Part shown: in pieces, positions 1 to 64,000 of the stretch
How positions within the stretch are numbered: position 1 is the first letter of the stretch
How the letters are laid out: each line of letters opens with the position of its first letter
NCBI RefSeq assembly: GCF_004681185.1
Contig: NZ_SRIF01000001.1
Span: forward strand, 1,054,001-1,118,000
Source: Haloarcula amylovorans
GTDB taxonomy: Archaea > Halobacteriota > Halobacteria > Halobacteriales > Haloarculaceae
DNA: 64,000 nt
Direction: 5' to 3'
Made by a program: the position numbers and the translations under genes
Notes under the pieces: model-generated
The model's input: only the letters and a program-made list of their open reading frames with translations
What the model was told of the DNA's origin: nothing
Database searches by the model: none

Positions 1-1502
1 CGGTAGTACCGCCTGTCGGGGTAGCTCTCGACGACCGCGAACTGTCGGTCTCCCATCGCATAGACGGTGTCGCCGTCGAACCCGGGATCGTTGCGTAACG
101 GCTGGAACGGGTGGTTGAGCCAGTCGCCGTACGGTGTTGGCAGGAAGACGGCGCTGTTTCCGAGGTCGCGGTCCTCGAACGGTTCGTAGGCCAACTCGTA
201 CTGCTGAGTGACCTCGTAGTTGTCCTGTAGCGGCTCCGCGGCCGCCGCGACGGTCGCGGAACCGAACGCGGCCGCACAGAGCAGCGTCACCGCCACTATC
301 GCGGGCCGGGCGTTGGCCGTCGAGACGCGCGTCTCGACAGCGGTTCGAATCCCGCTCGCGGCCGACAGGAGGCCGACCGCGCCGAACGCCACTGTCGGAA
401 CCAGGAGGTCAACGTGGTAGTAGGGGCCGAGGAACGCCACGAGACCGTCCGTCGGATCCGCAAGCGACCCGAGCATGTTGAGCGTCCCCCAGAAGTAGAG
501 GTTGCCGAGCGAGACGGAGAGGAACACGCCCGCAAGCGCGAGTTGGCGCGAATCGTACCCCGACGCGCGTCTGGCGACTGTTGCCACCCCGAGAAGGGCC
601 GCGAGCGTTCCGAGCGGCCCGGCGACGACCCACTGGGTGGCGAGTTTCCAGAGGAGTTCGCCGTTGGCCGCCACGGAAAGTGCGGGCGTGAAGTTCTGCT
701 CGTATCCAAGAATCGCTCGGTGGCCGAAGCCGAGGCCGTCCTCGGGCGCGAATGCCTGATATGGGAAGACCAGTGGGTCGCCGGTCACGAGTGCGTTGTA
801 CCCGAGCGTGGTGGCGACGCCGAGCAGGCCGAACAGCGCCGTCAGACCGATTCGTCCGACGACGGGGCGTCGGACCGTGCGGAGCGACCAGAGGGCATGA
901 CAGACGAACGGCGCGGCGAACAGGACGGCTGTGTACGGCCGCGTGAAGAAGGCGACACCGACGCAGACACCCGAAAGCGTCGCCGTTCGATAGCTACCAG
1001 TGCGGTCGCTGTGGAGGTAGCTCGCGGCGAACGCGAGGTTCCAAAACGTCGTCGGGACGTACGAGAGAAACACCGATGCGTCCACGAGGAAGAGTGGCGA
1101 GACCAGCAGCAGGCAACTCGCCACGACGCCGGTTCGGGCGTCGAACGCCTCTCGGACGGTGTGATACGTCCCGGCGAGGACACCGGTCGCGGTGAGCGCA
1201 AGGGCGACGCGGTAGCCGCCCAGCAGCTTCCCAACGGCGAACATCGCCGCAGTGATGGGCGTGTACTTCGAGTAGAGGCCCCGCTCGCTCTCGACGAAGA
1301 ACCACGGCCGGAACACGCCCTCGACTGGCGGGTTGAGAAACAACTGCCCGTCGAGCAACATCGCGGCCTGCTGGAGGTAGACGGCCTCGTCGTGGTTGCT
1401 CGTGTAATACGGGAAGACGAGGTGGGAGATAGAGAAAACGGCCAGTCCTCCAAGAATTGCGACGACGGCGGCTTGGACCGGTGGCCGTCGCAAGCGGTTC
1501 AT
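1..1502 (-). CDS. Membrane glycosyltransferase/mannosyltransferase-like protein (ArnT/PMT superfamily), 3' end outside window
   Basis: The reading frame from ATG at 1502 runs open to the window edge (500 codons). It encodes a polytopic membrane protein with many hydrophobic helices. Near residues 35-40 it has an acidic loop, SNHDEAVY, resembling the first extracytoplasmic loop of GT-C glycosyltransferases (PMT/ArnT/DUF2079-like), which carries catalytic acidic residues. Such enzymes move sugars from lipid-phosphate donors outside the membrane. The start overlaps the stop of the upstream ABC ATPase as ATGA, so it is translationally coupled to the iron-type uptake operon. Its acceptor is unknown. 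The family call rests on topology and the loop motif; the link to iron is inferred from the operon only. Confidence 0.6.
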   Translation of the reverse strand, partial: MNRLRRPPVQAAVVAILGGLAVFSISHLVFPYYTSNHDEAVYLQQAAMLLDGQLFLNPPVEGVFRPWFFVESERGLYSKYTPITAAMFAVGKLLGGYRVALALTATGVLAGTYHTVREAFDARTGVVASCLLLVSPLFLVDASVFLSYVPTTFWNLAFAASYLHSDRTGSYRTATLSGVCVGVAFFTRPYTAVLFAAPFVCHALWSLRTVRRPVVGRIGLTALFGLLGVATTLGYNALVTGDPLVFPYQAFAPEDGLGFGHRAILGYEQNFTPALSVAANGELLWKLATQWVVAGPLGTLAALLGVATVARRASGYDSRQLALAGVFLSVSLGNLYFWGTLNMLGSLADPTDGLVAFLGPYYHVDLLVPTVAFGAVGLLSAASGIRTAVETRVSTANARPAIVAVTLLCAAAFGSATVAAAAEPLQDNYEVTQQYELAYEPFEDRDLGNSAVFLPTPYGDWLNHPFQPLRNDPGFDGDTVYAMGDRQFAVVESYPDRRYY

Positions 1503-2635
1503 TCCGCGGGATACCAGGCCAGTTCGTGGTCGGCGGCGAGGTCGACTTCGACCGGCTGGCCGGCCTCGAACGTCTCGACGTGGTTGTGCATGCAGTGGAC
1601 GATGTCGCCGCTGTGGAGTTCGACCCGGTAGACGAACGAGGGGCCGTTGTACTGACGGTGGACGACGTAGCCGTCGGCTTTCGGTTCGCTGGTCGGCACG
1701 GCCTTGAGGTCGTCGGGGCGGACGAGCACGTCCACCATCGCACCGTCGTAGGCCTCGACCGGGCCGTTCAACAGTTCGAGGTCGAACGATCCCAGTCCCG
1801 TCTCGATTTGCTCGTCGGTCACGCGCGCCGAGAGGAAACTCGCTTGCCCGAGGAAACTGGCGACGAAGCGGCTCTCGGGGTTCTCGAACACCTCGGCTGG
1901 GTCACCGACCTGCGCGACCGTCCCGTCGTTCATGATAGCGACGCGGTCGCTGATGGACAGCGCCTCCTCCTGGTCGTGGGTCACGGAAATCGCGGTAACG
2001 CCGGCGCGCTTCAGAATCTTGCGGACCTCCTCTCGCATCTCGACGCGGAGGCGAACGTCGAGGTTCGAGAAGGGCTCGTCCAGCAGGAGTACGTCCGGTT
2101 CGGGCGCGAGTGACCGAGCGAGGGCGACGCGCTGTTGCTGGCCGCCCGAGAGCTGTTTGGGCATCTTGTCGTGGTGATCGGTGAGGTCAACCAGCTCCAG
2201 TAGGTCGTCCACACGCCGTTCGGTATCGGTCTCGTCCATCTCGGTCAGACCGAAGGCGATATTCTCGGCGACCGAGAGGTGCGGGAACAGCGCGTAATCC
2301 TGAAAGACGATGCCCACGTCGCGCTCCTCGGGCTTGCGGAACCCCCCGTCCTCGCCGCCGGTCACCGTCTCGTCGGCGATGGAAATTCGACCCTCCGACG
2401 GTCGCTCCAGCCCGGCGATCATTCGGAGCGTGGTCGTCTTCCCACAGCCGGACGGCCCGAGCAAGGTGAGCAGTTCGCCGTCTTTCACGTCGAGCGAAAG
2501 GTCGTCTACAGCGACCTCTTTTGCATACTCCTTCGAGACGCTCTCGACGCTCAGTACCGTCCGTTCAGGGTCCGATACCGCTGTCTCGACCGTGTCAAAC
2601 TCCGACAATTGCTCTGTGGTCTGTCGTTCTGCCAT
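1499..2635 (-). CDS. ABC transporter ATP-binding protein, Fe3+/thiamine/polyamine type (FbpC/PotA-like)
   Basis: 378 residues. The Walker A motif GPSGCGKTT is at about 60-68, the Q-loop FQDYALF near 111-117, the LSGGQ signature at 162-166, Walker B VLLLDEP at 182-188 and the H-loop histidine at about 220. A TOBE-type C-terminal region follows. It powers import by the permease encoded 1 bp upstream (2637-4259) with the lipoprotein at 4261-5445. CUT1-like ATPases of this type serve Fe3+, thiamine, spermidine or sulfate. The iron-box-like palindrome at the operon promoter favours ferric iron. The first 25 or so residues are a poorly conserved acidic lead. Confidence 0.9.
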   Translation of the reverse strand: MAERQTTEQLSEFDTVETAVSDPERTVLSVESVSKEYAKEVAVDDLSLDVKDGELLTLLGPSGCGKTTTLRMIAGLERPSEGRISIADETVTGGEDGGFRKPEERDVGIVFQDYALFPHLSVAENIAFGLTEMDETDTERRVDDLLELVDLTDHHDKMPKQLSGGQQQRVALARSLAPEPDVLLLDEPFSNLDVRLRVEMREEVRKILKRAGVTAISVTHDQEEALSISDRVAIMNDGTVAQVGDPAEVFENPESRFVASFLGQASFLSARVTDEQIETGLGSFDLELLNGPVEAYDGAMVDVLVRPDDLKAVPTSEPKADGYVVHRQYNGPSFVYRVELHSGDIVHCMHNHVETFEAGQPVEVDLAADHELAWYPAE

Positions 2636-2636
2636 G

Positions 2637-4259
2637 TTAGCGTCCCTCCTGTCTAAGGATGATAAGCATCGAGAGCCCCGAGACGCCGACCAGAATCAGC
2701 GCCGGGACCGCCGCCTGCCCCTGATAGGCCGCGCCTCGCACCAGCCAGATGTACGTGACGATAGTCTCGAAGCCAGTCGGGCGTAACATCAGCGTTGCCG
2801 GCAATTCCTTCATGGTCGTGAGAAAGACCAGCGCCGCACCGGCGGCGATCCCCGGTGCGACGAGCGGTAACACCACTCCGCGGAACGCGCTGAGCGGTGC
2901 GTAGCCGAGCGACCGTGCGGCCTCGACGTAGCTGGGGTCCACCTGTAGAAGCGAGGACTCCGTCGTCCCGACGGCCTGCGGGAGGAAGCGAACAACGTAG
3001 GCGAACACCAACACGAGAACGCTCTGGTAGAGAAAGGGGACGAACCGGAGCGCCAGATAGATGAGCGAGAGACCGATGACGACGCCGGGGACGGCGTAGC
3101 CGACGTAGGAAATCCGTTCGGGGAGCGCGGAGAGCGTCCCGTCGCCTCGGGCCGCCAGATACGCGATTGGGAGGGCGACGACGACGCAGATACCCGCGGC
3201 GGCGGCGGCCAGTCCCACTGAGTTGAGGACAGGGACCAGTCCGAACGTGAACTGACTCGGGGCGGCGGACTCCGAACGGAAGAGCCACTGGGCGAGGATG
3301 CCGATTGGGAGGGCCAGACAGAGCGTGGCGATGCTCGCACAGAACAGCGTCGCCGGGAGCTTCCAGTAGCCGAGCCGAATGGTGCCGGGCCGACGGTCGC
3401 CGCTGCTGACGTACGCTCCCTCGCGGCCGGCGCTGATACGGGACTCGACGGCGAGGATGGCCATCGCCATCACGAGAAGCAGTATCGAGAGGACGGCGGC
3501 GGAGTCGAGATTGCGAGCCTGCTGTTCAGTGAATATCATCCGCGTGAACACGTCGTACTGCATGATAGCGGGCGTCCCGAAATCGGAGAGCGTGTACAGC
3601 GCCACCAGCAGTCCTCCCGCCGCGATACCCGGTGCAATCTGGGGGAACGTGACGCGCTTGAACGCCTCCCAGCGGGTGTGGTTCAGGGTACGTGCCGCCT
3701 CGACGACGGTCCCGTCGAAGGAGAGCAGCGACGCGCGCGTCGTGAGGAAGACGTACGGATAGGTGAACAGCGTCAGGACGAGAACGGTACCGTGAAGCCC
3801 GTGGATCGGTGGAATCTGCTCGATACCGAGCGGCGTGAGCAGGTCCGCGAGTTCGCCGCGCGGCCCGAATGCCGAGACGAACGCGAACGCGCCGATGTAA
3901 CTTGGGACGACCAGCGGAAGCGCCGACGTGACCGTCCAGAACCGCCGGAACGGGAGGTCAGTCTGGACGGTGAGAATCGCCAACGGGACGCCGACGAGAA
4001 CCGAGACAGCGGTGACTGCCGTCACCAGCACCAGCGAGTTCAGCGTGACGTCGATTGCCGTCTCGCCGGTGACGAGGGCGACAATGCGGGCCGTCTCCAT
4101 CTCGACGGCGTGAATCGCCAGCCAGACCAGCGGCGAGATCAAGAGCAACGAGAGGGCGACCGTGACCACTGTGAGCAGCGGGGGCGTCGAGGACGACGCG
4201 TCGCTCGCGGACGCGTTCGCCTGCTCCCGAAGCCGCTCGAAGCGGTCACTCGCCCCCAT
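2637..4259 (-). CDS. ABC transporter permease, ferric iron type (FbpB/ThiP-like, two permease domains)
   Basis: 540 residues with about twelve predicted membrane helices in two homologous halves. Each half has an EAA-loop that contacts the ATPase: EAARTLNHTRWEAF in the first and EAARSLGYAPLSAF in the second, each followed by a P-x-x-APG segment. This duplicated architecture is typical of FbpB and ThiP permeases. It lies between the lipoprotein and ATPase genes with 1-bp gaps, so the three form one operon reading leftwards. The substrate is inferred to be Fe3+ from the promoter palindrome rather than from the permease itself. Confidence 0.9.
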   Translation of the reverse strand: MGASDRFERLREQANASASDASSSTPPLLTVVTVALSLLLISPLVWLAIHAVEMETARIVALVTGETAIDVTLNSLVLVTAVTAVSVLVGVPLAILTVQTDLPFRRFWTVTSALPLVVPSYIGAFAFVSAFGPRGELADLLTPLGIEQIPPIHGLHGTVLVLTLFTYPYVFLTTRASLLSFDGTVVEAARTLNHTRWEAFKRVTFPQIAPGIAAGGLLVALYTLSDFGTPAIMQYDVFTRMIFTEQQARNLDSAAVLSILLLVMAMAILAVESRISAGREGAYVSSGDRRPGTIRLGYWKLPATLFCASIATLCLALPIGILAQWLFRSESAAPSQFTFGLVPVLNSVGLAAAAAGICVVVALPIAYLAARGDGTLSALPERISYVGYAVPGVVIGLSLIYLALRFVPFLYQSVLVLVFAYVVRFLPQAVGTTESSLLQVDPSYVEAARSLGYAPLSAFRGVVLPLVAPGIAAGAALVFLTTMKELPATLMLRPTGFETIVTYIWLVRGAAYQGQAAVPALILVGVSGLSMLIILRQEGR

Positions 4260-4260
4260 G

Positions 4261-5445
4261 TTAGAGGACGCCGGCCTCGCGCATCAGGTCGACCGTCCCC
4301 GAGACGTCTGCGAGTTCGGTCAGGTCAATGTCCGGTGGTTGCAAGTCGTCGATACGCGGGAGGTCGCCGACCGGAGCGACGCCGGGAATCATCGGATACG
4401 CGAAGGTCCTGGTAGCGAAAAACTCCTGTGCTTCCGCCGAGAGGACGTGCCGGACGAAGTTCGACGCCAGTTCGCTGTTGTCCGTCCCTTTGAGTATCTC
4501 TACGCCGGAGACGTTGACGAGTGCGCCCGCATCGCCCTCGGTGAACGCCAGTGCGATGGGTGCGTCGGGTCGGCCTGACTGGACCCGCAGCGCGTAGTAG
4601 TGGTTGGCGAAGCCAGCGCCGATGGTGCCGTCGGCGACGGTGTTCGAGACGACGAACTCGTTGTTGTACTCCGAGATGCCGTGGTCGAGCATCGACTGCA
4701 GCCACGCTTTCGTCTCGTCGTCACCGCGCTGGAGTCGCATCGCGGTAACGAACGACTGGAACGCGCTGTAGGTCGGTGCCCAGCCCATCGTCCCCTGTAG
4801 CGCCGCGGTCTCGGGGAATTGCTGGACGTTCGTCGGAATCTCCGAGGCCGAGAACTGGTTCGTGTTGTACGGCACTGCGCGGGCGCGGCCAGCGATACCG
4901 ACCCATCGCCCCTGCTCGTCCTGAAAGTCGGCCGGGACTGCGGAGAGCGCCTCCTCCGGAAGCGAGGCCGTCGCACCGGCGTTGGCCACCGCACCCAGCG
5001 AGCCGGCGTCAACTGCCATGAACACGTCCGCTTGGGTTGCACCGGCCTCTGACTCCTCGATGATGGTGTTGGCGAGGTCGCTAGAGGGTTCGAGGCGATG
5101 GTTCGCGGTGAAGTTCTCGTATTTCTGTTCCAGCAGTTCGATGAGGTCGAGATAGAGCCCGCCCTCGCCGCCGCCGAGGTACAGCGTCAGTTCCCCGTCT
5201 AGGTCCGGGAGGTCCTCGATAGAGGTCCCACTGGGTGCCTCACGCTGTTGGACCAGCGGGCCGGACCCGCGGAAGTCGGCCAGCGAGACGCTCCCCTCGG
5301 AGTCACCCGAACCCCCGTCTCCATTGCCGAGGATGTTAGAACAGCCCGCGAGCGCCGTCGCGGCCGCTGTGCCGCCGAGTGCGAGGAATCGTCGCCGAGA
5401 CCGGCCGTCACCGGTCCGACGTGGTTCGTCGGTAGCGTCAGTCAT
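4261..5445 (-). CDS. Iron-type ABC transporter substrate-binding lipoprotein (Tat-exported)
   Basis: 394 residues. The N-terminus has a twin-arginine signal (RRRF at about 17-20), a hydrophobic segment and a lipobox LAGC with Cys at about 35, so it should be exported folded by Tat and lipid-anchored, as is usual in haloarchaea. The mature part is an extracellular solute-binding protein of the FbpA/ThiB/spermidine-binding class. It is the first gene of the operon 5445 to beyond 1. A perfect TTTAGG-N4-CCTAAA palindrome lies 17 bp upstream of the start, where the TATA/start-site region of a leaderless promoter would be. That suggests repression by an iron-sensing DtxR-family regulator. Fe3+ is the preferred substrate; thiamine is the main alternative. 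Confidence 0.85.
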   Translation of the reverse strand: MTDATDEPRRTGDGRSRRRFLALGGTAAATALAGCSNILGNGDGGSGDSEGSVSLADFRGSGPLVQQREAPSGTSIEDLPDLDGELTLYLGGGEGGLYLDLIELLEQKYENFTANHRLEPSSDLANTIIEESEAGATQADVFMAVDAGSLGAVANAGATASLPEEALSAVPADFQDEQGRWVGIAGRARAVPYNTNQFSASEIPTNVQQFPETAALQGTMGWAPTYSAFQSFVTAMRLQRGDDETKAWLQSMLDHGISEYNNEFVVSNTVADGTIGAGFANHYYALRVQSGRPDAPIALAFTEGDAGALVNVSGVEILKGTDNSELASNFVRHVLSAEAQEFFATRTFAYPMIPGVAPVGDLPRIDDLQPPDIDLTELADVSGTVDLMREAGVL

Positions 5446-5462
5446 CGTTGCGTGTTAGTCAT

Positions 5463-5478
5463 TTTAGGTTTGCCTAAA
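5463..5478. promoter_or_regulatory. DtxR/Idr-like iron box upstream of the iron ABC operon
   Basis: A perfect 6-bp inverted repeat, TTTAGG-tttg-CCTAAA. The TTAGGnnnnCCTAA half-sites resemble DtxR/IdeR sites and the haloarchaeal Idr1/Idr2 motif. It lies 17-33 bp upstream of the ATG at 5445, over the expected TATA/initiation region, a repressor-type position. Confidence 0.7.
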
Positions 5479-5489
5479 TAGTTGCGTTT

Positions 5490-6656
5490 TCAGTCGTCGG
5501 CCGCGGCCGGGACCGGTTCGGACTCGGTCGCTGCGATCGCGTCGAGACAGTCCAGCCAATCGAGCATGTACTCCCCGCAGTGGTTGAGGAACGCGCCATT
5601 CTCCCAGTCGGCGAAGTCGCCCTCGGCGAGCGCTCGGCCCATCGCCTCGAACACCTCGGCGTAGGAGTCGGCGTCCCCGCCGACCGAGTCGACGATCTCC
5701 CAGACGTGTTCGTTGAGTTCGAGACCGTGAACCTCGTTAGTCAGATCCGAGAACGTCGAGCGCGGGGCCTTGTTGTGTTCACAGAGCGGGTTGCCGTTGT
5801 AGATGTGTTTGTCGAGAACGTCACAGGCTCGTTTGAGGAATATCCCGGACCAGATGTCGTCGAACCGGCCCACGTCCCACTCGTTGTCGTCCATCGGCAG
5901 CTGGTAGAACGCTGGGACGACCTCCCGACGGAAGGCGAGATTCATCGAGCAGACGGTGAGATAGTTCCCCTCGGCGGCGACGAAGTCCTCGCCGAAGTCC
6001 TCAGCGCTGGTTCGGGTCTGAGCCTGCCCCTGCAGGTCGCCGTCCATCAGGATGCGAACCGCGTCTAAGTCCGGTACGTTCGTCCAGAGTCCCTGCGACG
6101 CGACGACATCGTCGACGTGTGTGTCCGCCGTTTTCACCGTCTCGTCCATCGCGGCGTAGGGGTATCCGCGGGGATAGAGACCGTGGTCGTCCTCGTTCTG
6201 GTAGAGGACGTTCACCCAGTCCTCGTCGGACGCGACCGTCTCGATAGTTCCTTCGAAGGCGAGGTTTTCCAAATGCGTGCCGAAGAAGTCCACCTCCTCG
6301 TGGGGGAGCGTGTCGTCGTCGATGAACACTCCGTAGTCGAGCCGTTCCTCGGCCCAGAGATAGAGCAGACCGAAGGAAGTCTGCGCGTGACTGGCCGCTG
6401 GAATCAAGTGCGAGTACTCGTCGAGACCACGTTCCGCAAACCACGCTTCGCGGGCTTCGCCGTCGAAGACGCTCCCCGCGACGCCTTCCTCGGCCAGCAT
6501 CTCCCGCATCGCATCGGTATCACAGAAGTCCTCTGTCACCAGGACGAGGAACAAGCGGTCGAGGTCGAAGCCGTGACGGCGAGCGTTATCGAAGTACTCG
6601 CGCAGACACTCGTGGTTCCGAATCGTCGGAACCATGACGCAGATATCTTCCGTCAT
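5490..6656 (-). CDS. Alpha-1,4-glucan-protein synthase-like glycosyltransferase (reversibly glycosylated polypeptide family)
   Basis: 388 residues. The protein looks like the RGP/alpha-1,4-glucan-protein synthase family found in many haloarchaea: an N-terminal V-P-T-I-R-N start like a GT-A nucleotide-sugar fold, then an acidic FIDDDT motif at about 111-116 in the place of the DxD metal-binding motif. It probably handles a nucleotide sugar in the cytoplasm; the acceptor is not known. It is monocistronic and separated by 44 bp from the iron ABC operon downstream. A perfect iron-box-like palindrome lies 15-30 bp upstream of its ATG, with a second degenerate copy 27 bp further out, so iron control is likely though the metabolic reason is unclear. 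Confidence 0.65.
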   Translation of the reverse strand: MTEDICVMVPTIRNHECLREYFDNARRHGFDLDRLFLVLVTEDFCDTDAMREMLAEEGVAGSVFDGEAREAWFAERGLDEYSHLIPAASHAQTSFGLLYLWAEERLDYGVFIDDDTLPHEEVDFFGTHLENLAFEGTIETVASDEDWVNVLYQNEDDHGLYPRGYPYAAMDETVKTADTHVDDVVASQGLWTNVPDLDAVRILMDGDLQGQAQTRTSAEDFGEDFVAAEGNYLTVCSMNLAFRREVVPAFYQLPMDDNEWDVGRFDDIWSGIFLKRACDVLDKHIYNGNPLCEHNKAPRSTFSDLTNEVHGLELNEHVWEIVDSVGGDADSYAEVFEAMGRALAEGDFADWENGAFLNHCGEYMLDWLDCLDAIAATESEPVPAAADD

Positions 6657-6670
6657 TCTGTCCGGAACTG

Positions 6671-6686
6671 TTTAGGCAGCCCTAAA
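6671..6686. promoter_or_regulatory. DtxR/Idr-like iron box upstream of the glucan-protein-synthase-like gene
   Basis: A perfect inverted repeat, TTTAGG-cagc-CCTAAA, with the same arms and spacing as the site at 5463-5478. It lies 15-30 bp upstream of the ATG at 6656, over the expected TATA position of a leaderless promoter. Confidence 0.65.
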
Positions 6687-6697
6687 GAGGGTGTCGT

Positions 6698-6713
6698 TTT
6701 AGGCCTGCCAAAC
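6698..6713. promoter_or_regulatory. Second, degenerate iron-box-like site
   Basis: TTTAGG-cctg-CCAAAC, with one arm intact and the other diverged. It begins exactly 27 bp from the start of the perfect site at 6671-6686, so the two may be bound together. The same kind of degeneration, with CCAAA in the right arm, is seen at the dps site (14059-14074). Confidence 0.4.
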
Positions 6714-6908
6714 AAATATCGCCAGGCCGCCCAACATCTTGCCCAGGTGGATGTGTCTCTGCGTCGCCATATTGTGAACGGTACCCAAGGCCATAATATT
6801 CACGCGACCGCGATTAACGTTGTATAAGGCGAACTATTATCTGGCTGTGCTTTGCCTCCCTAGTCGAGAGATGAGTGTACGAAACAAGCGAGGTCGTGCC
6901 ACGGAACT

Positions 6909-7652
6909 ATGAACCTCGATAACCAGACGTGTGTGATTACAGGGTCGTCACGGGGTATCGGGCGCGGCATCGCGAAAGACCTCGGAGAACACGGCGCGAA
7001 CGTCGTCGTCAACTATCGCTCCTCGGAGGCCGAAGCGCGGGCAGTCGTCGAATCCATCCGCGAGGACGGCGGGGACGCTATCGCCGCACAGGCCGACGTT
7101 GCCAAGGCCGCAGAAGTACAGGCCATGCGCGAGCGAGTGGCCGACGAGTTTGGTTCGGCAGACGTTCTCGTCAACAATGCCGGCATCACGATCGACAAGA
7201 AGTTCGAGAACATGACCCGCGAGGACTGGGATACAGTCGTCAACGTCAACCTCGGGGGCGTGTTCAACTGCACCAATGCCTTCTACGACGACATCAAGGG
7301 AGCCGAACACGGCCGCCTCATCAATATCTCCAGCGTCGTCGGCCAGCAGGGCAACATCGGACAGGCCAACTACGCCACGACGAAGTCCGGCCTGTTCGGT
7401 TTCACGCGCACGCTCGCGTTAGAACTCGCCCACACCGGATCGACGGCGAACTGCGTCGCGCCGGGATTCGTCAAGACCGACATGCTAGAGGAGGTACCCG
7501 AACGCGTCCAGGAGAAGATTCTACGCGAGATTCCGCTGGACCGATTCGCCACCGTCGCAGACATCGCCGGAATCGTCCGGTTCGTCGCGAGCGAGGAGTC
7601 CAGTTACATGACCGGTCAGGTACTCGGCGTCAACGGCGGCATGGAGTGGTAA
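6909..7652 (+). CDS. phaB: 3-ketoacyl-CoA/ACP reductase, PhaB/FabG-like short-chain dehydrogenase
   Basis: 247 residues, a classical SDR. The cofactor motif TGSSRGIG is at 11-18, NNAG at 89-92, and catalytic Ser142, Tyr155 and Lys159 sit in the order S-Y-x3-K. Haloarchaea lack bacterial-type fatty acid synthesis, so FabG-like enzymes of this kind are usually acetoacetyl-CoA or 3-ketovaleryl-CoA reductases that supply polyhydroxyalkanoate monomers. The next genes encode an acyl-CoA carboxylase and a thiolase, which fits a propionyl-CoA/PHA or beta-oxidation role. It starts 1 bp upstream of the carboxylase and is likely co-transcribed with it. The symbol is a functional guess; fabG-type annotation is the alternative. 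Confidence 0.75.
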   Translation: MNLDNQTCVITGSSRGIGRGIAKDLGEHGANVVVNYRSSEAEARAVVESIREDGGDAIAAQADVAKAAEVQAMRERVADEFGSADVLVNNAGITIDKKFENMTREDWDTVVNVNLGGVFNCTNAFYDDIKGAEHGRLINISSVVGQQGNIGQANYATTKSGLFGFTRTLALELAHTGSTANCVAPGFVKTDMLEEVPERVQEKILREIPLDRFATVADIAGIVRFVASEESSYMTGQVLGVNGGMEW

Positions 7653-7653
7653 C

Positions 7654-9234
7654 ATGAGTCAACAGGAAGAACCCGACGACGAAACCGAACCGACAGACCC
7701 CGTCGAGGAACTCCGGGAGAAGCGTCGAGAGGCGGAACTCGGCGGCGGCGAAGCACGCATCGAAGCCCAACACGAGAAGGGGAAGATGACCGCGCGCGAG
7801 CGCATCGACTTCCTCGTCGACGAGGGCACCTTCTACGAGGTCGACCCCTTCGTCGAACACCGCTCGACGAACTTCGGGATGGAGGAGAAGCGCTACGCCG
7901 GCGACGCCGTGGTCACGGGCTACGGCGAAGTCGACGGCCGGAAGGTGTTCCTCTTCGCACACGACTTCACCGTGCTGGGTGGCTCCGTCGGCGAAGTCGT
8001 CGCCGACAAGATCTGTAAGGTGATGGACAAGGCCATCGAGAACGGCGTCCCCGTCATCGGGCTGAACGACTCCGGCGGTGCGCGGATTCAGGAGGGCGTC
8101 GATTCGCTGGTCGGCTTCGCCAAGATTTTCGAGCGCAACACGAAGGCCAGCGGACTCATTCCGCAGATTTCGGCCATCATGGGCCCGTGTGCCGGCGGTG
8201 CTACGTACTCCCCGGCGCTGACGGACTTCACGTTCATGGTGCAAGACACCAGCCACATGTTCATCACGGGGCCGAACGTCATCGAGACCGTCACCGGCGA
8301 ACAGGTCTCGAAGGAGGAACTTGGCGGGGCCAGTTCACACTCGACGAAGTCCGGCGTCGCGCACTTCTCGTATCCCTCCGAGGAGGAGGTCTTAGAGAAC
8401 ATCCGCCGCCTGCTCTCGTATCTCCCGCAGAACAACATGGAGGACCCCCCGCGGGTCTCACCGTGGGACGAACCCGACCGCGAGGTACCGGAACTCACGG
8501 ACATCGTCCCCTCCGCACCGCGCAAACCCTACGATATGGAGCAGGTCGTCGGGAGTATCGTCGACGAGGAGTCGTTCTTCGAGGTGTACGGCAACTGGGC
8601 GCGCAACGTCATCACCGGCTTCGGCCGGATGGACGGCCAGTCGGTGGGCGTCGTCGCCAACCAGCCGCGAGTCAGCGCCGGGACGCTGGACATCGACGCC
8701 GCCGAGAAGGCCGCGCGGTTCGTCCGCTTCTGTGATTCGTTCAACATCCCCATCCTCACGTTCGTCGACGTGCCCGGCTTCATGCCCGGCACCGAACAGG
8801 AGCACAACGGCATCATCCGCCGCGGCGCGAAACTCATCTACGCCTACGCCGAGGCGACGGTGCCCCTGCTCTCGGTGGTCGTCCGGAAAGCCTACGGCGG
8901 CGCGTACATCGTCATGTCCTCGAAGTTCCTCGGCAGCGACGTGAACTACGCGTGGCCGGGGTCGGAGATGGCAGTGCTGGGACCGCGCGGCGCGGTCAAC
9001 ATCCTCTATCGGAAGGAGATCGCCCAGGCGGACGACCCCGACGCCAGGCGACAGGAGCTGATGGACGACTTCCGCGAGGAGTTCGCCAATCCCTACGGTC
9101 CCGCGAAACGGGGCTACCTCGACGACGTCATCGAACCGAAGGACACGCGCAAGCGTCTCATCGACGACTTAGACCTGCTCCAGCGCAAGCGCGAAGACAC
9201 TCCCCCAAAGGACCACGGCAACATCCCGTTGTGA
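7654..9234 (+). CDS. pccB: Acyl-CoA (propionyl/methylmalonyl-CoA) carboxylase carboxyltransferase subunit
   Basis: 526 residues, the full length of PccB/AccB5/MmdA carboxyltransferases. Two crotonase-fold halves are visible, with oxyanion-hole motifs GGARIQEG and [12 protein letters not shown] in the N-half and [15 protein letters not shown] and [11 protein letters not shown] in the C-half. It moves CO2 from biotin to propionyl- or acetyl-CoA. Its stop overlaps the next gene's ATG (TGATG), so the small subunit at 9234-9611 is translationally coupled. No biotin carboxylase/BCCP subunit is in this window and it must be encoded elsewhere. The biotin genes at 18-24 kb would supply its cofactor. 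Confidence 0.9.
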
Positions 9235-9611
9235 TGTCTTCCCTCGAATCTTCCACCGAGGACGGTGACGAGGCGACCGAAGACGGCGAGGAAGCGAGCG
9301 AGCGCCGGGCCGAGCAGACGGGAGCGGAGTCCGAGCCGATCCCGACCGTTACGATACCGGCGGGCGAGGAACTCGATGTCTCGCTCCCCGACGACGCGAC
9401 GGCCGCCGAAGCCGCGGCCATCAGCGCCGCTATCGGCGCGCACCTCTCGGACCGTCAGCGGGCCGCTGCCGCGGCCGCTACCCGAGAGAGCACCGACTAC
9501 GTGGACGAGTGGAAACTGGCCAGCCGGCTAGAGCGGTTCGGAAAACATCGCCGCCCCGACAGCGTCGAACGAGGCGACGAGTGGAAAGCCGCGGCGCGAG
9601 CGCGGTATTGA
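9234..9611 (+). CDS. pccX: PccX-like small subunit of acyl-CoA carboxylase
   Basis: 125 residues starting at the ATG that overlaps the pccB stop. The first 35 or so residues are Glu/Asp-rich. The middle (about 45-90) contains V-T-I-P-A-G-E-E-L and an Ala-rich helix resembling the epsilon/PccX type of small subunit that associates with carboxyltransferase subunits. The C-terminus, [16 protein letters not shown], is basic and conserved-looking. In Haloferax mediterranei a small protein, PccX, was found necessary for propionyl-CoA carboxylase activity (established knowledge). Assignment here rests on position, size and composition, because sequence conservation in this family is low. Confidence 0.65.
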
Positions 9612-9612
9612 T

Positions 9613-9843
9613 TCAGGCCTTGAACTGCCGCAGCACTTCGAGGTCGCGGGTGGTCTGCATGAACTCTGAGAGGGAGCGCGTCTCCCCGCAGGAGTCACAG
9701 TCGAACGACGCTTCCGGACCCGAGAGGTCCGCGACGTTCTCTTCCCAGTTCTCCTCGCAGGCGGGGCACTGTAGCTGAAGCCACGCTTCCTGCATGGACG
9801 TGTGTGGACAGCAGCCACAGATATACTTTGTGTGGATTCCCAT
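9613..9843 (-). CDS. Small zinc-finger protein (haloarchaeal, DUF7836-like)
   Basis: 76 residues from the ATG at 9843 (MGIHTKYICGCC); an upstream start at 9867 is possible but less likely. Paired cysteines occur as CGCC near residue 10, CPAC near 28 and CDSCGE near 50, enough for one or two zinc sites. The family is known only as a conserved haloarchaeal protein and no function can be given. It is convergent with pccX, with a 1-bp gap between the stops. Confidence 0.65.
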   Translation of the reverse strand: MGIHTKYICGCCPHTSMQEAWLQLQCPACEENWEENVADLSGPEASFDCDSCGETRSLSEFMQTTRDLEVLRQFKA

Positions 9844-9935
9844 CGAGTAACGACAACAAATCGACACGGTGAGGATTTCTCACGAGGGCTGTTCCGACCG
9901 TAACGAATACACGATACCCCTGAGTGGGCCTACGT

Positions 9936-11087
9936 ATGGGAGTCGCAGTAATCGGCGCGTCGATGACGAAGTTCGGGCAGCGTGACGCCTGGATTCAGGG
10001 GCTACTCTCGCAGGCTGGCGAGGAGTGTCTCGACGACGCTGACGTGACACCGAAGGAGGTAGAGCACCTGTACGTCTCGAACATGGCGAGCGGCGAGTTC
10101 GAGGGGCAGACGGGCGTGATGAACATGCTGGCTCACGACCTCGGGGTCTTGCCGGCGTACGCAGAACGGGTCGACCAGACCTCATCGTCCGGCGGCGCGG
10201 GCATCTACGAGGCGTGGCAGTCGGTCGCCTCCGGGGCCAGCGAGATGACGCTGCTGGTCGGCGGCGAGAAGATGACGCACAAGACCACCGGCGAGGCGAC
10301 GGACATCATCGCCTCGATTACCCACCCCGAGGAGTACAAACACGGCGTGACGCTGCCCTCCTTCGCCGGGATGACCGCGCGACACTACCTCGAACGGTTC
10401 GACGCGCCGCGGGAGTCGCTGGCCCGCGTCGCCGTCAAGAACCACAAGAACGGCGTGGACAACCCGAAGGCGCAGTTCCAAAAGGAGATAACGATGGAGA
10501 AGGCGCTCGACTCACCTATCATCGCCGACCCGCTTCGGCTGTACGACTTCTGTCCCATCACGGACGGGAGCGCGGCGATGATGTTCACGACGGAGGAGCG
10601 AGCGAAGGAGATTACCGACGAGTACGCCGTCGTCTCGGGCGTCGGCGGCGCGACGGACACGCAAGTCGTCCACGAACGCGACGACCCGACGGTCATGGGT
10701 GGTGTCGTCGAATCGAGCAAGCAGGCCTACGAGATGTCCGGTCTCGGTCCCGACGATTTGGATGTGGCCGAACTCCACGACATGTTCACCATCCTCGAAT
10801 TCCTCCAGCTGGAGGGCATCGGCGTCGCAGAACAGGGGACTGCGTGGGAGATGGCGATGGACGGCGAGACCGAGAAAGACGGCGAGTTGCCCATCAACAC
10901 CTCGGGCGGCCTGAAGTCCAAGGGCCACCCGCTGGGTGCCAGCGGCGTTGCACAGGGCGTCGAGATATACGAACAGCTGGTCGGCGAGGCCGGTCCGCGA
11001 CAGGTCGAGGCCGACACCGCGCTGGCGTGTAACGTCGGCGGCTTCGGCAACTGTGTCATCACCACCATCATGGAGGCCGCAGAATGA
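9936..11087 (+). CDS. Thiolase-family protein, catalytic alpha subunit of a two-subunit beta-ketothiolase (BktB/PhaA-like)
   Basis: 383 residues from ATG 9936; a GTG at 9924 is also in frame. The fold is thiolase/SCP2-thiolase-like, with TSSSGGAG at 82-89 and the C-terminal GHPLGASG and CNVGGFGN motifs. At the position of the usual nucleophilic cysteine (C-A-S-G-G in relatives) the sequence shows serine, Ser83. Haloarchaeal BktB/PhaA enzymes of H. mediterranei use a Ser-His-His triad and need a small DUF35 partner (established knowledge). The adjacent gene encodes exactly such a partner, overlapping by ATGA. It condenses or cleaves ketoacyl-CoA for PHA synthesis or beta-oxidation. Confidence 0.8.
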   Translation: MGVAVIGASMTKFGQRDAWIQGLLSQAGEECLDDADVTPKEVEHLYVSNMASGEFEGQTGVMNMLAHDLGVLPAYAERVDQTSSSGGAGIYEAWQSVASGASEMTLLVGGEKMTHKTTGEATDIIASITHPEEYKHGVTLPSFAGMTARHYLERFDAPRESLARVAVKNHKNGVDNPKAQFQKEITMEKALDSPIIADPLRLYDFCPITDGSAAMMFTTEERAKEITDEYAVVSGVGGATDTQVVHERDDPTVMGGVVESSKQAYEMSGLGPDDLDVAELHDMFTILEFLQLEGIGVAEQGTAWEMAMDGETEKDGELPINTSGGLKSKGHPLGASGVAQGVEIYEQLVGEAGPRQVEADTALACNVGGFGNCVITTIMEAAE

Positions 11088-11452
11088 CCTTGAGTGCAGG
11101 CGAATGTCCGAACGGTCACGTCTCGTATCCTCCTCACCCGCGCTGTCCTGAGTGTGGCGAACCACAGGAGTCGACCCACGACCTCTCCGAACAGACCGCG
11201 GAGGTCGTCACGTGGACGAAGTCGACCGCGACGCCGCCGGGCGTTCGGCAACCGAACACACTCGCTATCGTCGAGTTCGACGTAGACGGAGAGGCGGTTC
11301 GAGCACTCGGCCAGGTGACCACCGAAGACGTCGAGACGGGCGACGAGGTCGAACCAGTCTACGTCGAGGAGTTGCGCGACCCCGAGGTCGGCCTCAAGAG
11401 CGAGAACCCCGAGAGCCAGGAGTGGGGCGGCTACCGCTGGGACCCGGTGTAA
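11084..11452 (+). CDS. DUF35 Zn-ribbon/OB-fold protein, beta subunit of the thiolase
   Basis: 122 residues. The N-terminal rubredoxin-like zinc ribbon carries Cys8, His12 and C-P-E-C at 21-24. The C-terminal OB fold has the usual ALGQV segment. DUF35 proteins bind archaeal thiolases and bridge them to acyl-CoA partners. It starts inside the thiolase stop (ATGA) and is therefore coupled to it. Its 3' end overlaps the convergent gene at 11431 by 22 bp. Confidence 0.85.
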   Translation: MTLSAGECPNGHVSYPPHPRCPECGEPQESTHDLSEQTAEVVTWTKSTATPPGVRQPNTLAIVEFDVDGEAVRALGQVTTEDVETGDEVEPVYVEELRDPEVGLKSENPESQEWGGYRWDPV

Positions 11453-11883
11453 GCGAGTTCCTCGCCACACTGTAGCGCGCTTTCGATTCTGTCGAGTCCG
11501 TCCGCGACGGTGCAGTGCCCCTCGGGACCGGCGTGGGGATAGACACCAGCGATTTCGTCGTCTTCGTAGACGACGAGACAGATCACCGGCAGCGTCACGA
11601 CGGAGTCGCGGCCGGTGAACGCGCTGGAGCGGTCGTGGCGGTCGAAGGCCGGTGCGAGCGAACAGTCGTGTTCTGCAGCCCACGCTTCCATCGCGGTGAT
11701 GTCGTCCGCTTCGGTCGCGTTCGAGGCCGTCGCGAGGCGGTTCCAGTAGGTGACGCGCACGTCGTCGACGAGGCCCTGCTGGCGGAGTGAGTCGGCGCGC
11801 GCTAACGTGGCCGTCTGGCGTTGCTCCGTCGCATCAGAGACGGGTGAGCGCACGTACACAGCTAACCGACGAGTGTGAGTCAT
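11431..11883 (-). CDS. Conserved haloarchaeal HTH-like protein, copy 1 of a paralogous pair
   Basis: 150 residues from ATG 11883 (MTHTRRLAVYVRS). The N-terminal 60 residues (VYVRSPVSDATEQRQTATLA) look like a small regulatory domain, followed by a segment ending LPVICLVVYEDDEIAGVYPH. The neighbouring gene at 11956-12438 has the same plan: ELFVRSDLP near the start and LVMPVLCLAIYEDGELAQVAP near the end. The two are tandem paralogues reading the same way, 73 bp apart. NCBI usually names such proteins HTH-domain proteins. The function is unknown. Confidence 0.6.
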   Translation of the reverse strand: MTHTRRLAVYVRSPVSDATEQRQTATLARADSLRQQGLVDDVRVTYWNRLATASNATEADDITAMEAWAAEHDCSLAPAFDRHDRSSAFTGRDSVVTLPVICLVVYEDDEIAGVYPHAGPEGHCTVADGLDRIESALQCGEELAYTGSQR

Positions 11884-11955
11884 GGTATCGTACACCGAAT
11901 GAGTGTCCTACGCTGACGACGGAGATAGCCGTATCGGTGAACGGTCCAGTCATCG

Positions 11956-12438
11956 TCAGTTTGCGGTCGTGACCGTCGCGGTGTCGGCCGCCGTTCGCGT
12001 CCCACTATCGGCGAGGTCGGTTAGGAACGCGTCGATCGAGCGCGTCTGACCGTCCCTGCCGAGGGGTGCGACCTGTGCCAGTTCCCCGTCCTCGTAGATG
12101 GCGAGACAGAGGACCGGCATGACGAGTTCCGTTCGCTTCTCGCCCGTCTCCATGCTGTAACACAGTCGGGTATCGAAGAACGGGGCGAGACACGCGCCCG
12201 CCTCCCGGGCCCACTCGGCGAACTCGTTGTATCGGTCGCGCTCCGGTCGCGGTTCGTCGCCTTCGACGGGAATGCGCTTTCGCCAGCTCGTCGTCTCGAA
12301 CCCGTCGAGGACGCCTCGGCGCTGTAGCTGGCTGAGTCGCTCCTCGATGGACACTCGGCGCTTCCGAGAGGGCCGTGGAAGGTCGCTCCTGACGAACAGT
12401 TCCGCCCGACGCGTCGTTGGACACTCTGTTTTCGGCAT
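11956..12438 (-). CDS. Conserved haloarchaeal HTH-like protein, copy 2 of a paralogous pair
   Basis: 160 residues. It matches the plan of the gene at 11431-11883: a xLFVRSDLP start, a basic stretch (PSRKRRVSIEERLSQLQRRG) that could form a helix-turn-helix, then LVMPVLCLAIYEDGE. An AT-rich segment with a possible TATA element (TGGCATAATAAAAC) lies just upstream, around 12461-12475. No function can be assigned beyond probable regulation. Confidence 0.6.
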   Translation of the reverse strand: MPKTECPTTRRAELFVRSDLPRPSRKRRVSIEERLSQLQRRGVLDGFETTSWRKRIPVEGDEPRPERDRYNEFAEWAREAGACLAPFFDTRLCYSMETGEKRTELVMPVLCLAIYEDGELAQVAPLGRDGQTRSIDAFLTDLADSGTRTAADTATVTTAN

Positions 12439-12506
12439 CGGTATCGGGAGGTGTACCTATGGCATAATAAAACATTATGTTTAATGTCTAACTTCTTTGA
12501 GTACGC

Positions 12507-13142
12507 CTACTCGGACCGCGGGTCGGCATCATCGCTGTCATCCGTGTCGTCGCCATCGGCCGCATCGGGGTCGTCGTTCGCGTCTACGCCTCGGTCGGCA
12601 CCGTCGATGTCGTCTTTGATGGACTTCAGCTCGGCGTCGACGTCGACGGGCACGTCCACCTCATCGGCCGCGTCGTCGGGCGCGGCACCGTTCTCGTTGG
12701 GCCGTTCGGCCAGTCGGTCGTCGAGGTCAGAGCGGAGTTGCCGGGCCTCGTCGAGGAGTTCTCGCGCCTCCTCGTCCTGCGGGCGGCCCTCCATCGCGTC
12801 CTGCAGGTCTGTGAGAGCGTCGTCGAGTCGCGAGAGCGTCACCTTGCTCAACTGGGTCGCGCGTTGGCGGACCTCTCTCGTCGCCGACTCGCTCGTGGCC
12901 GGCCGCCCGTCTGCCATCCGAAGTGCCCGGCGGAGGAGCTTCAGCGCCTCGATGTTGGTCTGCAAGACGAGGATCGCGGCCGGGATGGTCACGTCGCTCG
13001 TAAACCGGCGCAACTCCGAGGGCGTCGGCGGCCGCGGCAGACCGCTCTCGGTGGTCGGTTCGACCTCCGTCTCTAACTCCCGGAGGGTCCTGACGAGGTC
13101 CGCCAACAGGGTGGTGACATCGTCACCGGAACTGGCGCTCAT
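12507..13142 (-). CDS. Conserved haloarchaeal protein with acidic tail (DUF7547-like)
   Basis: 211 residues from ATG 13142 (MSASSGDD). The first 60 residues (LLADLVRTLRELETEVE, then SGLPRPPTPSELRRFTSD) look folded. A helical middle follows, and the last 70 residues are an Asp/Glu-rich low-complexity tail. This pattern matches a haloarchaeal family I recall as DUF7547, of unknown function. It is divergent from the small gene at 13235 across 92 bp that contain an iron-box-like palindrome, so it might share that control. Confidence 0.55.
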   Translation of the reverse strand: MSASSGDDVTTLLADLVRTLRELETEVEPTTESGLPRPPTPSELRRFTSDVTIPAAILVLQTNIEALKLLRRALRMADGRPATSESATREVRQRATQLSKVTLSRLDDALTDLQDAMEGRPQDEEARELLDEARQLRSDLDDRLAERPNENGAAPDDAADEVDVPVDVDAELKSIKDDIDGADRGVDANDDPDAADGDDTDDSDDADPRSE

Positions 13143-13211
13143 GTCCCCACGTTGTGGCGAGACGTACAAAAGTCCGCCGTGGCGACTAGGCCAACCAAAA
13201 CCCTTTTTGCT

Positions 13212-13225
13212 TTAGGGTAGCCTAA
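13212..13225. promoter_or_regulatory. DtxR/Idr-like iron box between divergent genes
   Basis: TTAGG-gtag-CCTAA, with perfect 5-bp arms (one more T on the left but T instead of A on the right). It ends 9 bp before the ATG at 13235, within the expected promoter of that small gene, and lies 70 bp upstream of the divergent gene at 13142. Confidence 0.6.
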
Positions 13226-13234
13226 TCGCTAGCA

Positions 13235-13396
13235 ATGCCAACGCAAACGGACGATGTCTCGGTCTCCACGGACGAAGACGACCAGCGGCCGACCGTTACC
13301 GCACACGGGAGCGGCCCGGAGAAGACGGTGTTCACCGAAAACGGGAACCGAGAGGGCTGGATCGCGACCGACCTCACGGTCGATTGCTGGCGATAA
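13235..13396 (+). CDS. 53-residue acidic protein under an iron-box-like site
   Basis: ATG 13235 to TAA 13396 gives 53 residues with an acidic N-terminal half (TDDVSVSTDEDDQRPTV) and a conserved-looking C-terminal half, GWIATDLTVDCWR. The ending looks like a small haloarchaeal family that I recall only vaguely. There is no signal peptide or membrane segment. An iron-box palindrome ends 9 bp before the start, suggesting expression under iron limitation. The role is unknown; a small regulator or binding partner is possible but not shown. Confidence 0.6.
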   Translation: MPTQTDDVSVSTDEDDQRPTVTAHGSGPEKTVFTENGNREGWIATDLTVDCWR

Positions 13397-13453
13397 CTCA
13401 CTCACGCAACCCAAATCAGCGAAGCGGCGGGAGGTTCCGAAGGGCGAGCGTTT

Positions 13454-14008
13454 CTATTCGTTCATCGCTTCCGGGAAGACGAGCGTATCGTCTTCGAGGT
13501 AGTGTTCGATGTGGTGGGCGTCTTCTTCGACGTCGACGAGTATCTCACGCAGCATCTGTGCCGACGCGTGGTCGCCGAGGTTCGCCGCCAGTTCGATGTG
13601 GTCGCGCAGCGACTCGATGATGTCACCGTACATTCTGAGGTCGTGTCGCAGCGAGGTGCGGATGTCGTAGACGTCCTGTCCCTCGTACTCGACTTTCGCG
13701 TGTTCTTCCTGTGCGGCGGGACCGGAGATGGGCGTCCCACCGAGCGCCTGCGCTCGCTCTGCGATCAGGTCGGCCGCCTCCTCGGCGTTCATCGCGGCGT
13801 CGCCGAGGAACAGGTGCAGGTCACGGAACTCTGCACCCTCGACGTTCCAGTGGTGCTTCTTGAGCTGGTGGTACAGGACGTAGGTGTCCGCCAAGTCCTG
13901 GTTCAGCGCGTCGATAACCTGTTCCGCCTTGTCCTTCTCGAGCCGAAGTTCGTTGTCCTCGACTTCACCGAACTGCTTTCGGACGTGTTCCTGGGTTGCC
14001 ATAGGCAT
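13454..14008 (-). CDS. dpsA: DNA-starvation/ferritin-like protein DpsA
   Basis: 184 residues, close to Halobacterium DpsA, which stores iron as a dodecameric ferritin-like shell and limits oxidative damage. Ferroxidase-type residues are seen in LYHQLKKHHWNVEG (His47, His52, His53) and FRDLHLFLG (Asp63), and the C-terminal EEDAHHIEHYLEDDTL is characteristic. The start at 14008 puts a TATA-like TTTTAAGTG about 29 bp upstream, as for a leaderless mRNA. The iron-box-like site at 14059-14074 lies upstream of that TATA element, which fits activation rather than repression. Confidence 0.93.
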   Translation of the reverse strand: MPMATQEHVRKQFGEVEDNELRLEKDKAEQVIDALNQDLADTYVLYHQLKKHHWNVEGAEFRDLHLFLGDAAMNAEEAADLIAERAQALGGTPISGPAAQEEHAKVEYEGQDVYDIRTSLRHDLRMYGDIIESLRDHIELAANLGDHASAQMLREILVDVEEDAHHIEHYLEDDTLVFPEAMNE

Positions 14009-14058
14009 CCGATTATACTCGCGGGCCGCACTTAAAACCTCCTGTCGAGGGAAGATAT

Positions 14059-14074
14059 TTTAGGAAACCCAAAA
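14059..14074. promoter_or_regulatory. Degenerate iron-box-like site upstream of dpsA
   Basis: TTTAGG-aaac-CCAAAA, 51-66 bp upstream of the dpsA start and about 22 bp upstream of its TATA-like box. The left arm is perfect and the right arm has a CCAAA variant, as at 6698-6713. Confidence 0.45.
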
Positions 14075-14270
14075 GAATCATTCACTGTCTCGACATTGGA
14101 TTTCCGGCGGCGGCGAGATGGTTCGTAGACGGATTAGTGCCCTTTCCGTCAGGAGGGAAGTATCTCCGACCCTGACGACCAGATACGCGAGCACGGCGCT
14201 CAGATGAGAGAATAACCGGTCGGTAGTGCGTGTCTCGGCCGTTCAGCCGCCCGATAACACGGCCTTAGCG

Positions 14271-14660
14271 CTACTCTCTGTCGGCCCGGGAGACGACTAT
14301 CGTGGCATGGCCCTCGGGCATCCCCGAGAGGTCGACGGCGTCGGACCGTAGTGTCTGTTCCTGGTGGACGGCGCTGAGCGCGCGCAGCACGTAGTCGTCG
14401 AGACCCAAGAAGTCGCCATACTCTTCCCAAACCGTCGGTGGGACCGCGACGAAGAACGTCTCCGGGGTCCGTGCGAGCACCGGGTCGTCGTACTGTCGTC
14501 GCCACTCGTAGACGAGGTCCTCGACACCCGGATTATCGTGCATCACCCGCTGGTGTGCTTCGAGTGCGTCGCGGAGCTGGCCCTCTTCGACGTCGTTCTC
14601 CGACGCCACGGCCCGTATCACGTCGCCTTCGAACGGCGAGTTCGACTTGTTCGCTGTCAT
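14271..14660 (-). CDS. Conserved hypothetical protein
   Basis: 129 residues from ATG 14660 (MTANKSNSPFEGD). It is soluble, acidic and largely helical in the first 60 residues (IRAVASENDVEEGQLRDALE), followed by VYEWRRQYDDPVLARTPETF and a C-terminal strand, GHATIVVSRADRE. I do not recognise a domain. It stands alone, with 262 bp of non-coding DNA downstream before dpsA and 199 bp upstream before the CoA ligase. Confidence 0.5.
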   Translation of the reverse strand: MTANKSNSPFEGDVIRAVASENDVEEGQLRDALEAHQRVMHDNPGVEDLVYEWRRQYDDPVLARTPETFFVAVPPTVWEEYGDFLGLDDYVLRALSAVHQEQTLRSDAVDLSGMPEGHATIVVSRADRE

Positions 14661-14859
14661 TACCGGCCGTAGAATGCTATGGCGCAAAAACGACTCGCTC
14701 GCGGACCGCTCATCGCTCGCTACTCGACGCTCACCACCTGACCGTTCGACCGTCGATAGCTCAAACCCCGAAACTGCCCGATTAACTACCTATATTCCCG
14801 ATATACGGGAATAGCCCGGCAGATATTTCCAGTCGGCCCCACAACTCGCGAATAGAGGA

Positions 14860-16965
14860 ATGGGACGACTCTCGACGCTGTTCGCGCCGGAACGGGTCGC
14901 CGTGATCGGGGCGACCGACTCGGAGGGGTCGGTCGGCCGCGCTATCACGTCGAACCTGCTGGAATCGTTCGATGGCGATGTCGTGGCGGTCAACCCCTAC
15001 AAGGACGACGTGTTGGGGCTTCGGTGCTACGACAACGTCGGCGACGTCGAAACATCCGACGGTATCGACGTCGCCGTGGTCGTGGTCCCGCCCGACGCCG
15101 CCGTCGAGGCCATCCGCGACGCCGGTGCCGCCGGCATCGAAAACGTCGTCGTCATCACCGCCGGGTTCGGGGAGACCGGCAGCGAGGGGGCCGCCCGCGA
15201 ACGCGACCTGCGGGAGGCCGCCGAGGCGTACGACCTCAACCTCGTGGGGCCGAACAGCCTCGGCGTCATGTCGACGCCGCGGGGCCTCAACGCCACGTTT
15301 GGCAACGAGATGGCGACCGAGGGAGACATCTCCTTCATGAGCCAGTCCGGGGCGTTCGTGACCGCCGTCCTCGACTGGGCCGCGGAACGCGATGTCGGCT
15401 TCAAGGACATCGTCTCGCTCGGCAACAAGGCCATCTTAGACGAGGGCGACTTCATCGCCGAGTGGGGCGACGACCCCGAGACCGAGGTCATCCTCGGCTA
15501 TCTGGAGGATATCGCCGACGGTGAGACGTTCGTCCAGACTGCCCGCGAGGTAACGCAGGACACACCCATCGTCCTCGTCAAGTCCGGTCGCACAGATGCG
15601 GGGGCCAACGCCGCCGCCTCCCACACCGGCGCGATGGCCGGCTCTGAACGAGCCTACGAGGCGGGTCTCGAACAGGCCGGGACGCTCCGCGTGGAGTCCG
15701 TCCAAGAGCTGTTCGACTTTGCGCAGATTCTCTCGGGGCAACCGCTGCCCGATGGCGAGGAGATCGCTATCGTCACGAACGCCGGTGGTCCCGGCGTGAT
15801 GACGACGGACGCCGTCGGCGACTCGGACCTCTCGCTGTCGTCGTTCGAGGACGAGACGCTCGACGCGCTCCGCGAGACGATGCCCGAGGAGGCCAACATC
15901 TACAATCCCGTGGACATCATCGGCGACGCTCCCGCCGAACGCTTCGAGACGGCGCTTGAGACGGTCCTGGAAGACGACAACGTCGCGATGGCCGTCGTCG
16001 TCGCCTGCCCGACCGCGGTGCTCTCCTTCGAGGAACTCGCCGAGGTCGTCGTCTCTCAACAGCAGGCCCACGAGATGCCCATCGCCACGACGCTGATGGG
16101 CGGGAAGTCGGTCGGGGCCGGCAGAGAGATTCTGAGCGAGGCCGGTATTCCCAACTACTTCGACCCGGCCCGCGCCATCGAGAGCCTCGACGCGCTCCGG
16201 GAGTACGACGAGATACAGTCCCGGGAGTACGAGGAGCCGGCGACGTTCGACGTAGACCGAGAGCGCGCCCGCGAGATATTGGAGTCCGCGACCCGCCGGG
16301 ACACCAACCGCCTCGGCGTCGAGGCGATGGAACTGCTCGACGCCTACGGCATCCCGACGCCCGCGGGCGGCGTCGTCTCCTCGCCCACGGAGGCCCAGGA
16401 ACTGGCAGAAGACATTGGCGACGACGTGGTGATGAAGATCGTCAGCCCGGACATCCTCCACAAGTCAGACATCGGCGGCGTCGAAGTCGGCGTCCCGCCC
16501 GAGGAGGTCCGAGACACCTACGAAGACTTAGTGGTTCGCGCCCGGAACTACCAGCAGGACGCCACGATACTGGGCGTACAAGTGCAGGAGATGGTCGACC
16601 TCGATTCGGGGACCGAGACCATTCTCGGCATGAACCGCGATCCGCAGTTCGGGCCGTTGCTGCTCTTTGGCCTCGGTGGAATCTTTGTGGAGGTCCTCGA
16701 AGACAACACCGTCAGAGTCGCGCCCGTGAGCGAGCCCGAGGCCCGAGGCATGCTGGACGACATCGAGTCCGCGCCGCTGCTCCGGGGCGCACGCGGCCGC
16801 GACCCCGTCGACGAGGACGCCCTCGTCGAGGCGGTCCAGCGACTCTCACAACTCGTCACGGACTTCCCGGCCATCGTCGAACTGGACATCAATCCGCTCG
16901 TTGCGACCCCCGGCGGGGTGCAGGCCGTCGACCTGCGACTCACCATCGACCAGGAGGAACTATGA
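14860..16965 (+). CDS. acd: Acetate/acyl-CoA ligase (ADP-forming), fused alpha-beta subunits
   Basis: 701 residues. The N-terminal CoA-binding domain starts with the VAVIGATDSEGSVG Rossmann motif (about 13-26). Succinyl-CoA-ligase-like domains follow with the phosphorylated histidine in SHTGAMAG (His255). The C-terminal part is an ATP-grasp domain with HKSDIGGVEVGV. It converts acyl-CoA + ADP + Pi to acid + CoA + ATP, the usual haloarchaeal route for acetate formation, and the reverse direction is possible. Its stop overlaps the start of the next gene (ATGA). Confidence 0.9.
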   Translation: MGRLSTLFAPERVAVIGATDSEGSVGRAITSNLLESFDGDVVAVNPYKDDVLGLRCYDNVGDVETSDGIDVAVVVVPPDAAVEAIRDAGAAGIENVVVITAGFGETGSEGAARERDLREAAEAYDLNLVGPNSLGVMSTPRGLNATFGNEMATEGDISFMSQSGAFVTAVLDWAAERDVGFKDIVSLGNKAILDEGDFIAEWGDDPETEVILGYLEDIADGETFVQTAREVTQDTPIVLVKSGRTDAGANAAASHTGAMAGSERAYEAGLEQAGTLRVESVQELFDFAQILSGQPLPDGEEIAIVTNAGGPGVMTTDAVGDSDLSLSSFEDETLDALRETMPEEANIYNPVDIIGDAPAERFETALETVLEDDNVAMAVVVACPTAVLSFEELAEVVVSQQQAHEMPIATTLMGGKSVGAGREILSEAGIPNYFDPARAIESLDALREYDEIQSREYEEPATFDVDRERAREILESATRRDTNRLGVEAMELLDAYGIPTPAGGVVSSPTEAQELAEDIGDDVVMKIVSPDILHKSDIGGVEVGVPPEEVRDTYEDLVVRARNYQQDATILGVQVQEMVDLDSGTETILGMNRDPQFGPLLLFGLGGIFVEVLEDNTVRVAPVSEPEARGMLDDIESAPLLRGARGRDPVDEDALVEAVQRLSQLVTDFPAIVELDINPLVATPGGVQAVDLRLTIDQEEL

Positions 16966-18038
16966 CCGACTCGAACACGCTACTCGTCACGTCGACTGAG
17001 GAAGGTATCGGCAAGACCGCAATCACCCTCGCGCTCGCGAAATCGGCCAAAGCGGAAGGCCACGAGGTCGGCTACATGAAGCCAAAGGGGACCCGCCTCC
17101 AAAGCGCCGTGGGCAAGACCCGCGACGAGGACCCGATGCTCGCCCGGGAACTCCTCGGACTAGACGCCGAGGTCCACGAGATGGAACCCATCGTCTACTC
17201 GCCGACGTTCATTCAGGAGGCCATCCGCGGCCGCGAGGACCCCGAGGAACTCCGCGAGCGAGTCGTCGAGAACTTCGAGATGCTCGCCGAGGGGACCGAT
17301 CTGATGGTCGTCGAGGGGAGCGACCGGCTCGATACGGGCGGCATCGTCGATCTGACGGACGCCGACATCGCCGAGGCGCTCGACGCGCGCGTCCTCCTCG
17401 TCTGCGGGTACACCAACGCGGGCGATACCGACGAAGTGTTGGCGGCCGCCCGAGCGCTCGGCGACCGACTGGCTGGCGTGCTGTTCAACGGTGTCGCCGA
17501 CGCGGCGATGGACGACCTCTCCGACGACGTTCTCCCCTTCCTCGAAGGCCGCGGCGTGCCGGTGTTCGGGTCGCTCCCGCGCGTGCAGGAACTCGCGGGT
17601 ATCACGGTCGACGACCTCTCGCGGAGCCTCGGCGCGGACGTTCTCACCAACGAGGCGTCGACGGACGCCCACGTAGAGCGCTTCACCGTCGGTGCGATGG
17701 GCGGCAACAGCGCATTAGACCAGTTCCGGCGGACCCGCGACGCCGTGATGGTCACCGGCGGCGACCGCTCTGAGGTTCAGACTGCCGCGCTCGAAGCCTC
17801 GGGCATCAAGGCGCTCTTGCTGACCGGCGGGTTCCGCCCGGCGAGTGCCGTCCTTGGTCGCGCCGAGGAGGAGAACGTCCCCATTCTGTTGGTGCAGTCC
17901 GACACCCGCACCACTATCGACCGGATGGAGGACGTTCTCCGCTCGGGGCGGACGCGAAACGAGCAGACCGTCGAGCGGATGCAAGGATTGCTGGACGACG
18001 GCGTGGACGTTCACGCCCTGCTCGGCTTCGACGAGTAG
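16962..18038 (+). CDS. BioD-like P-loop/DRTGG-domain protein (phosphotransacetylase N-terminal-like)
   Basis: 358 residues. The N-terminal 210 or so form a dethiobiotin-synthetase-like AAA_26 domain with TSTEEGIGKTA as a P-loop. The remainder (LTNEASTDAHVERFTVGAMG onwards) is a DRTGG domain. The same two domains form the N-terminal regulatory part of long bacterial phosphotransacetylases, but the catalytic Pta domain is absent. It is translationally coupled to the ADP-forming CoA ligase, so a regulatory role in acyl-CoA/acetate metabolism is likely. It should not be read as BioD, which is at 18242-18931. Confidence 0.75.
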   Translation: MTDSNTLLVTSTEEGIGKTAITLALAKSAKAEGHEVGYMKPKGTRLQSAVGKTRDEDPMLARELLGLDAEVHEMEPIVYSPTFIQEAIRGREDPEELRERVVENFEMLAEGTDLMVVEGSDRLDTGGIVDLTDADIAEALDARVLLVCGYTNAGDTDEVLAAARALGDRLAGVLFNGVADAAMDDLSDDVLPFLEGRGVPVFGSLPRVQELAGITVDDLSRSLGADVLTNEASTDAHVERFTVGAMGGNSALDQFRRTRDAVMVTGGDRSEVQTAALEASGIKALLLTGGFRPASAVLGRAEEENVPILLVQSDTRTTIDRMEDVLRSGRTRNEQTVERMQGLLDDGVDVHALLGFDE

Positions 18039-18151
18039 CCCGATTTCGGCTGCGGTTCCGAACGGCTAGAATCAGCGGTTCGTCGCGTTACTGTCGCTAT
18101 CTCCAGACGAAACCCACCTCTGAGATTTAAGTTGTCTGACGCACTATTACT

Positions 18152-18204
18152 GTGTGGAGCCGAGAGGCTCCGTAGTGTCACACGCTCGGGGAGACTCACT
18201 CCCC
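18152..18204. terminator. Hairpins between convergent operons
   Basis: Two perfect stem-loops: GGAGCC-gaga-GGCTCC at 18156-18171, whose flanks GTGTG/CACAC can extend it, and GGGGAG-actca-CTCCCC at 18188-18204. They sit in the 203-bp gap between the + strand ligase operon and the - strand bioFD operon, so a bidirectional terminator is the simplest reading. T-tracts are weak. Confidence 0.45.
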
Positions 18205-18241
18205 GTTCTACCCTTTGGTCGGAGAATACCGTGAGCCGCGG

Positions 18242-18931
18242 CTATAGAGCGTCGAAAACGGTCGCCGGCACGTGCTCTCGAACGCCTGAGACAGCGACGG
18301 ACGGGTCGGAAAGGGAGAGCGGCGGGAGCGGCCACACCGGACAGTCGGTCATGCCTTCCAGCACCTCGGGGTTCGTCCGTTCGGCCGTCGTCGCCCCCTC
18401 GTACTCGTTGAACACGATGCCGCGAACCGACACCCCGCGGTCGCGGAGCGCGTCGACTGTCAGTCCCGTGTGGTTGAGCGTCCCCAGTCCCGACCGGGCG
18501 ACGACGACCGCTGGCAGGCCGATATCTGCCACGAGGTCCAGTACCTCTCGGTCGTCGGCGAGCGGCACTCGCAGGCCGCCGATTCCCTCCACGACCGCGG
18601 TCTCGTGGGCGTCGACGGCGGCTTCGACGCCGTCCCGAATTTCGTCGTAGGAGAGGTCAGTATCGGTCCGATCGGCGGCGACGGCGGGCGCGAGCGGCGG
18701 TTCCAGCCGTCTGAGACAGGTCGCTGCCTCCTCGGACCCGCAGGCCTCGGCGACGAACCCGGCGTCGTCGTCCGGCGGATAGCCGGTCTGACAGGGTTTG
18801 ATCGCGATAGCGTCCCGTCCCCGCTCGCGGAGCCACCCGGTCAGCCCGGCGGTGACGACCGTCTTGCCGACGCCGGTGTCCGTCCCGACGACGAACAGAC
18901 CGCCTGCGCCGCCAGTCGACCCGTCGCTCAC
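18242..18931 (-). CDS. bioD: Dethiobiotin synthase
   Basis: 229 residues from a GTG at 18931 that overlaps the bioF stop (GTGA). The P-loop GTDTGVGKT is at about 16-24; KPCQTGYPPDD and the later VEGIGGLRVPL match the ATP/substrate-binding segments of BioD. It closes the ureido ring of diaminononanoate (DAN, or the carbamate made by BioU) using ATP and CO2. The family length of about 220 residues fits this start; a longer in-frame start at 18976 would lie inside bioF. Confidence 0.88.
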   Translation of the reverse strand: MSDGSTGGAGGLFVVGTDTGVGKTVVTAGLTGWLRERGRDAIAIKPCQTGYPPDDDAGFVAEACGSEEAATCLRRLEPPLAPAVAADRTDTDLSYDEIRDGVEAAVDAHETAVVEGIGGLRVPLADDREVLDLVADIGLPAVVVARSGLGTLNHTGLTVDALRDRGVSVRGIVFNEYEGATTAERTNPEVLEGMTDCPVWPLPPLSLSDPSVAVSGVREHVPATVFDAL

Positions 18932-20133
18932 AGCAGACCGACCTCCTCGCCAGCCGTCTCGAAGGCGTCGAGACACCGTTGAAGATCTTCGTCGGTGTGT
19001 GTAGCCGTTGGTGCGACGCGGATGCGCGAGGTCCCCTCGGGCACTGTCGGCGGCCGAATAGCCGGTGCGACGATAGCGTGGTCGCGCAGGCGCTCGTCGA
19101 GTTCGAGGGCGTCCACGCGGTCACCGACCAGCACGGGAAGGATATGTGTCTCGCCCAGTACCTCGTAGCCCCGCGCTTCGAGTCCCTCCCGGAGCGTCTC
19201 GACGTTCGCCCACAGTCGGTCGGACTGGTCCGTCTCGCGGGCGACACGCAGCGCTTCGCGAGCCGACGCCGCTGCGGGCGGGGCCAGTCCCGTCGAGAAG
19301 ACGAACGAGCGCGCGGCGTTGAGGAGATATTCGATGAGCGGCTCGTCTCCCGCGACGTAGCCGCCCTGACTGGCGAGTGCCTTCGAGAGCGTTCCCATCT
19401 GTATCTCGACGCGGTCGCTCAGGCCCTCGCGCTGGACGATGCCGCCGCCGCGCTCGCCGAACAGTCCCGTGGCATGGGCCTCGTCCACCATGAGCCACGC
19501 GCCGTACTCCTCGGCGGCGTCACAGAGCGCCGAGAGCGGGGCCACGTCGCCGTCCATCGAGAACACGGAGTCGGTGACGACCAGCCACCGTTCGTCGGCT
19601 GTCGCCCCGTCCTCGGCCCGTCTCTCCATCTTCGCCCGAAGGTCGGCGGCGTCGCAGTGGTCGTACACCACCGTCTCGTCCGCGCCGAGGCGACAGCCGT
19701 CGATGATGGAGGCGTGGTTGAGTTCGTCCGAGAAGACCACGTCCGGTGAGAGCGCGTCGATGGTGCCGACGTTCGCGGCGTAGCCAGCCGAGAAGACCAG
19801 TGCGCGTTGCGTTCCCTTACAGTCGGCGAGGTCCCGTTCGAGCGCCCGATGGACGGCCGTATCGCCGGTGACGAGCCGGGAGGCTCCCGCGCCCGTACCG
19901 ACCGTTCGAGCGCCGAGTTCGGCCGCCCGTTGGAGACGGCCGTCGTCGGCCAGTCCGAGGTAGTCGTTCGCGGCGAAGACGACCGACTCGTCCCCGAACT
20001 CGGGTGCGTCGCCCTTCGGGTCGTCGGCCAGTCGCGTCCGGTCGCCGGCAGTCTCGGTGACTTCCAGATGCCGGCGGAGATCGTCGTCTGCCCGCGCGTC
20101 TAGACGGGCGTCCAAGTCGAACCCGTGAGTCAT
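18928..20133 (-). CDS. bioF: 8-amino-7-oxononanoate synthase (KAPA synthase)
   Basis: 401 residues from ATG 20133; an upstream GTG at 20142 is in frame. It is a PLP-dependent alpha-oxoamine synthase with the ANDYLGLA motif near the N-terminus, [22 protein letters not shown] and the PLP-lysine motif GTLSKALAS. It condenses pimeloyl thioester with alanine to make KAPA, the substrate of BioA or BioU. It is the first gene of bioF-bioD, divergent from the class III aminotransferase at 20218 across 84 bp. Confidence 0.9.
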
Positions 20134-20217
20134 CGTCAGCACTGTCGTAGCGGACCCCTTTAGGACTGTAGCTTTCCGCAGGTACGGTTTTACGTCCGCG
20201 GCGTGACACTAGTGGGC

Positions 20218-21537
20218 ATGGACCGTGATACAGCCGAACCGACCGTCGATTCGTTCCCGGGACCGCGCGCTCGGGACCGGGCCAGCCGTCACGCGGCCGT
20301 CGCCGCCCCCAGCACGCACGTCTACGAGTTCGTCTGGGACCCGACGGCCGACGCCATCGGTCCCTACTGTACGGACGTGGACGGGAACGTTCTCCTCGAT
20401 TTCACGTCCCACGTCGCCGCCGCTCCCCTCGGCTACAACAACCCGCACCTGCTCGCCCGCCTCGACGAGTTCGACCTCGTCGACCCGCTGAAGTTCGCGG
20501 GGCAGGACTTCTACGCCGACCTCGGTGACCTCCCCGGGCCGACCGAACTGATGGAACGTCTCACCGATATCGCTCCCGACGGCCACGACACGGTGTTCCT
20601 CTCGAACACCGGCGCAGAGGCCGTCGAGAACGCGATCAAAATCTGCTACGACGCTCGTCCGGGCGCGGAGTACGGAATCACCTTCGAGGGTAGCTTCCAC
20701 GGACGAACGCTCGGCGCGCTCTCGCTCAACCGCTCGAAGGCCGTCCACCGTCGCGGGTTCCCCGAAATAGCCGGCGTCTCGTCGGTACCGTTCTGTGAGG
20801 ACCAAACCTGTGACCCCAGTACCTGTTCCTGCGGGTTCTTCCCCGACGAATCCGGCACCTCGTGGCTCCGACGTCGACTCGGACCGGACGGCAGTATCGA
20901 CCCCGAGTCGGTAGCGTACGTCATCCTCGAACCGGTACAGGGAGAGGGAGGCTATCGCATCCCGAGCGAGGCGTTCATGGCGGAAGTGGCGGCTGTCTGT
21001 GGCGAGTACGGGATCCCACTTATCGCCGACGAGATACAGACCGGGATGGGGCGAACGGGCGAGTGGTGGGGCGCGGACAACTACGCCATCGAACCGGACG
21101 TCCTCGCGGTGGCGAAGGGCCTCCGCGTCGGCGCGACCGTCGGTCGCGAGGAACTGTTCCCCGACCAGACCGGTCGCCTCTCTTCGACGTGGGGCGGCGG
21201 TGACCTGCTCTCCTCGATGGTCGGCGCGCTCACCATCGACGCCATCCAAGCAGAGAACCTCCGACAGAACGCGAGAAAACGGGGCGACGAACTGGCGGAG
21301 CTGCTCGACACCAGCCCTATCGTGGACGCTATCGACGTTCGTAACCTCGGGTCACTGGTTGCCGTCGAGTTCGAGACGAAGGCCCGCCGCGACGAGATGG
21401 TCACGGCCTGTGCGAAGGCGGGACTGCTCACGCTCCCCTGCGGGCTGAAGACGATCAGACTGCTCCCGCCGCTTGACGTTCGAGAGCGAGAGATAGCGCA
21501 GGCCGTCGCCCGCTTCGAGGACGCGGCTGAGGTCTAA
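20218..21537 (+). CDS. Class III PLP-dependent aminotransferase with a Cys-rich insert
   Basis: 439 residues from ATG 20218. It is a class III aminotransferase with NTGAEAVENA at 130-139, Asp271 in ADEIQTGMGRTG and the probable PLP lysine Lys300 in AVAKGL. Between the GSFHGRT loop and the D-E-I-Q motif there is an unusual cysteine cluster, C193, C198, C203 and C205 (FCEDQTCDPSTCSC), that could bind a metal. It resembles archaeal omega-aminotransferases (4-aminobutyrate/ornithine/acetylornithine type). It lies between bioF and bioU, so a BioA-like role is possible, but substrate residues do not show this. Confidence 0.8.
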   Translation: MDRDTAEPTVDSFPGPRARDRASRHAAVAAPSTHVYEFVWDPTADAIGPYCTDVDGNVLLDFTSHVAAAPLGYNNPHLLARLDEFDLVDPLKFAGQDFYADLGDLPGPTELMERLTDIAPDGHDTVFLSNTGAEAVENAIKICYDARPGAEYGITFEGSFHGRTLGALSLNRSKAVHRRGFPEIAGVSSVPFCEDQTCDPSTCSCGFFPDESGTSWLRRRLGPDGSIDPESVAYVILEPVQGEGGYRIPSEAFMAEVAAVCGEYGIPLIADEIQTGMGRTGEWWGADNYAIEPDVLAVAKGLRVGATVGREELFPDQTGRLSSTWGGGDLLSSMVGALTIDAIQAENLRQNARKRGDELAELLDTSPIVDAIDVRNLGSLVAVEFETKARRDEMVTACAKAGLLTLPCGLKTIRLLPPLDVREREIAQAVARFEDAAEV

Positions 21538-21557
21538 CAGGAGTGCGAACAGACCGC

Positions 21558-22685
21558 TCAGAAGCCGGGCATCAGGTCGGCCGGGCCGAAGACGCCGTAG
21601 TGGCCCGCGCGGTTGTTGCGGACCCCCGCGGCGAGGTAGCCGAGCGCCGGGCCGTTGACGTTTGCTTCCATGCTGGTCGCGTCGTCCAATTCGAAGGTGT
21701 TGGTCCCCGTCTCGCCGTCGAAGGTCGTCCCGGTGACCGAGACGGTGGTCGTCGTCGGTTTCTCGTCGGAGCGCACGTCTAAGATGCCGCCGACGTGGAC
21801 GTCGTCCGCGTCACAGATGCCCGCTCGTTCCAAGAGAACGTCGTCTGCGTGTTCCATGTCGTGGAACTCCAGGACGCCGTCGTGCTCGTCGATGAGCGCC
21901 TCGATTTCGGCCTCGCTCATCTCGCGGGCCGTCTCGATGTCGTAGCCGTCGAGGTGGGCAATGTCTTCCCGGACGGTGCCGCGGTTGTCCTCGTAGCCGC
22001 TCTTGAGGCCGACGCCCCACCAGATCTCGACTTCCTCGACCTCGACGAACGACTGGGCTGCGAGCGCCGCCGCGCCGGTCAGAAATCCCGGCGTCGCGCC
22101 CGCGCCACAGACGAACGTGATACCCGACTCTTTCAGGAGCGCTTCGCGGTCGTCGAGCATCCCGATGACGCGCGACCGCTTGAGCACGTCCACGAGGACG
22201 CCCTCGTACTCCGCTTCGGCGAAGCGCTTGGCGACGCGGGGGATGAAGTCGTGTTCGAGGTTCGGCAGCGCGACGAGGACGGCGTCGATGTCGTCGCTCT
22301 CGGCGATGATGTCGTCGATGGGCGTCTCCGTCGGACGGCCCTGTTCGCTGGCGACGATGCCCGCCTCCTCGCCGTGCTGTTTGACGCCCTCGGTAGCTGT
22401 GCCGGCGTCGGCTTTCGCCCCGCCGTCAGTGGCGACATCTCCTTCGGGGCCGCTGTCTCGCGGCTCATCGCCGCTCGACTCTTTCGAGCCACTCCGTGGC
22501 CCGCTCGCGATGTTCCCCTCCGTCGCCTCCAGCAGTTCGGGCACGTCGAGGCCCTCGTGGTCGACGGCGACGCCGTTGCGGTCACAGGCCGCGACCGGCG
22601 TGAGTCCGTCCTTGTACTGGGAAACGTCGAGTGTTCGTCGGCCGATACCACCCGTTCCGAGTACCGCGAATCGTACGTCGTCCAT
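21558..22685 (-). CDS. bioU: BioU-like NAD(P)-dependent oxidoreductase (suicide diaminononanoate synthase), usually mislabelled saccharopine dehydrogenase-like
   Basis: 375 residues. The N-terminal Rossmann motif is VLGTGGIGRRT at about 8-18, and SDDIDAVLVALPN follows at about 130-142. VDVLKRSRVIG carries Lys169, in the right place to be the sacrificial lysine of cyanobacterial BioU (Lys124 there; the offset equals an acidic low-complexity insert at about 60-118). BioU reduces an imine formed between its own lysine and KAPA, then releases diaminononanoate, replacing BioA (established for cyanobacteria; I recall haloarchaeal homologues). The gene starts 2 bp after the bioB stop, strong operon evidence for biotin synthesis. 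Assignment is from context and motif, not from a search. Confidence 0.7.
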   Translation of the reverse strand: MDDVRFAVLGTGGIGRRTLDVSQYKDGLTPVAACDRNGVAVDHEGLDVPELLEATEGNIASGPRSGSKESSGDEPRDSGPEGDVATDGGAKADAGTATEGVKQHGEEAGIVASEQGRPTETPIDDIIAESDDIDAVLVALPNLEHDFIPRVAKRFAEAEYEGVLVDVLKRSRVIGMLDDREALLKESGITFVCGAGATPGFLTGAAALAAQSFVEVEEVEIWWGVGLKSGYEDNRGTVREDIAHLDGYDIETAREMSEAEIEALIDEHDGVLEFHDMEHADDVLLERAGICDADDVHVGGILDVRSDEKPTTTTVSVTGTTFDGETGTNTFELDDATSMEANVNGPALGYLAAGVRNNRAGHYGVFGPADLMPGF

Positions 22686-22687
22686 GC

Positions 22688-23803
22688 TTAGTCGTCTGAT
22701 TGAAGTTCGGATTTGCTCTGTGCGGTGCCTGCCGCCGTCTCCGTATCGGTTCCGTCGTCGGCGCGTTCCGCCACTGCTTCGGGATCGAAGTCGTTGGCCT
22801 CGGTGTTCGGTTCGAGCCCCGCTTCCTCGATAATTTCGAGGTCGTCAGCAGCCGACTGGCCCTCTGTCGTGAGGTAGTCGCCGGTGAGGATGCCGTCCGC
22901 GCCCGCCTCCAGTGCGGCCACCTGCCCGTCCGTATCGAGATTGACCTCGCGCCCGCCCGTGAGGCGCACGCGGGCCTCGGGGTGGAGCAGGCGGTACACC
23001 GCGATGGTCTCGATGACCTCCTCGGTCGTGATGTCGGGGAGTCCCCGCTCGGCCATCGGCGTCCCTTCGACCGGATTGAGGATGTTGACCGGGAGCGAGG
23101 AGACGCCGATCTCCTGCAACGCGATAGCCGCCTCGACCCGGTCGGTCGGCGTCTCGCCCATGCCGAGGATGACACCGGCACAGAGGTCCATGCCGGCGTC
23201 CTTGGCGACTTCGAGCGTCTCGACGCGGTCTTCGAAGGAGTGGGTCTGGACGATTTCGGGGAAGTAACGAGGCGAAGTCTCGATGTTGTGATTGTAGTGG
23301 TTCAGCCCCTCCTCGGCGAGAATCGCGGCTTCCTCCTCCGTGAGGATGCCGAGGCTGGCGTCCACCTCCACGTCCGTCTCGTCGCGTACGAGTCGGATTG
23401 CCTCCAGTACCTCTTCCCACTCGTCGGGACGCTGTTCCTTCGAGACGCCCTTCTCCGCGACGACGATTCCGAACCGCTGTGAGCCGTCGCGTTCCGCTCG
23501 CTTTGCGGCTTCCAGAATTTTCTCCGGACCCAGAAAGCCGTAGTTGTCGATACCGGTGTCGAAGTGGACGGACTGCGCACAGAACCCACAGTCCTCCGCG
23601 CAGTTTCCGGCCTTGGCGTTCACGATCGAGCACGCGTCGACGGTGTCGTCGCCCAGTTGCGTGCGGACGTAGTCCGCGCCCGCCGCGAGGGCGTCGACCG
23701 GTTGGGCGACGAGAGCCAACCCATCACGCCGGTCGAGTCGCTCACCGTCCAACACGCGTGTGACTGCGTCGTCTACCGTTCGGTTGCCCGTCTCGTAAAC
23801 CAC
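22688..23803 (-). CDS. bioB: Biotin synthase
   Basis: 371 residues. A radical-SAM protein with the 4Fe-4S motif C68-x3-C72-x2-C75 (NCAEDCGFCAQS), then YNHNIETS and the AGMDLCAGVILGMGE segment typical of BioB. It inserts sulfur into dethiobiotin. The core ends near residue 325 and the last 40 or so residues are an acidic haloarchaeal tail. It is the first gene of bioB-bioU, 5.6 kb from bioF-bioD. Confidence 0.93.
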   Translation of the reverse strand: MVYETGNRTVDDAVTRVLDGERLDRRDGLALVAQPVDALAAGADYVRTQLGDDTVDACSIVNAKAGNCAEDCGFCAQSVHFDTGIDNYGFLGPEKILEAAKRAERDGSQRFGIVVAEKGVSKEQRPDEWEEVLEAIRLVRDETDVEVDASLGILTEEEAAILAEEGLNHYNHNIETSPRYFPEIVQTHSFEDRVETLEVAKDAGMDLCAGVILGMGETPTDRVEAAIALQEIGVSSLPVNILNPVEGTPMAERGLPDITTEEVIETIAVYRLLHPEARVRLTGGREVNLDTDGQVAALEAGADGILTGDYLTTEGQSAADDLEIIEEAGLEPNTEANDFDPEAVAERADDGTDTETAAGTAQSKSELQSDD

Positions 23804-23877
23804 GATTTCAGCATCGGTTGACGGTCGAATAAAGGTTCGGGTGAGAGGGGTGGCGAGCGAAAGGTGACCCTATTGGC

Positions 23878-24099
23878 TCACAGCAGGAGCGAGATTACTG
23901 CGAGGACGAGGAAAATGAGAATCAGCCATTTGGCGATCTCCATGCTGAGACCGGCGATGCCGCGTGCCCCGACCAACGCCGCGACGAGAGCGAGGACGAA
24001 AAACAGGATGGCAAGCGAGAGAAATCCGCCACCACCCTGAAGCGGACTGAGCGCGGGCGCTACGGTTGCGATTGCGACGCCGGGCAGTTGAGGGAACAT
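23878..24099 (-). CDS. DUF1328-like small membrane protein
   Basis: 73 residues with two hydrophobic helices. [20 protein letters not shown] is followed by the short connector [12 protein letters not shown], then [15 protein letters not shown]. This matches the DUF1328/YtjA pattern, a small inner-membrane protein of unknown function often linked to stress. It stands alone between bioB and the FocA-type channel. Confidence 0.75.
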
Positions 24100-24180
24100 A
24101 CCTGTCGCATCGACACCCTGTCGTATCGTAATAGTGTCATTATCGTCGCTAGTCCGAGGTTATCGCCCGAGCGGGACCGG

Positions 24181-25014
24181 TTAGTCTAACCGGAAGTCTC
24201 GGGCTGACGGGCCGCTACGGGCAACATGGCCGAATTTCAGGAGCGCGACGAAAACCGTTCCGCCGAGGATGTTGCCGACGGTCGAGAACAAGAGGAATCG
24301 AAGGAAATCGACGTAGCCGACCTCGGGCGAGACGAGGACGCCGCCGAACACCTCGACTGTGCCAGCGATACAGTGCGGGAGGTGGGCGAAACCAATCGCC
24401 GCGGTGATGAGCCAGACGACCGCCAGCCGAGCGATGGTGCTATCGGCCGCCGCGACCAGCCACGACAGTAGCCCCATCAGCCACCCAGCGAGCACGCCAG
24501 CACCGACGAGTACCATCGGTGAGAGTTCCGTGTAGGCCGTCGCTAGTTCGGTGAACGCCGACGCTTCGACGACACCGATGGCCGGACCGATCGCCACGGC
24601 GAACGCGGCGAAGACGAGCGCACCCGCGATGTTGCTGACGTAGACGAGCCCCCAGAGTCGCCCCAGTTTGCCGACGCTCGCATCCCTGTTCAGGACCGGC
24701 AAGACGGCGAGCGTCGTGTGTTCGGTGAACAGCTCCGACCGTCCGAGAACGACCAGTATGAACCCGACGCCGTAGACGACGCCGAGAAGGAGTTGCTTCG
24801 GGAGTTCCCCGAACGTGGGGTCGGCCGCCGTGAGGATGACTCCCATCAACAACGGGCCGAAGCCGATGTCGAGTCCGGCCGAGAGCGCAGAGAGTGACAG
24901 CCCACTCGTCGGCCGGTTTAGCTCACTCAGCCCGCGCCGTATCTGAAGTTCGAGGATGTCCTCGCCCTCTGCCTGTTCGTCATCAGCCGAATCGTTGCTA
25001 CTCATTGCCGACAT
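24181..25014 (-). CDS. Formate/nitrite transporter-family channel
   Basis: 277 residues with six membrane helices. The family is recognised from GLDIGFGPLL near the first helix, the conserved GRSELFTEHTTLAVLP and the central NIAGAL. FNT pentamers pass small monovalent anions such as formate, nitrite, lactate or acetate. The first 30 residues are cytoplasmic and acidic. There is no nitrite or formate enzyme nearby, so the substrate is open. An in-frame ATG 4 codons downstream is an alternative start. Confidence 0.85.
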   Translation of the reverse strand: MSAMSSNDSADDEQAEGEDILELQIRRGLSELNRPTSGLSLSALSAGLDIGFGPLLMGVILTAADPTFGELPKQLLLGVVYGVGFILVVLGRSELFTEHTTLAVLPVLNRDASVGKLGRLWGLVYVSNIAGALVFAAFAVAIGPAIGVVEASAFTELATAYTELSPMVLVGAGVLAGWLMGLLSWLVAAADSTIARLAVVWLITAAIGFAHLPHCIAGTVEVFGGVLVSPEVGYVDFLRFLLFSTVGNILGGTVFVALLKFGHVARSGPSARDFRLD

Positions 25015-25074
25015 CGAGTGTCGTCTGCGCTACGACGGCCGCACGTTTGAAAGTTCTCGCCGACTCGGAACGAG

Positions 25075-25884
25075 TCAGTAGAGGTCGTCCAGTTCCGACT
25101 CAGTGTTCGCGTGTTCCTCGGCTGGGAACTCGCCTGCTCGCACTGCGTCGGCGTAGTCGCTCACCGCGTCGTGAATCTCCGTGCGCGCATCGCCGAACTG
25201 CGCGGCGAAGGGCGGACTTGACTTGGCGAGTCCGACAACATCGGTGAAGACCAACACCTGTCCGTCGCACTCGCTGCCGGCCCCGATGCCAATGGTCGGG
25301 ATGTCGATGGCCTCGGTGACCTGTGCGGCGAGGTTCGCCGGGACGTGTTCTAAGACGAGGGCGAACGCACCCGCCTCCTCGTGTGCCTGTGCGAGTTCCA
25401 GAATTTCCGTCGCTTCCTCGCGGTCCGTCGCCTGCTGCGTGTAGCCGGTCTGGTTGACGCTCTGGGGGGTCAACCCGAGGTGAGCCATCGTGGGGATGCC
25501 GAGGTCCGACAACCGTTCGGTCAACTCCACGGTGTGTGGTCCCGACTCCAGTTTCACGGCGTTGGCTCCCTCTTCTTTGAGCATCCGGCCGCAGTTCTCG
25601 ACGCTCTCGGCCAGATCCGCGCCAAAGGAGAGAAACGGCATATCCGCGACGACCAGCGCCTCGTCGGTGCCGCGGGCCACCGCACCGACACGTGAGGCCA
25701 CCTCGTCGACGGTGACCGGTAGCGTGTCGTCGTATCCGAGCACGGCGTTACCCATGCTGTCGCCGACGAGGACCACGTCGATTCCCGCCTCGTCGACGAT
25801 GTTCGCCGTCGCCGCGTCGTACGCGGTCAGCATCGTTATCTGCTCGTCACCTGCCATCGCCTGTACGTCCCGGACAGTGGTCAT
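25075..25884 (-). CDS. panB: 3-methyl-2-oxobutanoate hydroxymethyltransferase
   Basis: 269 residues from ATG 25884 (MTTVRDVQAM); an ATG at 25890 is also in frame. It is a PanB TIM barrel with MLTAYDAA and VLVGDSMGNAVLGYDDTLPV near the N-terminus, KLESG in the middle, GIPTMAHLGLTPQ and IGIGAGSECDGQVLV at the end. It adds a hydroxymethyl group from methylene-tetrahydrofolate (or the archaeal carrier) to ketoisovalerate to make ketopantoate for CoA. It is monocistronic. Confidence 0.93.
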   Translation of the reverse strand: MTTVRDVQAMAGDEQITMLTAYDAATANIVDEAGIDVVLVGDSMGNAVLGYDDTLPVTVDEVASRVGAVARGTDEALVVADMPFLSFGADLAESVENCGRMLKEEGANAVKLESGPHTVELTERLSDLGIPTMAHLGLTPQSVNQTGYTQQATDREEATEILELAQAHEEAGAFALVLEHVPANLAAQVTEAIDIPTIGIGAGSECDGQVLVFTDVVGLAKSSPPFAAQFGDARTEIHDAVSDYADAVRAGEFPAEEHANTESELDDLY

Positions 25885-25944
25885 GTGCATGGCCGGGCGC
25901 GGCGCGCTATTACGTGTTCGGGTCCCACGACGGGAGCTACCGCG

Positions 25945-26436
25945 TCACAACTCGACGGCGACCATCTCGCCCCACGGCTCGAACCCCCAGCGGTCGTAGA
26001 ACGCCGCCGCGCGTCCGTTGTCGGGGTCCACGTCGAGCACCAGTCGGTCGAGCGGCAGCGACTGCGAGCGAGCGAGCGACAACGCCGCTTCGAGCAGTTC
26101 GTCGGCGACACCGGTTCCCCGGTACGCCTCGGCGACGAACAGTTCGTTCAGCACCGCGGCGTCCCAGACGTGGGCCAGCGACTCGGGCAGGACGAAGACG
26201 TAGCCGACGACCTCGCCGTCGTGCTCGGCCAATCGGACGGTGCGCCCGTCCTCCTCGACACAGCGGTCGACCCACGCGAGATACGACTGTCGGTAGCTGG
26301 CATCGAGTTTCTCGCGGTACGTCGCTTCTTTCTCGCCGTCACCGGTCCCTGACCCCAGCGTGAGTTCGAACGCGCGCTTCAAATTCCAAAGAGCGTCCGC
26401 ATCGTCGGTATCACCAGCGGCGTACGGGCGGATCAT
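25945..26436 (-). CDS. GNAT-family N-acetyltransferase
   Basis: 163 residues from ATG 26436 (MIRPYAAGD). It is a GNAT fold with the acetyl-CoA-binding RGTGVADELLEAA segment preceded by LNELFVAEAY, and the usual DPDNGRAAAFYDRWGFEP ending. The acceptor cannot be told. A longer start at 26511 would run into the divergent gene's promoter and is less likely. Confidence 0.82.
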   Translation of the reverse strand: MIRPYAAGDTDDADALWNLKRAFELTLGSGTGDGEKEATYREKLDASYRQSYLAWVDRCVEEDGRTVRLAEHDGEVVGYVFVLPESLAHVWDAAVLNELFVAEAYRGTGVADELLEAALSLARSQSLPLDRLVLDVDPDNGRAAAFYDRWGFEPWGEMVAVEL

Positions 26437-26525
26437 CGCCAGTCGCTTGGGCAGAGCGACCCAAGTACCGTCCGATCGGCCGCCGAACCGGAAGTTGCTT
26501 GAGACTGCCACGGAAACGCTCGTTC

Positions 26526-26753
26526 GTGCCAGCAGTCGAGAAGACGAACCCCGACGGCGTGGATTTCGGCTGGGTAATGCAGGTCACCTTCGTCACGACC
26601 ATCCTCGTCGGGTCGCCGATCGTCGTGCTCGCCTCGATCGGGACCGCACTCCCGACGTGGACGAGCCGGGCGATGTTCGCGATCCGAGTCGGCGCTGTCA
26701 TCTGGTTTCTGACGGCCGTCTCGGCGTACGTCTACGCTCGGTATCGCCGCTGA
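26526..26753 (+). CDS. Small two-helix membrane protein (DUF5822-like)
   Basis: 75 residues from a GTG at 26526; a TTG nine codons upstream also gives an open frame. A short hydrophilic start, EKTNPDGVDFGWVMQ, is followed by a helix (VTFVTTILVGSPIVVLASIG) and a second helix (FAIRVGAVIWFLTAVSAYVY). I recall this pattern as the haloarchaeal DUF5822 family. Its 3' end overlaps the convergent HAD gene by 22 bp. The function is unknown. Confidence 0.6.
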   Translation: MPAVEKTNPDGVDFGWVMQVTFVTTILVGSPIVVLASIGTALPTWTSRAMFAIRVGAVIWFLTAVSAYVYARYRR

Positions 26754-27274
26754 TCGAACTCGCTCGCCCACGCGAAGGCCGTGCCTGCCCGGCGAGCGGT
26801 CTCGGCGTCCCGTTCGGAGTCCCCGACGAACACCGTCTCCCCGGGATCGGCGTCCAGCGTCTCGACGACTGATAGGAGCCCTTCGGGGTTCGGTTTCGAC
26901 GACCCGACGGAGTCGCGGCCGACGACGGGCCCGACCGACGACGTGAGGTCGTGGGTGTCCAAGGCGAGTCGACACGCCTCCTCCGCGTTCAGCGAACAGA
27001 TGCCGACCGGTACCGCGTGAGGCAAGCCGTTGGCCAGCGCGAGTCGGTCTGACATCCGTGCGCCGGTGCGCTCGTGATCGGTGATGGTCGCTTCGACGGC
27101 CGCCCGGTGGCCAGTCTCGTCGGACAGTTCCAGTAGCTCCCAAAGGTCGCTCGCGTCGGGGTCTACGCCGCGCTCTCGGAGGAGCGTCGCGACGTCTTCC
27201 GCCACCGCGTCCCAATCCACCGCTAACTGCACCAGCGTCCCGTCGAGGTCGTACACTACGGCGTCGTAACTCAC
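26732..27274 (-). CDS. HAD-superfamily hydrolase (phosphatase-like)
   Basis: 180 residues from a GTG at 27274 (V-S-Y-D-A-V-V-Y-D-L-D-G-T). Motif I is YDLDGTL with the two catalytic aspartates at about residues 9 and 11, GSSKPNPEGLL provides the motif III lysine, and FVGDSERDAETARRAG is motif IV. The cap region is small and helical, as in phosphoglycolate phosphatase-like enzymes. The substrate is unknown. It converges on and overlaps the DUF5822-like gene. Confidence 0.8.
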   Translation of the reverse strand: MSYDAVVYDLDGTLVQLAVDWDAVAEDVATLLRERGVDPDASDLWELLELSDETGHRAAVEATITDHERTGARMSDRLALANGLPHAVPVGICSLNAEEACRLALDTHDLTSSVGPVVGRDSVGSSKPNPEGLLSVVETLDADPGETVFVGDSERDAETARRAGTAFAWASEFDQRRYRA

Positions 27275-27315
27275 GGTCGGAGGTAGGGAAGCACCCCGCA
27301 AATGTGCTTCGCCAG

Positions 27316-28449
27316 TCAGCGCCCGTCCAACAGGGCACGAGCGACGATATTCTTCTGAATCTCGCTGGTCCCCTCGTAGATCGTCGTCACCTTCGCGTCC
27401 CGGTAGAGTCGTTCGACCGGGTAGTCGGTGGTGTACCCGTAGCCGCCGTGGATCTGGACGGCCTCGTTCGCCACCTCGACGGCCCCTTCGCTGGCGAAGT
27501 ACTTCGCCATGCTCGCGGCTTGTCGGGCGTCCTCGCCGCGGTCCATCCGACCGGCGGCCTCCCACGTCAGCAGTCGTCCGGCCTGTACTGTCGTCGCCAT
27601 CTCCGCCAGTTTGTGCTGGATAGTCTGGAACTCGGCGATTCGCTGGTCGAACTGCTCGCGTTCCGTCGCGTAGTCGAGCGCCTCGTCCAGCGCCGACTGG
27701 GCGAGACCGACGGCCTGTGCGGCGATGGCGACCCGTCCGCCGTTTAGAATCGATAGCGCGGCGGCCAAACCCTCCCCGACCTCGGTGAGTCGGTAGCGTT
27801 CGGGAATCCGAACGCCGTCAAACGTGAGCCCTGTCGTGTCGCTGGCTCGCAGACCAAGTTTGTCCTCCTTCTCGCCGACGGAGAGTCCGTCGCTGTCTTT
27901 CGGGACCAGAAACTGTGTGATGGAATCGGGGTCGTCCCGGTCAGTCTTGGCGAAGACGACGACCACGCCCGAACGCTCGCCGTTGGTAATCCACTGTTTC
28001 TCGCCCTCTAAGACGTACTCGTCGCCGTCGGACCGCGCGACAGTCGTCATCCCTCGGGGGTTCGACCCAGCCTGTGGTTCCGACAGCGCGAACGCGCCGA
28101 CGGGTCGCCCGTCGACCATGTCGGGAAGCCACTCCTCGCGCACCGATTCGTCGCCGAAGCGAGCGATACAGGACGTGGCCAGACAGTGGACCGAGAGCGC
28201 GGTTGCGACGGCGAGCGATCCGTGGGCCAGTTCCTCGTTGACGATGGCGTAGGTCTGCTTGTCGGCGTCGAAACCGCCGTACTCCGCTGGCGTGGTCAGT
28301 CCGGTCAGATCGATGTCGGCGAGGCTGTCCCAGACGTCCTCGGGAAACTCCTCGGTCCGGTCTGCCTCGCGTGCCGTCGGCCGTACCTCCTCGGCGGCGA
28401 CGGATCGAACGGTCTCACGAACGGCCCGCTGTTCGGGCGAGAGGTCCAT
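27316..28449 (-). CDS. Acyl-CoA dehydrogenase
   Basis: 377 residues, the family length. [15 protein letters not shown] is the FAD/substrate segment, [11 protein letters not shown] and [10 protein letters not shown] are typical mid-protein motifs, and [14 protein letters not shown] near the C-terminus carries the catalytic glutamate. It introduces the alpha-beta double bond in acyl-CoA degradation, with electrons passing to ETF. A second member of the family is encoded at 42184-43341. Chain length cannot be told. Confidence 0.9.
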
Positions 28450-28506
28450 ACCGACGGTATGCGTGGGACTCTCAAAGGTCTACTGTCGGGAGAAGACGAG
28501 AGACAG

Positions 28507-29013
28507 TTACCGGGAGTCCGTGAGTTCGACATCGAGGAACGATTCGAGGGCGGCGATGGTCGATCCACCGACGTTGGCCTGCGTGGCCCGGCCCTGTTCG
28601 ACCGCGAGCACGTCGTTCTCGTCGAGTCCGAGTTCCTCGGCGAGTTCCGCCGTCTGCAGCCCCGCGTCCTGTCGCGCCTCGGTGACGCGCGTCCCGTAGT
28701 CGCTAACGAGGTAGGGCAACTGGTCGCCGTCGTAATCTGCCCCCTCTTCCCAGTGGGAGGCATCGGCTTTCTGTGAGTCCTGTATCTTCGCGGCGTTTTG
28801 GGCGGCGCGGCGACGGCGATTCTGGTCGTCGTTCGAGTCGCCGCCGCTCGATTGCGAGCGGTCGTTCTCGCCGTGGTTCTGTGCACAGTCCGAACAGACC
28901 TGGAGGGTCGCGCCCGCGACGTTCGCGGTCTGCAGGTCGCCGCCGTCGGCACCGCAGAGTTCGCAGCTCCCACCGGCGCTGTCGCCTCCGCTGCCGGTCG
29001 AGTATTTGGCCAT
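28507..29013 (-). CDS. mbf1: Archaeal multiprotein-bridging-factor-1 homologue (MBF1)
   Basis: 168 residues from ATG 29013 (MAKYSTGSGG). The N-terminal zinc ribbon has C-E-L-C-G and C-S-D-C, followed by a long Gln/Asn/Arg-rich linker, then a Cro/C1-type HTH: LPYLVSDYGTRVTEARQD, LQTAELAEELGLDENDVLAV and IAALESFLDVEL. Archaeal MBF1 bridges transcription and translation factors, and a ribosome association has been shown in other archaea. It is divergent from tRNA-Leu. Confidence 0.85.
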   Translation of the reverse strand: MAKYSTGSGGDSAGGSCELCGADGGDLQTANVAGATLQVCSDCAQNHGENDRSQSSGGDSNDDQNRRRRAAQNAAKIQDSQKADASHWEEGADYDGDQLPYLVSDYGTRVTEARQDAGLQTAELAEELGLDENDVLAVEQGRATQANVGGSTIAALESFLDVELTDSR

Positions 29014-29145
29014 GCCCCCGGTAGCGGTTTCGTCGTATTTGAAATGTCCGGTTCGGTGGAATGACACACCCTCTCGGGGCGCGCCGCAAACGAAAGCCCT
29101 TTTATTGGCCCACGGGGAACGATTGAGTGCAGTAAGACAGAGCGA

Positions 29146-29230
<85 letters not shown>

Positions 29231-29238
29231 TCGCACGT

Positions 29239-29314
29239 GAGGGCGACGCCCTCGACACCGTGGCGGCGATGCCGCCACACGATGCAGGTGCTCTCCCTAC
29301 CAGGGATCAGCACC
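29239..29314 (+). terminator. Three consecutive hairpins downstream of tRNA-Leu
   Basis: Perfect stems: GAGGGC-gac-GCCCTC-type at 29239-29253, GTGGCGGC-gat-GCCGCCAC at 29260-29278, and a nested GGTGCT/AGCACC stem with inner TCCCT/AGGGA at 29287-29314. They may act in termination or processing of the tRNA transcript, or form a small RNA. Confidence 0.4.
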
Positions 29315-29674
29315 CACGCACAATCCTTTCGAAGTAACCTTTCTGAGCCGAGCGTCCGGCGGCTGAAAATACCCCACTCGGCCACCGCGGTCTCGGATTC
29401 GAAAACGAGTGGTACCGGCTGTGGTCGCTGTTTCTCCCCGTCGAATATCACTGTTGATAATCTGGCCGAAAGTATTTTTATACACCCTGCCCACAATTCA
29501 GATACGGCACCGTTCCGGTGCCCTGCACCCCCACCCCCTACTTTCCGTACCGTTCACAGACGAGCAGCCGTCGCTGGTGGTGTATTCTGCGTTATCAGAA
29601 CGTCACGAGATTGACTCGGTGGGTTTCGAATCGATGCCAGACGTGCTCGCTTCGCTCACGAGAACGTCGCAAAA

Positions 29675-29840
29675 TGGAATGGGCGGGATTCGAACTCGAA
29701 CGTCGAGAGACGGTCACTCACTTCGTTCGTGCTGCGACTCTCGGGCGCGAATCCCGGCGTACTCCACTCTGTCGGTGCTGGCCGTTCGGTGACGGAGCAC
29801 CTCACAGAATACCGACAGAGTGGAAGGGGCGGGATTCGAA
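29675..29840. repeat. 20-bp direct repeat of a tRNA-like 3' end
   Basis: The 20 bp at 29675-29694 (TGGAATGGGCGGGATTCGAA) recur at 29821-29840 with one change (A to G), 146 bp apart. The second copy is the 3' end (T-loop to discriminator, read on the - strand) of the tRNA-like element at 29821-29921. Duplicated tRNA 3' ends are typical scars of site-specific integration. Confidence 0.6.
29764..29823. repeat. 13-bp perfect inverted repeat
   Basis: CCACTCTGTCGGT at 29764-29776 pairs perfectly with ACCGACAGAGTGG at 29811-29823. The loop contains a second pairing, GGTGCT/AGCACC. The right arm ends inside the 3' end of the tRNA-like element. Confidence 0.6.
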
Positions 29841-29921
29841 CCACGCGGAGCCCTGCGAGGGAAACTGCCGCCAATTTCTGGCATGTTGGCGGGCAGCGCT
29901 CTACCACTGAGCCACCCTTCC
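29821..29921 (-). ncRNA. tRNA-like element without a valid anticodon loop (pseudo-tRNA?)
   Basis: Read on the - strand, the 5' half is normal: acceptor GGAAGGG pairing with CCCTTCC, discriminator A, and D-arm GCTC-AGTGGTA-GAGC. The anticodon arm is abnormal. CTGCC/GGCAG encloses 22 nt that continue as a second helix GCCAA/TTGGC after a bulged C, with no U33 in a 7-nt loop. The variable region is 18 nt and the T-stem has an extra T (GCG-T-GG against CCCGC). No intron placement that I tried gives a proper loop. It is either a degenerate tRNA, an integration remnant or a structured RNA that borrows tRNA ends. Confidence 0.5.
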
Positions 29922-30048
29922 AGACAGCAAAACCTTGGGTCGTAGCGACTAAATAGGTGACGGGGCCGGCGAAAGGACCGGACTCACGACTGCCGAGATC
30001 CGTGTTGGTGGCCACGCGATATTTATTCGATCCGTCCCAACGCTCGCT

Positions 30049-30369
30049 GTGAGCTACATCAAACAGCACTACACGGATACCGAAGCGGTCGGCGGCGGAT
30101 TACACTTCCTCCGAGACGAACTGAACTGCGAGAACGTCGGCGTCAGCGTCCTCGACTGCGAGCCCGGTTGGAGCGGGAAGCCACACGACCACAGCGACGA
30201 CGGACAAGAGGAAGTGTACGTTCTCGTCGACGGAGAAGCCACAGTGACGGTCGACGGCGACGACGTGGCGATGTCGGCCGGTGACGCGCTTCGAATCGGC
30301 CCAGACGCGAAACGAGAGATTCAGAACGGCGAGACGGAGAGTCAGTTCGTCCTCGTCGGCGCGCCCTAG
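30049..30369 (+). CDS. Cupin-domain protein
   Basis: 106 residues from a GTG at 30049, with a TATA-like ATATTTATT about 27 bp upstream, so probably leaderless. It is a single cupin barrel: motif 1 is GKPHDHSDDGQEEVYVLVDGEA (two His and a Glu for the metal) and motif 2 is weak, with IGPDAKREIQNG. The substrate is unknown; such small cupins are often sugar or oxidation-product enzymes or sensors. The stop overlaps the convergent sdhA stop by 4 bp. Confidence 0.8.
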   Translation: MSYIKQHYTDTEAVGGGLHFLRDELNCENVGVSVLDCEPGWSGKPHDHSDDGQEEVYVLVDGEATVTVDGDDVAMSAGDALRIGPDAKREIQNGETESQFVLVGAP

Positions 30370-32192
30370 TAGCTGCGCTCTTTCGGCTCGTAGGTCTCTT
30401 CGTCGCCTTCGAGGATGACCGGTTTGTAGTACAGGCGCGGCGTGCCGTCCTCCCACGCCAGCATAGTGTGTTTGATCCACTCTTCGTCCCGGCGTTCCTG
30501 GAACTCCGCGCGCCAGTGAGCGCCGCGGAACTCCTCGCGAGCGAGTGCACCGAGCGTGATGGCCTCGGCCACGTCGAGGAGGTTCCGTGTCTCGATGGTA
30601 TGGATGAGATCGGTGTTGTAGGTGCGCGAGGGGTCGGAGACGGCGACGTTCTCGTACTCCTTGCGTGCCTCTCTGATGTCGCGCAGCGCTGTCTTCAGAC
30701 CCTCTTCTTCGCGGAAGACGTTCACGTTGTCCGTCATCGTCTCCTGGACGTCGGCCCGGACTTCGGCGTGGTTGATGCCGTCCGCTTCCAGCAGCGTCTC
30801 GATACGCGCACGCTCGCGCTCCACAGTGTTCTCGATGACGCTCGTCGGTTCGACGGCCGCGCCGTCGGCGGCGACATCTTCGCTACCCCTGTCGATGGCA
30901 CCCGGTTCGACCGGCGGTTCGACGTTGCCCGCCTCGCTCTCGGCGGACGGGCCGGTCTGGATCTCCGCAGTCTTCATGTCCTTGCCGGCGGCGTGGTAGC
31001 CGGCACGAGCGCCGAAGACGAGCAGTTCCGGCAGCGCGTTGCCGCCGAGGCGGTTCGCACCGTGCAGCGAGACGCAAGCGGCCTCGCCGGCTGCGTAGAG
31101 GCCCTCGATGCAGGTCTCGCCGTTCTCGTCGCACTCGACGCCGCCCATGGCGTAGTGCTGGCCGGGCTTGACGGGCATCGGTTCGTCGAGGCCGTCGACG
31201 CCCTCGAAGTCCTCCGCGAGGTGGAGGATGTTCTCCAGTCGGTCGATGATGCGCTCCTCGCCGAGATGACGCATATCGAGGTGGACGTACTCGTCTTCGA
31301 TACCACGGCCCGCGTTGACTTCCGTGAGCTCGGCGCGGGCGACCACGTCCCGCGAGGCGAGTTCGCCGTCGTTGTTCGCGTAGCCGTACTCGTACATCAA
31401 CCGCTCCTCGTTGTCGTTGTAGAGGATCCCGCCTTCGCCGCGGACGCCTTCGGAGATGAGGACACCTGTCGAAGGGAGCGTCGTCGGGTGGAACTGGATC
31501 ATCTCCATGTCCTCCATCGGCGCACCGGCGCGGTAGGCGATGGCGCACCCGTCGCCGGTGTTGGCAACGGCGTTGGTCGTGTGGTCGAACGCCTGTCCGA
31601 GGCCACCGGTGGCGAGGATGACGCCGCCGTTCGCGCGGAATCCCTCTATCTTGCCGGACTTGATGTCGTAGGCGACACAGCCGTGGCACTCCCGTTTCTC
31701 GGGGTCGTCGTGGTCTGTCACCGCGACGTTGGTGACGTACCACTCGTCGTACACCTCGATGCCGCGCTTGACCACCTGCTCGTACATCGTGTGCAGGAGG
31801 TGATGGCCCGTCTCGGCCCCGGCGTAGGTCGTCCGCGGGTACGAGAGGCCGCCGAACGGTCGCTGTGAGACGCGCCCGTCCTCCTCGCGGGAGAAGGGCA
31901 TTCCCCAGTGTTCGAGCTGGATGACCTCTTCGGGGGCGTCCTTAGCGAAGGTGTCGATGGCCGGTGCGTCCCCGAGGTAGTCAGACCCCTTCATCGTGTC
32001 GTAGGCGTGCAGATCCCAGGAGTCGCCCTCCTGAAGCGCGGCGTTGATGCCACCCTCTGCCGCGCCCGTGTGACTACGGACCGGGTGGAGTTTCGTCACG
32101 AGGGCGACGTCTGCGCCCTCCTCGTGTGCTGCGATTGCCGCTCTGAGGCCAGCGCCACCCGCGCCGACCACGATAACGTCGTGTTCGTACAT
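30366..32192 (-). CDS. sdhA: Succinate dehydrogenase flavoprotein subunit
   Basis: 608 residues. The FAD-binding motif is VVGAGGAGLRAAIAA at the N-terminus; RSHTGAAEGGINAAL contains the flavin-attachment histidine region, and the active-site motif HPTTLPSTGVLISEGVRGEGG follows. It oxidises succinate to fumarate in the TCA cycle. It is last in sdhC-sdhD-sdhB-sdhA. A low-complexity segment around residues 405-445 (PSAESEAGNVEPPVEPGAID) is an insertion compared with shorter homologues. Confidence 0.95.
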   Translation of the reverse strand: MYEHDVIVVGAGGAGLRAAIAAHEEGADVALVTKLHPVRSHTGAAEGGINAALQEGDSWDLHAYDTMKGSDYLGDAPAIDTFAKDAPEEVIQLEHWGMPFSREEDGRVSQRPFGGLSYPRTTYAGAETGHHLLHTMYEQVVKRGIEVYDEWYVTNVAVTDHDDPEKRECHGCVAYDIKSGKIEGFRANGGVILATGGLGQAFDHTTNAVANTGDGCAIAYRAGAPMEDMEMIQFHPTTLPSTGVLISEGVRGEGGILYNDNEERLMYEYGYANNDGELASRDVVARAELTEVNAGRGIEDEYVHLDMRHLGEERIIDRLENILHLAEDFEGVDGLDEPMPVKPGQHYAMGGVECDENGETCIEGLYAAGEAACVSLHGANRLGGNALPELLVFGARAGYHAAGKDMKTAEIQTGPSAESEAGNVEPPVEPGAIDRGSEDVAADGAAVEPTSVIENTVERERARIETLLEADGINHAEVRADVQETMTDNVNVFREEEGLKTALRDIREARKEYENVAVSDPSRTYNTDLIHTIETRNLLDVAEAITLGALAREEFRGAHWRAEFQERRDEEWIKHTMLAWEDGTPRLYYKPVILEGDEETYEPKERSY

Positions 32193-32221
32193 TATGTGAT
32201 ATGGTTACGTGTGGTTCAGTA

Positions 32222-33106
32222 CTACCAGAACTTGAGGTTGTTCTTCACCGATTCGCGTTTCAGTTCCTGGATGTGCTCGGTCAGCGGGATGTCCTTCGGA
32301 CACACCTCGGTACAGGAGAACTGCGTCTGACAGCGCCAGACGCCGTGTTCCTGTTCGATGATGCGAAGCCGTTCCTGCTTGCGGTTCTCGCCTTCGCGTT
32401 CGTCCATCGCGAACCGATACGCTTTGTTGATGGCCGCAGGGCCGAGATACTCGTTGTCGCCGGCCGCGATGTTACACGAGGACATACAGGCCCCACACCA
32501 GATACACCGGGTTGACATCTTCACCTTCTCGCGGTTCTCCCGGGTCTGACGCTGTTCTTCTAAGTCGTCGTCTGGAACCTCGTCGGGGTCGAAGTACGGT
32601 TCGACCGCGTGCATCTGGTCGTAGAAGTGCTCCATGTCCACGACGAGATCCTTGACGACCTCCTGGTGGGGAAGCGGTTCGATACGGACCGGCCCGTCTA
32701 ACTCCGACAGCTGGGTCTTACAGCCGAGGCGCTGCCGTCCGTTGACGAACAGCGCGTCCGACCCACAGACCGCCTGTCGACACGAGTGCCGAAAGGTCAG
32801 CGAGGAGTCGTAGCGGTCCCGCGCGTAGATGAGCGCGTCCAGTACCGTCATCCCCTTGTGGAACGGGACCCGGAAGTCGTCGAACCGGGGTTCCTGTTTG
32901 CCTTCGACCTCGGGGTCGTAGCGGAAGACCTTCAGCATGACTGTCTCCTCGTCGTCGAGGGTCGCCTCTTCGGTCTCTCGCTGAGCTTCTCGTTCGGCCT
33001 GGCGTTGTCGTTTCTGTTCCCGGCGCTTCTCGCCCGGTGACTCGACGGCCGGTTCGCTCTCCTGTTCTTCGGTCTCCGTCTCCTGTTTCTCTATCTGTGT
33101 GCTCAT
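32222..33106 (-). CDS. sdhB: Succinate dehydrogenase iron-sulfur subunit
   Basis: 294 residues. A 2Fe-2S ferredoxin domain carries CRQAVCGSD and a later Cys (RLGCKTQ). The C-terminal part has CIWCGACMSSCN and CTEVCPKDIPL for the 4Fe-4S and 3Fe-4S centres. The first 45 residues are a charged Glu/Gln/Arg-rich extension (EKQETETEEQESEP), a haloarchaeal feature. It carries electrons from SdhA to the membrane subunits. Confidence 0.95.
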   Translation of the reverse strand: MSTQIEKQETETEEQESEPAVESPGEKRREQKRQRQAEREAQRETEEATLDDEETVMLKVFRYDPEVEGKQEPRFDDFRVPFHKGMTVLDALIYARDRYDSSLTFRHSCRQAVCGSDALFVNGRQRLGCKTQLSELDGPVRIEPLPHQEVVKDLVVDMEHFYDQMHAVEPYFDPDEVPDDDLEEQRQTRENREKVKMSTRCIWCGACMSSCNIAAGDNEYLGPAAINKAYRFAMDEREGENRKQERLRIIEQEHGVWRCQTQFSCTEVCPKDIPLTEHIQELKRESVKNNLKFW

Positions 33107-33109
33107 GAG

Positions 33110-33475
33110 TTAGAGGAATCCGTTCATCGCTAGGGCAACTCGGGTTCCCTGCGCGATAAGCAGCAGGCCTGCGACGATGAGGACCCACTTGACAGCGTTC
33201 TTCTGCGTTCCCTCGATGCCCTGATTGACCAGCGCGTTGTAGACGCCGTTGACGCCGTGGAACGTCGCCGTCACGAGGAAGAGCCACATCGTCGCGAAGT
33301 AGCTCACCTGACTCATTCGTGCCTGTGTGCCGGCGAAGGTAATATTGGCGGCGTGGTTAGCAAAGTGTAGTAGCAGGAAGTGGAAGGCGAGGACGCCGAT
33401 GAGGAACACCGCCGTGAGTCGCTGCCAGAGCCACCGACGGCCGCCCCGCTCGAAGGAGGAGTAGTGTTCTGCCAT
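33110..33475 (-). CDS. sdhD: Succinate dehydrogenase membrane subunit D
   Basis: 121 residues with three membrane helices and a conserved AFHFLLLHFANH segment with haem/quinone-side histidines. Its ATG shares a base with the sdhC stop (TAATG) and its stop is 3 bp from the sdhB start, so translation is coupled through the operon. It anchors SdhAB and takes part in quinone (menaquinone) reduction. Confidence 0.88.
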   Translation of the reverse strand: MAEHYSSFERGGRRWLWQRLTAVFLIGVLAFHFLLLHFANHAANITFAGTQARMSQVSYFATMWLFLVTATFHGVNGVYNALVNQGIEGTQKNAVKWVLIVAGLLLIAQGTRVALAMNGFL

Positions 33476-33870
33476 TAGGCTAGTGGCCCCCCGAGGAACG
33501 TCGGAATGCTGGCGACGACGATCGCGCCGGTCAGCACGAGCGACGCGTAGAAGCTCACGTCCTGTGATTCGAGGCCGACACCTAAGTCCACCATCAGCAG
33601 TCGAATCCCGTTGAGGATGTGGAAGACGGCGACGGCGAGCAGTCCGACTTCGAGGAAGCGAACGACGAGCAGGGCCTCTAACCCCTGCAACGTACCGGTA
33701 TAGAGGTCATCACCACCGAGGGACGTACTGAGAACGGCGATGTGGGTAAACAGATACCCCACGAGCACCCAGCCGGTGAACTTGTGGAAAATCCAGGCCC
33801 ACATTCCGGCCGAGAACTCCCGCCACCGTCCGAAATCCTCGACGGTGCCGCGATTGTAAGACTGACTCAT
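33475..33870 (-). CDS. sdhC: Succinate dehydrogenase cytochrome b556 subunit C
   Basis: 131 residues with three helices: [21 protein letters not shown] carries the typical H-(x)-S/T-G haem region, followed by two further hydrophobic segments. It is the promoter-proximal gene of sdhCDBA, the order known in Halobacterium and other haloarchaea. Confidence 0.9.
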
Positions 33871-33974
33871 ACACTCGGGGGTTAGTCCGGGGACAAATAG
33901 TAGTTACTACCGCGTGCGTGTCTCGCCGGAATCCGGCCCGAGTGAATTTCTCTACCGGTAAATCCTGTCAGCTA

Positions 33975-34220
33975 TCAGTACTCTTCGCCGCCGAATTCCT
34001 GGCCGTCGATACGAACTGTCTCGTGGGTGACGGCGACGCGATGACCGTCGATGGTGAACGTCACCGACACGACTCGCTGCTTGCAGGCGAAAAGCGCGTC
34101 GAGCGCGTCGGTATCGATTTTCTTCTCCAGTGCGAACGGGAGGGCAAGCGGGTCGGTATCGTAGTATCGAGCGAGTGTTTCGACGGTGCGAACGGACGGT
34201 GGAAGGGCGTCGTCGGTCAT
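33975..34220 (-). CDS. HalOD1 (haloarchaeal output domain 1) protein
   Basis: 81 residues. The pattern LPPSVRTVETLARYYDTDPL, LDALFACKQRVVSVTFTIDGHRVAVT and a short acidic end matches HalOD1, a domain found alone or at the end of haloarchaeal signal-transduction proteins. It probably acts as an output or adaptor, and nothing nearby identifies its partner. It stands alone, with 280 bp of non-coding DNA upstream. Confidence 0.8.
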   Translation of the reverse strand: MTDDALPPSVRTVETLARYYDTDPLALPFALEKKIDTDALDALFACKQRVVSVTFTIDGHRVAVTHETVRIDGQEFGGEEY

Positions 34221-34500
34221 GAGTATCTCATTCCACGTTCACCGGCGCGGGCCGAACGTAGATCGCTCGGGCGGTATGATAGATTGATCGGAATCACCTC
34301 TGTGGGTGTGTTCTGTGGCTGCTGAACGCCGTCACTTCGTCGGTGCTGCCCGAGCGATACTCAGTTTCCGGCACCGGTGGGAATCGGTTAATACGGCGTT
34401 TCGTTGTCGTCTATAAAATATTACCGAAAAATTCGGCACAGTCGCTGACGACGGCGGATCAAGGGCCGAGCGAACCGCCGGACTTGAGCGGTTCGGCTGA

Positions 34501-35532
34501 CTACGACAGCCCCAACTGTTGGGCGTCGGCGGTCTGATTCTGCTCGGCAGCACGACGGGTCCGGTCGTCGAGACGGACGAGATGACAGAGGGGGTTCCCG
34601 GGATAGACGAGTGGGTTTTCGAGGACGCCGACTAGCAGGCCGGTAAACGGCGCACGAACTGTCGTATCTTCCGTCTTGAACGGGTTGCCAATGGTGCAGA
34701 TGACGTCGTCTTCGTGGACGAGTTCGCCTCGGTCGTGGTGCATGTCGACGAGGCCGCCGGCGTCGGCGCGTATCCACGTCTTCTCGTCGCTGTTCTCGAT
34801 GACGGTCCGCCAGCCGGGCCAGCGCACGACTTCGGTATCGAGGAGACCGAACTCGGCCAGCACCGACCGAACGCTGTCGAGGGCCTTGTCGATGAGCGGC
34901 CGCTGAAAGCGATGCGCTTCGCCCATCTCGATGGTGATAGTCGGGACGCCGGCCTCGCTCGTCTCGCGGCGCAACGACCCCGACGGCCCGTTCGAGGAGA
35001 TGATGACGTTCGAGGCGAAGGCGTTAGCCACTCGCGCGACAGCGTCGTCTTCCATGTCCGCTCGGACGTGAAGCATGTTGGTCCGTCCACGCGTCGAAGT
35101 GTGGAAATCCAGCCCAAAGTCACACGGCGAGAGGAAGTTCCGGAAGATGCGGTCGGCCATCCGCTTCGCGCTCGTCGAGTCGGGGTTGCCGGGAAACGAG
35201 CGATTCAGGTCCCGGTCGTAAATCGGGAGGTAGCGTTCCTGTGCGAGGAATGCCGGGACGTTTAACACCGGAAGGCAGATCAGCGTGCCGGCGAGGTTCG
35301 AGTGGTCCCACTCGTGGGCGACCTCACGGACGACTTCGATCCCGTTCAGTTCGTCGCCATGGGCGGCCGCCGAGAGGAAGCCGGTCGGTCCCGGGCGCTC
35401 GCCGTTGATGATGGTGACCGGCATCCGGACCGGGTCGCCCATGTACGTCTCACTGACCGTGTACCGCACGTTCTGCGTCTCCCCCGGGTCAACCCGCCCA
35501 CCGTCGTAGGTGAACGGTTCGGCCTCGTCCAT
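34501..35532 (-). CDS. Succinylglutamate desuccinylase/aspartoacylase-family hydrolase
   Basis: 343 residues from ATG 35532 (MDEAEPFTYDGG). It is an M14-like zinc hydrolase: SAAAHGDELNGIEV gives the first zinc ligands (H..E), DRDLNRSFPG is conserved, LDFHTSTRG gives the third ligand, and TIEMGEAHRFQ carries the catalytic glutamate. A C-terminal biotinyl-like barrel (GLVDMHHDRGELV...GNPF) is usual in archaeal members. This family often sits with RimK-type ligases; here a RimK-retropepsin fusion is 1.3 kb away, read divergently. The substrate is unknown. Confidence 0.82.
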   Translation of the reverse strand: MDEAEPFTYDGGRVDPGETQNVRYTVSETYMGDPVRMPVTIINGERPGPTGFLSAAAHGDELNGIEVVREVAHEWDHSNLAGTLICLPVLNVPAFLAQERYLPIYDRDLNRSFPGNPDSTSAKRMADRIFRNFLSPCDFGLDFHTSTRGRTNMLHVRADMEDDAVARVANAFASNVIISSNGPSGSLRRETSEAGVPTITIEMGEAHRFQRPLIDKALDSVRSVLAEFGLLDTEVVRWPGWRTVIENSDEKTWIRADAGGLVDMHHDRGELVHEDDVICTIGNPFKTEDTTVRAPFTGLLVGVLENPLVYPGNPLCHLVRLDDRTRRAAEQNQTADAQQLGLS

Positions 35533-35738
35533 GCGGGTACAAGGGAGACCCCGTGGTAAAACCCCCCCGACCGCCGCTCGGAGGTGAAGCGAGCGAGGCG
35601 GCGCTGTCGAACCCGACCTCGGAGGCTCTGTGCACAGAGACGGTCGACAGATAAAACACACATACCAAGCGGCGTTCCTCTCGTCGACGACAGACGGGAT
35701 GATTTGGAACTATGGAGGGGTAGCGTGTACGTCGACGC

Positions 35739-36662
35739 ATGACACAACCACTCTACGTTATCGGCCATCAACAGCCCGATACGGACACGGTCTGCGCTGC
35801 GATCGCATATGCACGATTGAAACAGAAGCAGGGGACAGACGCGGTTCCAGCACGGGCCGGTGAGGTGAATCCCGAGACCCAGTTCGTTCTGGATCGGGCG
35901 GGCGTCGAAACGCCGTCCCGTTTAGACGATGCCACGGGTGAACGGCTCGTACTCGTCGACCACAACGAGTACAGCCAAGCGGTGTCCGGCGCGCAGGACG
36001 CAGAGATCGTCGAAGTCGTAGATCACCACCGGATCGGCGACGTGACGACCAGCGACCCGATCTTCTTCCGGAACGAGCCGGTCGGCTCTACCGCGACGAT
36101 CCTCACGCAGTTGTACGACGCGGCGGACGAATCGATCGACGAGGAGACCGCGCAACTGCTCCTGAGTGGTCTCCTGAGCGACACTGTCGTCCTCCGCTCG
36201 CCGACGACCACCGACACGGACCGGACGGTAGCTGAACGGCTGGCCGAACTGGCTGGCGTGGATGTCGAGGAGTACGGCAAAGAGCTCCTTCGACGGAAGA
36301 GCAAGCTCGGAGAGAAGCGCCCCCGGGAGATGGTTCTCGGTGATTTCAAGGAGTTCGAATTCGGCGCGCACCAGGTCGGAATCGGCCAGGTAGAGACGGT
36401 CGAACCGACGACGGTACTGGACCAACGCGACGCCGTCCTCGCTGCGATGGACGATATCGTCGGCGACCGGGAGTACACGGCGCTCCTGTTGCTCGTTACC
36501 GACCTCCTCGAAGAGGAATCGACCGTCCTCGTCGCCGGCGACCACGAGGACACCGTCGCGGAAGCCTTGGATACGACATTCACGGACCGGGAAGCGTCCC
36601 TGCCGGGGGTTATGTCTCGGAAGAAGCAGGTCGTGCCCCCGCTCGAAGCTGCCTTCAGTTAA
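35739..36662 (+). CDS. ppaC: Manganese-dependent inorganic pyrophosphatase (class C)
   Basis: 307 residues, a DHH-family phosphoesterase with IGHQQPDTDTVCAAIAY at the N-terminus (H..D..D metal ligands), LVLVDHNEYSQA and EVVDHHRIGD (DHH motif), and the C-terminal SRKKQVVPPLEAAF typical of class C pyrophosphatases. It hydrolyses pyrophosphate in the cytoplasm. It precedes the RimK fusion gene on the same strand by 120 bp. Confidence 0.92.
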   Translation: MTQPLYVIGHQQPDTDTVCAAIAYARLKQKQGTDAVPARAGEVNPETQFVLDRAGVETPSRLDDATGERLVLVDHNEYSQAVSGAQDAEIVEVVDHHRIGDVTTSDPIFFRNEPVGSTATILTQLYDAADESIDEETAQLLLSGLLSDTVVLRSPTTTDTDRTVAERLAELAGVDVEEYGKELLRRKSKLGEKRPREMVLGDFKEFEFGAHQVGIGQVETVEPTTVLDQRDAVLAAMDDIVGDREYTALLLLVTDLLEEESTVLVAGDHEDTVAEALDTTFTDREASLPGVMSRKKQVVPPLEAAFS

Positions 36663-36782
36663 TCACCGTCTCCGAAGTCAGCCTTCGGTCGGCTGACCGA
36701 GTCGCGAAAGACGCCGGGTGCTGGTCGACCCGGCCGGCAGAACCCATCAGGGTTTTCCTGCCGCCACTTGAACAACCGCATC

Positions 36783-38138
36783 ATGAGTGACGAAGATATC
36801 ACGGTCGGCGTTCTGAGCCTCCATTCCAGCAAGGAAACGAAAGCTATCTTGAACGCGGCTGACAGTCTCGGATACGACACCGAGTGGCTCCGCGAGGAGA
36901 ACACGACTGTCTCCGTGACCGACGGCAAGATGACGCTCGACCCGGACGTCGACGTCGTCGCCAACCGCCTCCTTCTCTCCAGCGACGAGTATCCGGTCGA
37001 GGGAATCGGGTTGGCGTTGACGCTCAACTACCTCATGCCGATGCTGAACGAACCGACCGCGGCGACGACGGCACTACACAAGTTCGCCAGCGCCGCGGCG
37101 CTGGCCGACGCCGACATTCCGATTCCCGACGCGCTTCTCTCCCTGTCGAACAAGCGACTGAACGAAGAACGCGACCGATTCGGCGAGCGAGCGGTTTACA
37201 AGACGGCTATCGGCACCCACGGCGGCGGGACGTGGATGGTCGAACTCGACGACCCGGTCAACGCACAGGTCGGCGAGCGCCACGCCTTCCTCCAGGAGTT
37301 CCTCGACCACGACGAGAGTCGCCATCACGACCTGCGCGTGTACGTCGTCGGCGACCGAATCGTCGGTGCCATGAACCGCTACGCACCCGACGGTGAGTGG
37401 CGAACCAACGTCGCACTCGGCGGCGAAGTCGAGGACATGACTGACAAGCTCCCCGAGCGCGTTCGGGAAATCGCGCTGAACGCCACGGCGGCCATCGGAC
37501 TCGACTACGCCGGCGTCGACATCGTTCAGGGCAACGACGGCTACTACGTCCTCGAAGTCAACCCGACCGCCGGTTTCCGCGGCCTGTTCAAAGCGAGCGG
37601 CGTCAGCCCGGCCCCCTACATCGCGCAGTTGGCAATCGAGCGAGCGGGCGGGAGCGTTCCCGACGAGGACGTCGAGCAGCTCACCGGCACGCTCGACGAC
37701 TCTCGACCGGCGGCGACGCCGCGGACACCGACCACCCAGACCCCGGAGAACGTCACCATCGGCTACATCGAGGAGGTCGTCGTCTCGGGGACGCGGGGGA
37801 ACAAGACCGTCCTCGCCAAGTCAGACACCGGCGCGACCCGAACCAGCATCGACGCCGAACTCGCCGCAGACATCGGCACCGGCCCGATTCTCGATATCGT
37901 GAAGGTGAAGTCCGGAAGCGTCAAGTCCGGCCGCTCGCGGCCAGTCGTGGACCTCGTCGTCGGGATCGGCGGGACTCAACACACCGTCACGGCCAGCGTC
38001 GAGGACCGCTCGCACATGGAGTATCCCCTCTTGCTGGGCCGGGACATCCTCAAGCACTATCAGGTGAACGTCAACCGCCGCGCGGACGACGAGTACGATG
38101 ACCTGGACGCCGAAGAAGAAGAGGTCAGCCCCGAGTAA
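36783..38138 (+). CDS. RimK-type ATP-grasp ligase fused to a retropepsin-like (ATP-dependent zinc protease/RimB-like) domain
   Basis: 451 residues from ATG 36783. Residues 1-290 are a RimK/LysX-type ATP-grasp ligase with GTHGGGTW at 144-151 and LEVNPTAGF at 257-265. A Thr/Pro linker (about 300-322) leads to a retropepsin-like domain at about 326-432 with the D-T-G motif at 348-350 and LLLGRDIL at 416-423. An acidic tail ends the protein. RimK adds amino acids (glutamate in E. coli) to protein or small-molecule carboxyls. The second domain is the same kind as RimB/DUF785, usually a separate gene. Target and amino acid are unknown. Confidence 0.85.
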   Translation: MSDEDITVGVLSLHSSKETKAILNAADSLGYDTEWLREENTTVSVTDGKMTLDPDVDVVANRLLLSSDEYPVEGIGLALTLNYLMPMLNEPTAATTALHKFASAAALADADIPIPDALLSLSNKRLNEERDRFGERAVYKTAIGTHGGGTWMVELDDPVNAQVGERHAFLQEFLDHDESRHHDLRVYVVGDRIVGAMNRYAPDGEWRTNVALGGEVEDMTDKLPERVREIALNATAAIGLDYAGVDIVQGNDGYYVLEVNPTAGFRGLFKASGVSPAPYIAQLAIERAGGSVPDEDVEQLTGTLDDSRPAATPRTPTTQTPENVTIGYIEEVVVSGTRGNKTVLAKSDTGATRTSIDAELAADIGTGPILDIVKVKSGSVKSGRSRPVVDLVVGIGGTQHTVTASVEDRSHMEYPLLLGRDILKHYQVNVNRRADDEYDDLDAEEEEVSPE

Positions 38139-38196
38139 CGACCGGGCGTAGACCCGGTCGCTCGACGCACCGCTATCCCGACGAGAGAGTCCCCCG

Positions 38197-38262
38197 CTAG
38201 TCGGTCACTTCCGCGACACTCTCGGCGATGTCCTCCTCTGCTCACCAGAGATACGTAGGCCG
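38197..38262 (-). pseudogene. Possible C-terminal remnant of a split alkA-type glycosylase gene
   Basis: On the - strand, one frame reads RPTYLW, then an in-frame stop (38242-38244), then AEEDIAESVAEVTD and TAG at 38197-38199. AlkA-type glycosylases end in WRPxRSxAxxYLW plus a short acidic tail. The stop would be CGA to TGA. The piece abuts direct repeat A and has the same orientation as the 5' pseudogene part at 40490-40771, 2.2 kb away. The similarity is short, so this is tentative. Confidence 0.35.
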
Positions 38263-38308
38263 CAGGACCCTCTACAACAGCGTAAGCCACTGTATGTTAC
38301 CTCGTGGC
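38253..38308. repeat. Direct repeat A flanking the nuclease cassette (about 56 bp)
   Basis: ACGTAGGCCGC and, after about 20 diverged bases, AAGCCACTgTATGTTACCTCG. The same blocks recur at 39160-39215 (repeat B), 907 bp away, with about 41 of 51 aligned bases identical. The two copies enclose the three-gene cassette 38372-39160. Confidence 0.65.
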
Positions 38309-38371
38309 CTCCGAAAGCAATCAACTTATTAGATGTATTGCATAGATTTATTTGCAATCATATCATCACAT

Positions 38372-38563
38372 ATGTGTATGTTCGGTGGGAACAACAGCGA
38401 CACGACAAAACTCCAAGACCAGATTCTCCAACAGTGGGACATGGGAGTGTCCAATCCAAAGCAAATCGCTGCCAACTGCGACTGCTCGGAGAGTTATACG
38501 AAAGAAACCCTCAACGAGCACCGTCCAAACTGGAACGACGATAATGGCTTCAGTCTCTTCTGA
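38372..38563 (+). CDS. Small HTH-like protein of the nuclease cassette
   Basis: 63 residues from ATG 38372 (MCMFGGNNSD); an ATG 2 codons later and one at 38333 are also in frame. The segment QQWDMGVSNPKQIAANCDCS followed by SYTKETLNEHRP looks like a helix-turn-helix of the recombinase or sigma-like kind. It overlaps the start of the Mrr-like gene by 20 bp, which implies translational coupling. An AT-rich stretch with TTTATTTGCAATC near 38345 could be the promoter. It may be an autoregulator or specificity partner of the nuclease. Confidence 0.6.
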   Translation: MCMFGGNNSDTTKLQDQILQQWDMGVSNPKQIAANCDCSESYTKETLNEHRPNWNDDNGFSLF

Positions 38564-38987
38564 CCCGCTGACGACACTCCGAAGCCTACCGCCCCGTCAC
38601 TTCGAGCAGTTCGTAGCTGATGTGTGGTCGGAGTGCCAAGGCTGGACAACAGAAGTGATGGACGCTGGTCCAGACAAAGGCCTCGATGTAATTGGCCAGC
38701 CATCGACAGGCGGAGCGAAAACTGCTGTTCAGTGTAAGCGATACGCCGAGGGCAACAAGATCACGAGCGAGCAGATACAGCAGTACGCGGCACTACGTCA
38801 GCAGTGGCAAGATGTCAAGGGCGTCACGGTAGTCACGACCAGTTCGTTCACTCGGAACGCGCTGGAACTGGCCGACCGTCTCAACGTCAAGTGCATTGAC
38901 GGAGACGACCTCGTTCGCTTAGTTCACCGCTACAATGCTTGTGAAATACTGGACTGGTACGGCCAGGGCAAACCGGCCGGTTGGTAA
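38544..38987 (+). CDS. Mrr-like PD-(D/E)xK restriction endonuclease
   Basis: 147 residues from ATG 38544, only the catalytic Mrr_cat domain. LPPRHFEQFVADVW is the helix that opens the fold; GPDKGLDVIG gives Asp48 and AVQCKRY gives the Q63-x-K65 active-site pair; IQQYAALRQQ and VTVVTTSSFTRNALELADR complete the family pattern. Mrr-type enzymes cut modified or foreign DNA. The usual N-terminal DNA-reading domain is absent; the small HTH protein encoded just upstream could supply it. Flanked by direct repeats in an AT-richer island. Confidence 0.85.
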   Translation: MASVSSDPLTTLRSLPPRHFEQFVADVWSECQGWTTEVMDAGPDKGLDVIGQPSTGGAKTAVQCKRYAEGNKITSEQIQQYAALRQQWQDVKGVTVVTTSSFTRNALELADRLNVKCIDGDDLVRLVHRYNACEILDWYGQGKPAGW

Positions 38988-38989
38988 CA

Positions 38990-39160
38990 ATGACAAACGA
39001 TGATGATTTACGATTCGGCGATGTGAATGGAAGTGAAACTAATATGAGTAGTGATGGAATCGTGGGGCTGATGATACGAGGTATTCAAGGACTGGTGGTA
39101 TTTTACGCCCTCCTGAAAGTGGTAGAAATACTGTTCAACGTCCCGATTCCCTTTATCTGA
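38990..39160 (+). CDS. 56-residue single-helix membrane protein of the nuclease cassette
   Basis: ATG 38990, 2 bp after the Mrr-like stop, to TGA 39160. A hydrophilic start (MTNDDDLRFGDVNGSETNMS) is followed by IVGLMIRGIQGLVVFYALLK, a likely membrane helix, and VVEILFNVPIPFI. The last base of its stop is the first base of direct repeat B. Position and size suggest a membrane partner in a defence-type cassette, but no family is recognised. Confidence 0.6.
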   Translation: MTNDDDLRFGDVNGSETNMSSDGIVGLMIRGIQGLVVFYALLKVVEILFNVPIPFI

Positions 39161-39215
39161 CGTAGGCCGCCAAGACTCTATCATGGCGAAAGCCACTATA
39201 TGTTACCTCGCAGCC
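39160..39215. repeat. Direct repeat B flanking the nuclease cassette
   Basis: The partner of repeat A at 38253-38308 in the same orientation: ACGTAGGCCGC, then AAGCCACTaTATGTTACCTCG. On the - strand it can read ESWRPTSD, weakly like the WRPxRS motif of AlkA C-termini. Confidence 0.65.
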
Positions 39216-39411
39216 CTATCTTAGCCTGACATTTCTGGTGCCATTTTCGACGGATGGAGAACCTCCACCCCGTGTTACTAATTTCAATATGCTCTCGTAT
39301 CGTGACGGTGGGAGGTTGTGGGGCCTCTACTTACCGATGGCGACTGCCTGTATTGATTGACTGAAGCCTTGGCCTTTTGCCGTCTGACGACAAATAGAGT
39401 TGCATCTAAGA

Positions 39412-40005
39412 ATGGTTGATGAGGCTAAATCGATACTAAAAAAGGATCCTGTAATGGCAGAGTTGTTAGATGAACACAATCCATACTCTGAACCCGATTG
39501 GACTGAATTTGAGCGACTGTGTATTTCGATAATCAACCAACAACTCTCGACTGCAAGTGCGGCAGCGGTGAAAGAACGGGTATTCGAATTGCTTGACGAG
39601 GAAGTAACACCCGAGAGTGTCTTGGATGCCGATGAGGACAAACTCCGAGACGCTGGACTGTCGAGGATGAAGGTCGAGTATATGCGGAACGCGGCGGAGG
39701 CTTTTCAGGAACGAGACTATTCCCGTGAAGAGCTGTCAGAACACTCAAACGAGGAGATCGTCGAACGTCTCACGGAAATCAAGGGCATCGGTGATTGGAC
39801 TGCTCGAATGTACCTGCTATTCGTAATGGAGCGACCCGACATCCTCCCGTTGGGCGACCTTGCAGTACGGAACGGGATTCAGGAATTGTACGGCGACGGA
39901 GAAGATATGACCCGTGAAGAGATGCGTGAGATAGCAGAGGATTGGCGTCCTCACCGTTCAACGGCTACGAAATACATCTGGGCCGATTACGAATCTGACT
40001 CGTAG
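39412..40005 (+). CDS. DNA-3-methyladenine glycosylase (AlkA-type HhH-GPD)
   Basis: 197 residues from ATG 39412. The N-terminal CISIINQQLSTASA, the hairpin EIKGIGDWTA at 122-131, catalytic Asp149 in PLGDLAV and the C-terminal WRPHRSTATKYIW all match the HhH-GPD alkylbase glycosylases. It removes alkylated purines to start base-excision repair. Base composition is clearly more AT-rich than the surrounding genes. A decayed, GC-rich relative lies 0.5 kb away on the other strand, so this looks like an acquired replacement. Confidence 0.88.
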   Translation: MVDEAKSILKKDPVMAELLDEHNPYSEPDWTEFERLCISIINQQLSTASAAAVKERVFELLDEEVTPESVLDADEDKLRDAGLSRMKVEYMRNAAEAFQERDYSREELSEHSNEEIVERLTEIKGIGDWTARMYLLFVMERPDILPLGDLAVRNGIQELYGDGEDMTREEMREIAEDWRPHRSTATKYIWADYESDS

Positions 40006-40056
40006 GACCTCTGCTGTCTATCGGTACCTGAACGTCGATACCTCTTATGTTTTTCA

Positions 40057-40463
40057 GGCTCTGTTGAAATCCTATACTTCAGATGGCTTCTTGCGTGAAA
40101 CAGCCGGTAAGTATGTGTGCGAATGTAATAGTGTACGAAGCTGTCAATAGGCGCAGAAAACGATATATTATGTCACTCAAGCGCCAATGGTCACAAAACC
40201 TATTACCAACTAATGATTAGGTCAGAGTAACTGAAATGAACGTAGTTATTCAGTATTCGTTAGAGGGGACAGGAACCATCGGGGATTTGCTCCTTGCTAT
40301 CGCGCTCTTAGTTGGTATCCTTCTTTCTATATTCGTCATAGGTTCCATCTTTGACCGTGTGTTTTAAGCTGATAAGGATGAACCTTGATTCGATAGATAG
40401 TTCGTCTGTACTGCCCACATTAGGTCAGAATATATCATCTGCTTAGGATCTCAACAAAGCTGA
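40057..40463. mobile_element. MITE-like element, about 0.4 kb, no transposase
   Basis: Imperfect terminal inverted repeats: left GGCTCTGTTGAAATCCTA at 40057-40074, right (read inward on the - strand) AGCTTTGTTGAGATCCTA at 40444-40461. TTTTTCA occurs just outside both ends (40050-40056 and 40464-40470), like a target-site duplication. It is AT-rich, with no transposase frame. It was probably moved in trans by an IS with related ends. Confidence 0.5.
40236..40367 (+). CDS. 43-residue single-helix membrane protein inside the MITE-like element
   Basis: ATG 40236 to TAA 40367. A short start, MNVVIQYSLEGTGTIG, is followed by a strong membrane helix (DLLLAIALLVGILLSIFVIG) and a basic end, SIFDRVF. 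CCTATTACCAACTAATG just upstream could serve as a promoter. Whether it is expressed is unknown. Confidence 0.35.
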   Translation: MNVVIQYSLEGTGTIGDLLLAIALLVGILLSIFVIGSIFDRVF

Positions 40464-40489
40464 TTTTTCAATAGTTTGCAACCAGTTAA

Positions 40490-40771
40490 TTACATCAGTT
40501 GCATGTTCGCCGTCCACGCGCCGACGCCGGTGATGGCCGTCAGTTCTGCGTGAACCTCCTCGTCGGAGAGGTCTTCGAAGTACGCGATACTGTAGCCGTG
40601 TTACTCGAACACCTCGACCACCTCGTTGACGTAGCGGGTCTTCTGTCGGGAGAGCCCCGCGTCCCGCAACACGTCGTCGTCGGCCGGAGAAAGCGTGAGC
40701 GTACCGTGCGCCTCGACGAGCGGCCCGATGTTCGGATCGTCGCGGAGCACGTCGTGTGGCGGGTCGGTCAT
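40490..40771 (-). pseudogene. Disrupted alkA-type glycosylase, 5' part
   Basis: From ATG 40771 the frame reads MTDPPHDVLRDDP, jumps by an internal deletion of about 45 codons to DVLRDAGLSRQKTRYVNEVVEVFE, meets an in-frame TAA (40601-40603), then continues HGYSIAYFEDLSDEEV and AITGVGAWTANMQL before running into the AT-rich island. These segments align with DKLRDAGLSRMKVEYM and EIKGIGDWTARMYL of the intact gene at 39412. The C-terminal 60 or so residues are missing; a possible remnant lies at 38197-38262. Confidence 0.75.
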
Positions 40772-40810
40772 CACGTCCGCGTAGTGGCCGGTGAGAGAAG
40801 AACCCCGCGG

Positions 40811-41389
40811 TCAGCCGTCGACGATGGCAGGGTCGGGCGTTCCGTCCCGCTCGTGTTCGGCCTCGTCGACGGGTTTCGCCGGGTTCCCGGTGACTGTCGT
40901 TTCGGGTGGGACGTCTTCGACGACGACGGCTCCCGCGCCGACCGTCGCGTTCTCGCCGACGGTAATCGGTCCGACGAGGGTCGCGGCCGCGCCGACGGTG
41001 ACGCCGTCTTCGAGCGTCGGGTGACGTTTCTCGCGGCGCATCGACGCGCCGCCGAGCGTGACGCCGTGATACAGCAGTACGTCGTCGCCGATGTCGGCCG
41101 TCTCGCCGACGACCGTTCCCATGCCGTGGTCGATGAATAGTCGGTCGCCGACGGTCGCACCGGGGTGAATTTCGACGCCGGTGAGAAACCGCGTCAGGTG
41201 CGAGAGCAGCCGTGCGCTGAAGCGATAGTCTGCGGCCCAAAGCGCGTGGGCGAGGCGGTACAACCAGACGGCGTGGAGGCCGGGATACGTGAGGACGACT
41301 TCCATAGCGCTGGTCGCGGCAGGGTCTTTGGCCTGTGCCGTCCGGACGTCGTCGCGGAGGGTGTCGAGTATCGTGGGTATGTCGAGCAT
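40811..41389 (-). CDS. cysE: Serine O-acetyltransferase
   Basis: 192 residues from ATG 41389 ([18 protein letters not shown]). An N-terminal helical part is followed by a left-handed beta-helix with hexapeptide repeats: [20 protein letters not shown] carries the catalytic His and Asp, then [11 protein letters not shown] and [10 protein letters not shown]. It makes O-acetylserine for cysteine synthesis. It is monocistronic. The end, [16 protein letters not shown], is an acidic tail. Confidence 0.9.
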
Positions 41390-41616
41390 CGTGGATACAG
41401 TGTCGGGTGGTCGAAGGCAGGTACGACGTGAAGAACAGAACTCAACAGCGACAGCGACAGACGACCGTGAGAGTACGCTGTGCGGTCGCACGAACGGTTC
41501 GGTCGCGGGACGAACACCCGGCGAACATACACGCTACTCGTGGCCGGAGCGGTATAAAACAGCAGGAATCTCCCGCTGGGCCGCTGTGGGCAGTATCGGC
41601 GGCAGCCGATGTCGAG

Positions 41617-42057
41617 TCAGTCGATGTCGATGCGCTGTCCTTCGGAGACGGTCGACGATTTCCCGACGTGGACCGTCAGGACGCCATTGGCCATCGACGC
41701 GGAGACGTCCCCGTCGTCTACCTCGCCCGGGAGGTGGAGACGGCGGGAGACCGACCTGTGCGACCGTTCTCGTCTGATATAGTTCTCCGCCGTTTCGTCG
41801 CGTTCCGTGCTTCGCTCGGCCTCGATCGTGAGCGTCTGGTCCGTGATGTACACCTCGACGTCGTCTTTCTCGAAGCCGGGGAGGTCAGCGGTGACGACGA
41901 ATTCATCGTCCGCGTCGACGAGGTCTATCTGGGGGAGTGCCATCTCGGTCGACCACGTCTCGAACCCGCTTCCCCACCGCTGGGCGGCCTCTTCGAACTG
42001 TCTGCTCATCTGTTCGAGCCAGGACTCCATATTGTCGAGTGGTGACTGTCGAGCCAT
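41617..42057 (-). CDS. Hsp20/alpha-crystallin small heat-shock protein
   Basis: 146 residues. The alpha-crystallin domain spans about 40-140, with LPQIDLVDADDEFVVTADLP, GFEKDDVEVYITDQTL, ERSHRSVSRRLHLP and ANGVLTVHVGKS (the A-x-x-x-G-V-L motif). The C-terminal I-x-I anchor is present as RIDID. It is an ATP-independent holdase against unfolding. It stands alone. Confidence 0.9.
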   Translation of the reverse strand: MARQSPLDNMESWLEQMSRQFEEAAQRWGSGFETWSTEMALPQIDLVDADDEFVVTADLPGFEKDDVEVYITDQTLTIEAERSTERDETAENYIRRERSHRSVSRRLHLPGEVDDGDVSASMANGVLTVHVGKSSTVSEGQRIDID

Positions 42058-42183
42058 CGGCCGCTAACACATCTGAGCAGCGCTTAGTTACCCAGTGGAT
42101 ACACGAAGAAGGCTCGTCGTGACGGCGTTGTAGCCGTGCTACCGCGACTGTAAGCCGGCCTTTGCGGGCCCGCGTCGGTCGCG

Positions 42184-43341
42184 CTACACCATTCCCTTCC
42201 CGAGTAGCTCCCGGGCGATGATGTTCTTCTGAATCTCGGTCGTCCCCTCGTAAATCTGGGTTATCTTGGCGTCGCGGTAGAACCGTTCGATGTCGAAATC
42301 GTCGACGTAGCCAGCGCCGCCGTGAATCTGGACCGCCTCGTCGGCCGTCTCGACGGCGACGCGGGAGGCCTTCTCCTTGGCCATCGACGCGAGCTGGGTG
42401 AGCTGATCGTCGGCGTTGTCGACGCTCCACGCCGATTTGTAGGTCAGTTGTCGAGCGGCTTCGATGTCGGTGAACATCTCGGCGAGTTTGTGCTGAATGG
42501 CCTGGAACTCGGAGATGGACCGACCGAACTGTTCGCGGTCTTTGGCGTATTCGAGTGCGCGTTCGGCCGCGCCCCGAGCGATGCCGACTCCCTGCGCGGC
42601 GACGCCGGTTCGCGTCTCGTCGAAGAACTGCATTATCTGGAGGAAGCCGGCCCCGCGGGTGCCGACGAGGTTCTCCTCGGGAACGCGCACGTCGTTTAAC
42701 AGCAACTCGGCCGTGTCAGACGCGCGGATGCCGAGTTTCCCCGTTATCTTTTCAGCCTCGAACCCGTCCCGGTCTGCCTCAACGAGGATCTGTGAGAAGC
42801 CGTTGTACCGACCTTCGGCATCGGGGTCCGTCTGGCAGAGGACGACGAAGTAGTCGCCGACGGTCCCGTTGGTGATCCACATCTTGTTGCCGTCGACGAC
42901 CCACTCGTCGCCGTCCTTGCGGGCTTCCGTGGAGACTGACGAGACGTCCGACCCGGTGTCGGGTTCGGAGATGGCCGTCCCCATGATAGCGTCGCCCGTC
43001 GCTACCGGTTCGAGGTACTCCTCCTTCTGGGCTTCTGTCCCGAACCCCACGAGCGCGTCCGCGCCGAACGCCGCGGACTGGATACACAGGCCGATACCGG
43101 GGTCGGCGGCAAACAGTTCCTCGGCGATGATGGCGTTTGTCAGTGTATCGTAGCCGACACCACCGTGTTCCAGCGGGATATTCGCGCCGGTCAACCCCAT
43201 CTCGGCGGCCTCCTCGACTATCTCGCGGGGGAACTTCTCTTCGCGGTCGTACTCCGTCGCGACGGGGACGATCTCGTTTTCGGCGAACCGCTGTACCTCA
43301 TCACGAATCTGGCGCTGCTCGTCGGACAAGTCGAAGTCCAT
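42184..43341 (-). CDS. Acyl-CoA dehydrogenase (short/branched-chain type)
   Basis: 385 residues from ATG 43341 (MDFDLSDEQRQIRDE). AISEPDTGSDVSSVST, the WITNGTVGDYFVV flavin region and QIYEGTTEIQKNIIAREL with the catalytic Glu are typical. It is divergent from the 3-hydroxyacyl-CoA dehydrogenase/hydratase fusion (115 bp between starts), so the first three beta-oxidation steps are encoded here back to back. It is a paralogue of 27316-28449. Confidence 0.92.
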   Translation of the reverse strand: MDFDLSDEQRQIRDEVQRFAENEIVPVATEYDREEKFPREIVEEAAEMGLTGANIPLEHGGVGYDTLTNAIIAEELFAADPGIGLCIQSAAFGADALVGFGTEAQKEEYLEPVATGDAIMGTAISEPDTGSDVSSVSTEARKDGDEWVVDGNKMWITNGTVGDYFVVLCQTDPDAEGRYNGFSQILVEADRDGFEAEKITGKLGIRASDTAELLLNDVRVPEENLVGTRGAGFLQIMQFFDETRTGVAAQGVGIARGAAERALEYAKDREQFGRSISEFQAIQHKLAEMFTDIEAARQLTYKSAWSVDNADDQLTQLASMAKEKASRVAVETADEAVQIHGGAGYVDDFDIERFYRDAKITQIYEGTTEIQKNIIARELLGKGMV

Positions 43342-43455
43342 GTGTCGTATGTTCACTCGGCACCCAATTAATGGTTCGTGACCTGAAATAAACTCGATAG
43401 AGGTTTGTCACCGAGAGAAACGTTGAAACGTGGTCCGGCAGTGGGGACATACGTC

Positions 43456-45420
43456 ATGGACTTCGAGGACATCGGTACGGTCGCGGTGCTCGGTGCAGGT
43501 AACATGGGTCACGGAATCGCCGAGGTCGCCGCGCTCGCCGGCTATCAGGTGCAGATGCGCGACATCAAAGAGGAGTTCGTTCAGGACGGCTACGACAACA
43601 TCGAGTGGTCGCTGAACAAACTCGCGGAGAAGGACCAGCTCACCCAGGAAGAAGCCAACGAGGCCCTCGACCGCGTCACCGCGCTCGTCGACGTTGAGGA
43701 CGCCGTCAGCGACGCCGACGTCGTCATCGAGGCCGTCCCCGAGAAGATGGAGATAAAGAAAGACGTCTACACCGACGTCGAGAAGTACGCCAAAGACGAC
43801 GCCATCTTCGCGACGAACACATCCAGTCTCTCTATCACCGAACTCTCGGAGGTCACCGAACGCCCGGAGCAGTTCTGCGGGATGCACTTTTTCAACCCCC
43901 CGGTCCGGATGCAACTCGTCGAGGTCATCTCCGGGGAGTACACCGCCGACGAGACGCTCGACACCATCGAAGAACTCGCCGAGGCGTTCGATAAGACGCC
44001 CGTCCGCGTCCGTAAGGACTCGCCCGGCTTCATCGTCAACCGCATCCTCGTCCCGCTGATGAACGAGGCCTGCTGGCTCGTCCACGACGACGTCGCCACC
44101 ATCGAGGAGGTCGACTCGACCACGAAGTTCGACATCGGCCTCCCGATGGGGTCGTTCGAACTCTCGGACCAGGTCGGTAACGACGTCGGCCTGCACGTCC
44201 TCGAATACATGCACGAGATGCTCGGCGACGCCTACGAGCCGTGCCCGCTCCTCGAACGCAAAGTCGACAGCGAGGAACTCGGGAAGAAGACCGGCAAGGG
44301 CTTCTACGACTACGACGACGGCGGCGCGGACATCCCGACCGACGCCGGCCGCGACGACGTCGAGAACCGCCTGCTAGCCGTGATGGCCAACGAGGTCGGC
44401 AAGCTCGTTGAGAACGACGTGGCCCCTGTCGCGGACATCGACGAGGCAGTCATGCTCGGCGGCGGCTTCCCCGAAGGCCCCGCGAAACTCGCCGACAAGG
44501 CTGGCCTGGACTCTCTCGTCGAGACGCTCGAAGTCGTCCACGAAGAAACCGGCCAAGAGCGCTACGAAGTCTCCGACGGCCTGCGGTCGGCCGCCGAAGC
44601 GGGCGGCTTCTACGGGGCAGACGACGACACGGCAGCCGAGTTCGAGAACATCAACGTCGCCGCCGTCGGCGAGATGGTTGGTCACATCGAACTCGACCGC
44701 CCCCACCGGATGAACACCGTCAGCCCGGAGCTGATGGACGAACTCGCAGACGCCGTCGATATCCTCAGCGACGACGACGAGATCCGCGCAATACTGCTGA
44801 CCGGGGCCGGTGACAAGGCGTTCTCCGCCGGGGCCGACGTCCAGTCGATGGCCTCCAACGCGACGCCGCTCGAAGCCGTCGAGCTTTCCAAGAAGGGCCA
44901 GGAGACCTTCGGCAAACTGGAGAAGTGTCCGATGCCGGTCGTCGCCGGTATCGACGGGTACGCGCTGGGCGGCGGGATGGAACTGGCCACCTGTGCGGAC
45001 CTCCGCGTCGCCTCGAAACGCTCGGAGCTCGGCCAACCCGAACACGACCTCGGCCTCCTGCCGGGATGGGGCGGCACCCAGCGGCTGGCAAACATCGTCG
45101 GCGAGGGTCGCGCCAAGGAGATTATCTTCACCGCTGAGCGCTACGACGCCGAGGAGATGGCCGACTACGGCTTCATCAACGAAGTCGTCGGCAACAGCGA
45201 ACTCGAAGACCGCGCGTTCGAACTGGCCGCCGACCTCGCCGCCGGCCCACCGGTCGCCCAGAAGTTCACCAAGCGGGCGATGCTCGCCGGCCGCGACGAC
45301 ACCGAGGCCGGCCTTGAAGTCGAGTCACAGGCCTTCGGCCACCTCATCGGTACGGAGGACGTGATGGAGGGCATCACGGCGTTCATGGGCGACGGGGAGC
45401 CGAACTTCCAGGGGAAGTAA
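43456..45420 (+). CDS. 3-hydroxyacyl-CoA dehydrogenase/enoyl-CoA hydratase fusion
   Basis: 654 residues from ATG 43456 (MDFEDIGTVAVLGAGN). The N-terminal half is a hydroxyacyl-CoA dehydrogenase: GAGNMGHGIAE NAD site, ATNTSSLSI, MHFFNPPVRMQLVEVI. The C-terminal half from about 420 is a crotonase: GDKAFSAGADVQSM and VAGIDGYALGGGMELA form the oxyanion pocket, and PEHDLGLLPGWGGTQRL follows. It hydrates enoyl-CoA and oxidises hydroxyacyl-CoA. The order is the reverse of bacterial FadB, as usual in archaea. A GC hairpin (45433-45447) follows the stop. Confidence 0.93.
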   Translation: MDFEDIGTVAVLGAGNMGHGIAEVAALAGYQVQMRDIKEEFVQDGYDNIEWSLNKLAEKDQLTQEEANEALDRVTALVDVEDAVSDADVVIEAVPEKMEIKKDVYTDVEKYAKDDAIFATNTSSLSITELSEVTERPEQFCGMHFFNPPVRMQLVEVISGEYTADETLDTIEELAEAFDKTPVRVRKDSPGFIVNRILVPLMNEACWLVHDDVATIEEVDSTTKFDIGLPMGSFELSDQVGNDVGLHVLEYMHEMLGDAYEPCPLLERKVDSEELGKKTGKGFYDYDDGGADIPTDAGRDDVENRLLAVMANEVGKLVENDVAPVADIDEAVMLGGGFPEGPAKLADKAGLDSLVETLEVVHEETGQERYEVSDGLRSAAEAGGFYGADDDTAAEFENINVAAVGEMVGHIELDRPHRMNTVSPELMDELADAVDILSDDDEIRAILLTGAGDKAFSAGADVQSMASNATPLEAVELSKKGQETFGKLEKCPMPVVAGIDGYALGGGMELATCADLRVASKRSELGQPEHDLGLLPGWGGTQRLANIVGEGRAKEIIFTAERYDAEEMADYGFINEVVGNSELEDRAFELAADLAAGPPVAQKFTKRAMLAGRDDTEAGLEVESQAFGHLIGTEDVMEGITAFMGDGEPNFQGK

Positions 45421-45479
45421 GGGGACCATCGTCAGAGCTCTGCTCTGGCGGAAGTGAGCCCGATTTCCAAGGGAAGTAA
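45397..45479 (+). repeat. Imperfect tandem duplication of the fusion gene's 3' end
   Basis: The last 24 bp of the gene (45397-45420, ending GGGAAGTAA) recur at 45456-45479 with 20 of 24 bases identical, including the stop codon. The 35 bp between them contain the hairpin CAGAGC-tct-GCTCTG. Confidence 0.5.
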
Positions 45480-45649
45480 CGTCATCGAGTCTAAGTAGCT
45501 CCGTTTCACCCAGTGCGTCGGTTTTTTGCGACCGAACTTTGTCAGTCGTCGAACAGCCTCGCAGACGGGTCGAGCGGCCCGTGTGACCGCGCCCCAGAGA
45601 GCCGGGATTTCGATGGGGTTAAATTGGAGCACCCGAAACGCCAGAATGC

Positions 45650-45724
<75 letters not shown>

Positions 45725-45959
45725 CATTTCTATCGAAGCAACGGAACGATAGAGCGTCCGCGATGTTCTCAGATTACCGTGAAGTCTAAGTGGAGATTGT
45801 CAACTCGCCGACAGGTTCGAACATCGACGGCGGCCATCCGTCGAGGCTCGCACTCACTTCGCGATTGCGCTCCTATATCGAGGGCGAATGTCGCCGAAGC
45901 GAACAGTAAGAGAGTGAAGGCAGTAGCTATTTCCCCAATCCACGAGACAGACAGACCAC

Positions 45960-47141
45960 ATGCAAGCAGTCGTTCTCGCGGCTGGGGAAGGCACACGGAT
46001 GCGGCCGCTGACCGCGAACACACCGAAACCCATGCTGCCCGTCGCCGACCGACCGCTCGTCGCCCACACCGCCGACATGGCCATCGAAGCCGGGGCCGAC
46101 GAACTGATCTTCGTGGTGGGCTACGAAGCAGACGCCGTCCGGTCGTACTTCGGTGAGACGTACCGCGGTGCGCCGGTTTCCTTCGCCGTCCAAGAAGAAC
46201 AGCAGGGGACAGCTGATGCCGTCAACGCCGCGTACGAACACCTAGACGGCCCGTTCGCCGTTCTCAACGGCGACAACCTCTACGACGAGGAGAGTATCTC
46301 GACGCTGTTCGACGCAGCGCCGTCTATCGCGGCGTTTCGCGTCGGCGACCCCTCGAACTACGGCGTCCTCTCGACGGACGGCGACAACGTCACGGACATC
46401 GTCGAGAAACCGGAAGACCCGCCAACGGAACTCGCAAATGCCGGGGCGTACGTCTTCCCCGCCGAAGCCCGCGAGTGGCTGGACGTTCCCCTCAGCGACC
46501 GCGGGGAGCGCGAGATCACGGACGTGGTCGCCCGCGTCATCGAAGAGCGCTCGGTTACGGCCGTCGAAGTCGACCGCTGGCTGGACGTGGGCCGGCCGTG
46601 GGAACTACTCGAAGCCAACGAGTGGAAACTCGACGAACAGACCCGTCGTATCGACGGCGACGTTCGCGGCGACGCGGAGCTACGCGGCAACGTCGTCGTC
46701 GAGGAGGGCGCAGTCATCGAGCCCGGCGTTACCATCGAAGGACCGGCGCTCGTCCGGTCGGGCGCGCATCTCGGGCCGAACGCGTATGTCCGCGGCGCGA
46801 CGATGCTCGGCGAGAACACGCACATCGGTCACGGTGTCGAAATCAAGAACACCGTCGTCATGGCTGACTCGAACGTCCCACACGTCACCTACGTTGGCGA
46901 CAGCGTGCTGGGCCACGACGTGAACTTCGGCGCGGGGACGCAGGTGGCGAACCTGCGTCACGACGGCACCGAAGTCGAGATGACGGTGAAAGGCGACCGA
47001 GTCTCGACGGGTCGCCGGAAGTTCGGCGTCGTCGCGGGCGACGGCGCTCGAACCGCTATCAACACCAGTCTCAACCCCGGCGTCGTCCTCTCGCCCGGTG
47101 CGACGACGACGCCCGGCGAGAGCGTCACTCGGGACCGGTAG
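45960..47141 (+). CDS. Bifunctional sugar-1-phosphate nucleotidyltransferase/acetyltransferase (GlmU-type)
   Basis: 393 residues. The N-terminal nucleotidyltransferase has LAAGEGTRMRPLT at about 6-18, KPMLPVADRP and NGDNLYDEES. The C-terminal half is a left-handed beta-helix (IDGDVRGDAELRGNVVVEEG...) as in archaeal GlmU-like glucosamine-1-phosphate acetyltransferase/uridylyltransferases. It makes UDP-GlcNAc or another NDP-sugar for glycosylation. The exact sugar is not decided by the sequence. Confidence 0.85.
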   Translation: MQAVVLAAGEGTRMRPLTANTPKPMLPVADRPLVAHTADMAIEAGADELIFVVGYEADAVRSYFGETYRGAPVSFAVQEEQQGTADAVNAAYEHLDGPFAVLNGDNLYDEESISTLFDAAPSIAAFRVGDPSNYGVLSTDGDNVTDIVEKPEDPPTELANAGAYVFPAEAREWLDVPLSDRGEREITDVVARVIEERSVTAVEVDRWLDVGRPWELLEANEWKLDEQTRRIDGDVRGDAELRGNVVVEEGAVIEPGVTIEGPALVRSGAHLGPNAYVRGATMLGENTHIGHGVEIKNTVVMADSNVPHVTYVGDSVLGHDVNFGAGTQVANLRHDGTEVEMTVKGDRVSTGRRKFGVVAGDGARTAINTSLNPGVVLSPGATTTPGESVTRDR

Positions 47142-47204
47142 ATCGGCCTCGTCCTCGCGGCGATTCTATGGGATTAAGTAGGGTGAAACCGACGCACAGG
47201 TAAG

Positions 47205-47390
47205 ATGGTCGACCCAACTTCGGACCACCACGAGGATATCGACGAGGAGGAGGCGCCGAATTGCGAGGTCTGTGGCGACGCGATAGTCAACGAGGTCACA
47301 CACCGAGTGACGACGTGGATCGCCGACGACAGCGTCCAGACCGTCCACTTCTGTGACGAGGACTGCAAGGCCGAGTGGGACGAGTCCTGA
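47205..47390 (+). CDS. Small Cys-rich zinc-binding protein (TRASH/DUF7576-like)
   Basis: 61 residues. An acidic start is followed by NCEVCGDAIVNEVTHRVTTW and VHFCDEDCKAEWDE, i.e. C-x2-C ... C-x3-C. This is a TRASH-like treble-clef pattern often involved in metal sensing. Only 63 bp separate it from the upstream nucleotidyltransferase; ATTAAGT near 47173 may be its own promoter. The function is unknown. Confidence 0.7.
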   Translation: MVDPTSDHHEDIDEEEAPNCEVCGDAIVNEVTHRVTTWIADDSVQTVHFCDEDCKAEWDES

Positions 47391-47434
47391 AATAGCCCAT
47401 TTCTGCGGACCCTCCGTCTCGTCACGGCCCGTTA

Positions 47435-47977
47435 CTATCGTTTTGCGTCGGTCGTGTCCACCGGGCCATCTACTTCGTCGTACGTCTTCTCGATGGTCTG
47501 TTGCCCGCCGATTCGCGTCGTTATCGTCCGAGTGAACGCGTCGAAGATGGTGACGACGGGGTACAACAACAGTTCGACGTATCGCAGCGGCGTCACGACT
47601 CGGAGCGCGAACGTCTGTGCGTGACCGAGTCCGTAGGACTTCGGGACGATCTCGCCAGCGACGAGGACAACGCTAGTGGCCAGTAGCGTCGTCAGAACCA
47701 CCGCGATGCTCGACTGGAACCGCTCGACGAACAGCGCCGTCAGCAGACTCGAAAGTGCGATGTTGACGACGTTGTTCCCGACGAGAATCGTCACGAGGAG
47801 ACGATGCGGGTCCGCTAATACGTCCTCGGCGGCGGCCGCTCGCGGGTCCGTCGTCGCGGCCGTCGCCAGCCACTCTCGCGAGAGGGAGAACAGCGCCGTC
47901 TCGCTACTGGAGAAGAAGGCGCTACAGCAAAGCAGTACGACGACGATGGCGAGCGTCGGCAAGACGGGTGTCGACAT
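47435..47977 (-). CDS. DUF21/CNNM-type membrane protein without CBS domains
   Basis: 180 residues with four hydrophobic segments. SAFFSSSETALFSLSREWL is the DUF21 motif (S/T-E-x-A), and LLVTILVGNNVVNIALSSLL and VLVAGEIVPKSYGL follow. CNNM/CorC proteins of this kind are implicated in Mg2+ or other divalent-cation export, usually with CBS domains that are absent here. Confidence 0.8.
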   Translation of the reverse strand: MSTPVLPTLAIVVVLLCCSAFFSSSETALFSLSREWLATAATTDPRAAAAEDVLADPHRLLVTILVGNNVVNIALSSLLTALFVERFQSSIAVVLTTLLATSVVLVAGEIVPKSYGLGHAQTFALRVVTPLRYVELLLYPVVTIFDAFTRTITTRIGGQQTIEKTYDEVDGPVDTTDAKR

Positions 47978-48082
47978 ACACGTTGGACACCGCGTCGTGT
48001 GAAAGAACCGACGAACCGCTCACGGCCCCGACGTTCGATATTTGACGGCCCCGCTATCGCTCGACACGTCAGAATGAAGGAA

Positions 48083-48157
48083 TGCTCCGTCAGGGATTCG
48101 AACCCTGGTCATCACCGTGAGAGGGTGATATGATTGGCCGGACTACACCAACGGAGC
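48083..48157 (-). tRNA. tRNA-Glu (anticodon CTC)
   Basis: 75 nt on the - strand. Acceptor GCTCCGT/ACGGAGC, discriminator A. The anticodon stem TCACC/GGTGA encloses loop CTCTCAC, anticodon CTC. The T-arm CAGGGTTCGAATCCCTG is perfect. Its first 30 nt are nearly the same as in tRNA-Glu(TTC) at 45650. Confidence 0.95.
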
Positions 48158-48224
48158 GTACATTGAATCGGAGGATGGAGATACGTATAATGATTGTGTT
48201 TCGGAACCGCTCTGTGTGGGTTTC

Positions 48225-49352
48225 TCACTCCTCTTCGAAGGGAGAACCGGCGGCGTCCGGTTCCTCGCCGGCGAGACTGATGATGTTCTCGCGACCGACT
48301 CGGAGTTTGCTGATCTCGCCGTCCGATTCCATCTCCGAGAGGAGCATGCTGACCTTCGACTTCGACCAGTCGGTGGCGTCGACGATATCGACCTGTTTCA
48401 TCCGGCCGCCGTTGGCTTCGAGCAACTTCAGAACGCGGTCATCGTCGGTGAGTAACTCGTCGTCGGCGACCGACGGTTCGGGCTCCGGTTGGGACGGTGC
48501 TCTGGACTGGCCACTAGGTGTCGTCTCGGTCGGCGTTCCCCCGGTATCCGCGCCTCCCAAGGCCGCTTCAGCGACGCCGGAACGCCACGCCGCGACGGCG
48601 ACGGCACCGAGCGCGAGGACGACAACGCCGACGACGAAGGGCAACATATCGCCCGCCAGCAGCGAGCCACCGCCGGATCCGGGCTCGTTCGCCAGTACTA
48701 CCTCGCGCGGCCCGAGTTCGATGTAGGGTCGTTGGTCGGTAAAGGACTGCTCGCCGACCCAAGTGGCGGTTTCACTGCGAGCGAGGGAGTCGGGTTGGCT
48801 CCGCGAATCCGGAGACGGCTGGGCCTCCGCGAACCCCAGGCCCGGTCCCCGTTCGACGACCAGCGACTGGTTCTGTCCGATGTAGAATCCGCCCTGGAAG
48901 ACGTCGCTGACGACGACTCGTTCGCCGGTCGCGTTGGCGAAGTTCGTCCAGAGGAACGACATGCGGACCGTCCCCGTGCTCTGGACCGGGTTGACCGAGG
49001 CGGAGCGGTCGAACGTGCGCGCACCCATCGCTCGCCCCGTCTGATTGGTTCCGTACTGCGTGAGCAACCCGGCCTGCTCGACGAAATCGACGTACAGTTC
49101 CGTCTCGTTGCTCTCGAACTCTTCGGCGAAGGCCTCGAACTGCTCCTGTTCGGATTCGTTAGTCAGCGGCGTCTGGTGTTCGATCGCCCACGTCGCGGAG
49201 CCGTTCTCGTACACCGTCACGTGGAAGGTCGTCTCCGTGAAGCCGTCGGGGGTCTGTACGCTCGCCGGTTCGGGTGCACTGAGCGCGGGCCCGGCGGCGA
49301 GGCTGGGTATCAGCAAGAGAGCGACGACGACGGCGGCGACCGCGCGAGACAT
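48225..49352 (-). CDS. Membrane-anchored winged-helix regulator (haloarchaeal DUF7345/DUF7343-type)
   Basis: 375 residues. An N-terminal signal-like helix (VAAVVVALLLIPSLAAG) leads to an extracellular domain of about 200 residues (FHVTVYENGSATWAIEH, WTNFANATGERVVV). A second helix follows (LLAGDMLPFVVGVVVLALGA), then a Pro/Glu linker and a C-terminal wHTH: DDRVLKLLEANGGRMKQVDI and WSKSKVSMLLSEMESDGEI. This plan suggests a one-component sensor that reads the outside and binds DNA inside. Its target is unknown. Confidence 0.75.
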   Translation of the reverse strand: MSRAVAAVVVALLLIPSLAAGPALSAPEPASVQTPDGFTETTFHVTVYENGSATWAIEHQTPLTNESEQEQFEAFAEEFESNETELYVDFVEQAGLLTQYGTNQTGRAMGARTFDRSASVNPVQSTGTVRMSFLWTNFANATGERVVVSDVFQGGFYIGQNQSLVVERGPGLGFAEAQPSPDSRSQPDSLARSETATWVGEQSFTDQRPYIELGPREVVLANEPGSGGGSLLAGDMLPFVVGVVVLALGAVAVAAWRSGVAEAALGGADTGGTPTETTPSGQSRAPSQPEPEPSVADDELLTDDDRVLKLLEANGGRMKQVDIVDATDWSKSKVSMLLSEMESDGEISKLRVGRENIISLAGEEPDAAGSPFEEE

Positions 49353-49401
49353 CTACGTCGTATGACCCAATGACGGCATAAAAGCGCTGTGAATGGTCCC
49401 C

Positions 49402-52400
49402 CTACCGTCTGACGCCACCGACGGCGGCGGCCAGTTTCTCGACGGGATGGACGGGCTTACTCCCGCGTGAACGGTCGCTTAACTGCGTCCGGCAGGACGC
49501 ACCGGGCGCGACGACCGCCTCGCCGCTGCTCCGGTCGACTTGCTCGTAGAGGATGCGAGCGATGGCCTTGCTCATCGAGTAGTGCTCGGCCTCGTAGCCG
49601 AAACTGCCGGCCATGCCACAGCAGCCAGAATCCAGCGGGTCCACCTCGTAGCCAGCCCGTCGGAGAACACCGACGGCGTGGTGGTCTTTGCCGACGGCCT
49701 TCTGGTGGCAGTGGCCGTGGTAGGTGAGCGCCGTCTCGCTGGGGTTCCAGTCGACGCCCGCGTCCAGCGCGAATCGGTCGAGATACTCACAGAGACCGAA
49801 GGCGTTCGCCGCGACGGTCGTCGCCGCGTCGTGGTCGTGGCCGAGGAGGTCCAGGTAGTCGGACTGGACCATCACCGCGTCGGAGGGTTCGACGACCACT
49901 ACGTCCCATCCGTCTCGCACCTCGGGAGCGACGGCCGCAACGTTCGTCGCCGCTCGGTCGCGGGCCACGTCGACGAACCCCTTTGAATGGGCCGCTCGGC
50001 CCGAGGCAGTCACGTCGTCGGGAACCCGTACGTGGACGTCAGCCGCTTCGAGCACCGCGACGGCCGCGCGGAGGACCGCCGGGTTACTGTAGTTGTTGTA
50101 GGTGTCGGGGAACAACAGCGCCCGCCGCTCGGCGTCGGTTTCCGCCACCTGCGGCCCTCTGTCGGCCCACCAGTCGGTGAAGGACTCGCGTTCGAACGTC
50201 GGCAGGTCACGCTCGCGGGCGATGCCGAGCAGCTTCTCGCTCACCAGGCCGCTACCGGGGAGTCGCTGTGCCCAGTTCGAGAGCGGCGCGAGCGCGCTCC
50301 CCGCTTTGCTGACCGTCTCGACGTTGGCGAACAGTTTCTCGCGGAGGCTCGCGCCTTCTCGTTCGTGCCGGGCATGTTCGACCTCGACTTTCAGTTTCGC
50401 CATGTCGACCTCGCTCGGACAGTCCTTCGCACAGCCCTTACAGCCGATACAGAGGTCCATCACCTCCGAGGCGAACTCGCCGTCGGTGGGGTCGTCCGGT
50501 AAGTCGCCGCTCATCGCCTGCCGGAGCATGTTCGCCCGGCCGCGGGTGGCAGTCACCTCCTCGTCGGCCGCGCGGTAGGTCGGGCACATCACGCCGCCGG
50601 TCGTCTCCTGCGGGCCGCGACAGCCGCCACAGCCGTGACACAGTTCGACCATCCCCTGCATCCCGTTCTCGTTGGGCCAGTCGAGTGCGGGGTCGAACTC
50701 GTACTCGAAGTCGTACTCCGGCGAGAAGCGAAGATTCTCCGTCATGTCGACGGTCCGGGCGCGCCGCGGGGCCTCGCCTGCATCGACGACCGACTCGGAG
50801 ACGCCGACAACCTGGCCGGGGTTCAGCAGCCAGTCGGGGTCGAACGTTCGCTTGAGGTCCTGAAACACGTCCCACACCTCGTCGCCGTACAGTTTGTGGT
50901 TCCACTGCGTGCGTGCGCGGCCGTCGCCGTGTTCACCAGAGACGCTGCCGCCGTATTCTTTGACGAGGTCTGTCGCGCCGTCGGCGATGGCCTCCATGCG
51001 CTCGACGCCTTCGACCGATTTCGTGTTGACGAGCGGGCGGATGTGGAGACACCCCGGTCCGGCGTGGGCGTAGAACGAGGCGAAGGTGCCCTCCTCCTCT
51101 AAGAGGTCCTGAAAGTCCGCGACGTACTCCGGGAGGTTCTCCGGCGGGACCGCAGCGTCCTCGATGAAACTGATGTGTTTTGCGTCGCTGGTCCGAGAGA
51201 GCAAAATCGGCAGGCCGGACTTCCGGAGTTTCCAAAAGCGCGCTCGCTCGTCGTCGTCGTGAGCCTCGCGGGCGTGGAACGCCCGAACCTCGGCAGCGGT
51301 GACGTCCGCTGCGCCGTCGCTCGGGTCGCGTTCGGTGGATACGTCACCGACGCGGTCGGCCAGTAGGTCCGCCACTTTCTGTTTGCCCTCGGCGTCGTCT
51401 TCGGCGTAGAATTCCACGAGCAACACTGCGCCGGTCTCCGCCGGGAGCATCTCGGCGACGAGGTCACCGAACTCCTCCGTGTCGGCCGCCAAGTCGAGCA
51501 GCACGTCGTCCAGCACTTCGACGGCCGCCGGGTCGTGGTCGAGAATCGGGGCCACGTCCTCCATCGCCGCGACGAGGTCGTCGTAGGTCAACAGCGCCAT
51601 CGCCTTCGTCTCCGGAATCGGTTCGAGCGAGACGGTCGCCTCAGTGATGACCGCGAGCGTCCCCTCGCTTCCGGCCAGCAGTCGCGCGAGATTGACCGTT
51701 CCCTCGGCACCGTATTCGCCGCGGGCCTCGCTGACGAGTCGGTCGAGATTGTAGCCCGAGACGTTGCGCTTCAGTTGCGGGAACGCCGTCTCGACGGCGT
51801 CGGTCTCCTCGTCGACGATTCGCGCGACTTCGGCGTAGATTCGCGCTTCGAGGTCCCCCTCGGGGTCGCCGTCCGCGCGGAGCGTCTCGACGGCTACCTC
51901 GCCGAAAGTCGTGACGGTGCCGTCCGCGAGGACGACCTCACAGGACTCGACGTAGTGGTCGGTCTTGCCGTACTGTAGGGAGTGTGCGCCGGTGGAGTTG
52001 TTGCCAATCGCGCCGCCCAGTGCGGACTTATCCCCCCACGCGGGGTCCGGCGCGAACTTCAGGTCGTGTGGGACGAGTTCCTCGTTCAGGTCGCCGAGTC
52101 GGACTCCCACGTCGGCTGTCACAGTTCGGCCCTGGGGGTCGATATCGCTCACGCCGTCCATGTGTCGCGTGAAGTCGAGGACGACGGCCTCGTTGACCGC
52201 CTGCCCGGCGAGGCTCGTCCCGCCGCCGCGAGGCAGTACGGGAATCTCCCGTTGTGCGCAGTAGCCGACGATAGTAGCCACGTCCTCGGTCGATTCGGGG
52301 TAGACGACGCCGACCGGCGTCACCTCGTACGCGCTGGCGTCGGTGGCGTACAGTTGCCGGGAGTACTCGTCGAACCGGATGTCGCCCGCGATTCGCTCAG

Positions 52401-52509
52401 CGAGGTCCGAGACCATGCCCGGCCGCATGACGGCGTCGGCCTGATAGTCGTAGTCCGCTCGCCCGTCGCTCGCCGGGTCGTCGCTCGGTCCCTGCTCGGT
52501 AGCGCCCAT
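49402..52509 (-). CDS. FAD-linked and Fe-S oxidoreductase fusion (GlcD/D-lactate dehydrogenase-type plus GlpC-type)
   Basis: 1035 residues from ATG 52509; a start 18 codons upstream is also open. Residues 50-500 are an FAD-linked oxidase of the PCMH type (VLPRGGGTSLAGQAVNEAVV, GAIGNNSTGAHSLQYG), followed by the FAD_oxidase_C region. Then come a cysteine-rich piece (CHGCGGCRGPQ), a ferredoxin motif (CIGCKGCAKDCPSEV) and a C-terminal CCG part (HGHCHQKAVG, SGCCGMAGSFGYE). Such fusions oxidise D-lactate, glycolate or a similar 2-hydroxyacid and pass electrons to the quinone pool. The substrate is not decided. Confidence 0.85.
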   Translation of the reverse strand: MGATEQGPSDDPASDGRADYDYQADAVMRPGMVSDLAERIAGDIRFDEYSRQLYATDASAYEVTPVGVVYPESTEDVATIVGYCAQREIPVLPRGGGTSLAGQAVNEAVVLDFTRHMDGVSDIDPQGRTVTADVGVRLGDLNEELVPHDLKFAPDPAWGDKSALGGAIGNNSTGAHSLQYGKTDHYVESCEVVLADGTVTTFGEVAVETLRADGDPEGDLEARIYAEVARIVDEETDAVETAFPQLKRNVSGYNLDRLVSEARGEYGAEGTVNLARLLAGSEGTLAVITEATVSLEPIPETKAMALLTYDDLVAAMEDVAPILDHDPAAVEVLDDVLLDLAADTEEFGDLVAEMLPAETGAVLLVEFYAEDDAEGKQKVADLLADRVGDVSTERDPSDGAADVTAAEVRAFHAREAHDDDERARFWKLRKSGLPILLSRTSDAKHISFIEDAAVPPENLPEYVADFQDLLEEEGTFASFYAHAGPGCLHIRPLVNTKSVEGVERMEAIADGATDLVKEYGGSVSGEHGDGRARTQWNHKLYGDEVWDVFQDLKRTFDPDWLLNPGQVVGVSESVVDAGEAPRRARTVDMTENLRFSPEYDFEYEFDPALDWPNENGMQGMVELCHGCGGCRGPQETTGGVMCPTYRAADEEVTATRGRANMLRQAMSGDLPDDPTDGEFASEVMDLCIGCKGCAKDCPSEVDMAKLKVEVEHARHEREGASLREKLFANVETVSKAGSALAPLSNWAQRLPGSGLVSEKLLGIARERDLPTFERESFTDWWADRGPQVAETDAERRALLFPDTYNNYSNPAVLRAAVAVLEAADVHVRVPDDVTASGRAAHSKGFVDVARDRAATNVAAVAPEVRDGWDVVVVEPSDAVMVQSDYLDLLGHDHDAATTVAANAFGLCEYLDRFALDAGVDWNPSETALTYHGHCHQKAVGKDHHAVGVLRRAGYEVDPLDSGCCGMAGSFGYEAEHYSMSKAIARILYEQVDRSSGEAVVAPGASCRTQLSDRSRGSKPVHPVEKLAAAVGGVRR

Positions 52510-52714
52510 GTCCGGTGGTTCGGCCGGGCCACCGTTATACTGTCGACTGTCGATAACCGTCAACGTCCCGCACGGTTCAGCCCAGTCAACTGACTAACGG
52601 CGACAATCGACAGTACGATGACAAACGCCACCGCTCGATTACCGATTCCGGCCGCGTAGCGACCCGAAATCACCGGTGCGTTATTTACGTTCGAGTGCAG
52701 AACCACAGCTATCA

Positions 52715-53830
52715 ATGGGAATTGCTGACACAGTTGCGGATGGGCGACGGGTCGCCATCGAGCGACCGGGGGCCGGCGTGGTCGCCGTGGTCGTCGCATA
52801 TCTACTGGCCGATCTCGTGACGAAACTCGCCGGGACGACGGTGTACGCGCTTGGGTTCCGCGTCATGGGCGGGTCGCTGACCGTGGGGTCGCTGGCCTCG
52901 ATGGTACTCGACGGCTTGCTCGTCGGACTGGCCGTCGGGCTGGCCGGCATCGGCCTCTCGATGACCTACAGCATTCTCGACTTCGCCAACTTCGCCCACG
53001 GCGATACGGTGACGGTCGGCGCGTTCGTCGGGTGGGTCACTGCCTACGTCCTCGCCAACCTCGCGACGAGCGCGCCAATTGCCGACCTGTTTCTGTTCGA
53101 CGGCGGGCAACAGCTGAGCACCGCCTCGACGTACGCCTTCGTCCTCCTCGGACTGGTCGCCGCCGCCGTCGGAACCGTCGGCGTCGTGTTGGCTGTCGAT
53201 CGCCTCGTCTATCGGCCGATGCGCGGTTCGGACAACATCTCGTTGCTTATCGCCTCCATCGGCGTCGCGCTCGCGCTTCGCTACCTCATCGCGTTCGTTT
53301 TCAGCACGCAGACCAGCGGCGTCGCCACGGTCGGCGCACAGATTCAGTTGGGCGCTGGCGTCACCATCACGGACAACGAGATCGCTCTCCTCGTCGTCTC
53401 GGTAGTGTTGATGCTCGGGGTCCACCTCCTGCTTCAGCGAACGAAACTCGGCAAGGCGATGCGCGCGATGGCCGACAACGAGGACTTGGCGCGCGTCACC
53501 GGCATTCCGACCGAACGAGTCGTGCGCGTGACGTGGATCCTCGGCGGCGCGCTCGCCGGCGTCAGCGGCTACCTCCTCGTCTTGGAGCGGGGCACCATCG
53601 CCTTCAACTTCGGCTGGATTCTCCTGTTGCTCATCTTCGCGGCGGTCATCGTCGGCGGCATCGGTTCAATCTACGGCGCGATGGCCGGCGGCGTCCTCAT
53701 CGGCCTCGTGGACAGTCTCGCGCTCATCTGGCTCCCATCGGGGCTGACCCGCGCGGCCGCCTTCGCCGTCCTCATCGTCGTGTTGCTCCTTCGACCGTCT
53801 GGCATCTTCGGCGGGGTGAGTACGGCATGA
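52715..53830 (+). CDS. livH: Branched-chain amino-acid-type ABC transporter permease LivH
   Basis: 371 residues from ATG 52715 with eight or more helices. GLAGIGLSMTYSILDFANFAHGD is the signature of LivH permeases, and KAMRAMADNEDLARVTGI is the cytoplasmic loop that meets the ATPases. First of the livHMGF operon (ATGA couplings). The substrate may be a branched-chain amino acid or another amide/urea-type solute. Confidence 0.9.
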   Translation: MGIADTVADGRRVAIERPGAGVVAVVVAYLLADLVTKLAGTTVYALGFRVMGGSLTVGSLASMVLDGLLVGLAVGLAGIGLSMTYSILDFANFAHGDTVTVGAFVGWVTAYVLANLATSAPIADLFLFDGGQQLSTASTYAFVLLGLVAAAVGTVGVVLAVDRLVYRPMRGSDNISLLIASIGVALALRYLIAFVFSTQTSGVATVGAQIQLGAGVTITDNEIALLVVSVVLMLGVHLLLQRTKLGKAMRAMADNEDLARVTGIPTERVVRVTWILGGALAGVSGYLLVLERGTIAFNFGWILLLLIFAAVIVGGIGSIYGAMAGGVLIGLVDSLALIWLPSGLTRAAAFAVLIVVLLLRPSGIFGGVSTA

Positions 53831-55113
53831 GCGCCGTCGACGATGTTCGGTCGAGACTGCTCTCCCTCCCTGACGCCGCGCTCGTCGCCCTGTTCGTCCT
53901 CGCTATCTGGCTGGTACTCTCGATACTGGCCTTCGCTGTCGGCGCGGCCCAGTCGGCGAACCTCGCGGCCGGGTTCGTCGGGAGCGTCACCGTCCTCATC
54001 GGGGCCTACGCACTGCTCACGTTGGCGCTGAACCTCCAGTGGGGTTACACTGGTCTGTTCAACATCGGCGTCGCCGGCTTCATGGCCGCCGGCGCGTACA
54101 CGACGGCCATCCTGACCGCGCCTGTCAACCCCGGCGCGGGCGGCGTCCCCGGGTTCGGCCTCCCACTGTGGCTCGGCCTGCTCGGCGGGATGGTGATGGC
54201 GGCGCTAGTCGGTGCGCTCGCAGCCCTCCCCGCGCTCCGTCTGCGGGCAGACTACCTCGCCATCGTCACCGTCGCGCTCTCGGAGATAATTCGACTGTTC
54301 GTCAACTGGCAAGGCGTCTCGGAGGTTCAGGTGTTCGGCAAGCGATTCGGCACCGGCGGCGCGACGGGCATCTCCTTTCCTGCCCCCGACGACGTGGTCG
54401 CCGACGTTGTCTACGGTCTCGGAGGGCCGCTCGTCACCGCTGCCGAGAGCCTCGGCGTCTCCGGGCCGAACGTGGTCAATATCACCTACGGACTCACGCT
54501 CCTCGCGCTGGTCGTCGGCGCGTACTGGGTCCTGAACCGCCTCGCCAGATCACCCTTCGGCCGCGTCCTGAAGGCCATCCGCGAGGACGAGACGGTGACC
54601 CAATCGCTCGGAAAGGACACCCGCCTGTTCAAAATAAAGGCGTTCATGATCGGCTGTGCGCTGATGGGGCTGGCCGGCGCGCTGTTCCGGGGCGGGGCTG
54701 GGTACATCAGCCCCGCGCAGTTCCGCCCGGCTATCACGTTCTACGTCTTCGCCGCGCTCATCATCGGCGGATCCGGTTCGAATACCGGCAGCGTCCTCGG
54801 CGCGGCGACGTTCTCCGCATTGCTCTTCTATCTGCCCGCTCGCCTCGGCGAGTACTTCCCGACGTTCGGGACGAGTGCACCGGGAAACATCATCGAGGCT
54901 ATTGCCGCGCTCGGGTCGCTCGACCCGACGCCGCTGCTGGCCTACACGGTCAGCAACGTCAGCACGCTTCGGTTCGTCCTCATCGGCGTCGTCCTCGTAT
55001 ACATCATCCAAAACTACCCGCAGGGGATACTGGGTAACCGGAACGAACCGGCGACTAGCGTCGACCTGACGCGACACCGACCCACCGATGGCGGGGGTGA
55101 CACCGATGAGTGA
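53827..55113 (+). CDS. livM: Branched-chain amino-acid-type ABC transporter permease LivM
   Basis: 428 residues from ATG 53827, overlapping livH by ATGA. It has about ten helices. NLQWGYTGLFNIGVAGFMAAG and RVLKAIREDETVTQSLG are the LivM hallmarks. The last 30 residues are a hydrophilic tail (RNEPATSVDLTRHRPTD). It pairs with LivH to form the channel. Confidence 0.9.
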   Translation: MSAVDDVRSRLLSLPDAALVALFVLAIWLVLSILAFAVGAAQSANLAAGFVGSVTVLIGAYALLTLALNLQWGYTGLFNIGVAGFMAAGAYTTAILTAPVNPGAGGVPGFGLPLWLGLLGGMVMAALVGALAALPALRLRADYLAIVTVALSEIIRLFVNWQGVSEVQVFGKRFGTGGATGISFPAPDDVVADVVYGLGGPLVTAAESLGVSGPNVVNITYGLTLLALVVGAYWVLNRLARSPFGRVLKAIREDETVTQSLGKDTRLFKIKAFMIGCALMGLAGALFRGGAGYISPAQFRPAITFYVFAALIIGGSGSNTGSVLGAATFSALLFYLPARLGEYFPTFGTSAPGNIIEAIAALGSLDPTPLLAYTVSNVSTLRFVLIGVVLVYIIQNYPQGILGNRNEPATSVDLTRHRPTDGGGDTDE

Positions 55114-55948
55114 CGCCGAGGCGGTCGGGACGGAACGGCGTTCGAGAGAAGACGTGCCGACGACCAGCGAGGCTATCGACTCGCCGCTGCTGGAAGTCAA
55201 GCGCCTTCGCAAGGAGTTCGGCGGCGTCACTGCTGTCGACGGCGCGTCCTTCCGCGTCGCTTCCGGCTCGTTGACCGGACTCATCGGCCCGAACGGGGCT
55301 GGCAAGTCCACGACGTTCAACTGCATCACGGGAATTCACGAACCGACCGCCGGCACCGTCCGATTCGACGGTCAAGATGTCACCGGGCTCCCGCCCTATA
55401 CGCTGGCCGAGCGCGGCCTCGTCCGCACCTTCCAGATCGCCCGAGAGCTCTCCGAGATGACGGTCCTCGAAAACGTCATGCTCGCGCCGCCGGGACAGGT
55501 CGGCGAGTCGGCCATTCGGGCGGTACTCCCAGGACTCCGCGAGGCGGTCGAACGCGACGAAGCCGAGCTGGTCGAGGACGCGTGGGAGACGCTCTCCTTC
55601 TTCGAGATCGACCACCTCGCTCACGAGAACGCTGGCAACCTCTCGGGCGGCCAGCGCAAGCTGCTGGAGATGGCCCGCGTCCTGATGACCGACCCCGAGA
55701 TGGTCTTACTGGACGAACCGCTGGCCGGCGTCAATCCGACGCTCGAAGAGAAGCTGTTGGACCGCATCGACGAACTCCGGCGAGAGGGCCTGACGTTCCT
55801 CCTCGTCGAACACGATATGGATGTCATCATGGAACACTGCGAACACATCATCGTCATGCACCAGGGACAGGTCCTCGCGGAGGGCGACGCCGAGACCATC
55901 CAGCGCGACGAACGCGTGCTGGAGGCGTATCTGGGAGGTGACGTATGA
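55106..55948 (+). CDS. livG: Branched-chain amino-acid-type ABC ATPase LivG
   Basis: 280 residues from ATG 55106, overlapping the livM end by 8 bp. Walker A GPNGAGKST is at 61-69; LSGGQRKLLEMARVLM and VLLDEPLAGVNP follow. The first 27 residues are an acidic haloarchaeal lead. It works as a heterodimer with LivF. Confidence 0.92.
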   Translation: MSDAEAVGTERRSREDVPTTSEAIDSPLLEVKRLRKEFGGVTAVDGASFRVASGSLTGLIGPNGAGKSTTFNCITGIHEPTAGTVRFDGQDVTGLPPYTLAERGLVRTFQIARELSEMTVLENVMLAPPGQVGESAIRAVLPGLREAVERDEAELVEDAWETLSFFEIDHLAHENAGNLSGGQRKLLEMARVLMTDPEMVLLDEPLAGVNPTLEEKLLDRIDELRREGLTFLLVEHDMDVIMEHCEHIIVMHQGQVLAEGDAETIQRDERVLEAYLGGDV

Positions 55949-56700
55949 GCCAGCGAGCGACGCGCGCCGAGGACGTGACGCTGCCCGATACCACCGAGAG
56001 CCTGCTCTCGGTTCGCGACCTGGACGCCGGCTACGGCGACTTACAGGTGTTACAGGGCGTCGACATGGACGTGGGCGACGGGGAGTACGTCGTCGTCGTC
56101 GGCCCCAACGGCGCGGGCAAGTCCACGGTGATGAAGTCCGTCTTCGGCCTGACGACGTACATGGGCGGCGAAATCCTGTTCGACGGCACCGACATCAGCA
56201 CGCGCCGTCCGGACCAGATCATCCACGAGGGCATCGGCTACGTCCCACAATCTGACAACGTCTTCGCCTCACTGAGCGTCCGCGAGAACTTAGAGATGGG
56301 TGCGTACATCTTAGACGAAGTGCCCGAAGACCGGATTCAGTCGGTGTACGACCGGTTCCCGATCCTCGGCGAGCGCGCGGCCCAGAAGGCCGGGACGCTC
56401 TCGGGTGGCCAGCGGCAGATGCTGGCGATGGGCCGTGCGCTGATGCTCGACCCCGACTTGCTCCTGTTAGACGAGCCATCTGCGGGGCTCGCACCGGACC
56501 TCGTCGCCGAGATGTTCGACCGCATCGACGGCATCAACGACGACGGCACCGCCGTTCTGATGGTCGAGCAGAACGCGAAGGAGGCGCTTCGTCGCTGCGA
56601 CCACGGCTACGTCCTCGTCCAGGGGCAGAACCGCTATCAGGACACGGGCGAGACGCTGCTCGCCGACCAGAAGGTCAGGCAGGAGTTCCTCGGCGGCTGA
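55945..56700 (+). CDS. livF: Branched-chain amino-acid-type ABC ATPase LivF
   Basis: 251 residues, ATGA-coupled to livG. Walker A GPNGAGKST is at 53-61; LSGGQRQMLAMGRALM, LLLLDEPSAGLAP and VEQNAKEALRRCDHGYVL are LivF-specific. It ends the + strand operon; the substrate-binding lipoprotein is encoded convergently at 56736. Confidence 0.92.
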   Translation: MSQRATRAEDVTLPDTTESLLSVRDLDAGYGDLQVLQGVDMDVGDGEYVVVVGPNGAGKSTVMKSVFGLTTYMGGEILFDGTDISTRRPDQIIHEGIGYVPQSDNVFASLSVRENLEMGAYILDEVPEDRIQSVYDRFPILGERAAQKAGTLSGGQRQMLAMGRALMLDPDLLLLDEPSAGLAPDLVAEMFDRIDGINDDGTAVLMVEQNAKEALRRCDHGYVLVQGQNRYQDTGETLLADQKVRQEFLGG

Positions 56701-56735
56701 GCGGTGAAAGATAGGGATTCTGGATCGGATCGAGT

Positions 56736-58127
56736 CTACTGATTCAGCGCGCTGTTCAACTGCGAGGTGTAGGAGGACTGCTGGGACTCGAAGCCGACCT
56801 GCTGGACGACGGAGCCGCCCTGCTCTTCGAACGCGCTGACGAAGCTCTCTTGCAGCGCCTGCCCATAGCTGTTGTTGAGATACAGCGTCGAGGCCGACGA
56901 CGCGCCCAGTTCTTCGGTGGCGACCTGTGCGAGCACCTGTCCCTGCAGGGCGTCACTCGGCGGCGTCCGGAAGACGAAATCGTTGTCCTCGAGACTCGTG
57001 ATGGCGGGCGACGTCGAAGCGGGCGAACAGCCGACGACCTGATTGTCGACGAGGACGTTCCGGGCGACCTGAATCGTCGCCTCGGAGCCCGCGGCCCCGG
57101 TAATCATGGGATACCCGGCGCTGACCAGCGAGTTCGCGGCGTTGACGGCTGCCTGCGCCTGCGACTGGGTGTCACCGACCTGCGTCTCGATGGACTGGTC
57201 GATGGCGTCCCGGAGCTGGATGGCCGGGAGCAAGGCGGCGTCCCGAATCGGTTGGCCGAGCGGCCCGAGGTCACCTGTTTCCGGTTGCAGGACCCCCAGT
57301 CTGACAGTTCGGTCGCTCCCGCTCCCGCTGCCGGACGGTTCCGGCTGCGGGAGGTCACCCGACCCGCCGAAGTCGATCGTGTCCCGTGTCTCGACGCCCG
57401 ATTGCGTGAAGCCGAACACCTGATACTGCGCGGAGGTGATGTCACCCGCCTCGTCGAAGTTGACGTTGCTTGACGCCCCCGCGTACTCGATATTCTCGCC
57501 GGCGGCCGCCGCTGCCGCCGCGTCGGGTAGTTCCGACGGTGTGTACGTCGTCCCGCCGGGGTTGGCGACGACGCGCATGTGGTCGCGGATGGCCGCCCCA
57601 TCGTTCTCGCCGGCCAGCAAGTTCGCCAGAATCTGGACCGCGCTGGCGTCGTACGCCTGCGAGGTGAACACCCCCGCCTGCTCGTAGTCGAACTCATCTA
57701 AGAACAGGTTGGTGAACGTATCGACGCCCGGACCCGACGCCGACGGCGCAGTTCCCTGGACGTTCGACATGTCGTTGCCGACGTCGCCCGGGAGACTGCC
57801 GTCCTGTAACCCGTCGGTCACGAGGATATCGACGGTGTCGTCGCCGTAGTCGGAGTAGTAGTCCTTGAACAGCTGGACGCCGCTCTGTGGGTAGCCGACA
57901 ATCATCAACACGTCGGGCGAGTTACTAGCGCCGCCGTCACCGCCCTCGGTGCCGGTTCCAGTGCTACCGCCGTCGCCGCCGTCACCGGTTCCGCCGCCGT
58001 CGCCACCATCGCCGCCGTCTCCGCTGTCGCTCGGTTCGGTCGAACAGCCAGCGAGTCCGACCAGACTCAGTGTGCCGAGCGCGCCGGTGCGCTTGAGGAA
58101 CGTTCGTCTACTGTTATCACGACTCAT
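56736..58127 (-). CDS. livK: ABC transporter substrate-binding lipoprotein, LivK-type (Tat-exported)
   Basis: 463 residues. The twin-arginine signal RRTFLK is at 7-12 and the lipobox GLAGC has Cys28. A Gly/Asp-rich low-complexity linker of about 35 residues (GGDGGDGGGTGDGG) joins the anchor to a periplasmic-binding-protein type I domain (RTVRLGVLQPETGDLGPLG). It captures the solute for LivHMGF outside the cell. It is transcribed towards the operon, not with it. Confidence 0.88.
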   Translation of the reverse strand: MSRDNSRRTFLKRTGALGTLSLVGLAGCSTEPSDSGDGGDGGDGGGTGDGGDGGSTGTGTEGGDGGASNSPDVLMIVGYPQSGVQLFKDYYSDYGDDTVDILVTDGLQDGSLPGDVGNDMSNVQGTAPSASGPGVDTFTNLFLDEFDYEQAGVFTSQAYDASAVQILANLLAGENDGAAIRDHMRVVANPGGTTYTPSELPDAAAAAAAGENIEYAGASSNVNFDEAGDITSAQYQVFGFTQSGVETRDTIDFGGSGDLPQPEPSGSGSGSDRTVRLGVLQPETGDLGPLGQPIRDAALLPAIQLRDAIDQSIETQVGDTQSQAQAAVNAANSLVSAGYPMITGAAGSEATIQVARNVLVDNQVVGCSPASTSPAITSLEDNDFVFRTPPSDALQGQVLAQVATEELGASSASTLYLNNSYGQALQESFVSAFEEQGGSVVQQVGFESQQSSYTSQLNSALNQ

Positions 58128-58237
58128 ATCTATCCGAATTTGTACCCACTAGTAGAAATAGGTTGCCCGTCTCAGGACGCCGTACGGCACCGGAATAGTC
58201 GTCTGTACGGAGAACGGTTCGTCAGTCGACCGACCTG

Positions 58238-58978
58238 TCAGGGGGCGAGTCGGTTCTTTCGATTCTTCATCTCGCGCTCGTAATGGTCGAACGTGATGGG
58301 ACACCAGTCGGCGGCGATGTCCAAGAGGTCTTCAGTCATGTTCCGAATCTCCCACTGGGCGTCGGCGGCCGCTCGCATGTCCGCGACGTGCATCAACATG
58401 CGGACGTTCATCGACATCACCATGTTGACTTTCGTCCCGATCGGGAGGACGAACCGGGCGTCCTCGGGTGGCATTCCCAGGTCCAGCAGTTCCTGATAGG
58501 ACTCGACGGCGTCAGCGACGGTGTTGCGGAAGATTTCCTCGCGCTTCTCGATGTCCGCCTCGTCGGCGTCGGCCTGCTGGTTGCGACCGACCCAGTCGGG
58601 GTCCGTCGCTGACGGCGGGACGACGACCATTTCGCCCGCTCTCACGTCGTCGGGGTCCACCTCGTCGAAGGAGACGTATCGCATCGACTGCACGTCGAAA
58701 GAGACGTGTCGATGGCGAGTGATCTGTGCCATACACGACCGTGAGATGCCCTCGACGGCGAACGTAATCTGTGGATGTTCGAACGGGCCGAAGTGACCGT
58801 GCTCCAGCAGGTGGCCGATGAGCGTCTCCTTTTTCGCTTCGAGCGAGTCGCCGTCGACCGTCTCCATCGTCGCGGAGAGCGACTGGCCGCCGACGAACTC
58901 GTCGCTGTAGTCGTTACGGGCCGCCTTACAGACGAGGTCCTCCGGGTCGTCGGTGGCCTCTAGCAGCGTGACTTCCAT
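58238..58978 (-). CDS. thyX: FAD-dependent thymidylate synthase
   Basis: 246 residues from ATG 58978 (MEVTLLEATDD). The ThyX motif RHRHVSFDVQSMRY is at 88-101, and the catalytic-site serine/arginine region near the C-terminus (ALP..GTK..MSMNVRML) is as expected. It methylates dUMP using methylene-folate and FADH2. An upstream in-frame start at 59098 would overlap the next gene and lacks family support. Confidence 0.93.
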   Translation of the reverse strand: MEVTLLEATDDPEDLVCKAARNDYSDEFVGGQSLSATMETVDGDSLEAKKETLIGHLLEHGHFGPFEHPQITFAVEGISRSCMAQITRHRHVSFDVQSMRYVSFDEVDPDDVRAGEMVVVPPSATDPDWVGRNQQADADEADIEKREEIFRNTVADAVESYQELLDLGMPPEDARFVLPIGTKVNMVMSMNVRMLMHVADMRAAADAQWEIRNMTEDLLDIAADWCPITFDHYEREMKNRKNRLAP

Positions 58979-59030
58979 ACGGGGTGGGAACGCCCGAGGG
59001 TCAAAATTCTTCCTCCCCGCGGCCGACAGC

Positions 59031-59717
59031 CTAGAGTCGCTTCCAGTCGGTCGGTTCGCCCGAGAGTCCGAGGACGCGCGATTCGCGGCCCCCGCCATCC
59101 GCGTCGCGGACCTCGATGAGACCGTCGAACGCCTGCTTGATGACCTGAATCGTCTGCTCGTCGTGCGCCCCCGAGTCGATGGTGAAGACGCCGATGTAGT
59201 CCGCCGCGTCTAGTCGCGAGGAGAGGACGTGACAGAACTTGAACACCGTCTTCTTGTCCGTGTAGGTGAGCATCGTCGATAGCGAGACGAGCGCCAGCCG
59301 GCCCCGTTCTCGGCCGGAGTTGTGCAGGCCTTCGAGCGCCTTCGTGATGCCGATCCCGATGCCCGTGAGATCGCTTGGTGAGGACACCTGGTGGACGTAT
59401 GCGCCCTCGAAGGAGCCGCTGGAACTCCCCTCGCCACGGCAGTCGATGACACCGAGTTGTGAGTCGGTCAGTTCCGGAACGAGGTCGCGGAAATCGGTGA
59501 CGACATCCGCTGCCTTGTCGCTCGTCGTCACGACGACGGCACCGTCCCCGTTGCGTGCGCCGTCGGCTAAGATATCGTACGCGAGACGCTCTTTCCCGGT
59601 CATCGCGGGACCGGAGATGAGGATACTCGACCCGGGCCGTACCTCCCGAAGCGCGTCGAATTCGACAACCGATGAGAGATCGTACATATCATTCACCCCC
59701 TCAGTTTTCTTCGCCAT
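59031..59717 (-). CDS. RAD55/KaiC-like RecA-superfamily protein with altered P-loop
   Basis: 228 residues; an ATG at 59687 (MYDLSSVVEF) is the likely alternative start. A RecA-like fold is seen with SILISGPAMTGKERLAYDIL: the P-loop GxxxxGK is followed by Glu43 instead of Ser/Thr, so ATP hydrolysis may be altered. LVSLSTMLTYTDKKTVFKF resembles the KaiC Walker B region. It overlaps the HalX regulator by 17 bp (or starts just after it), so the two probably act together in signalling. Confidence 0.7.
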   Translation of the reverse strand: MAKKTEGVNDMYDLSSVVEFDALREVRPGSSILISGPAMTGKERLAYDILADGARNGDGAVVVTTSDKAADVVTDFRDLVPELTDSQLGVIDCRGEGSSSGSFEGAYVHQVSSPSDLTGIGIGITKALEGLHNSGRERGRLALVSLSTMLTYTDKKTVFKFCHVLSSRLDAADYIGVFTIDSGAHDEQTIQVIKQAFDGLIEVRDADGGGRESRVLGLSGEPTDWKRL

Positions 59718-60285
59718 TGCTCAGTCCACGTAACGTCGCGATGAAGTCGTCGTCGTCTTCGATACCACCAAGCGTATCGGAAAGGCCGTCCTGCATCTCT
59801 TCGATTTCGTCGTCTAGGTCCGCGTACTGGTCGTTCTCGGCGAGCTCGGCTCCCGACTTAGTCGCCTCCAGCGTCGCTCGCTTCTCGACGAGCGCGTAGT
59901 ACTCTTGGAGCATCGAATCGTACTCCGACCGGTCTAAGAGGTTCGTCACCGTCTCGTGGAGCTGCTCGCTCCGAATCGGCTTCGAGAGGTACGCGTCGAA
60001 TCCCATCTCCAAGATGTCGAAGTCCGGTTCGACGGCAGTTACCATCGCCACGCGGCAGTCGAGATCCCGTTCGCGGATACGGCTCAGGACTTCGTCACCC
60101 GAGAGACCGGGCATCATCCGGTCTAAGAGGACGACATCGACAGACTCGTCGAGCAGTTCGAGTCCTTCGTCGCCGTTCTGGGCCATACGGACCTCGTATT
60201 CGCCCTCTAGCCAGAGCTTGTACGTCTCGGCAACATCCGGTTCGTCTTCGACGATCAACACGACGGGCGGGTCCGATTCAGACAT
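59701..60285 (-). CDS. HalX-domain response regulator
   Basis: 194 residues from ATG 60285 (MSESDPPVVLIVEDEP). The receiver domain has acidic residues Glu13-Asp14, phosphoacceptor Asp55 (VVLLDRMMPG) and Lys in LSKPIR. The C-terminal HalX domain spans about 125-190 (LLDRSEYDSMLQEYYALVEK and ENDQYADLDDEIEEM). No kinase is adjacent; the membrane histidine kinase at 62174 is 2 kb away. It is the first gene of a two-gene unit with the RAD55-like protein. Confidence 0.9.
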   Translation of the reverse strand: MSESDPPVVLIVEDEPDVAETYKLWLEGEYEVRMAQNGDEGLELLDESVDVVLLDRMMPGLSGDEVLSRIRERDLDCRVAMVTAVEPDFDILEMGFDAYLSKPIRSEQLHETVTNLLDRSEYDSMLQEYYALVEKRATLEATKSGAELAENDQYADLDDEIEEMQDGLSDTLGGIEDDDDFIATLRGLSNGEEN

Positions 60286-60415
60286 GCTGTTCTTACTGTC
60301 CTCGTTTCTATATCCACCTACATAGCCCTGTGGGTGTCGGCGGTAGCGGGTACGAAAGGTGTGGTTACCGGCCCAGAGCGACAGCCACATTGGACTCCCC
60401 GGCGAACTGGGGAAC

Positions 60416-60991
60416 ATGATACGAAACCTCGCTCGGGGCGTCCAGTCGTTTACGAGCAACGCGTTCCTCGTCACGGGCGACCAGACGGTACTCGTAGATG
60501 TCGGCAACGAGTTCGACGTCGTCTCGGCCGTCGAAGAGCACGCCGACGGCCTCGACGCGGTCATCCTGACGCACACCCACTACGACCACGTCGGCAACCT
60601 CGGGGATGTCGTCGAGGCGTTCGACGTCGACATCTGGGGGTACGACACCGAACAAGACGGGGTCACACACGCCATCGGCGACGGGGAGATGGTCCAGTTG
60701 GGCGACCACGAGTACGAAGCGTTGCACACGCCCGGTCACAAAAACGACCACCTCTGTTTTCACTCACGAGCCGCGAGCGTGCTGTTCGCGGGCGACCTCG
60801 TCTTCGCCAACGGGAGTTTCGGCCGCACCGATCTCGAAGAAGGCGACCGCGACCGCCTCGTCGAGAGTATCGACCGCGTTCTCGATACCGTCGGCGAGGA
60901 GTTAGGCGAACTGCACACCGGCCACGGCCCGAGCGTCACCGACAACGCATACCACGACATCGAACTGGCGTGGCAGGCCGCTCGGTTCTAA
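60416..60991 (+). CDS. Metallo-beta-lactamase-fold hydrolase (glyoxalase II-like)
   Basis: 191 residues from ATG 60416. The metal motif HTHYDH is at 53-58, the LHTPGHKNDHLCF segment gives the next histidine, GDLVFANGSFG gives the bridging Asp, and the final LHTGHGP follows. It hydrolyses a thioester, lactone or similar bond; glyoxalase II-like enzymes are typical. It is divergent from the HalX regulator across 130 bp. Confidence 0.88.
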   Translation: MIRNLARGVQSFTSNAFLVTGDQTVLVDVGNEFDVVSAVEEHADGLDAVILTHTHYDHVGNLGDVVEAFDVDIWGYDTEQDGVTHAIGDGEMVQLGDHEYEALHTPGHKNDHLCFHSRAASVLFAGDLVFANGSFGRTDLEEGDRDRLVESIDRVLDTVGEELGELHTGHGPSVTDNAYHDIELAWQAARF

Positions 60992-61009
60992 ATCTCGTCT
61001 CGGCCCCGC

Positions 61010-61825
61010 TTACTCGAACGCCGTCGCCAGGAGCGCGTCGTAGGCGTGGTCATAGGCGTCCGCGACGGCCTCGGGGTCCGCCCGCGTCTCGCCGTCGAGC
61101 GCCGGCAGTCTGACCGCGCCCTTCCGGTCGATGAGGTCGACGACCTTCTCGACACGTTCCTCTAACTGGCCGTCGCCGGGACCCCCGGTGGCGATTTCAC
61201 AGGCCTTCGCGTAACGGTCGCCGTCGTAGAATCGCGCTCGGCCGGGTTCGACGACGGCGACGGCGTCCGGGACGAACCCGTCGAGCGGTCGAGCTACGTC
61301 GCCGTAGGACTCGACGACGCTCCGCTCGGCAGCGGCGATATCCTCGGCGAGCGATGCCAGCGCCTCGGCGTGCATCACGCCCATGAGGTCGTTGAAGTCC
61401 GGCACCGACGTGACCCGCGGAGCGGCGTCGAGCGGGAGGCGTTCAGAGACGGAGTCGGGCACGTCGACGGTGCCGTTGACGACGAACTCGCCAACGCCGT
61501 CGGTTCCGACTCGGTCGACGACGAACTGCTGGTCGTCCTTCCCGAGCAGTCCGGTACTGGGTCCCGGCGACGGGTGCCAGAGGCGGTGGATGGGGTTGAT
61601 AGTTTCCGGTCGGACCTCGCCCGGCGAGGCGGCCGCCAGTCGCTTGGCGTCTTTCCCGAACAGACGGCCCTGCTCAGTGGCGTACAGGAAGTCGTCGTGG
61701 TCGAACCAGTAGTTGTTGCCAGCGCGGGGCTTGAACCCGCGCGCGCCGGTGTGAGCCAGCAAGCCGACAGAGAACGTCGTCTTGCCGGCGTCGACCCGGT
61801 CGCCCCCTGCGACGAGCAGTTTCAT
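61010..61825 (-). CDS. P-loop ATPase, haloarchaeal predicted
   Basis: 271 residues with a clear P-loop GGDRVDAGKTTFS at 7-19, then TGARGFKPRAGNNYWFDHDD and a long acidic remainder. The N-terminal segment resembles BioD/CobQ-type ATPases that act on small molecules. It is ATGA-coupled to the gene at 61822-62091. The function is unknown; the pair is conserved-looking. Confidence 0.65.
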   Translation of the reverse strand: MKLLVAGGDRVDAGKTTFSVGLLAHTGARGFKPRAGNNYWFDHDDFLYATEQGRLFGKDAKRLAAASPGEVRPETINPIHRLWHPSPGPSTGLLGKDDQQFVVDRVGTDGVGEFVVNGTVDVPDSVSERLPLDAAPRVTSVPDFNDLMGVMHAEALASLAEDIAAAERSVVESYGDVARPLDGFVPDAVAVVEPGRARFYDGDRYAKACEIATGGPGDGQLEERVEKVVDLIDRKGAVRLPALDGETRADPEAVADAYDHAYDALLATAFE

Positions 61826-62091
61826 TTATCGTCGAGTCCGTACAGGCCAACCACGTCCTCGGCGTCCGGTTCGGCGAAGACCAGCGAGTCCTGGTTGAAT
61901 ATCATCCACGGAATCGCCCAGTCGACGAAGACGGACTCGTTGAACTCGCTCAACTCGGCGTCGACGGGGAGCCCCTGTAGGAGCCGAGCGATCTCGGGGA
62001 TAGTGTACAGTTTTTCCGGGTCGAGGATGTCGACCGGTTCGTGCAACTCGAAGGAGAGGATGTCGTCGAATTCGCGCTTCTCGACTGGCAT
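61822..62091 (-). CDS. DUF5827-like small protein
   Basis: 89 residues: MPVEKREFDDILSFELHEPV, then LYTIPEIARLLQGLP and an acidic C-terminus. It recalls the haloarchaeal DUF5827 family. It is co-transcribed with the P-loop ATPase through an ATGA overlap, so the two may act together. No function is known. Confidence 0.65.
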   Translation of the reverse strand: MPVEKREFDDILSFELHEPVDILDPEKLYTIPEIARLLQGLPVDAELSEFNESVFVDWAIPWMIFNQDSLVFAEPDAEDVVGLYGLDDK

Positions 62092-62173
62092 TACCCCGAA
62101 TACGTCGAGGTGTTGGGTAAATCCCTCGAAGCCGCCGCAACACCTTTATTCCTCTACGCTAGGTGATAGATGG

Positions 62174-63856
62174 ATGGTCTCGGTCTTCGTCGGCTACGGA
62201 TTCGTGCTGGTGGCCTCCGGCGTGTTCGTCGCTGCGCTCGCAATGTACGCGTGGGAGCGGCGGGACCGAGTCGGCGCGAAACCGTTAGCGGTGCTGTTGA
62301 CCGGGCAGGCGATCTGGTGTGGCTGTGCCGCCGCCGCGGTGCTGTCCCGCGGGACGTGGTGGGCGCTGTTCTGGTCGCGTGCGTGGTACGTTGGTGTCGC
62401 CCTCAGCGTCGCTGGTCTCTTCGTCTTCGCACTCGAATACACGGGCCACGAGAAGTGGCTTGGGCGACGGACCTACGTGGTGCTCGCCATCGAACCCGCG
62501 CTATTGCTCGTCGCCGCGGCGGTTACCCCGTCGCTGCTTTACACAACTGCGGGACAGTCTCCCGCCCGGATGCTCGGGTGGACCATCGTCTCGGGCGACC
62601 TGTTCTGGGCACACGTCGTGTACTCGTACCTGCTTATCGCCGTCTCGTCGGTCCTCATCATCAGATTCGCGCTGTCGTCGGGAGAACTGTATCGAAAGCA
62701 GGTGTATGGCTTTCTCATCGCCATCTTCCTCCCGTGGGCCGGCAACATAGCATACCTCTTCACTGACTTCGGGATCGACACGACGCCGATGACGTTCGCC
62801 GCGACTGGCGTTGTGCTCTCGTGGACTGTTCTACGGGCCGGCTTCCTCGACATCTCGCCGGTCGCCCACCGGGAAGTCGTCGAGTCGCTCAACAGCGCCG
62901 TCTTCGTCGTCGATGGCGAGGATCGACTTACAGAAATCAACGACGCGGGACGGGAATTAATTGGCTGTGACGACGCCGTGAACGAACCCGTCGCGGACGT
63001 ATTCGCCGAGTGGCCGGCACTGCGCGATACCGCCGTTCTCGGGGTGGCTTCGGAGACTCGAACGGAGATTGCCCGTGAGGACCGCTATTTCGACGTCCAC
63101 GTGACGCCCCTCTATGACGACCGGAACCACTGTGTCGGCCGCCTCATCCTCGTCCACGAGATGACCGAACAGAAGACGCGCGAACGCCAACTCGAACACC
63201 GGAACCAGCAGCTAGACCGGTTCGCGTCGGTCGTCTCCCATGATCTCCGGAACCCCCTGAACGTCGCGGACGGCAGTCTCGAACTCGCACGCGAAACCGG
63301 CGACCCGAAGCACTTCGACCGACTCGAACGGGCGCTCGACCGGATGACCCAACTCATCGACGAGATGCTCACGCTCGCCCGCGGCGGATCGACGACCGAG
63401 GCGATGACGCTGCCGTTGCCGGCGCTGGCGCGGGCCGCGTGGGAACACGTCGAGACGGGCGACGCGACGCTGCGAGTCGATACTGACCGCGCCGTCGTTG
63501 GCAACGAAGAACAGCTGTTGCAGGTGTTCGAGAACGCGTTCCGCAACAGTGTGGAGCACGGCGGTGACGGCGTGACGATAACCGTCACAGCCGACGACGA
63601 CGGGTTCTACGTCGTCGACGACGGACAGGGAATCCCCGAAGCGAAGCGCGAGAGCGTCTTCGAACACGGGTTTACGACGAGCGACGAAGGGACGGGACTC
63701 GGACTCGCGATTATCGAACACGTCGCCGAATCCCACGGCTGGGACGCCGCGATAACCGAAAGTGACGCCGGCGGGGTGAAACTGCTGATTACGGGCGTCG
63801 AGACGACGACAACGCCAGCAGAGAACGCAGCTATCGGCGAATACACATACAACTGA
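62174..63856 (+). CDS. Membrane histidine kinase with 7TM sensor, PAS and kinase domains
   Basis: 560 residues from ATG 62174, leaderless-type with CCTTTATTC about 30 bp upstream. Seven hydrophobic segments (about 1-205) match the histidine-kinase N-terminal 7TM region, followed by a PAS domain (ALNSAVFVVDGEDRLTEIND), then VVSHDLRNPLN with His356, EEQLLQVFENAFRNSVEH (N-box), DDGQGIP and GTGLGLAI (G-boxes). It senses a membrane or cytoplasmic signal and phosphorylates a response regulator; the HalX protein 2 kb away is a candidate. Confidence 0.9.
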   Translation: MVSVFVGYGFVLVASGVFVAALAMYAWERRDRVGAKPLAVLLTGQAIWCGCAAAAVLSRGTWWALFWSRAWYVGVALSVAGLFVFALEYTGHEKWLGRRTYVVLAIEPALLLVAAAVTPSLLYTTAGQSPARMLGWTIVSGDLFWAHVVYSYLLIAVSSVLIIRFALSSGELYRKQVYGFLIAIFLPWAGNIAYLFTDFGIDTTPMTFAATGVVLSWTVLRAGFLDISPVAHREVVESLNSAVFVVDGEDRLTEINDAGRELIGCDDAVNEPVADVFAEWPALRDTAVLGVASETRTEIAREDRYFDVHVTPLYDDRNHCVGRLILVHEMTEQKTRERQLEHRNQQLDRFASVVSHDLRNPLNVADGSLELARETGDPKHFDRLERALDRMTQLIDEMLTLARGGSTTEAMTLPLPALARAAWEHVETGDATLRVDTDRAVVGNEEQLLQVFENAFRNSVEHGGDGVTITVTADDDGFYVVDDGQGIPEAKRESVFEHGFTTSDEGTGLGLAIIEHVAESHGWDAAITESDAGGVKLLITGVETTTTPAENAAIGEYTYN

Positions 63857-63935
63857 TACGGATTGTTGTAGTCTCGTACCGGTATCCTCGGGCCCGGTGC
63901 GACGAGTACCGGGAAACAGCGACAACAATCCGTAT
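63856..63935. repeat. 14-bp perfect inverted repeat after the kinase gene
   Basis: ATACGGATTGTTGT at 63856-63869 and ACAACAATCCGTAT at 63922-63935 are exact complements, 52 bp apart. The first arm starts at the last base of the kinase stop codon. It may be a terminator-like structure or a protein-binding pair. Nothing else is visible in the last 145 bp. Confidence 0.6.
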
Positions 63936-64000
63936 GAGCGACTTCTATCGGACGGGTCACTGCTGGCGCTCGACGAGTGACTCGAAAAAATATCGCGGTG

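Follow-up and report, generated by a model that had tools for sequence, protein, structure and literature searches.

How haloarchaea carry 8-amino-7-oxononanoate (KAPA) on towards biotin is a question left by a 2018 survey of archaeal biotin genes, which tabulated Halobacteria with bioF, bioD and bioB and recorded bioA in none of 31 genomes, so that the haloarchaeal pathway had a hole (PMC6138646). The same survey gives bioWFADB for the Methanococcales and bioABD(F) for the Thaumarchaeota (PMC6138646); these systems have bioF, bioD and bioB in common with the one described here, but they use bioA. The question is raised again by the window, that is, the whole 64,000-nucleotide stretch of Haloarcula amylovorans DNA that was analysed, in which a gene for a dehydrogenase-like protein adjoins bioB. 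Our analysis suggests an answer: this haloarchaeon appears to make biotin with BioU, in place of bioA. The genes concerned are as follows.

22688-23803, minus strand: bioB, biotin synthase (radical SAM and BATS), 344 bits against a cut-off of 225
21558-22685, minus strand: predicted bioU, BioU-type (S)-8-amino-7-oxononanoate synthase (DAPA-forming suicide dehydrogenase), 375 aa, ATG start
20203-21537, plus strand: class III aminotransferase lying between bioU and bioF, closest to models of the PRK05769/PRK08117 type
18928-20142, minus strand: bioF, KAPA synthase, TIGR00858 405.8 bits, slightly below the cut-off of 426
18242-18976, minus strand: bioD, dethiobiotin synthase, TIGR00347 129.7 bits against a cut-off of 83.3, overlapping bioF

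The bioB gene lies upstream of bioU on the same strand with a gap of 2 bp, and this pair is split from the bioF-bioD pair by the aminotransferase gene on the opposite strand. A sequence-only reading of this DNA had proposed that a BioU-like gene begins 2 bp after bioB, that its product has a Rossmann N-terminus and carries Lys169 within VDVLKRSRV, and that with bioF and bioD at 18.2-20.1 kb the window encodes a KAPA-to-biotin route lacking classical BioA. The coordinates of the open reading frames (22688-23803(-) and 21558-22685(-)) bear out the spacing, those of the overlapping bioD and bioF frames agree with the position given for them, and the translated 375-aa protein displays both the lysine in its motif and a GxGGxG motif (VLGTGGIGRRT). 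The proposed route is likewise supported, as none of the three conditions named as refuting it held when each was checked. Hence the earlier description of the gene stands; the aminotransferase on the plus strand had gone unmentioned. Close upstream of bioB, at 25075-25890(-), there is also a gene whose translation, inspected by eye, looks like that of panB (ketopantoate hydroxymethyltransferase), which belongs to another vitamin pathway.

It is informative to consider first what the 375-aa protein resembles. The sole NCBIfam model that it matches is NF047886, (S)-8-amino-7-oxononanoate synthase BioU (E 8e-99, 331 bits); phmmer matches it to the structures of Synechocystis Slr0355 at E ~4e-81, and Slr0355/BioU chains are its only sequence matches among solved structures at E <0.1. 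Such similarity cannot be put down to chance. Over the catalytic part, 125 of 272 residues aligned with Slr0355 are identical (46%). Pfam, saccharopine dehydrogenase included, yields no match at E 0.001. The possibility of a better match to saccharopine or lysine-pathway enzymes had been raised together with the original proposal, and both the sequence matches and the fold matches fall to BioU instead. Taken together, sequence and model identify the product of 21558-22685 as a BioU orthologue. The score of 331 bits is below the curated NF047886 cut-off of 600, which is reached in none of 391 haloarchaeal genomes; because all of them fall below it, this cut-off looks to have been set on cyanobacteria. 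It is also too high for the BioU (430 bits) of G665, a genome that belongs to the same phylum but to a family outside the haloarchaea. Since neither the 391 haloarchaeal genomes nor G665 reach the cut-off, archaeal BioU will be missed by annotation pipelines. Plasmid records label haloarchaeal BioU proteins "hypothetical protein" or "transcriptional regulator".

The predicted structure leads to the same reading. An AlphaFold model (mean pLDDT 79), in which loops are less certain, has the BioU fold of a Rossmann domain and a catalytic domain, and its five best Foldseek matches are the five Synechocystis BioU entries (E ~1e-38 to 2e-36, target TM 0.87-0.89); the next fold is that of D-amino acid/meso-DAP dehydrogenases, at E ~1e-10 and TM ~0.5. 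Residues ~60-104 form a variable disordered insert that the model does not resolve (pLDDT <50). Among haloarchaeal BioU proteins this insert in the Rossmann half spans 20-84 residues between two conserved positions, with 68 in the window protein. The alignment places Lys169 on the catalytic Lys124 of Synechocystis BioU, the correspondence on which the sequence-only reading depended, and the K124A chain (6itd) has Ala at that column; likewise, His279 corresponds to His233, with Ala at that column in the H233A chain (6k38). Lys124 and His233 are the residues mutated in these BioU crystal structures. A 45-sequence archaeal alignment shows no variation at Lys169, Arg170, His279 or the glycines of GxGGxG, and the DVLKRS motif is present in all 75 named loci checked. 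The window protein and BioU of Synechocystis sp. PCC 6803 (Slr0355; 6ir4, 6itd, 6k36, 6k37, 6k38; NF047886) thus have in common their fold, the equivalents of Lys124 and His233, the Rossmann motif, C-terminal residues and, probably, a role between KAPA and dethiobiotin. They differ in the haloarchaeal insert of variable length, in the bioB-bioU-bioF-bioD operon and in a score under the NCBI BioU cut-off.

What the protein does may be read across from the cyanobacterial enzyme. In Synechocystis BioU, the lysine and KAPA condense, NAD(P)H reduces the imine and the new amine is carboxylated; NAD(P)+ then drives release of DAPA-carbamate, leaving the lysine modified and the enzyme dead (PMC12915131, PMC7133116). 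If the haloarchaeal chemistry and its single turnover follow this model, KAPA supplied by BioF would form an imine with Lys169, which would be reduced with NAD(P)H before CO2 is taken up, and oxidation by NAD(P)+ would release DAPA-carbamate. Lys169 would be left converted and, because of this, each BioU molecule would work once; BioD would close the ureido ring, and BioB would then insert sulfur. With its sequence, fold, catalytic residues, operon context and co-inheritance shown by the present analysis, and its chemistry read across from Synechocystis, we consider it very probable that 21558-22685 is a haloarchaeal bioU whose product would turn KAPA into DAPA-carbamate on its own Lys169, each molecule working a single time. 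It is also worth considering that the haloarchaeal protein might make DAPA over many turnovers, with another enzyme restoring the allysine to lysine or an external amine replacing Lys169. Nothing direct favors this, the one suggestive circumstance being that some genomes have an aminotransferase beside bioU, but that neighbor is not conserved, and at the active site both Lys and His are the residues found in Synechocystis and do not vary; we judge multiple turnover to be very unlikely. The more specific idea, that the neighboring aminotransferase would restore the used lysine, was likewise dropped, as the neighborhood is not conserved. As a separate matter, RNase treatment changes the position of Synechocystis BioU in gradients, which hints at an RNA-linked complex (PMC12475003).

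The same aminotransferase invites another explanation, in which the true DAPA synthase, a BioA, is encoded at 20203-21537 and the dehydrogenase does something else. Its place between bioU and bioF, its class III fold, which is that of BioA, and a match of 151 bits to the BioA model TIGR00508 would fit this explanation. However, 151 bits is below the TIGR00508 cut-off of 405 (a threshold reached in six of 14 control genomes), and 17 other models score higher, so that bioA is roughly the 18th best; no BioA structure occurs among its best 60 PDB matches. Furthermore, among 80 relatives only Haloarcula pellucida and Halomicroarcula rubra have this aminotransferase in the same position (75-76% identical), whereas bioU is there in 80 of 80 and bioF mostly follows it directly. 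Family scores and unconserved synteny rule the gene out as bioA, and we regard this explanation as extremely improbable; most likely the aminotransferase is a clade-specific insertion, and we do not consider it part of the pathway. The BioU assigned here and BioA (TIGR00508; a PLP- and S-adenosylmethionine-dependent DAPA synthase) would serve the same metabolic step with unrelated folds and chemistry.

A bioA gene elsewhere in the genome would also have weakened the case for BioU. None of the 391 haloarchaeal genomes reaches the TIGR00508 cut-off. In the H. amylovorans genome all six class III aminotransferases fit other families better; of the five besides the one next to bioU, L001 is better described as PRK08117-type, L002 as ArgD/LysJ-type, L003 as a member of the diaminobutyrate family, L004 as PRK06062/PRK06541-type and L006 as HemL. 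The top haloarchaeal matches to the BioA model (L117-L136) score no higher than 324 bits, and the 1.5 kb on either side of them contains no bio gene.

The distribution of BioU among haloarchaea can be examined in the same sample, which includes the window's own genome. With presence called at E<1e-35, BioU occurs in 150 of the 391 genomes, about four in ten, and the remainder give weak matches or none; the BioU route is thus common in haloarchaea and not special to H. amylovorans. The bioB gene is found in 180 genomes, among them all 150 that carry BioU. The bioD gene (149 genomes) accompanies BioU in 148 of 150 genomes and occurs in only one of the 241 that lack it, a co-occurrence with a Fisher p of ~1e-105 by a statistic that ignores the relatedness of the genomes. 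On inspection all three exceptions trace to gene fragments or the ends of contigs: in one BioU genome the contig stops inside bioD (G186), in the other bioD is frame-split into two pieces (G324), and the lone bioD lies at a contig end beside a truncated bioF (G227). Thirty genomes have bioB and no BioU; bioD passes its cut-off in none of them and a bioF-like gene is present in only six, and they may be dethiobiotin users or hold degraded pathways. Of 80 named haloarchaeal loci, among them those of Haloarcula, Halosimplex, Natrinema, Natrialba, Haloferax, Halorubrum and Halococcus, 73 have all four genes on one strand in the order bioB-bioU-bioF-bioD, and four of the seven incomplete loci sit at contig ends. 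That the window protein might instead work in lysine or amino acid metabolism, as an enzyme like saccharopine dehydrogenase or diaminopimelate dehydrogenase, has practically no chance of being right. The Rossmann fold is shared with such enzymes, and Foldseek also lists meso-DAP/D-amino acid dehydrogenases and lysine dehydrogenase, but these fold matches are ~28 orders of magnitude weaker in E-value, at a TM of ~0.5; Pfam gives no match, the catalytic Lys and His typical of BioU do not vary, and the gene follows bioD from genome to genome.

Decay of the pathway follows the same pattern. Two of the thirty genomes with bioB and no BioU, G182 and G215, which belong to different genera, retain bioU only as a decayed piece between intact bioB and bioF. 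In the former this is a C-terminal piece with a stop and a frameshift (L159:9374-9556(+)), and bioD is a stub; in the latter it is an N-terminal piece (L172:7860-7952(-)), and bioD was not found in that genome. If bioU and bioD serve one pathway, their joint loss is to be expected.

BioU is already a known enzyme, and the window protein is one more member of its family; the result is best regarded as a firm and well-supported re-annotation that closes a documented gap, rather than as a new kind of system. In every sampled genome that has bioD and an assembled neighborhood, BioU would fill the bioA gap of the haloarchaeal biotin pathway, and a single-use enzyme would thereby be extended from cyanobacteria to archaea. 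The re-annotation would also correct the mislabeling of haloarchaeal BioU proteins and a family cut-off too high for any of the archaeal genomes sampled. In the literature that we could read we found neither a paper joining BioU with haloarchaea or Haloferax, although the BioU discovery paper may mention homologues, nor a biochemical assay of an archaeal BioU. BioE, described as a diiron oxygenase (PMC12915131) and named here as a contrast on the strength of that description, is also an alternative biotin pathway module, but it is a different enzyme.

The supply of pimeloyl-CoA now becomes a testable question for haloarchaea that lack bioW. Because no bioW was found in the H. amylovorans genome, the pathway of this organism is complete only from pimeloyl-CoA onwards; among 20 other BioU genomes tested, only two have bioW. 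The gene is carried by G021, from a deep haloarchaeal family, and by G665. In both, bioW (6-carboxyhexanoate-CoA ligase) lies between bioB and bioU (L169:2892-3659(-) and L173:9692-10468(-), respectively), making bioB-bioW-bioU-bioF-bioD a complete pimelate-to-biotin operon. In the BioU of G665 the lysine motif is retained as VDALKRS, and the match to Slr0355 (E ~5e-110) is better still than that of the window protein. One can imagine that the suicidal BioU route, with this gene order, is ancestral in Halobacteriota and survives in G021 and G665, that most haloarchaea later lost bioW and turned to another source of pimeloyl-CoA, and that the cyanobacterial gene may share some history with the archaeal one; we offer this history tentatively and think it rather doubtful. 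Beside bioD in the window are two further genes, both named by eye from their translations.

14860-16965, plus strand: ADP-forming acyl-CoA synthetase-like gene
16962-18038, plus strand: P-loop partner gene

This pair was considered as a general supplier of pimeloyl-CoA and set aside, as only 18 of 80 loci have such genes close to the cluster. Finally, some genomes carry two copies of bioU (L070 and L076; L112 and L113; G230), and in Halorientalis salina the second copy adjoins bioB only; such duplicates are of interest for an enzyme of which each molecule would be used once.

Follow-up and report, generated by a model that had tools for sequence, protein, structure and literature searches.

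SNIPE is a membrane nuclease composed of DUF4041 and a GIY-YIG domain, in which a TM anchor, a DNA-binding domain and a nuclease together can cut phage DNA at entry; DUF4041 helps to bind DNA, and the TM domain anchors the nuclease, which is thought to prevent autoimmune cleavage (PMC13190303). The window analysed here, a stretch of 64,000 nucleotides from Haloarcula amylovorans, contains a cassette of three small genes encoding an HTH protein, an Mrr-type nuclease and a small membrane protein. Its proposed likeness to SNIPE lies in the combination of a TM anchor, a DNA-binding module and a nuclease at the membrane. However, the nuclease fold is unrelated, DUF4041 is absent, the modules are three separate proteins, the host is archaeal, and the defence role is one that we infer. 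No Pfam match to GIY-YIG or DUF4041 was obtained for any of the three cassette proteins. The cassette would work like SNIPE, yet it is not a member of that system, since its nuclease and accessory domains differ.

Three other groups of systems are related to the cassette through its nuclease. With Mrr and the type IV restriction endonucleases it has in common the Mrr_cat domain, in which the putative D..D..QxK residues are invariant, whereas in the cassette any recognition would have to be supplied by a separate HTH protein, and none of the close cassettes lacks a membrane partner. Zorya is likewise a membrane-linked defence system, and the cassette Mrr protein matched the Mrr-like domain of ZorD at 8e-12, but neither ZorA/ZorB motor genes nor a SWI2/SNF2 helicase was found among the neighbouring genes. 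Finally, the PADLOC candidate PDC-S02 was matched by the Mrr domain at 2e-14. The PDC-S02 profiles describe single proteins of about 320-390 positions and were matched only in their C-terminal part, and no HTH or membrane partner was matched. The initial annotation knew of no described defence system of this composition. No model in PADLOC-DB 2.0.0 matched the HTH or the membrane protein, and no paper with this three-gene composition was found in the literature searched, which excluded most subscription papers.

Composition and recurrence of the cassette

The three genes overlap or abut within 38378-39160 and lie between two direct repeats of about 56 bp, the cassette being only about 780 bp long in all. 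The features are as follows.

38253..38309, + strand: direct repeat A, upstream of the cassette promoter
38345..38353, + strand: putative TATA element TTTATTTG, read from the sequence and identical in the sister species G015
38378..38563, + strand: HTH gene, 61 aa from the start codon common to the homologues
38544..38987, + strand: Mrr-type PD-(D/E)XK nuclease gene, 147 aa, catalytic domain only
38990..39160, + strand: small membrane protein gene, 56 aa, with the invariant DDDLRFGDV motif followed by one hydrophobic segment
39159..39215, + strand: direct repeat B, touching the TGA stop codon of the last gene

If translation begins at the upstream ATG (38372), the HTH protein is 63 aa long. 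The HTH and Mrr genes overlap by 20 nt, and the gap between the Mrr and membrane genes is 2 nt. The putative TATA element is located approximately 26-30 nt upstream of the HTH start, a spacing that suggests a leaderless transcript. A scan for bacterial-type promoters and terminators gave nothing above chance, and an Rfam search gave no match.

A close Mrr protein was found in six of 146 genomes of the family, including Haloarcula amylovorans. These proteins are 68-94% identical to that of Haloarcula amylovorans, and the next-best match in the order-wide sample reached only 52%. The order HTH-Mrr-membrane protein was found in all of the other five genomes (G015, G064, G024, G119 and G089), so that the three-gene cassette is present in six genomes at five different sites. 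At all six loci, the HTH gene is upstream and overlaps the Mrr gene by 17-23 nt, and the small membrane gene is downstream, a few nucleotides from Mrr. Halomicroarcula rubra F13 (L033), a relative from the same genus, is among the carriers of the cassette. At locus L034, the Mrr protein and a 2-TM protein are present and the upstream part is a run of N; in genome G200, the HTH gene is kept and Mrr is reduced to its first codons.

The pN/pS ratio was below 1 for all three frames in every pair compared, and all three frames are by this measure under purifying selection. The initial annotation had described a compact unit of three genes, with the HTH domain and the tiny membrane protein each encoded separately, a view that would have failed had the genes never co-occurred elsewhere or had the HTH and membrane frames shown no selection. 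Because the genes co-occur in five further genomes and all frames are under selection, neither is the case; both small frames are real genes that are conserved in other cassettes.

The distribution of the cassette is patchy across several haloarchaeal genera, which is consistent with horizontal transfer. A viral origin was considered and rejected, since the viral contigs contained no relative of the whole cassette, only distant Mrr proteins. Phage and plasmid records likewise contained only distant Mrr proteins (at most 49%), and four plasmid regions that were examined had architectures other than that of the cassette. In G024, a C5 cytosine methyltransferase gene is located a few kilobases upstream of the cassette.

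Nuclease, HTH and membrane modules

The Mrr protein matched Mrr_cat (PF04471) at 2e-22 with 79.9 bits, against a gathering score of 21, and the match spans residues 12-126 of 147, i.e., the whole catalytic fold. As the initial annotation had supposed, it consists of the catalytic domain only; unlike Mrr proper, the type IV restriction enzyme, it has no N-terminal DNA-recognition domain. Residues E21, D44, D48, Q63 and K65 are invariant in six loci, and D44, D48, Q63 and K65 are taken here, from knowledge of the family, as the putative active site. The structural model (pLDDT 82.9) matched MspJI and AspBHI with E values from 1e-6 to 4e-5. Both the nuclease fold and the putative catalytic residues are intact.

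MspJI and AspBHI, the closest folds, are both modification-dependent, and the PADLOC hits of the Mrr protein include type IV restriction endonucleases. The cassette could accordingly be a conventional type IV restriction system, modification-dependent and cytosolic, whose functions are divided between two proteins: the HTH protein would recognise DNA and Mrr would cut modified DNA, with the membrane protein being accessory or regulatory. This appears unlikely, because the membrane protein gene is retained in every close cassette, related loci have a TM segment fused to Mrr itself, and the HTH protein is a minimal three-helix domain that, from family knowledge, is without a base-flipping pocket such as SRA.

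The HTH protein was modelled as three helices (residues 11-21, 27-34 and 38-48; AlphaFold2, mean pLDDT 75.8). Only weak GerE and HTH_29 matches were obtained, with no significant family match, and the structural matches of the model were mostly DNA-binding domains, none of them significant for so short a protein. The HTH and Mrr profiles found nothing when searched against PDB sequences. The HTH protein is 48-97% identical across the six other loci, with pairwise pN/pS values of 0.05-0.57 between loci, and could act as a repressor alone.

In many toxin-antitoxin operons, a small HTH gene comes first and overlaps the effector gene. The same arrangement here, together with the nuclease fold of Mrr and the island-like mobility of the cassette, would fit abortive infection or a toxin-antitoxin pair, in which the HTH protein restrains or represses Mrr, the released Mrr degrades host DNA, and the membrane protein is a sensor of membrane disturbance or a toxin. 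However, the HTH gene is under selection comparable with that of the nuclease in most pairs, and the membrane protein has an invariant acidic motif and an interchangeable TM part, rather than being a bare hydrophobic toxin. Such a function is accordingly considered improbable.

The membrane protein of Haloarcula amylovorans has one hydrophobic segment (hydropathy peak 2.04) and no significant family match. Whole-protein identity across the other cassettes is 29-57%, but the N-terminal DDDLRFGDV is identical in all seven loci, and anchors of the 1-TM and 2-TM types are both joined to this same motif. In a search of 175 genomes sampled from the order, DDLRFGDV was encoded in the window genome only. 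Thirteen DDLRFGDV matches in viral contigs lie in unrelated proteins or frames. Such a combination of a fixed, probably cytoplasmic peptide and an exchangeable anchor would be expected of an adaptor or tether. The membrane gene is much more divergent from its G015 (L049) counterpart at silent sites than Mrr (pS of 0.87 versus 0.33), and this excess suggests a recombination patch or allele exchange.

The modules were also found joined in other ways. In G023 and G031 (L015 and L017), the Mrr protein carries a TM segment at its C terminus and its gene is overlapped by an HTH gene, which makes this arrangement a two-gene relative of the cassette. C-terminal hydrophobic segments are also present in several other Mrr proteins of haloarchaea. 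In genus g25, an HTH-TM fusion of 126-131 aa is related to the cassette HTH protein (L059, L060, L064, L065, L066 and L067), and no Mrr match was found near these loci. The three modules are therefore found as separate proteins, as pairwise fusions and side by side in one operon-like array. These fusions support membrane association of the nuclease. Of the two roles initially suggested for the membrane protein, effector or anchor, they favour an anchor or adaptor and disfavour a pore-type effector. Several of the genus g25 HTH-TM loci have the same neighbouring genes.

Direct repeats and the low-GC island

Repeats A and B are 84% identical over 55 ungapped positions; none of 2000 shuffles scored as high, and local blastn gave E = 2e-7. 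No further copies of the pair were found in the 5-Mb genome at E <= 0.001. The only further covariance-model match in the genome was weak (23 bits), and such matches elsewhere were also weak, at about 23 bits or less. A diverged repeat pair is present at the same site in the sister species G015. The four copies are alike in their within-genome and between-genome similarity (73-84%). Such a pattern would result if the island had entered the common ancestor with A and B still identical and drift had acted on them afterwards. The repeats were not found at the other cassette loci examined. The direct repeats, which had been regarded as part of the cassette, proved to be private to the insertion site of Haloarcula amylovorans and G015, where their appearance is that of eroded scars of an insertion.

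The genes are bracketed exactly by the two repeats, in which a partly covarying hairpin can be drawn. These features would be expected of a self-mobilising cassette whose HTH and Mrr proteins act on the flanking repeats and thereby excise or insert it, as in a small transposon or an integron cassette. The covariation is suggestive, with some compensatory change; because it comes from four sequences only, the hairpin is not claimed to be functional. The attC cores RYYYAAC and GTTRRRY had no match on either strand of any of the four repeats, and a role as attC or integron cassette sites was rejected. The repeats were also rejected as mobility signals more generally, given that other cassettes have no copies, attC cores are lacking and the covariance hits are only weak. 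Moreover, no recombinase was noted by inspection among the candidate ORFs around the cassette, and what flanks the cassette in G064 is a 72% duplication of a neighbouring gene. Self-mobilisation is disfavoured and must be regarded as very improbable.

The surroundings provide a simpler account of how the cassette is acquired. The cassette of Haloarcula amylovorans sits among housekeeping genes rather than in a defence island; the genes around it, named partly by inspection, include those for a RimK-like ATP-grasp protein, cysE, glycosylases and metabolic ORFs. A low-GC island of approximately 2.3 kb is located between the RimK-like ATP-grasp gene and cysE, with a GC content of roughly 42-56% versus 61-69% in its surroundings. 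It begins with the HTH, Mrr and membrane genes. Three glycosylase features adjoin them.

38206..38253, - strand: C-terminal stub that remains of the native HhH-GPD gene and ends at repeat A
39412..40005, + strand: foreign HhH-GPD glycosylase gene (HhH-GPD, 4.8e-18)
40493..40771, - strand: decayed N-terminal remnant of the native HhH-GPD gene, in which 42 aa are deleted and a stop is present, detected by tblastn with native proteins

The foreign protein is approximately 45% identical to the native copy of the genus; with most of its best matches, which come from other genera, it shares 63-75% identity. In the 12 other genomes of the genus that were checked, an HhH-GPD gene lies antisense beside the RimK-like gene and, in most of them, is followed by cysE; in G015, only the C-terminal stub of the native gene is left. 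The cassette arrived together with the foreign HhH-GPD gene in a low-GC island, which broke the native glycosylase gene. The foreign glycosylase gene, opposite in orientation to the native one, may replace it. A 43-aa ORF with one strongly hydrophobic segment (40236-40367) lies in the island downstream of the foreign glycosylase gene; in the alignment, G015 has no counterpart of this stretch.

In G064 (L050), the cassette is flanked by a 233-bp duplication of 72% identity (oriented coordinates 7872-8104 and 9156-9388). It takes in the 5' end of a gene that was called CinA-like on the basis of its sequence, one copy of which is truncated. This duplication and the pieces of the native glycosylase gene suggest that, when the cassette moves, fragments of adjacent genes move with it. 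Its movement would most simply be explained by recombination after DNA transfer.

A possible membrane-linked nuclease

Our proposal is that the cassette provides an Mrr nuclease, split and membrane-linked, by which incoming DNA is restricted; this reading falls a little short of being probable. The small membrane protein would anchor itself through one or two helices, with its N terminus predicted to be inside, and its cytoplasmic DDDLRFGDV motif would hold Mrr, or a complex of Mrr and the HTH protein, at the membrane. The HTH protein would either provide DNA contact or repress the operon. Tethering would keep the Mrr nuclease away from the chromosome and place it where viral or conjugative DNA enters, so that the incoming DNA would be cut. 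Speaking for this reading are the gene order kept in five other genomes, the fusions, the intact nuclease fold, the patchy distribution, the methyltransferase gene near the G024 cassette and the precedent of SNIPE; against it stand the location among housekeeping genes, the absence of any whole-cassette relative from the viral contigs and a possible role of the HTH protein as repressor only. Gene linkage, selection, nuclease fold, motif conservation, fusions and patchy distribution are shown, whereas complex formation, topology, target and defence are what we infer here; a defence role of the cassette is plausible. A more specific claim, possible but doubtful, is that the cassette constitutes a new defence system of archaea, an independent, split counterpart of SNIPE: the tiny DDDLRFGDV adaptor would tether a three-protein Mrr nuclease to the membrane, and foreign DNA would be cut on entry.

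If this mechanism holds, haloarchaea would use the principle of SNIPE with unrelated parts, self and non-self being told apart by place and not by sequence. The cassette offers a small, testable set of genes and a specific adaptor peptide to mutate, and it shows by example how modules for nuclease activity, DNA binding and membrane attachment split and fuse.
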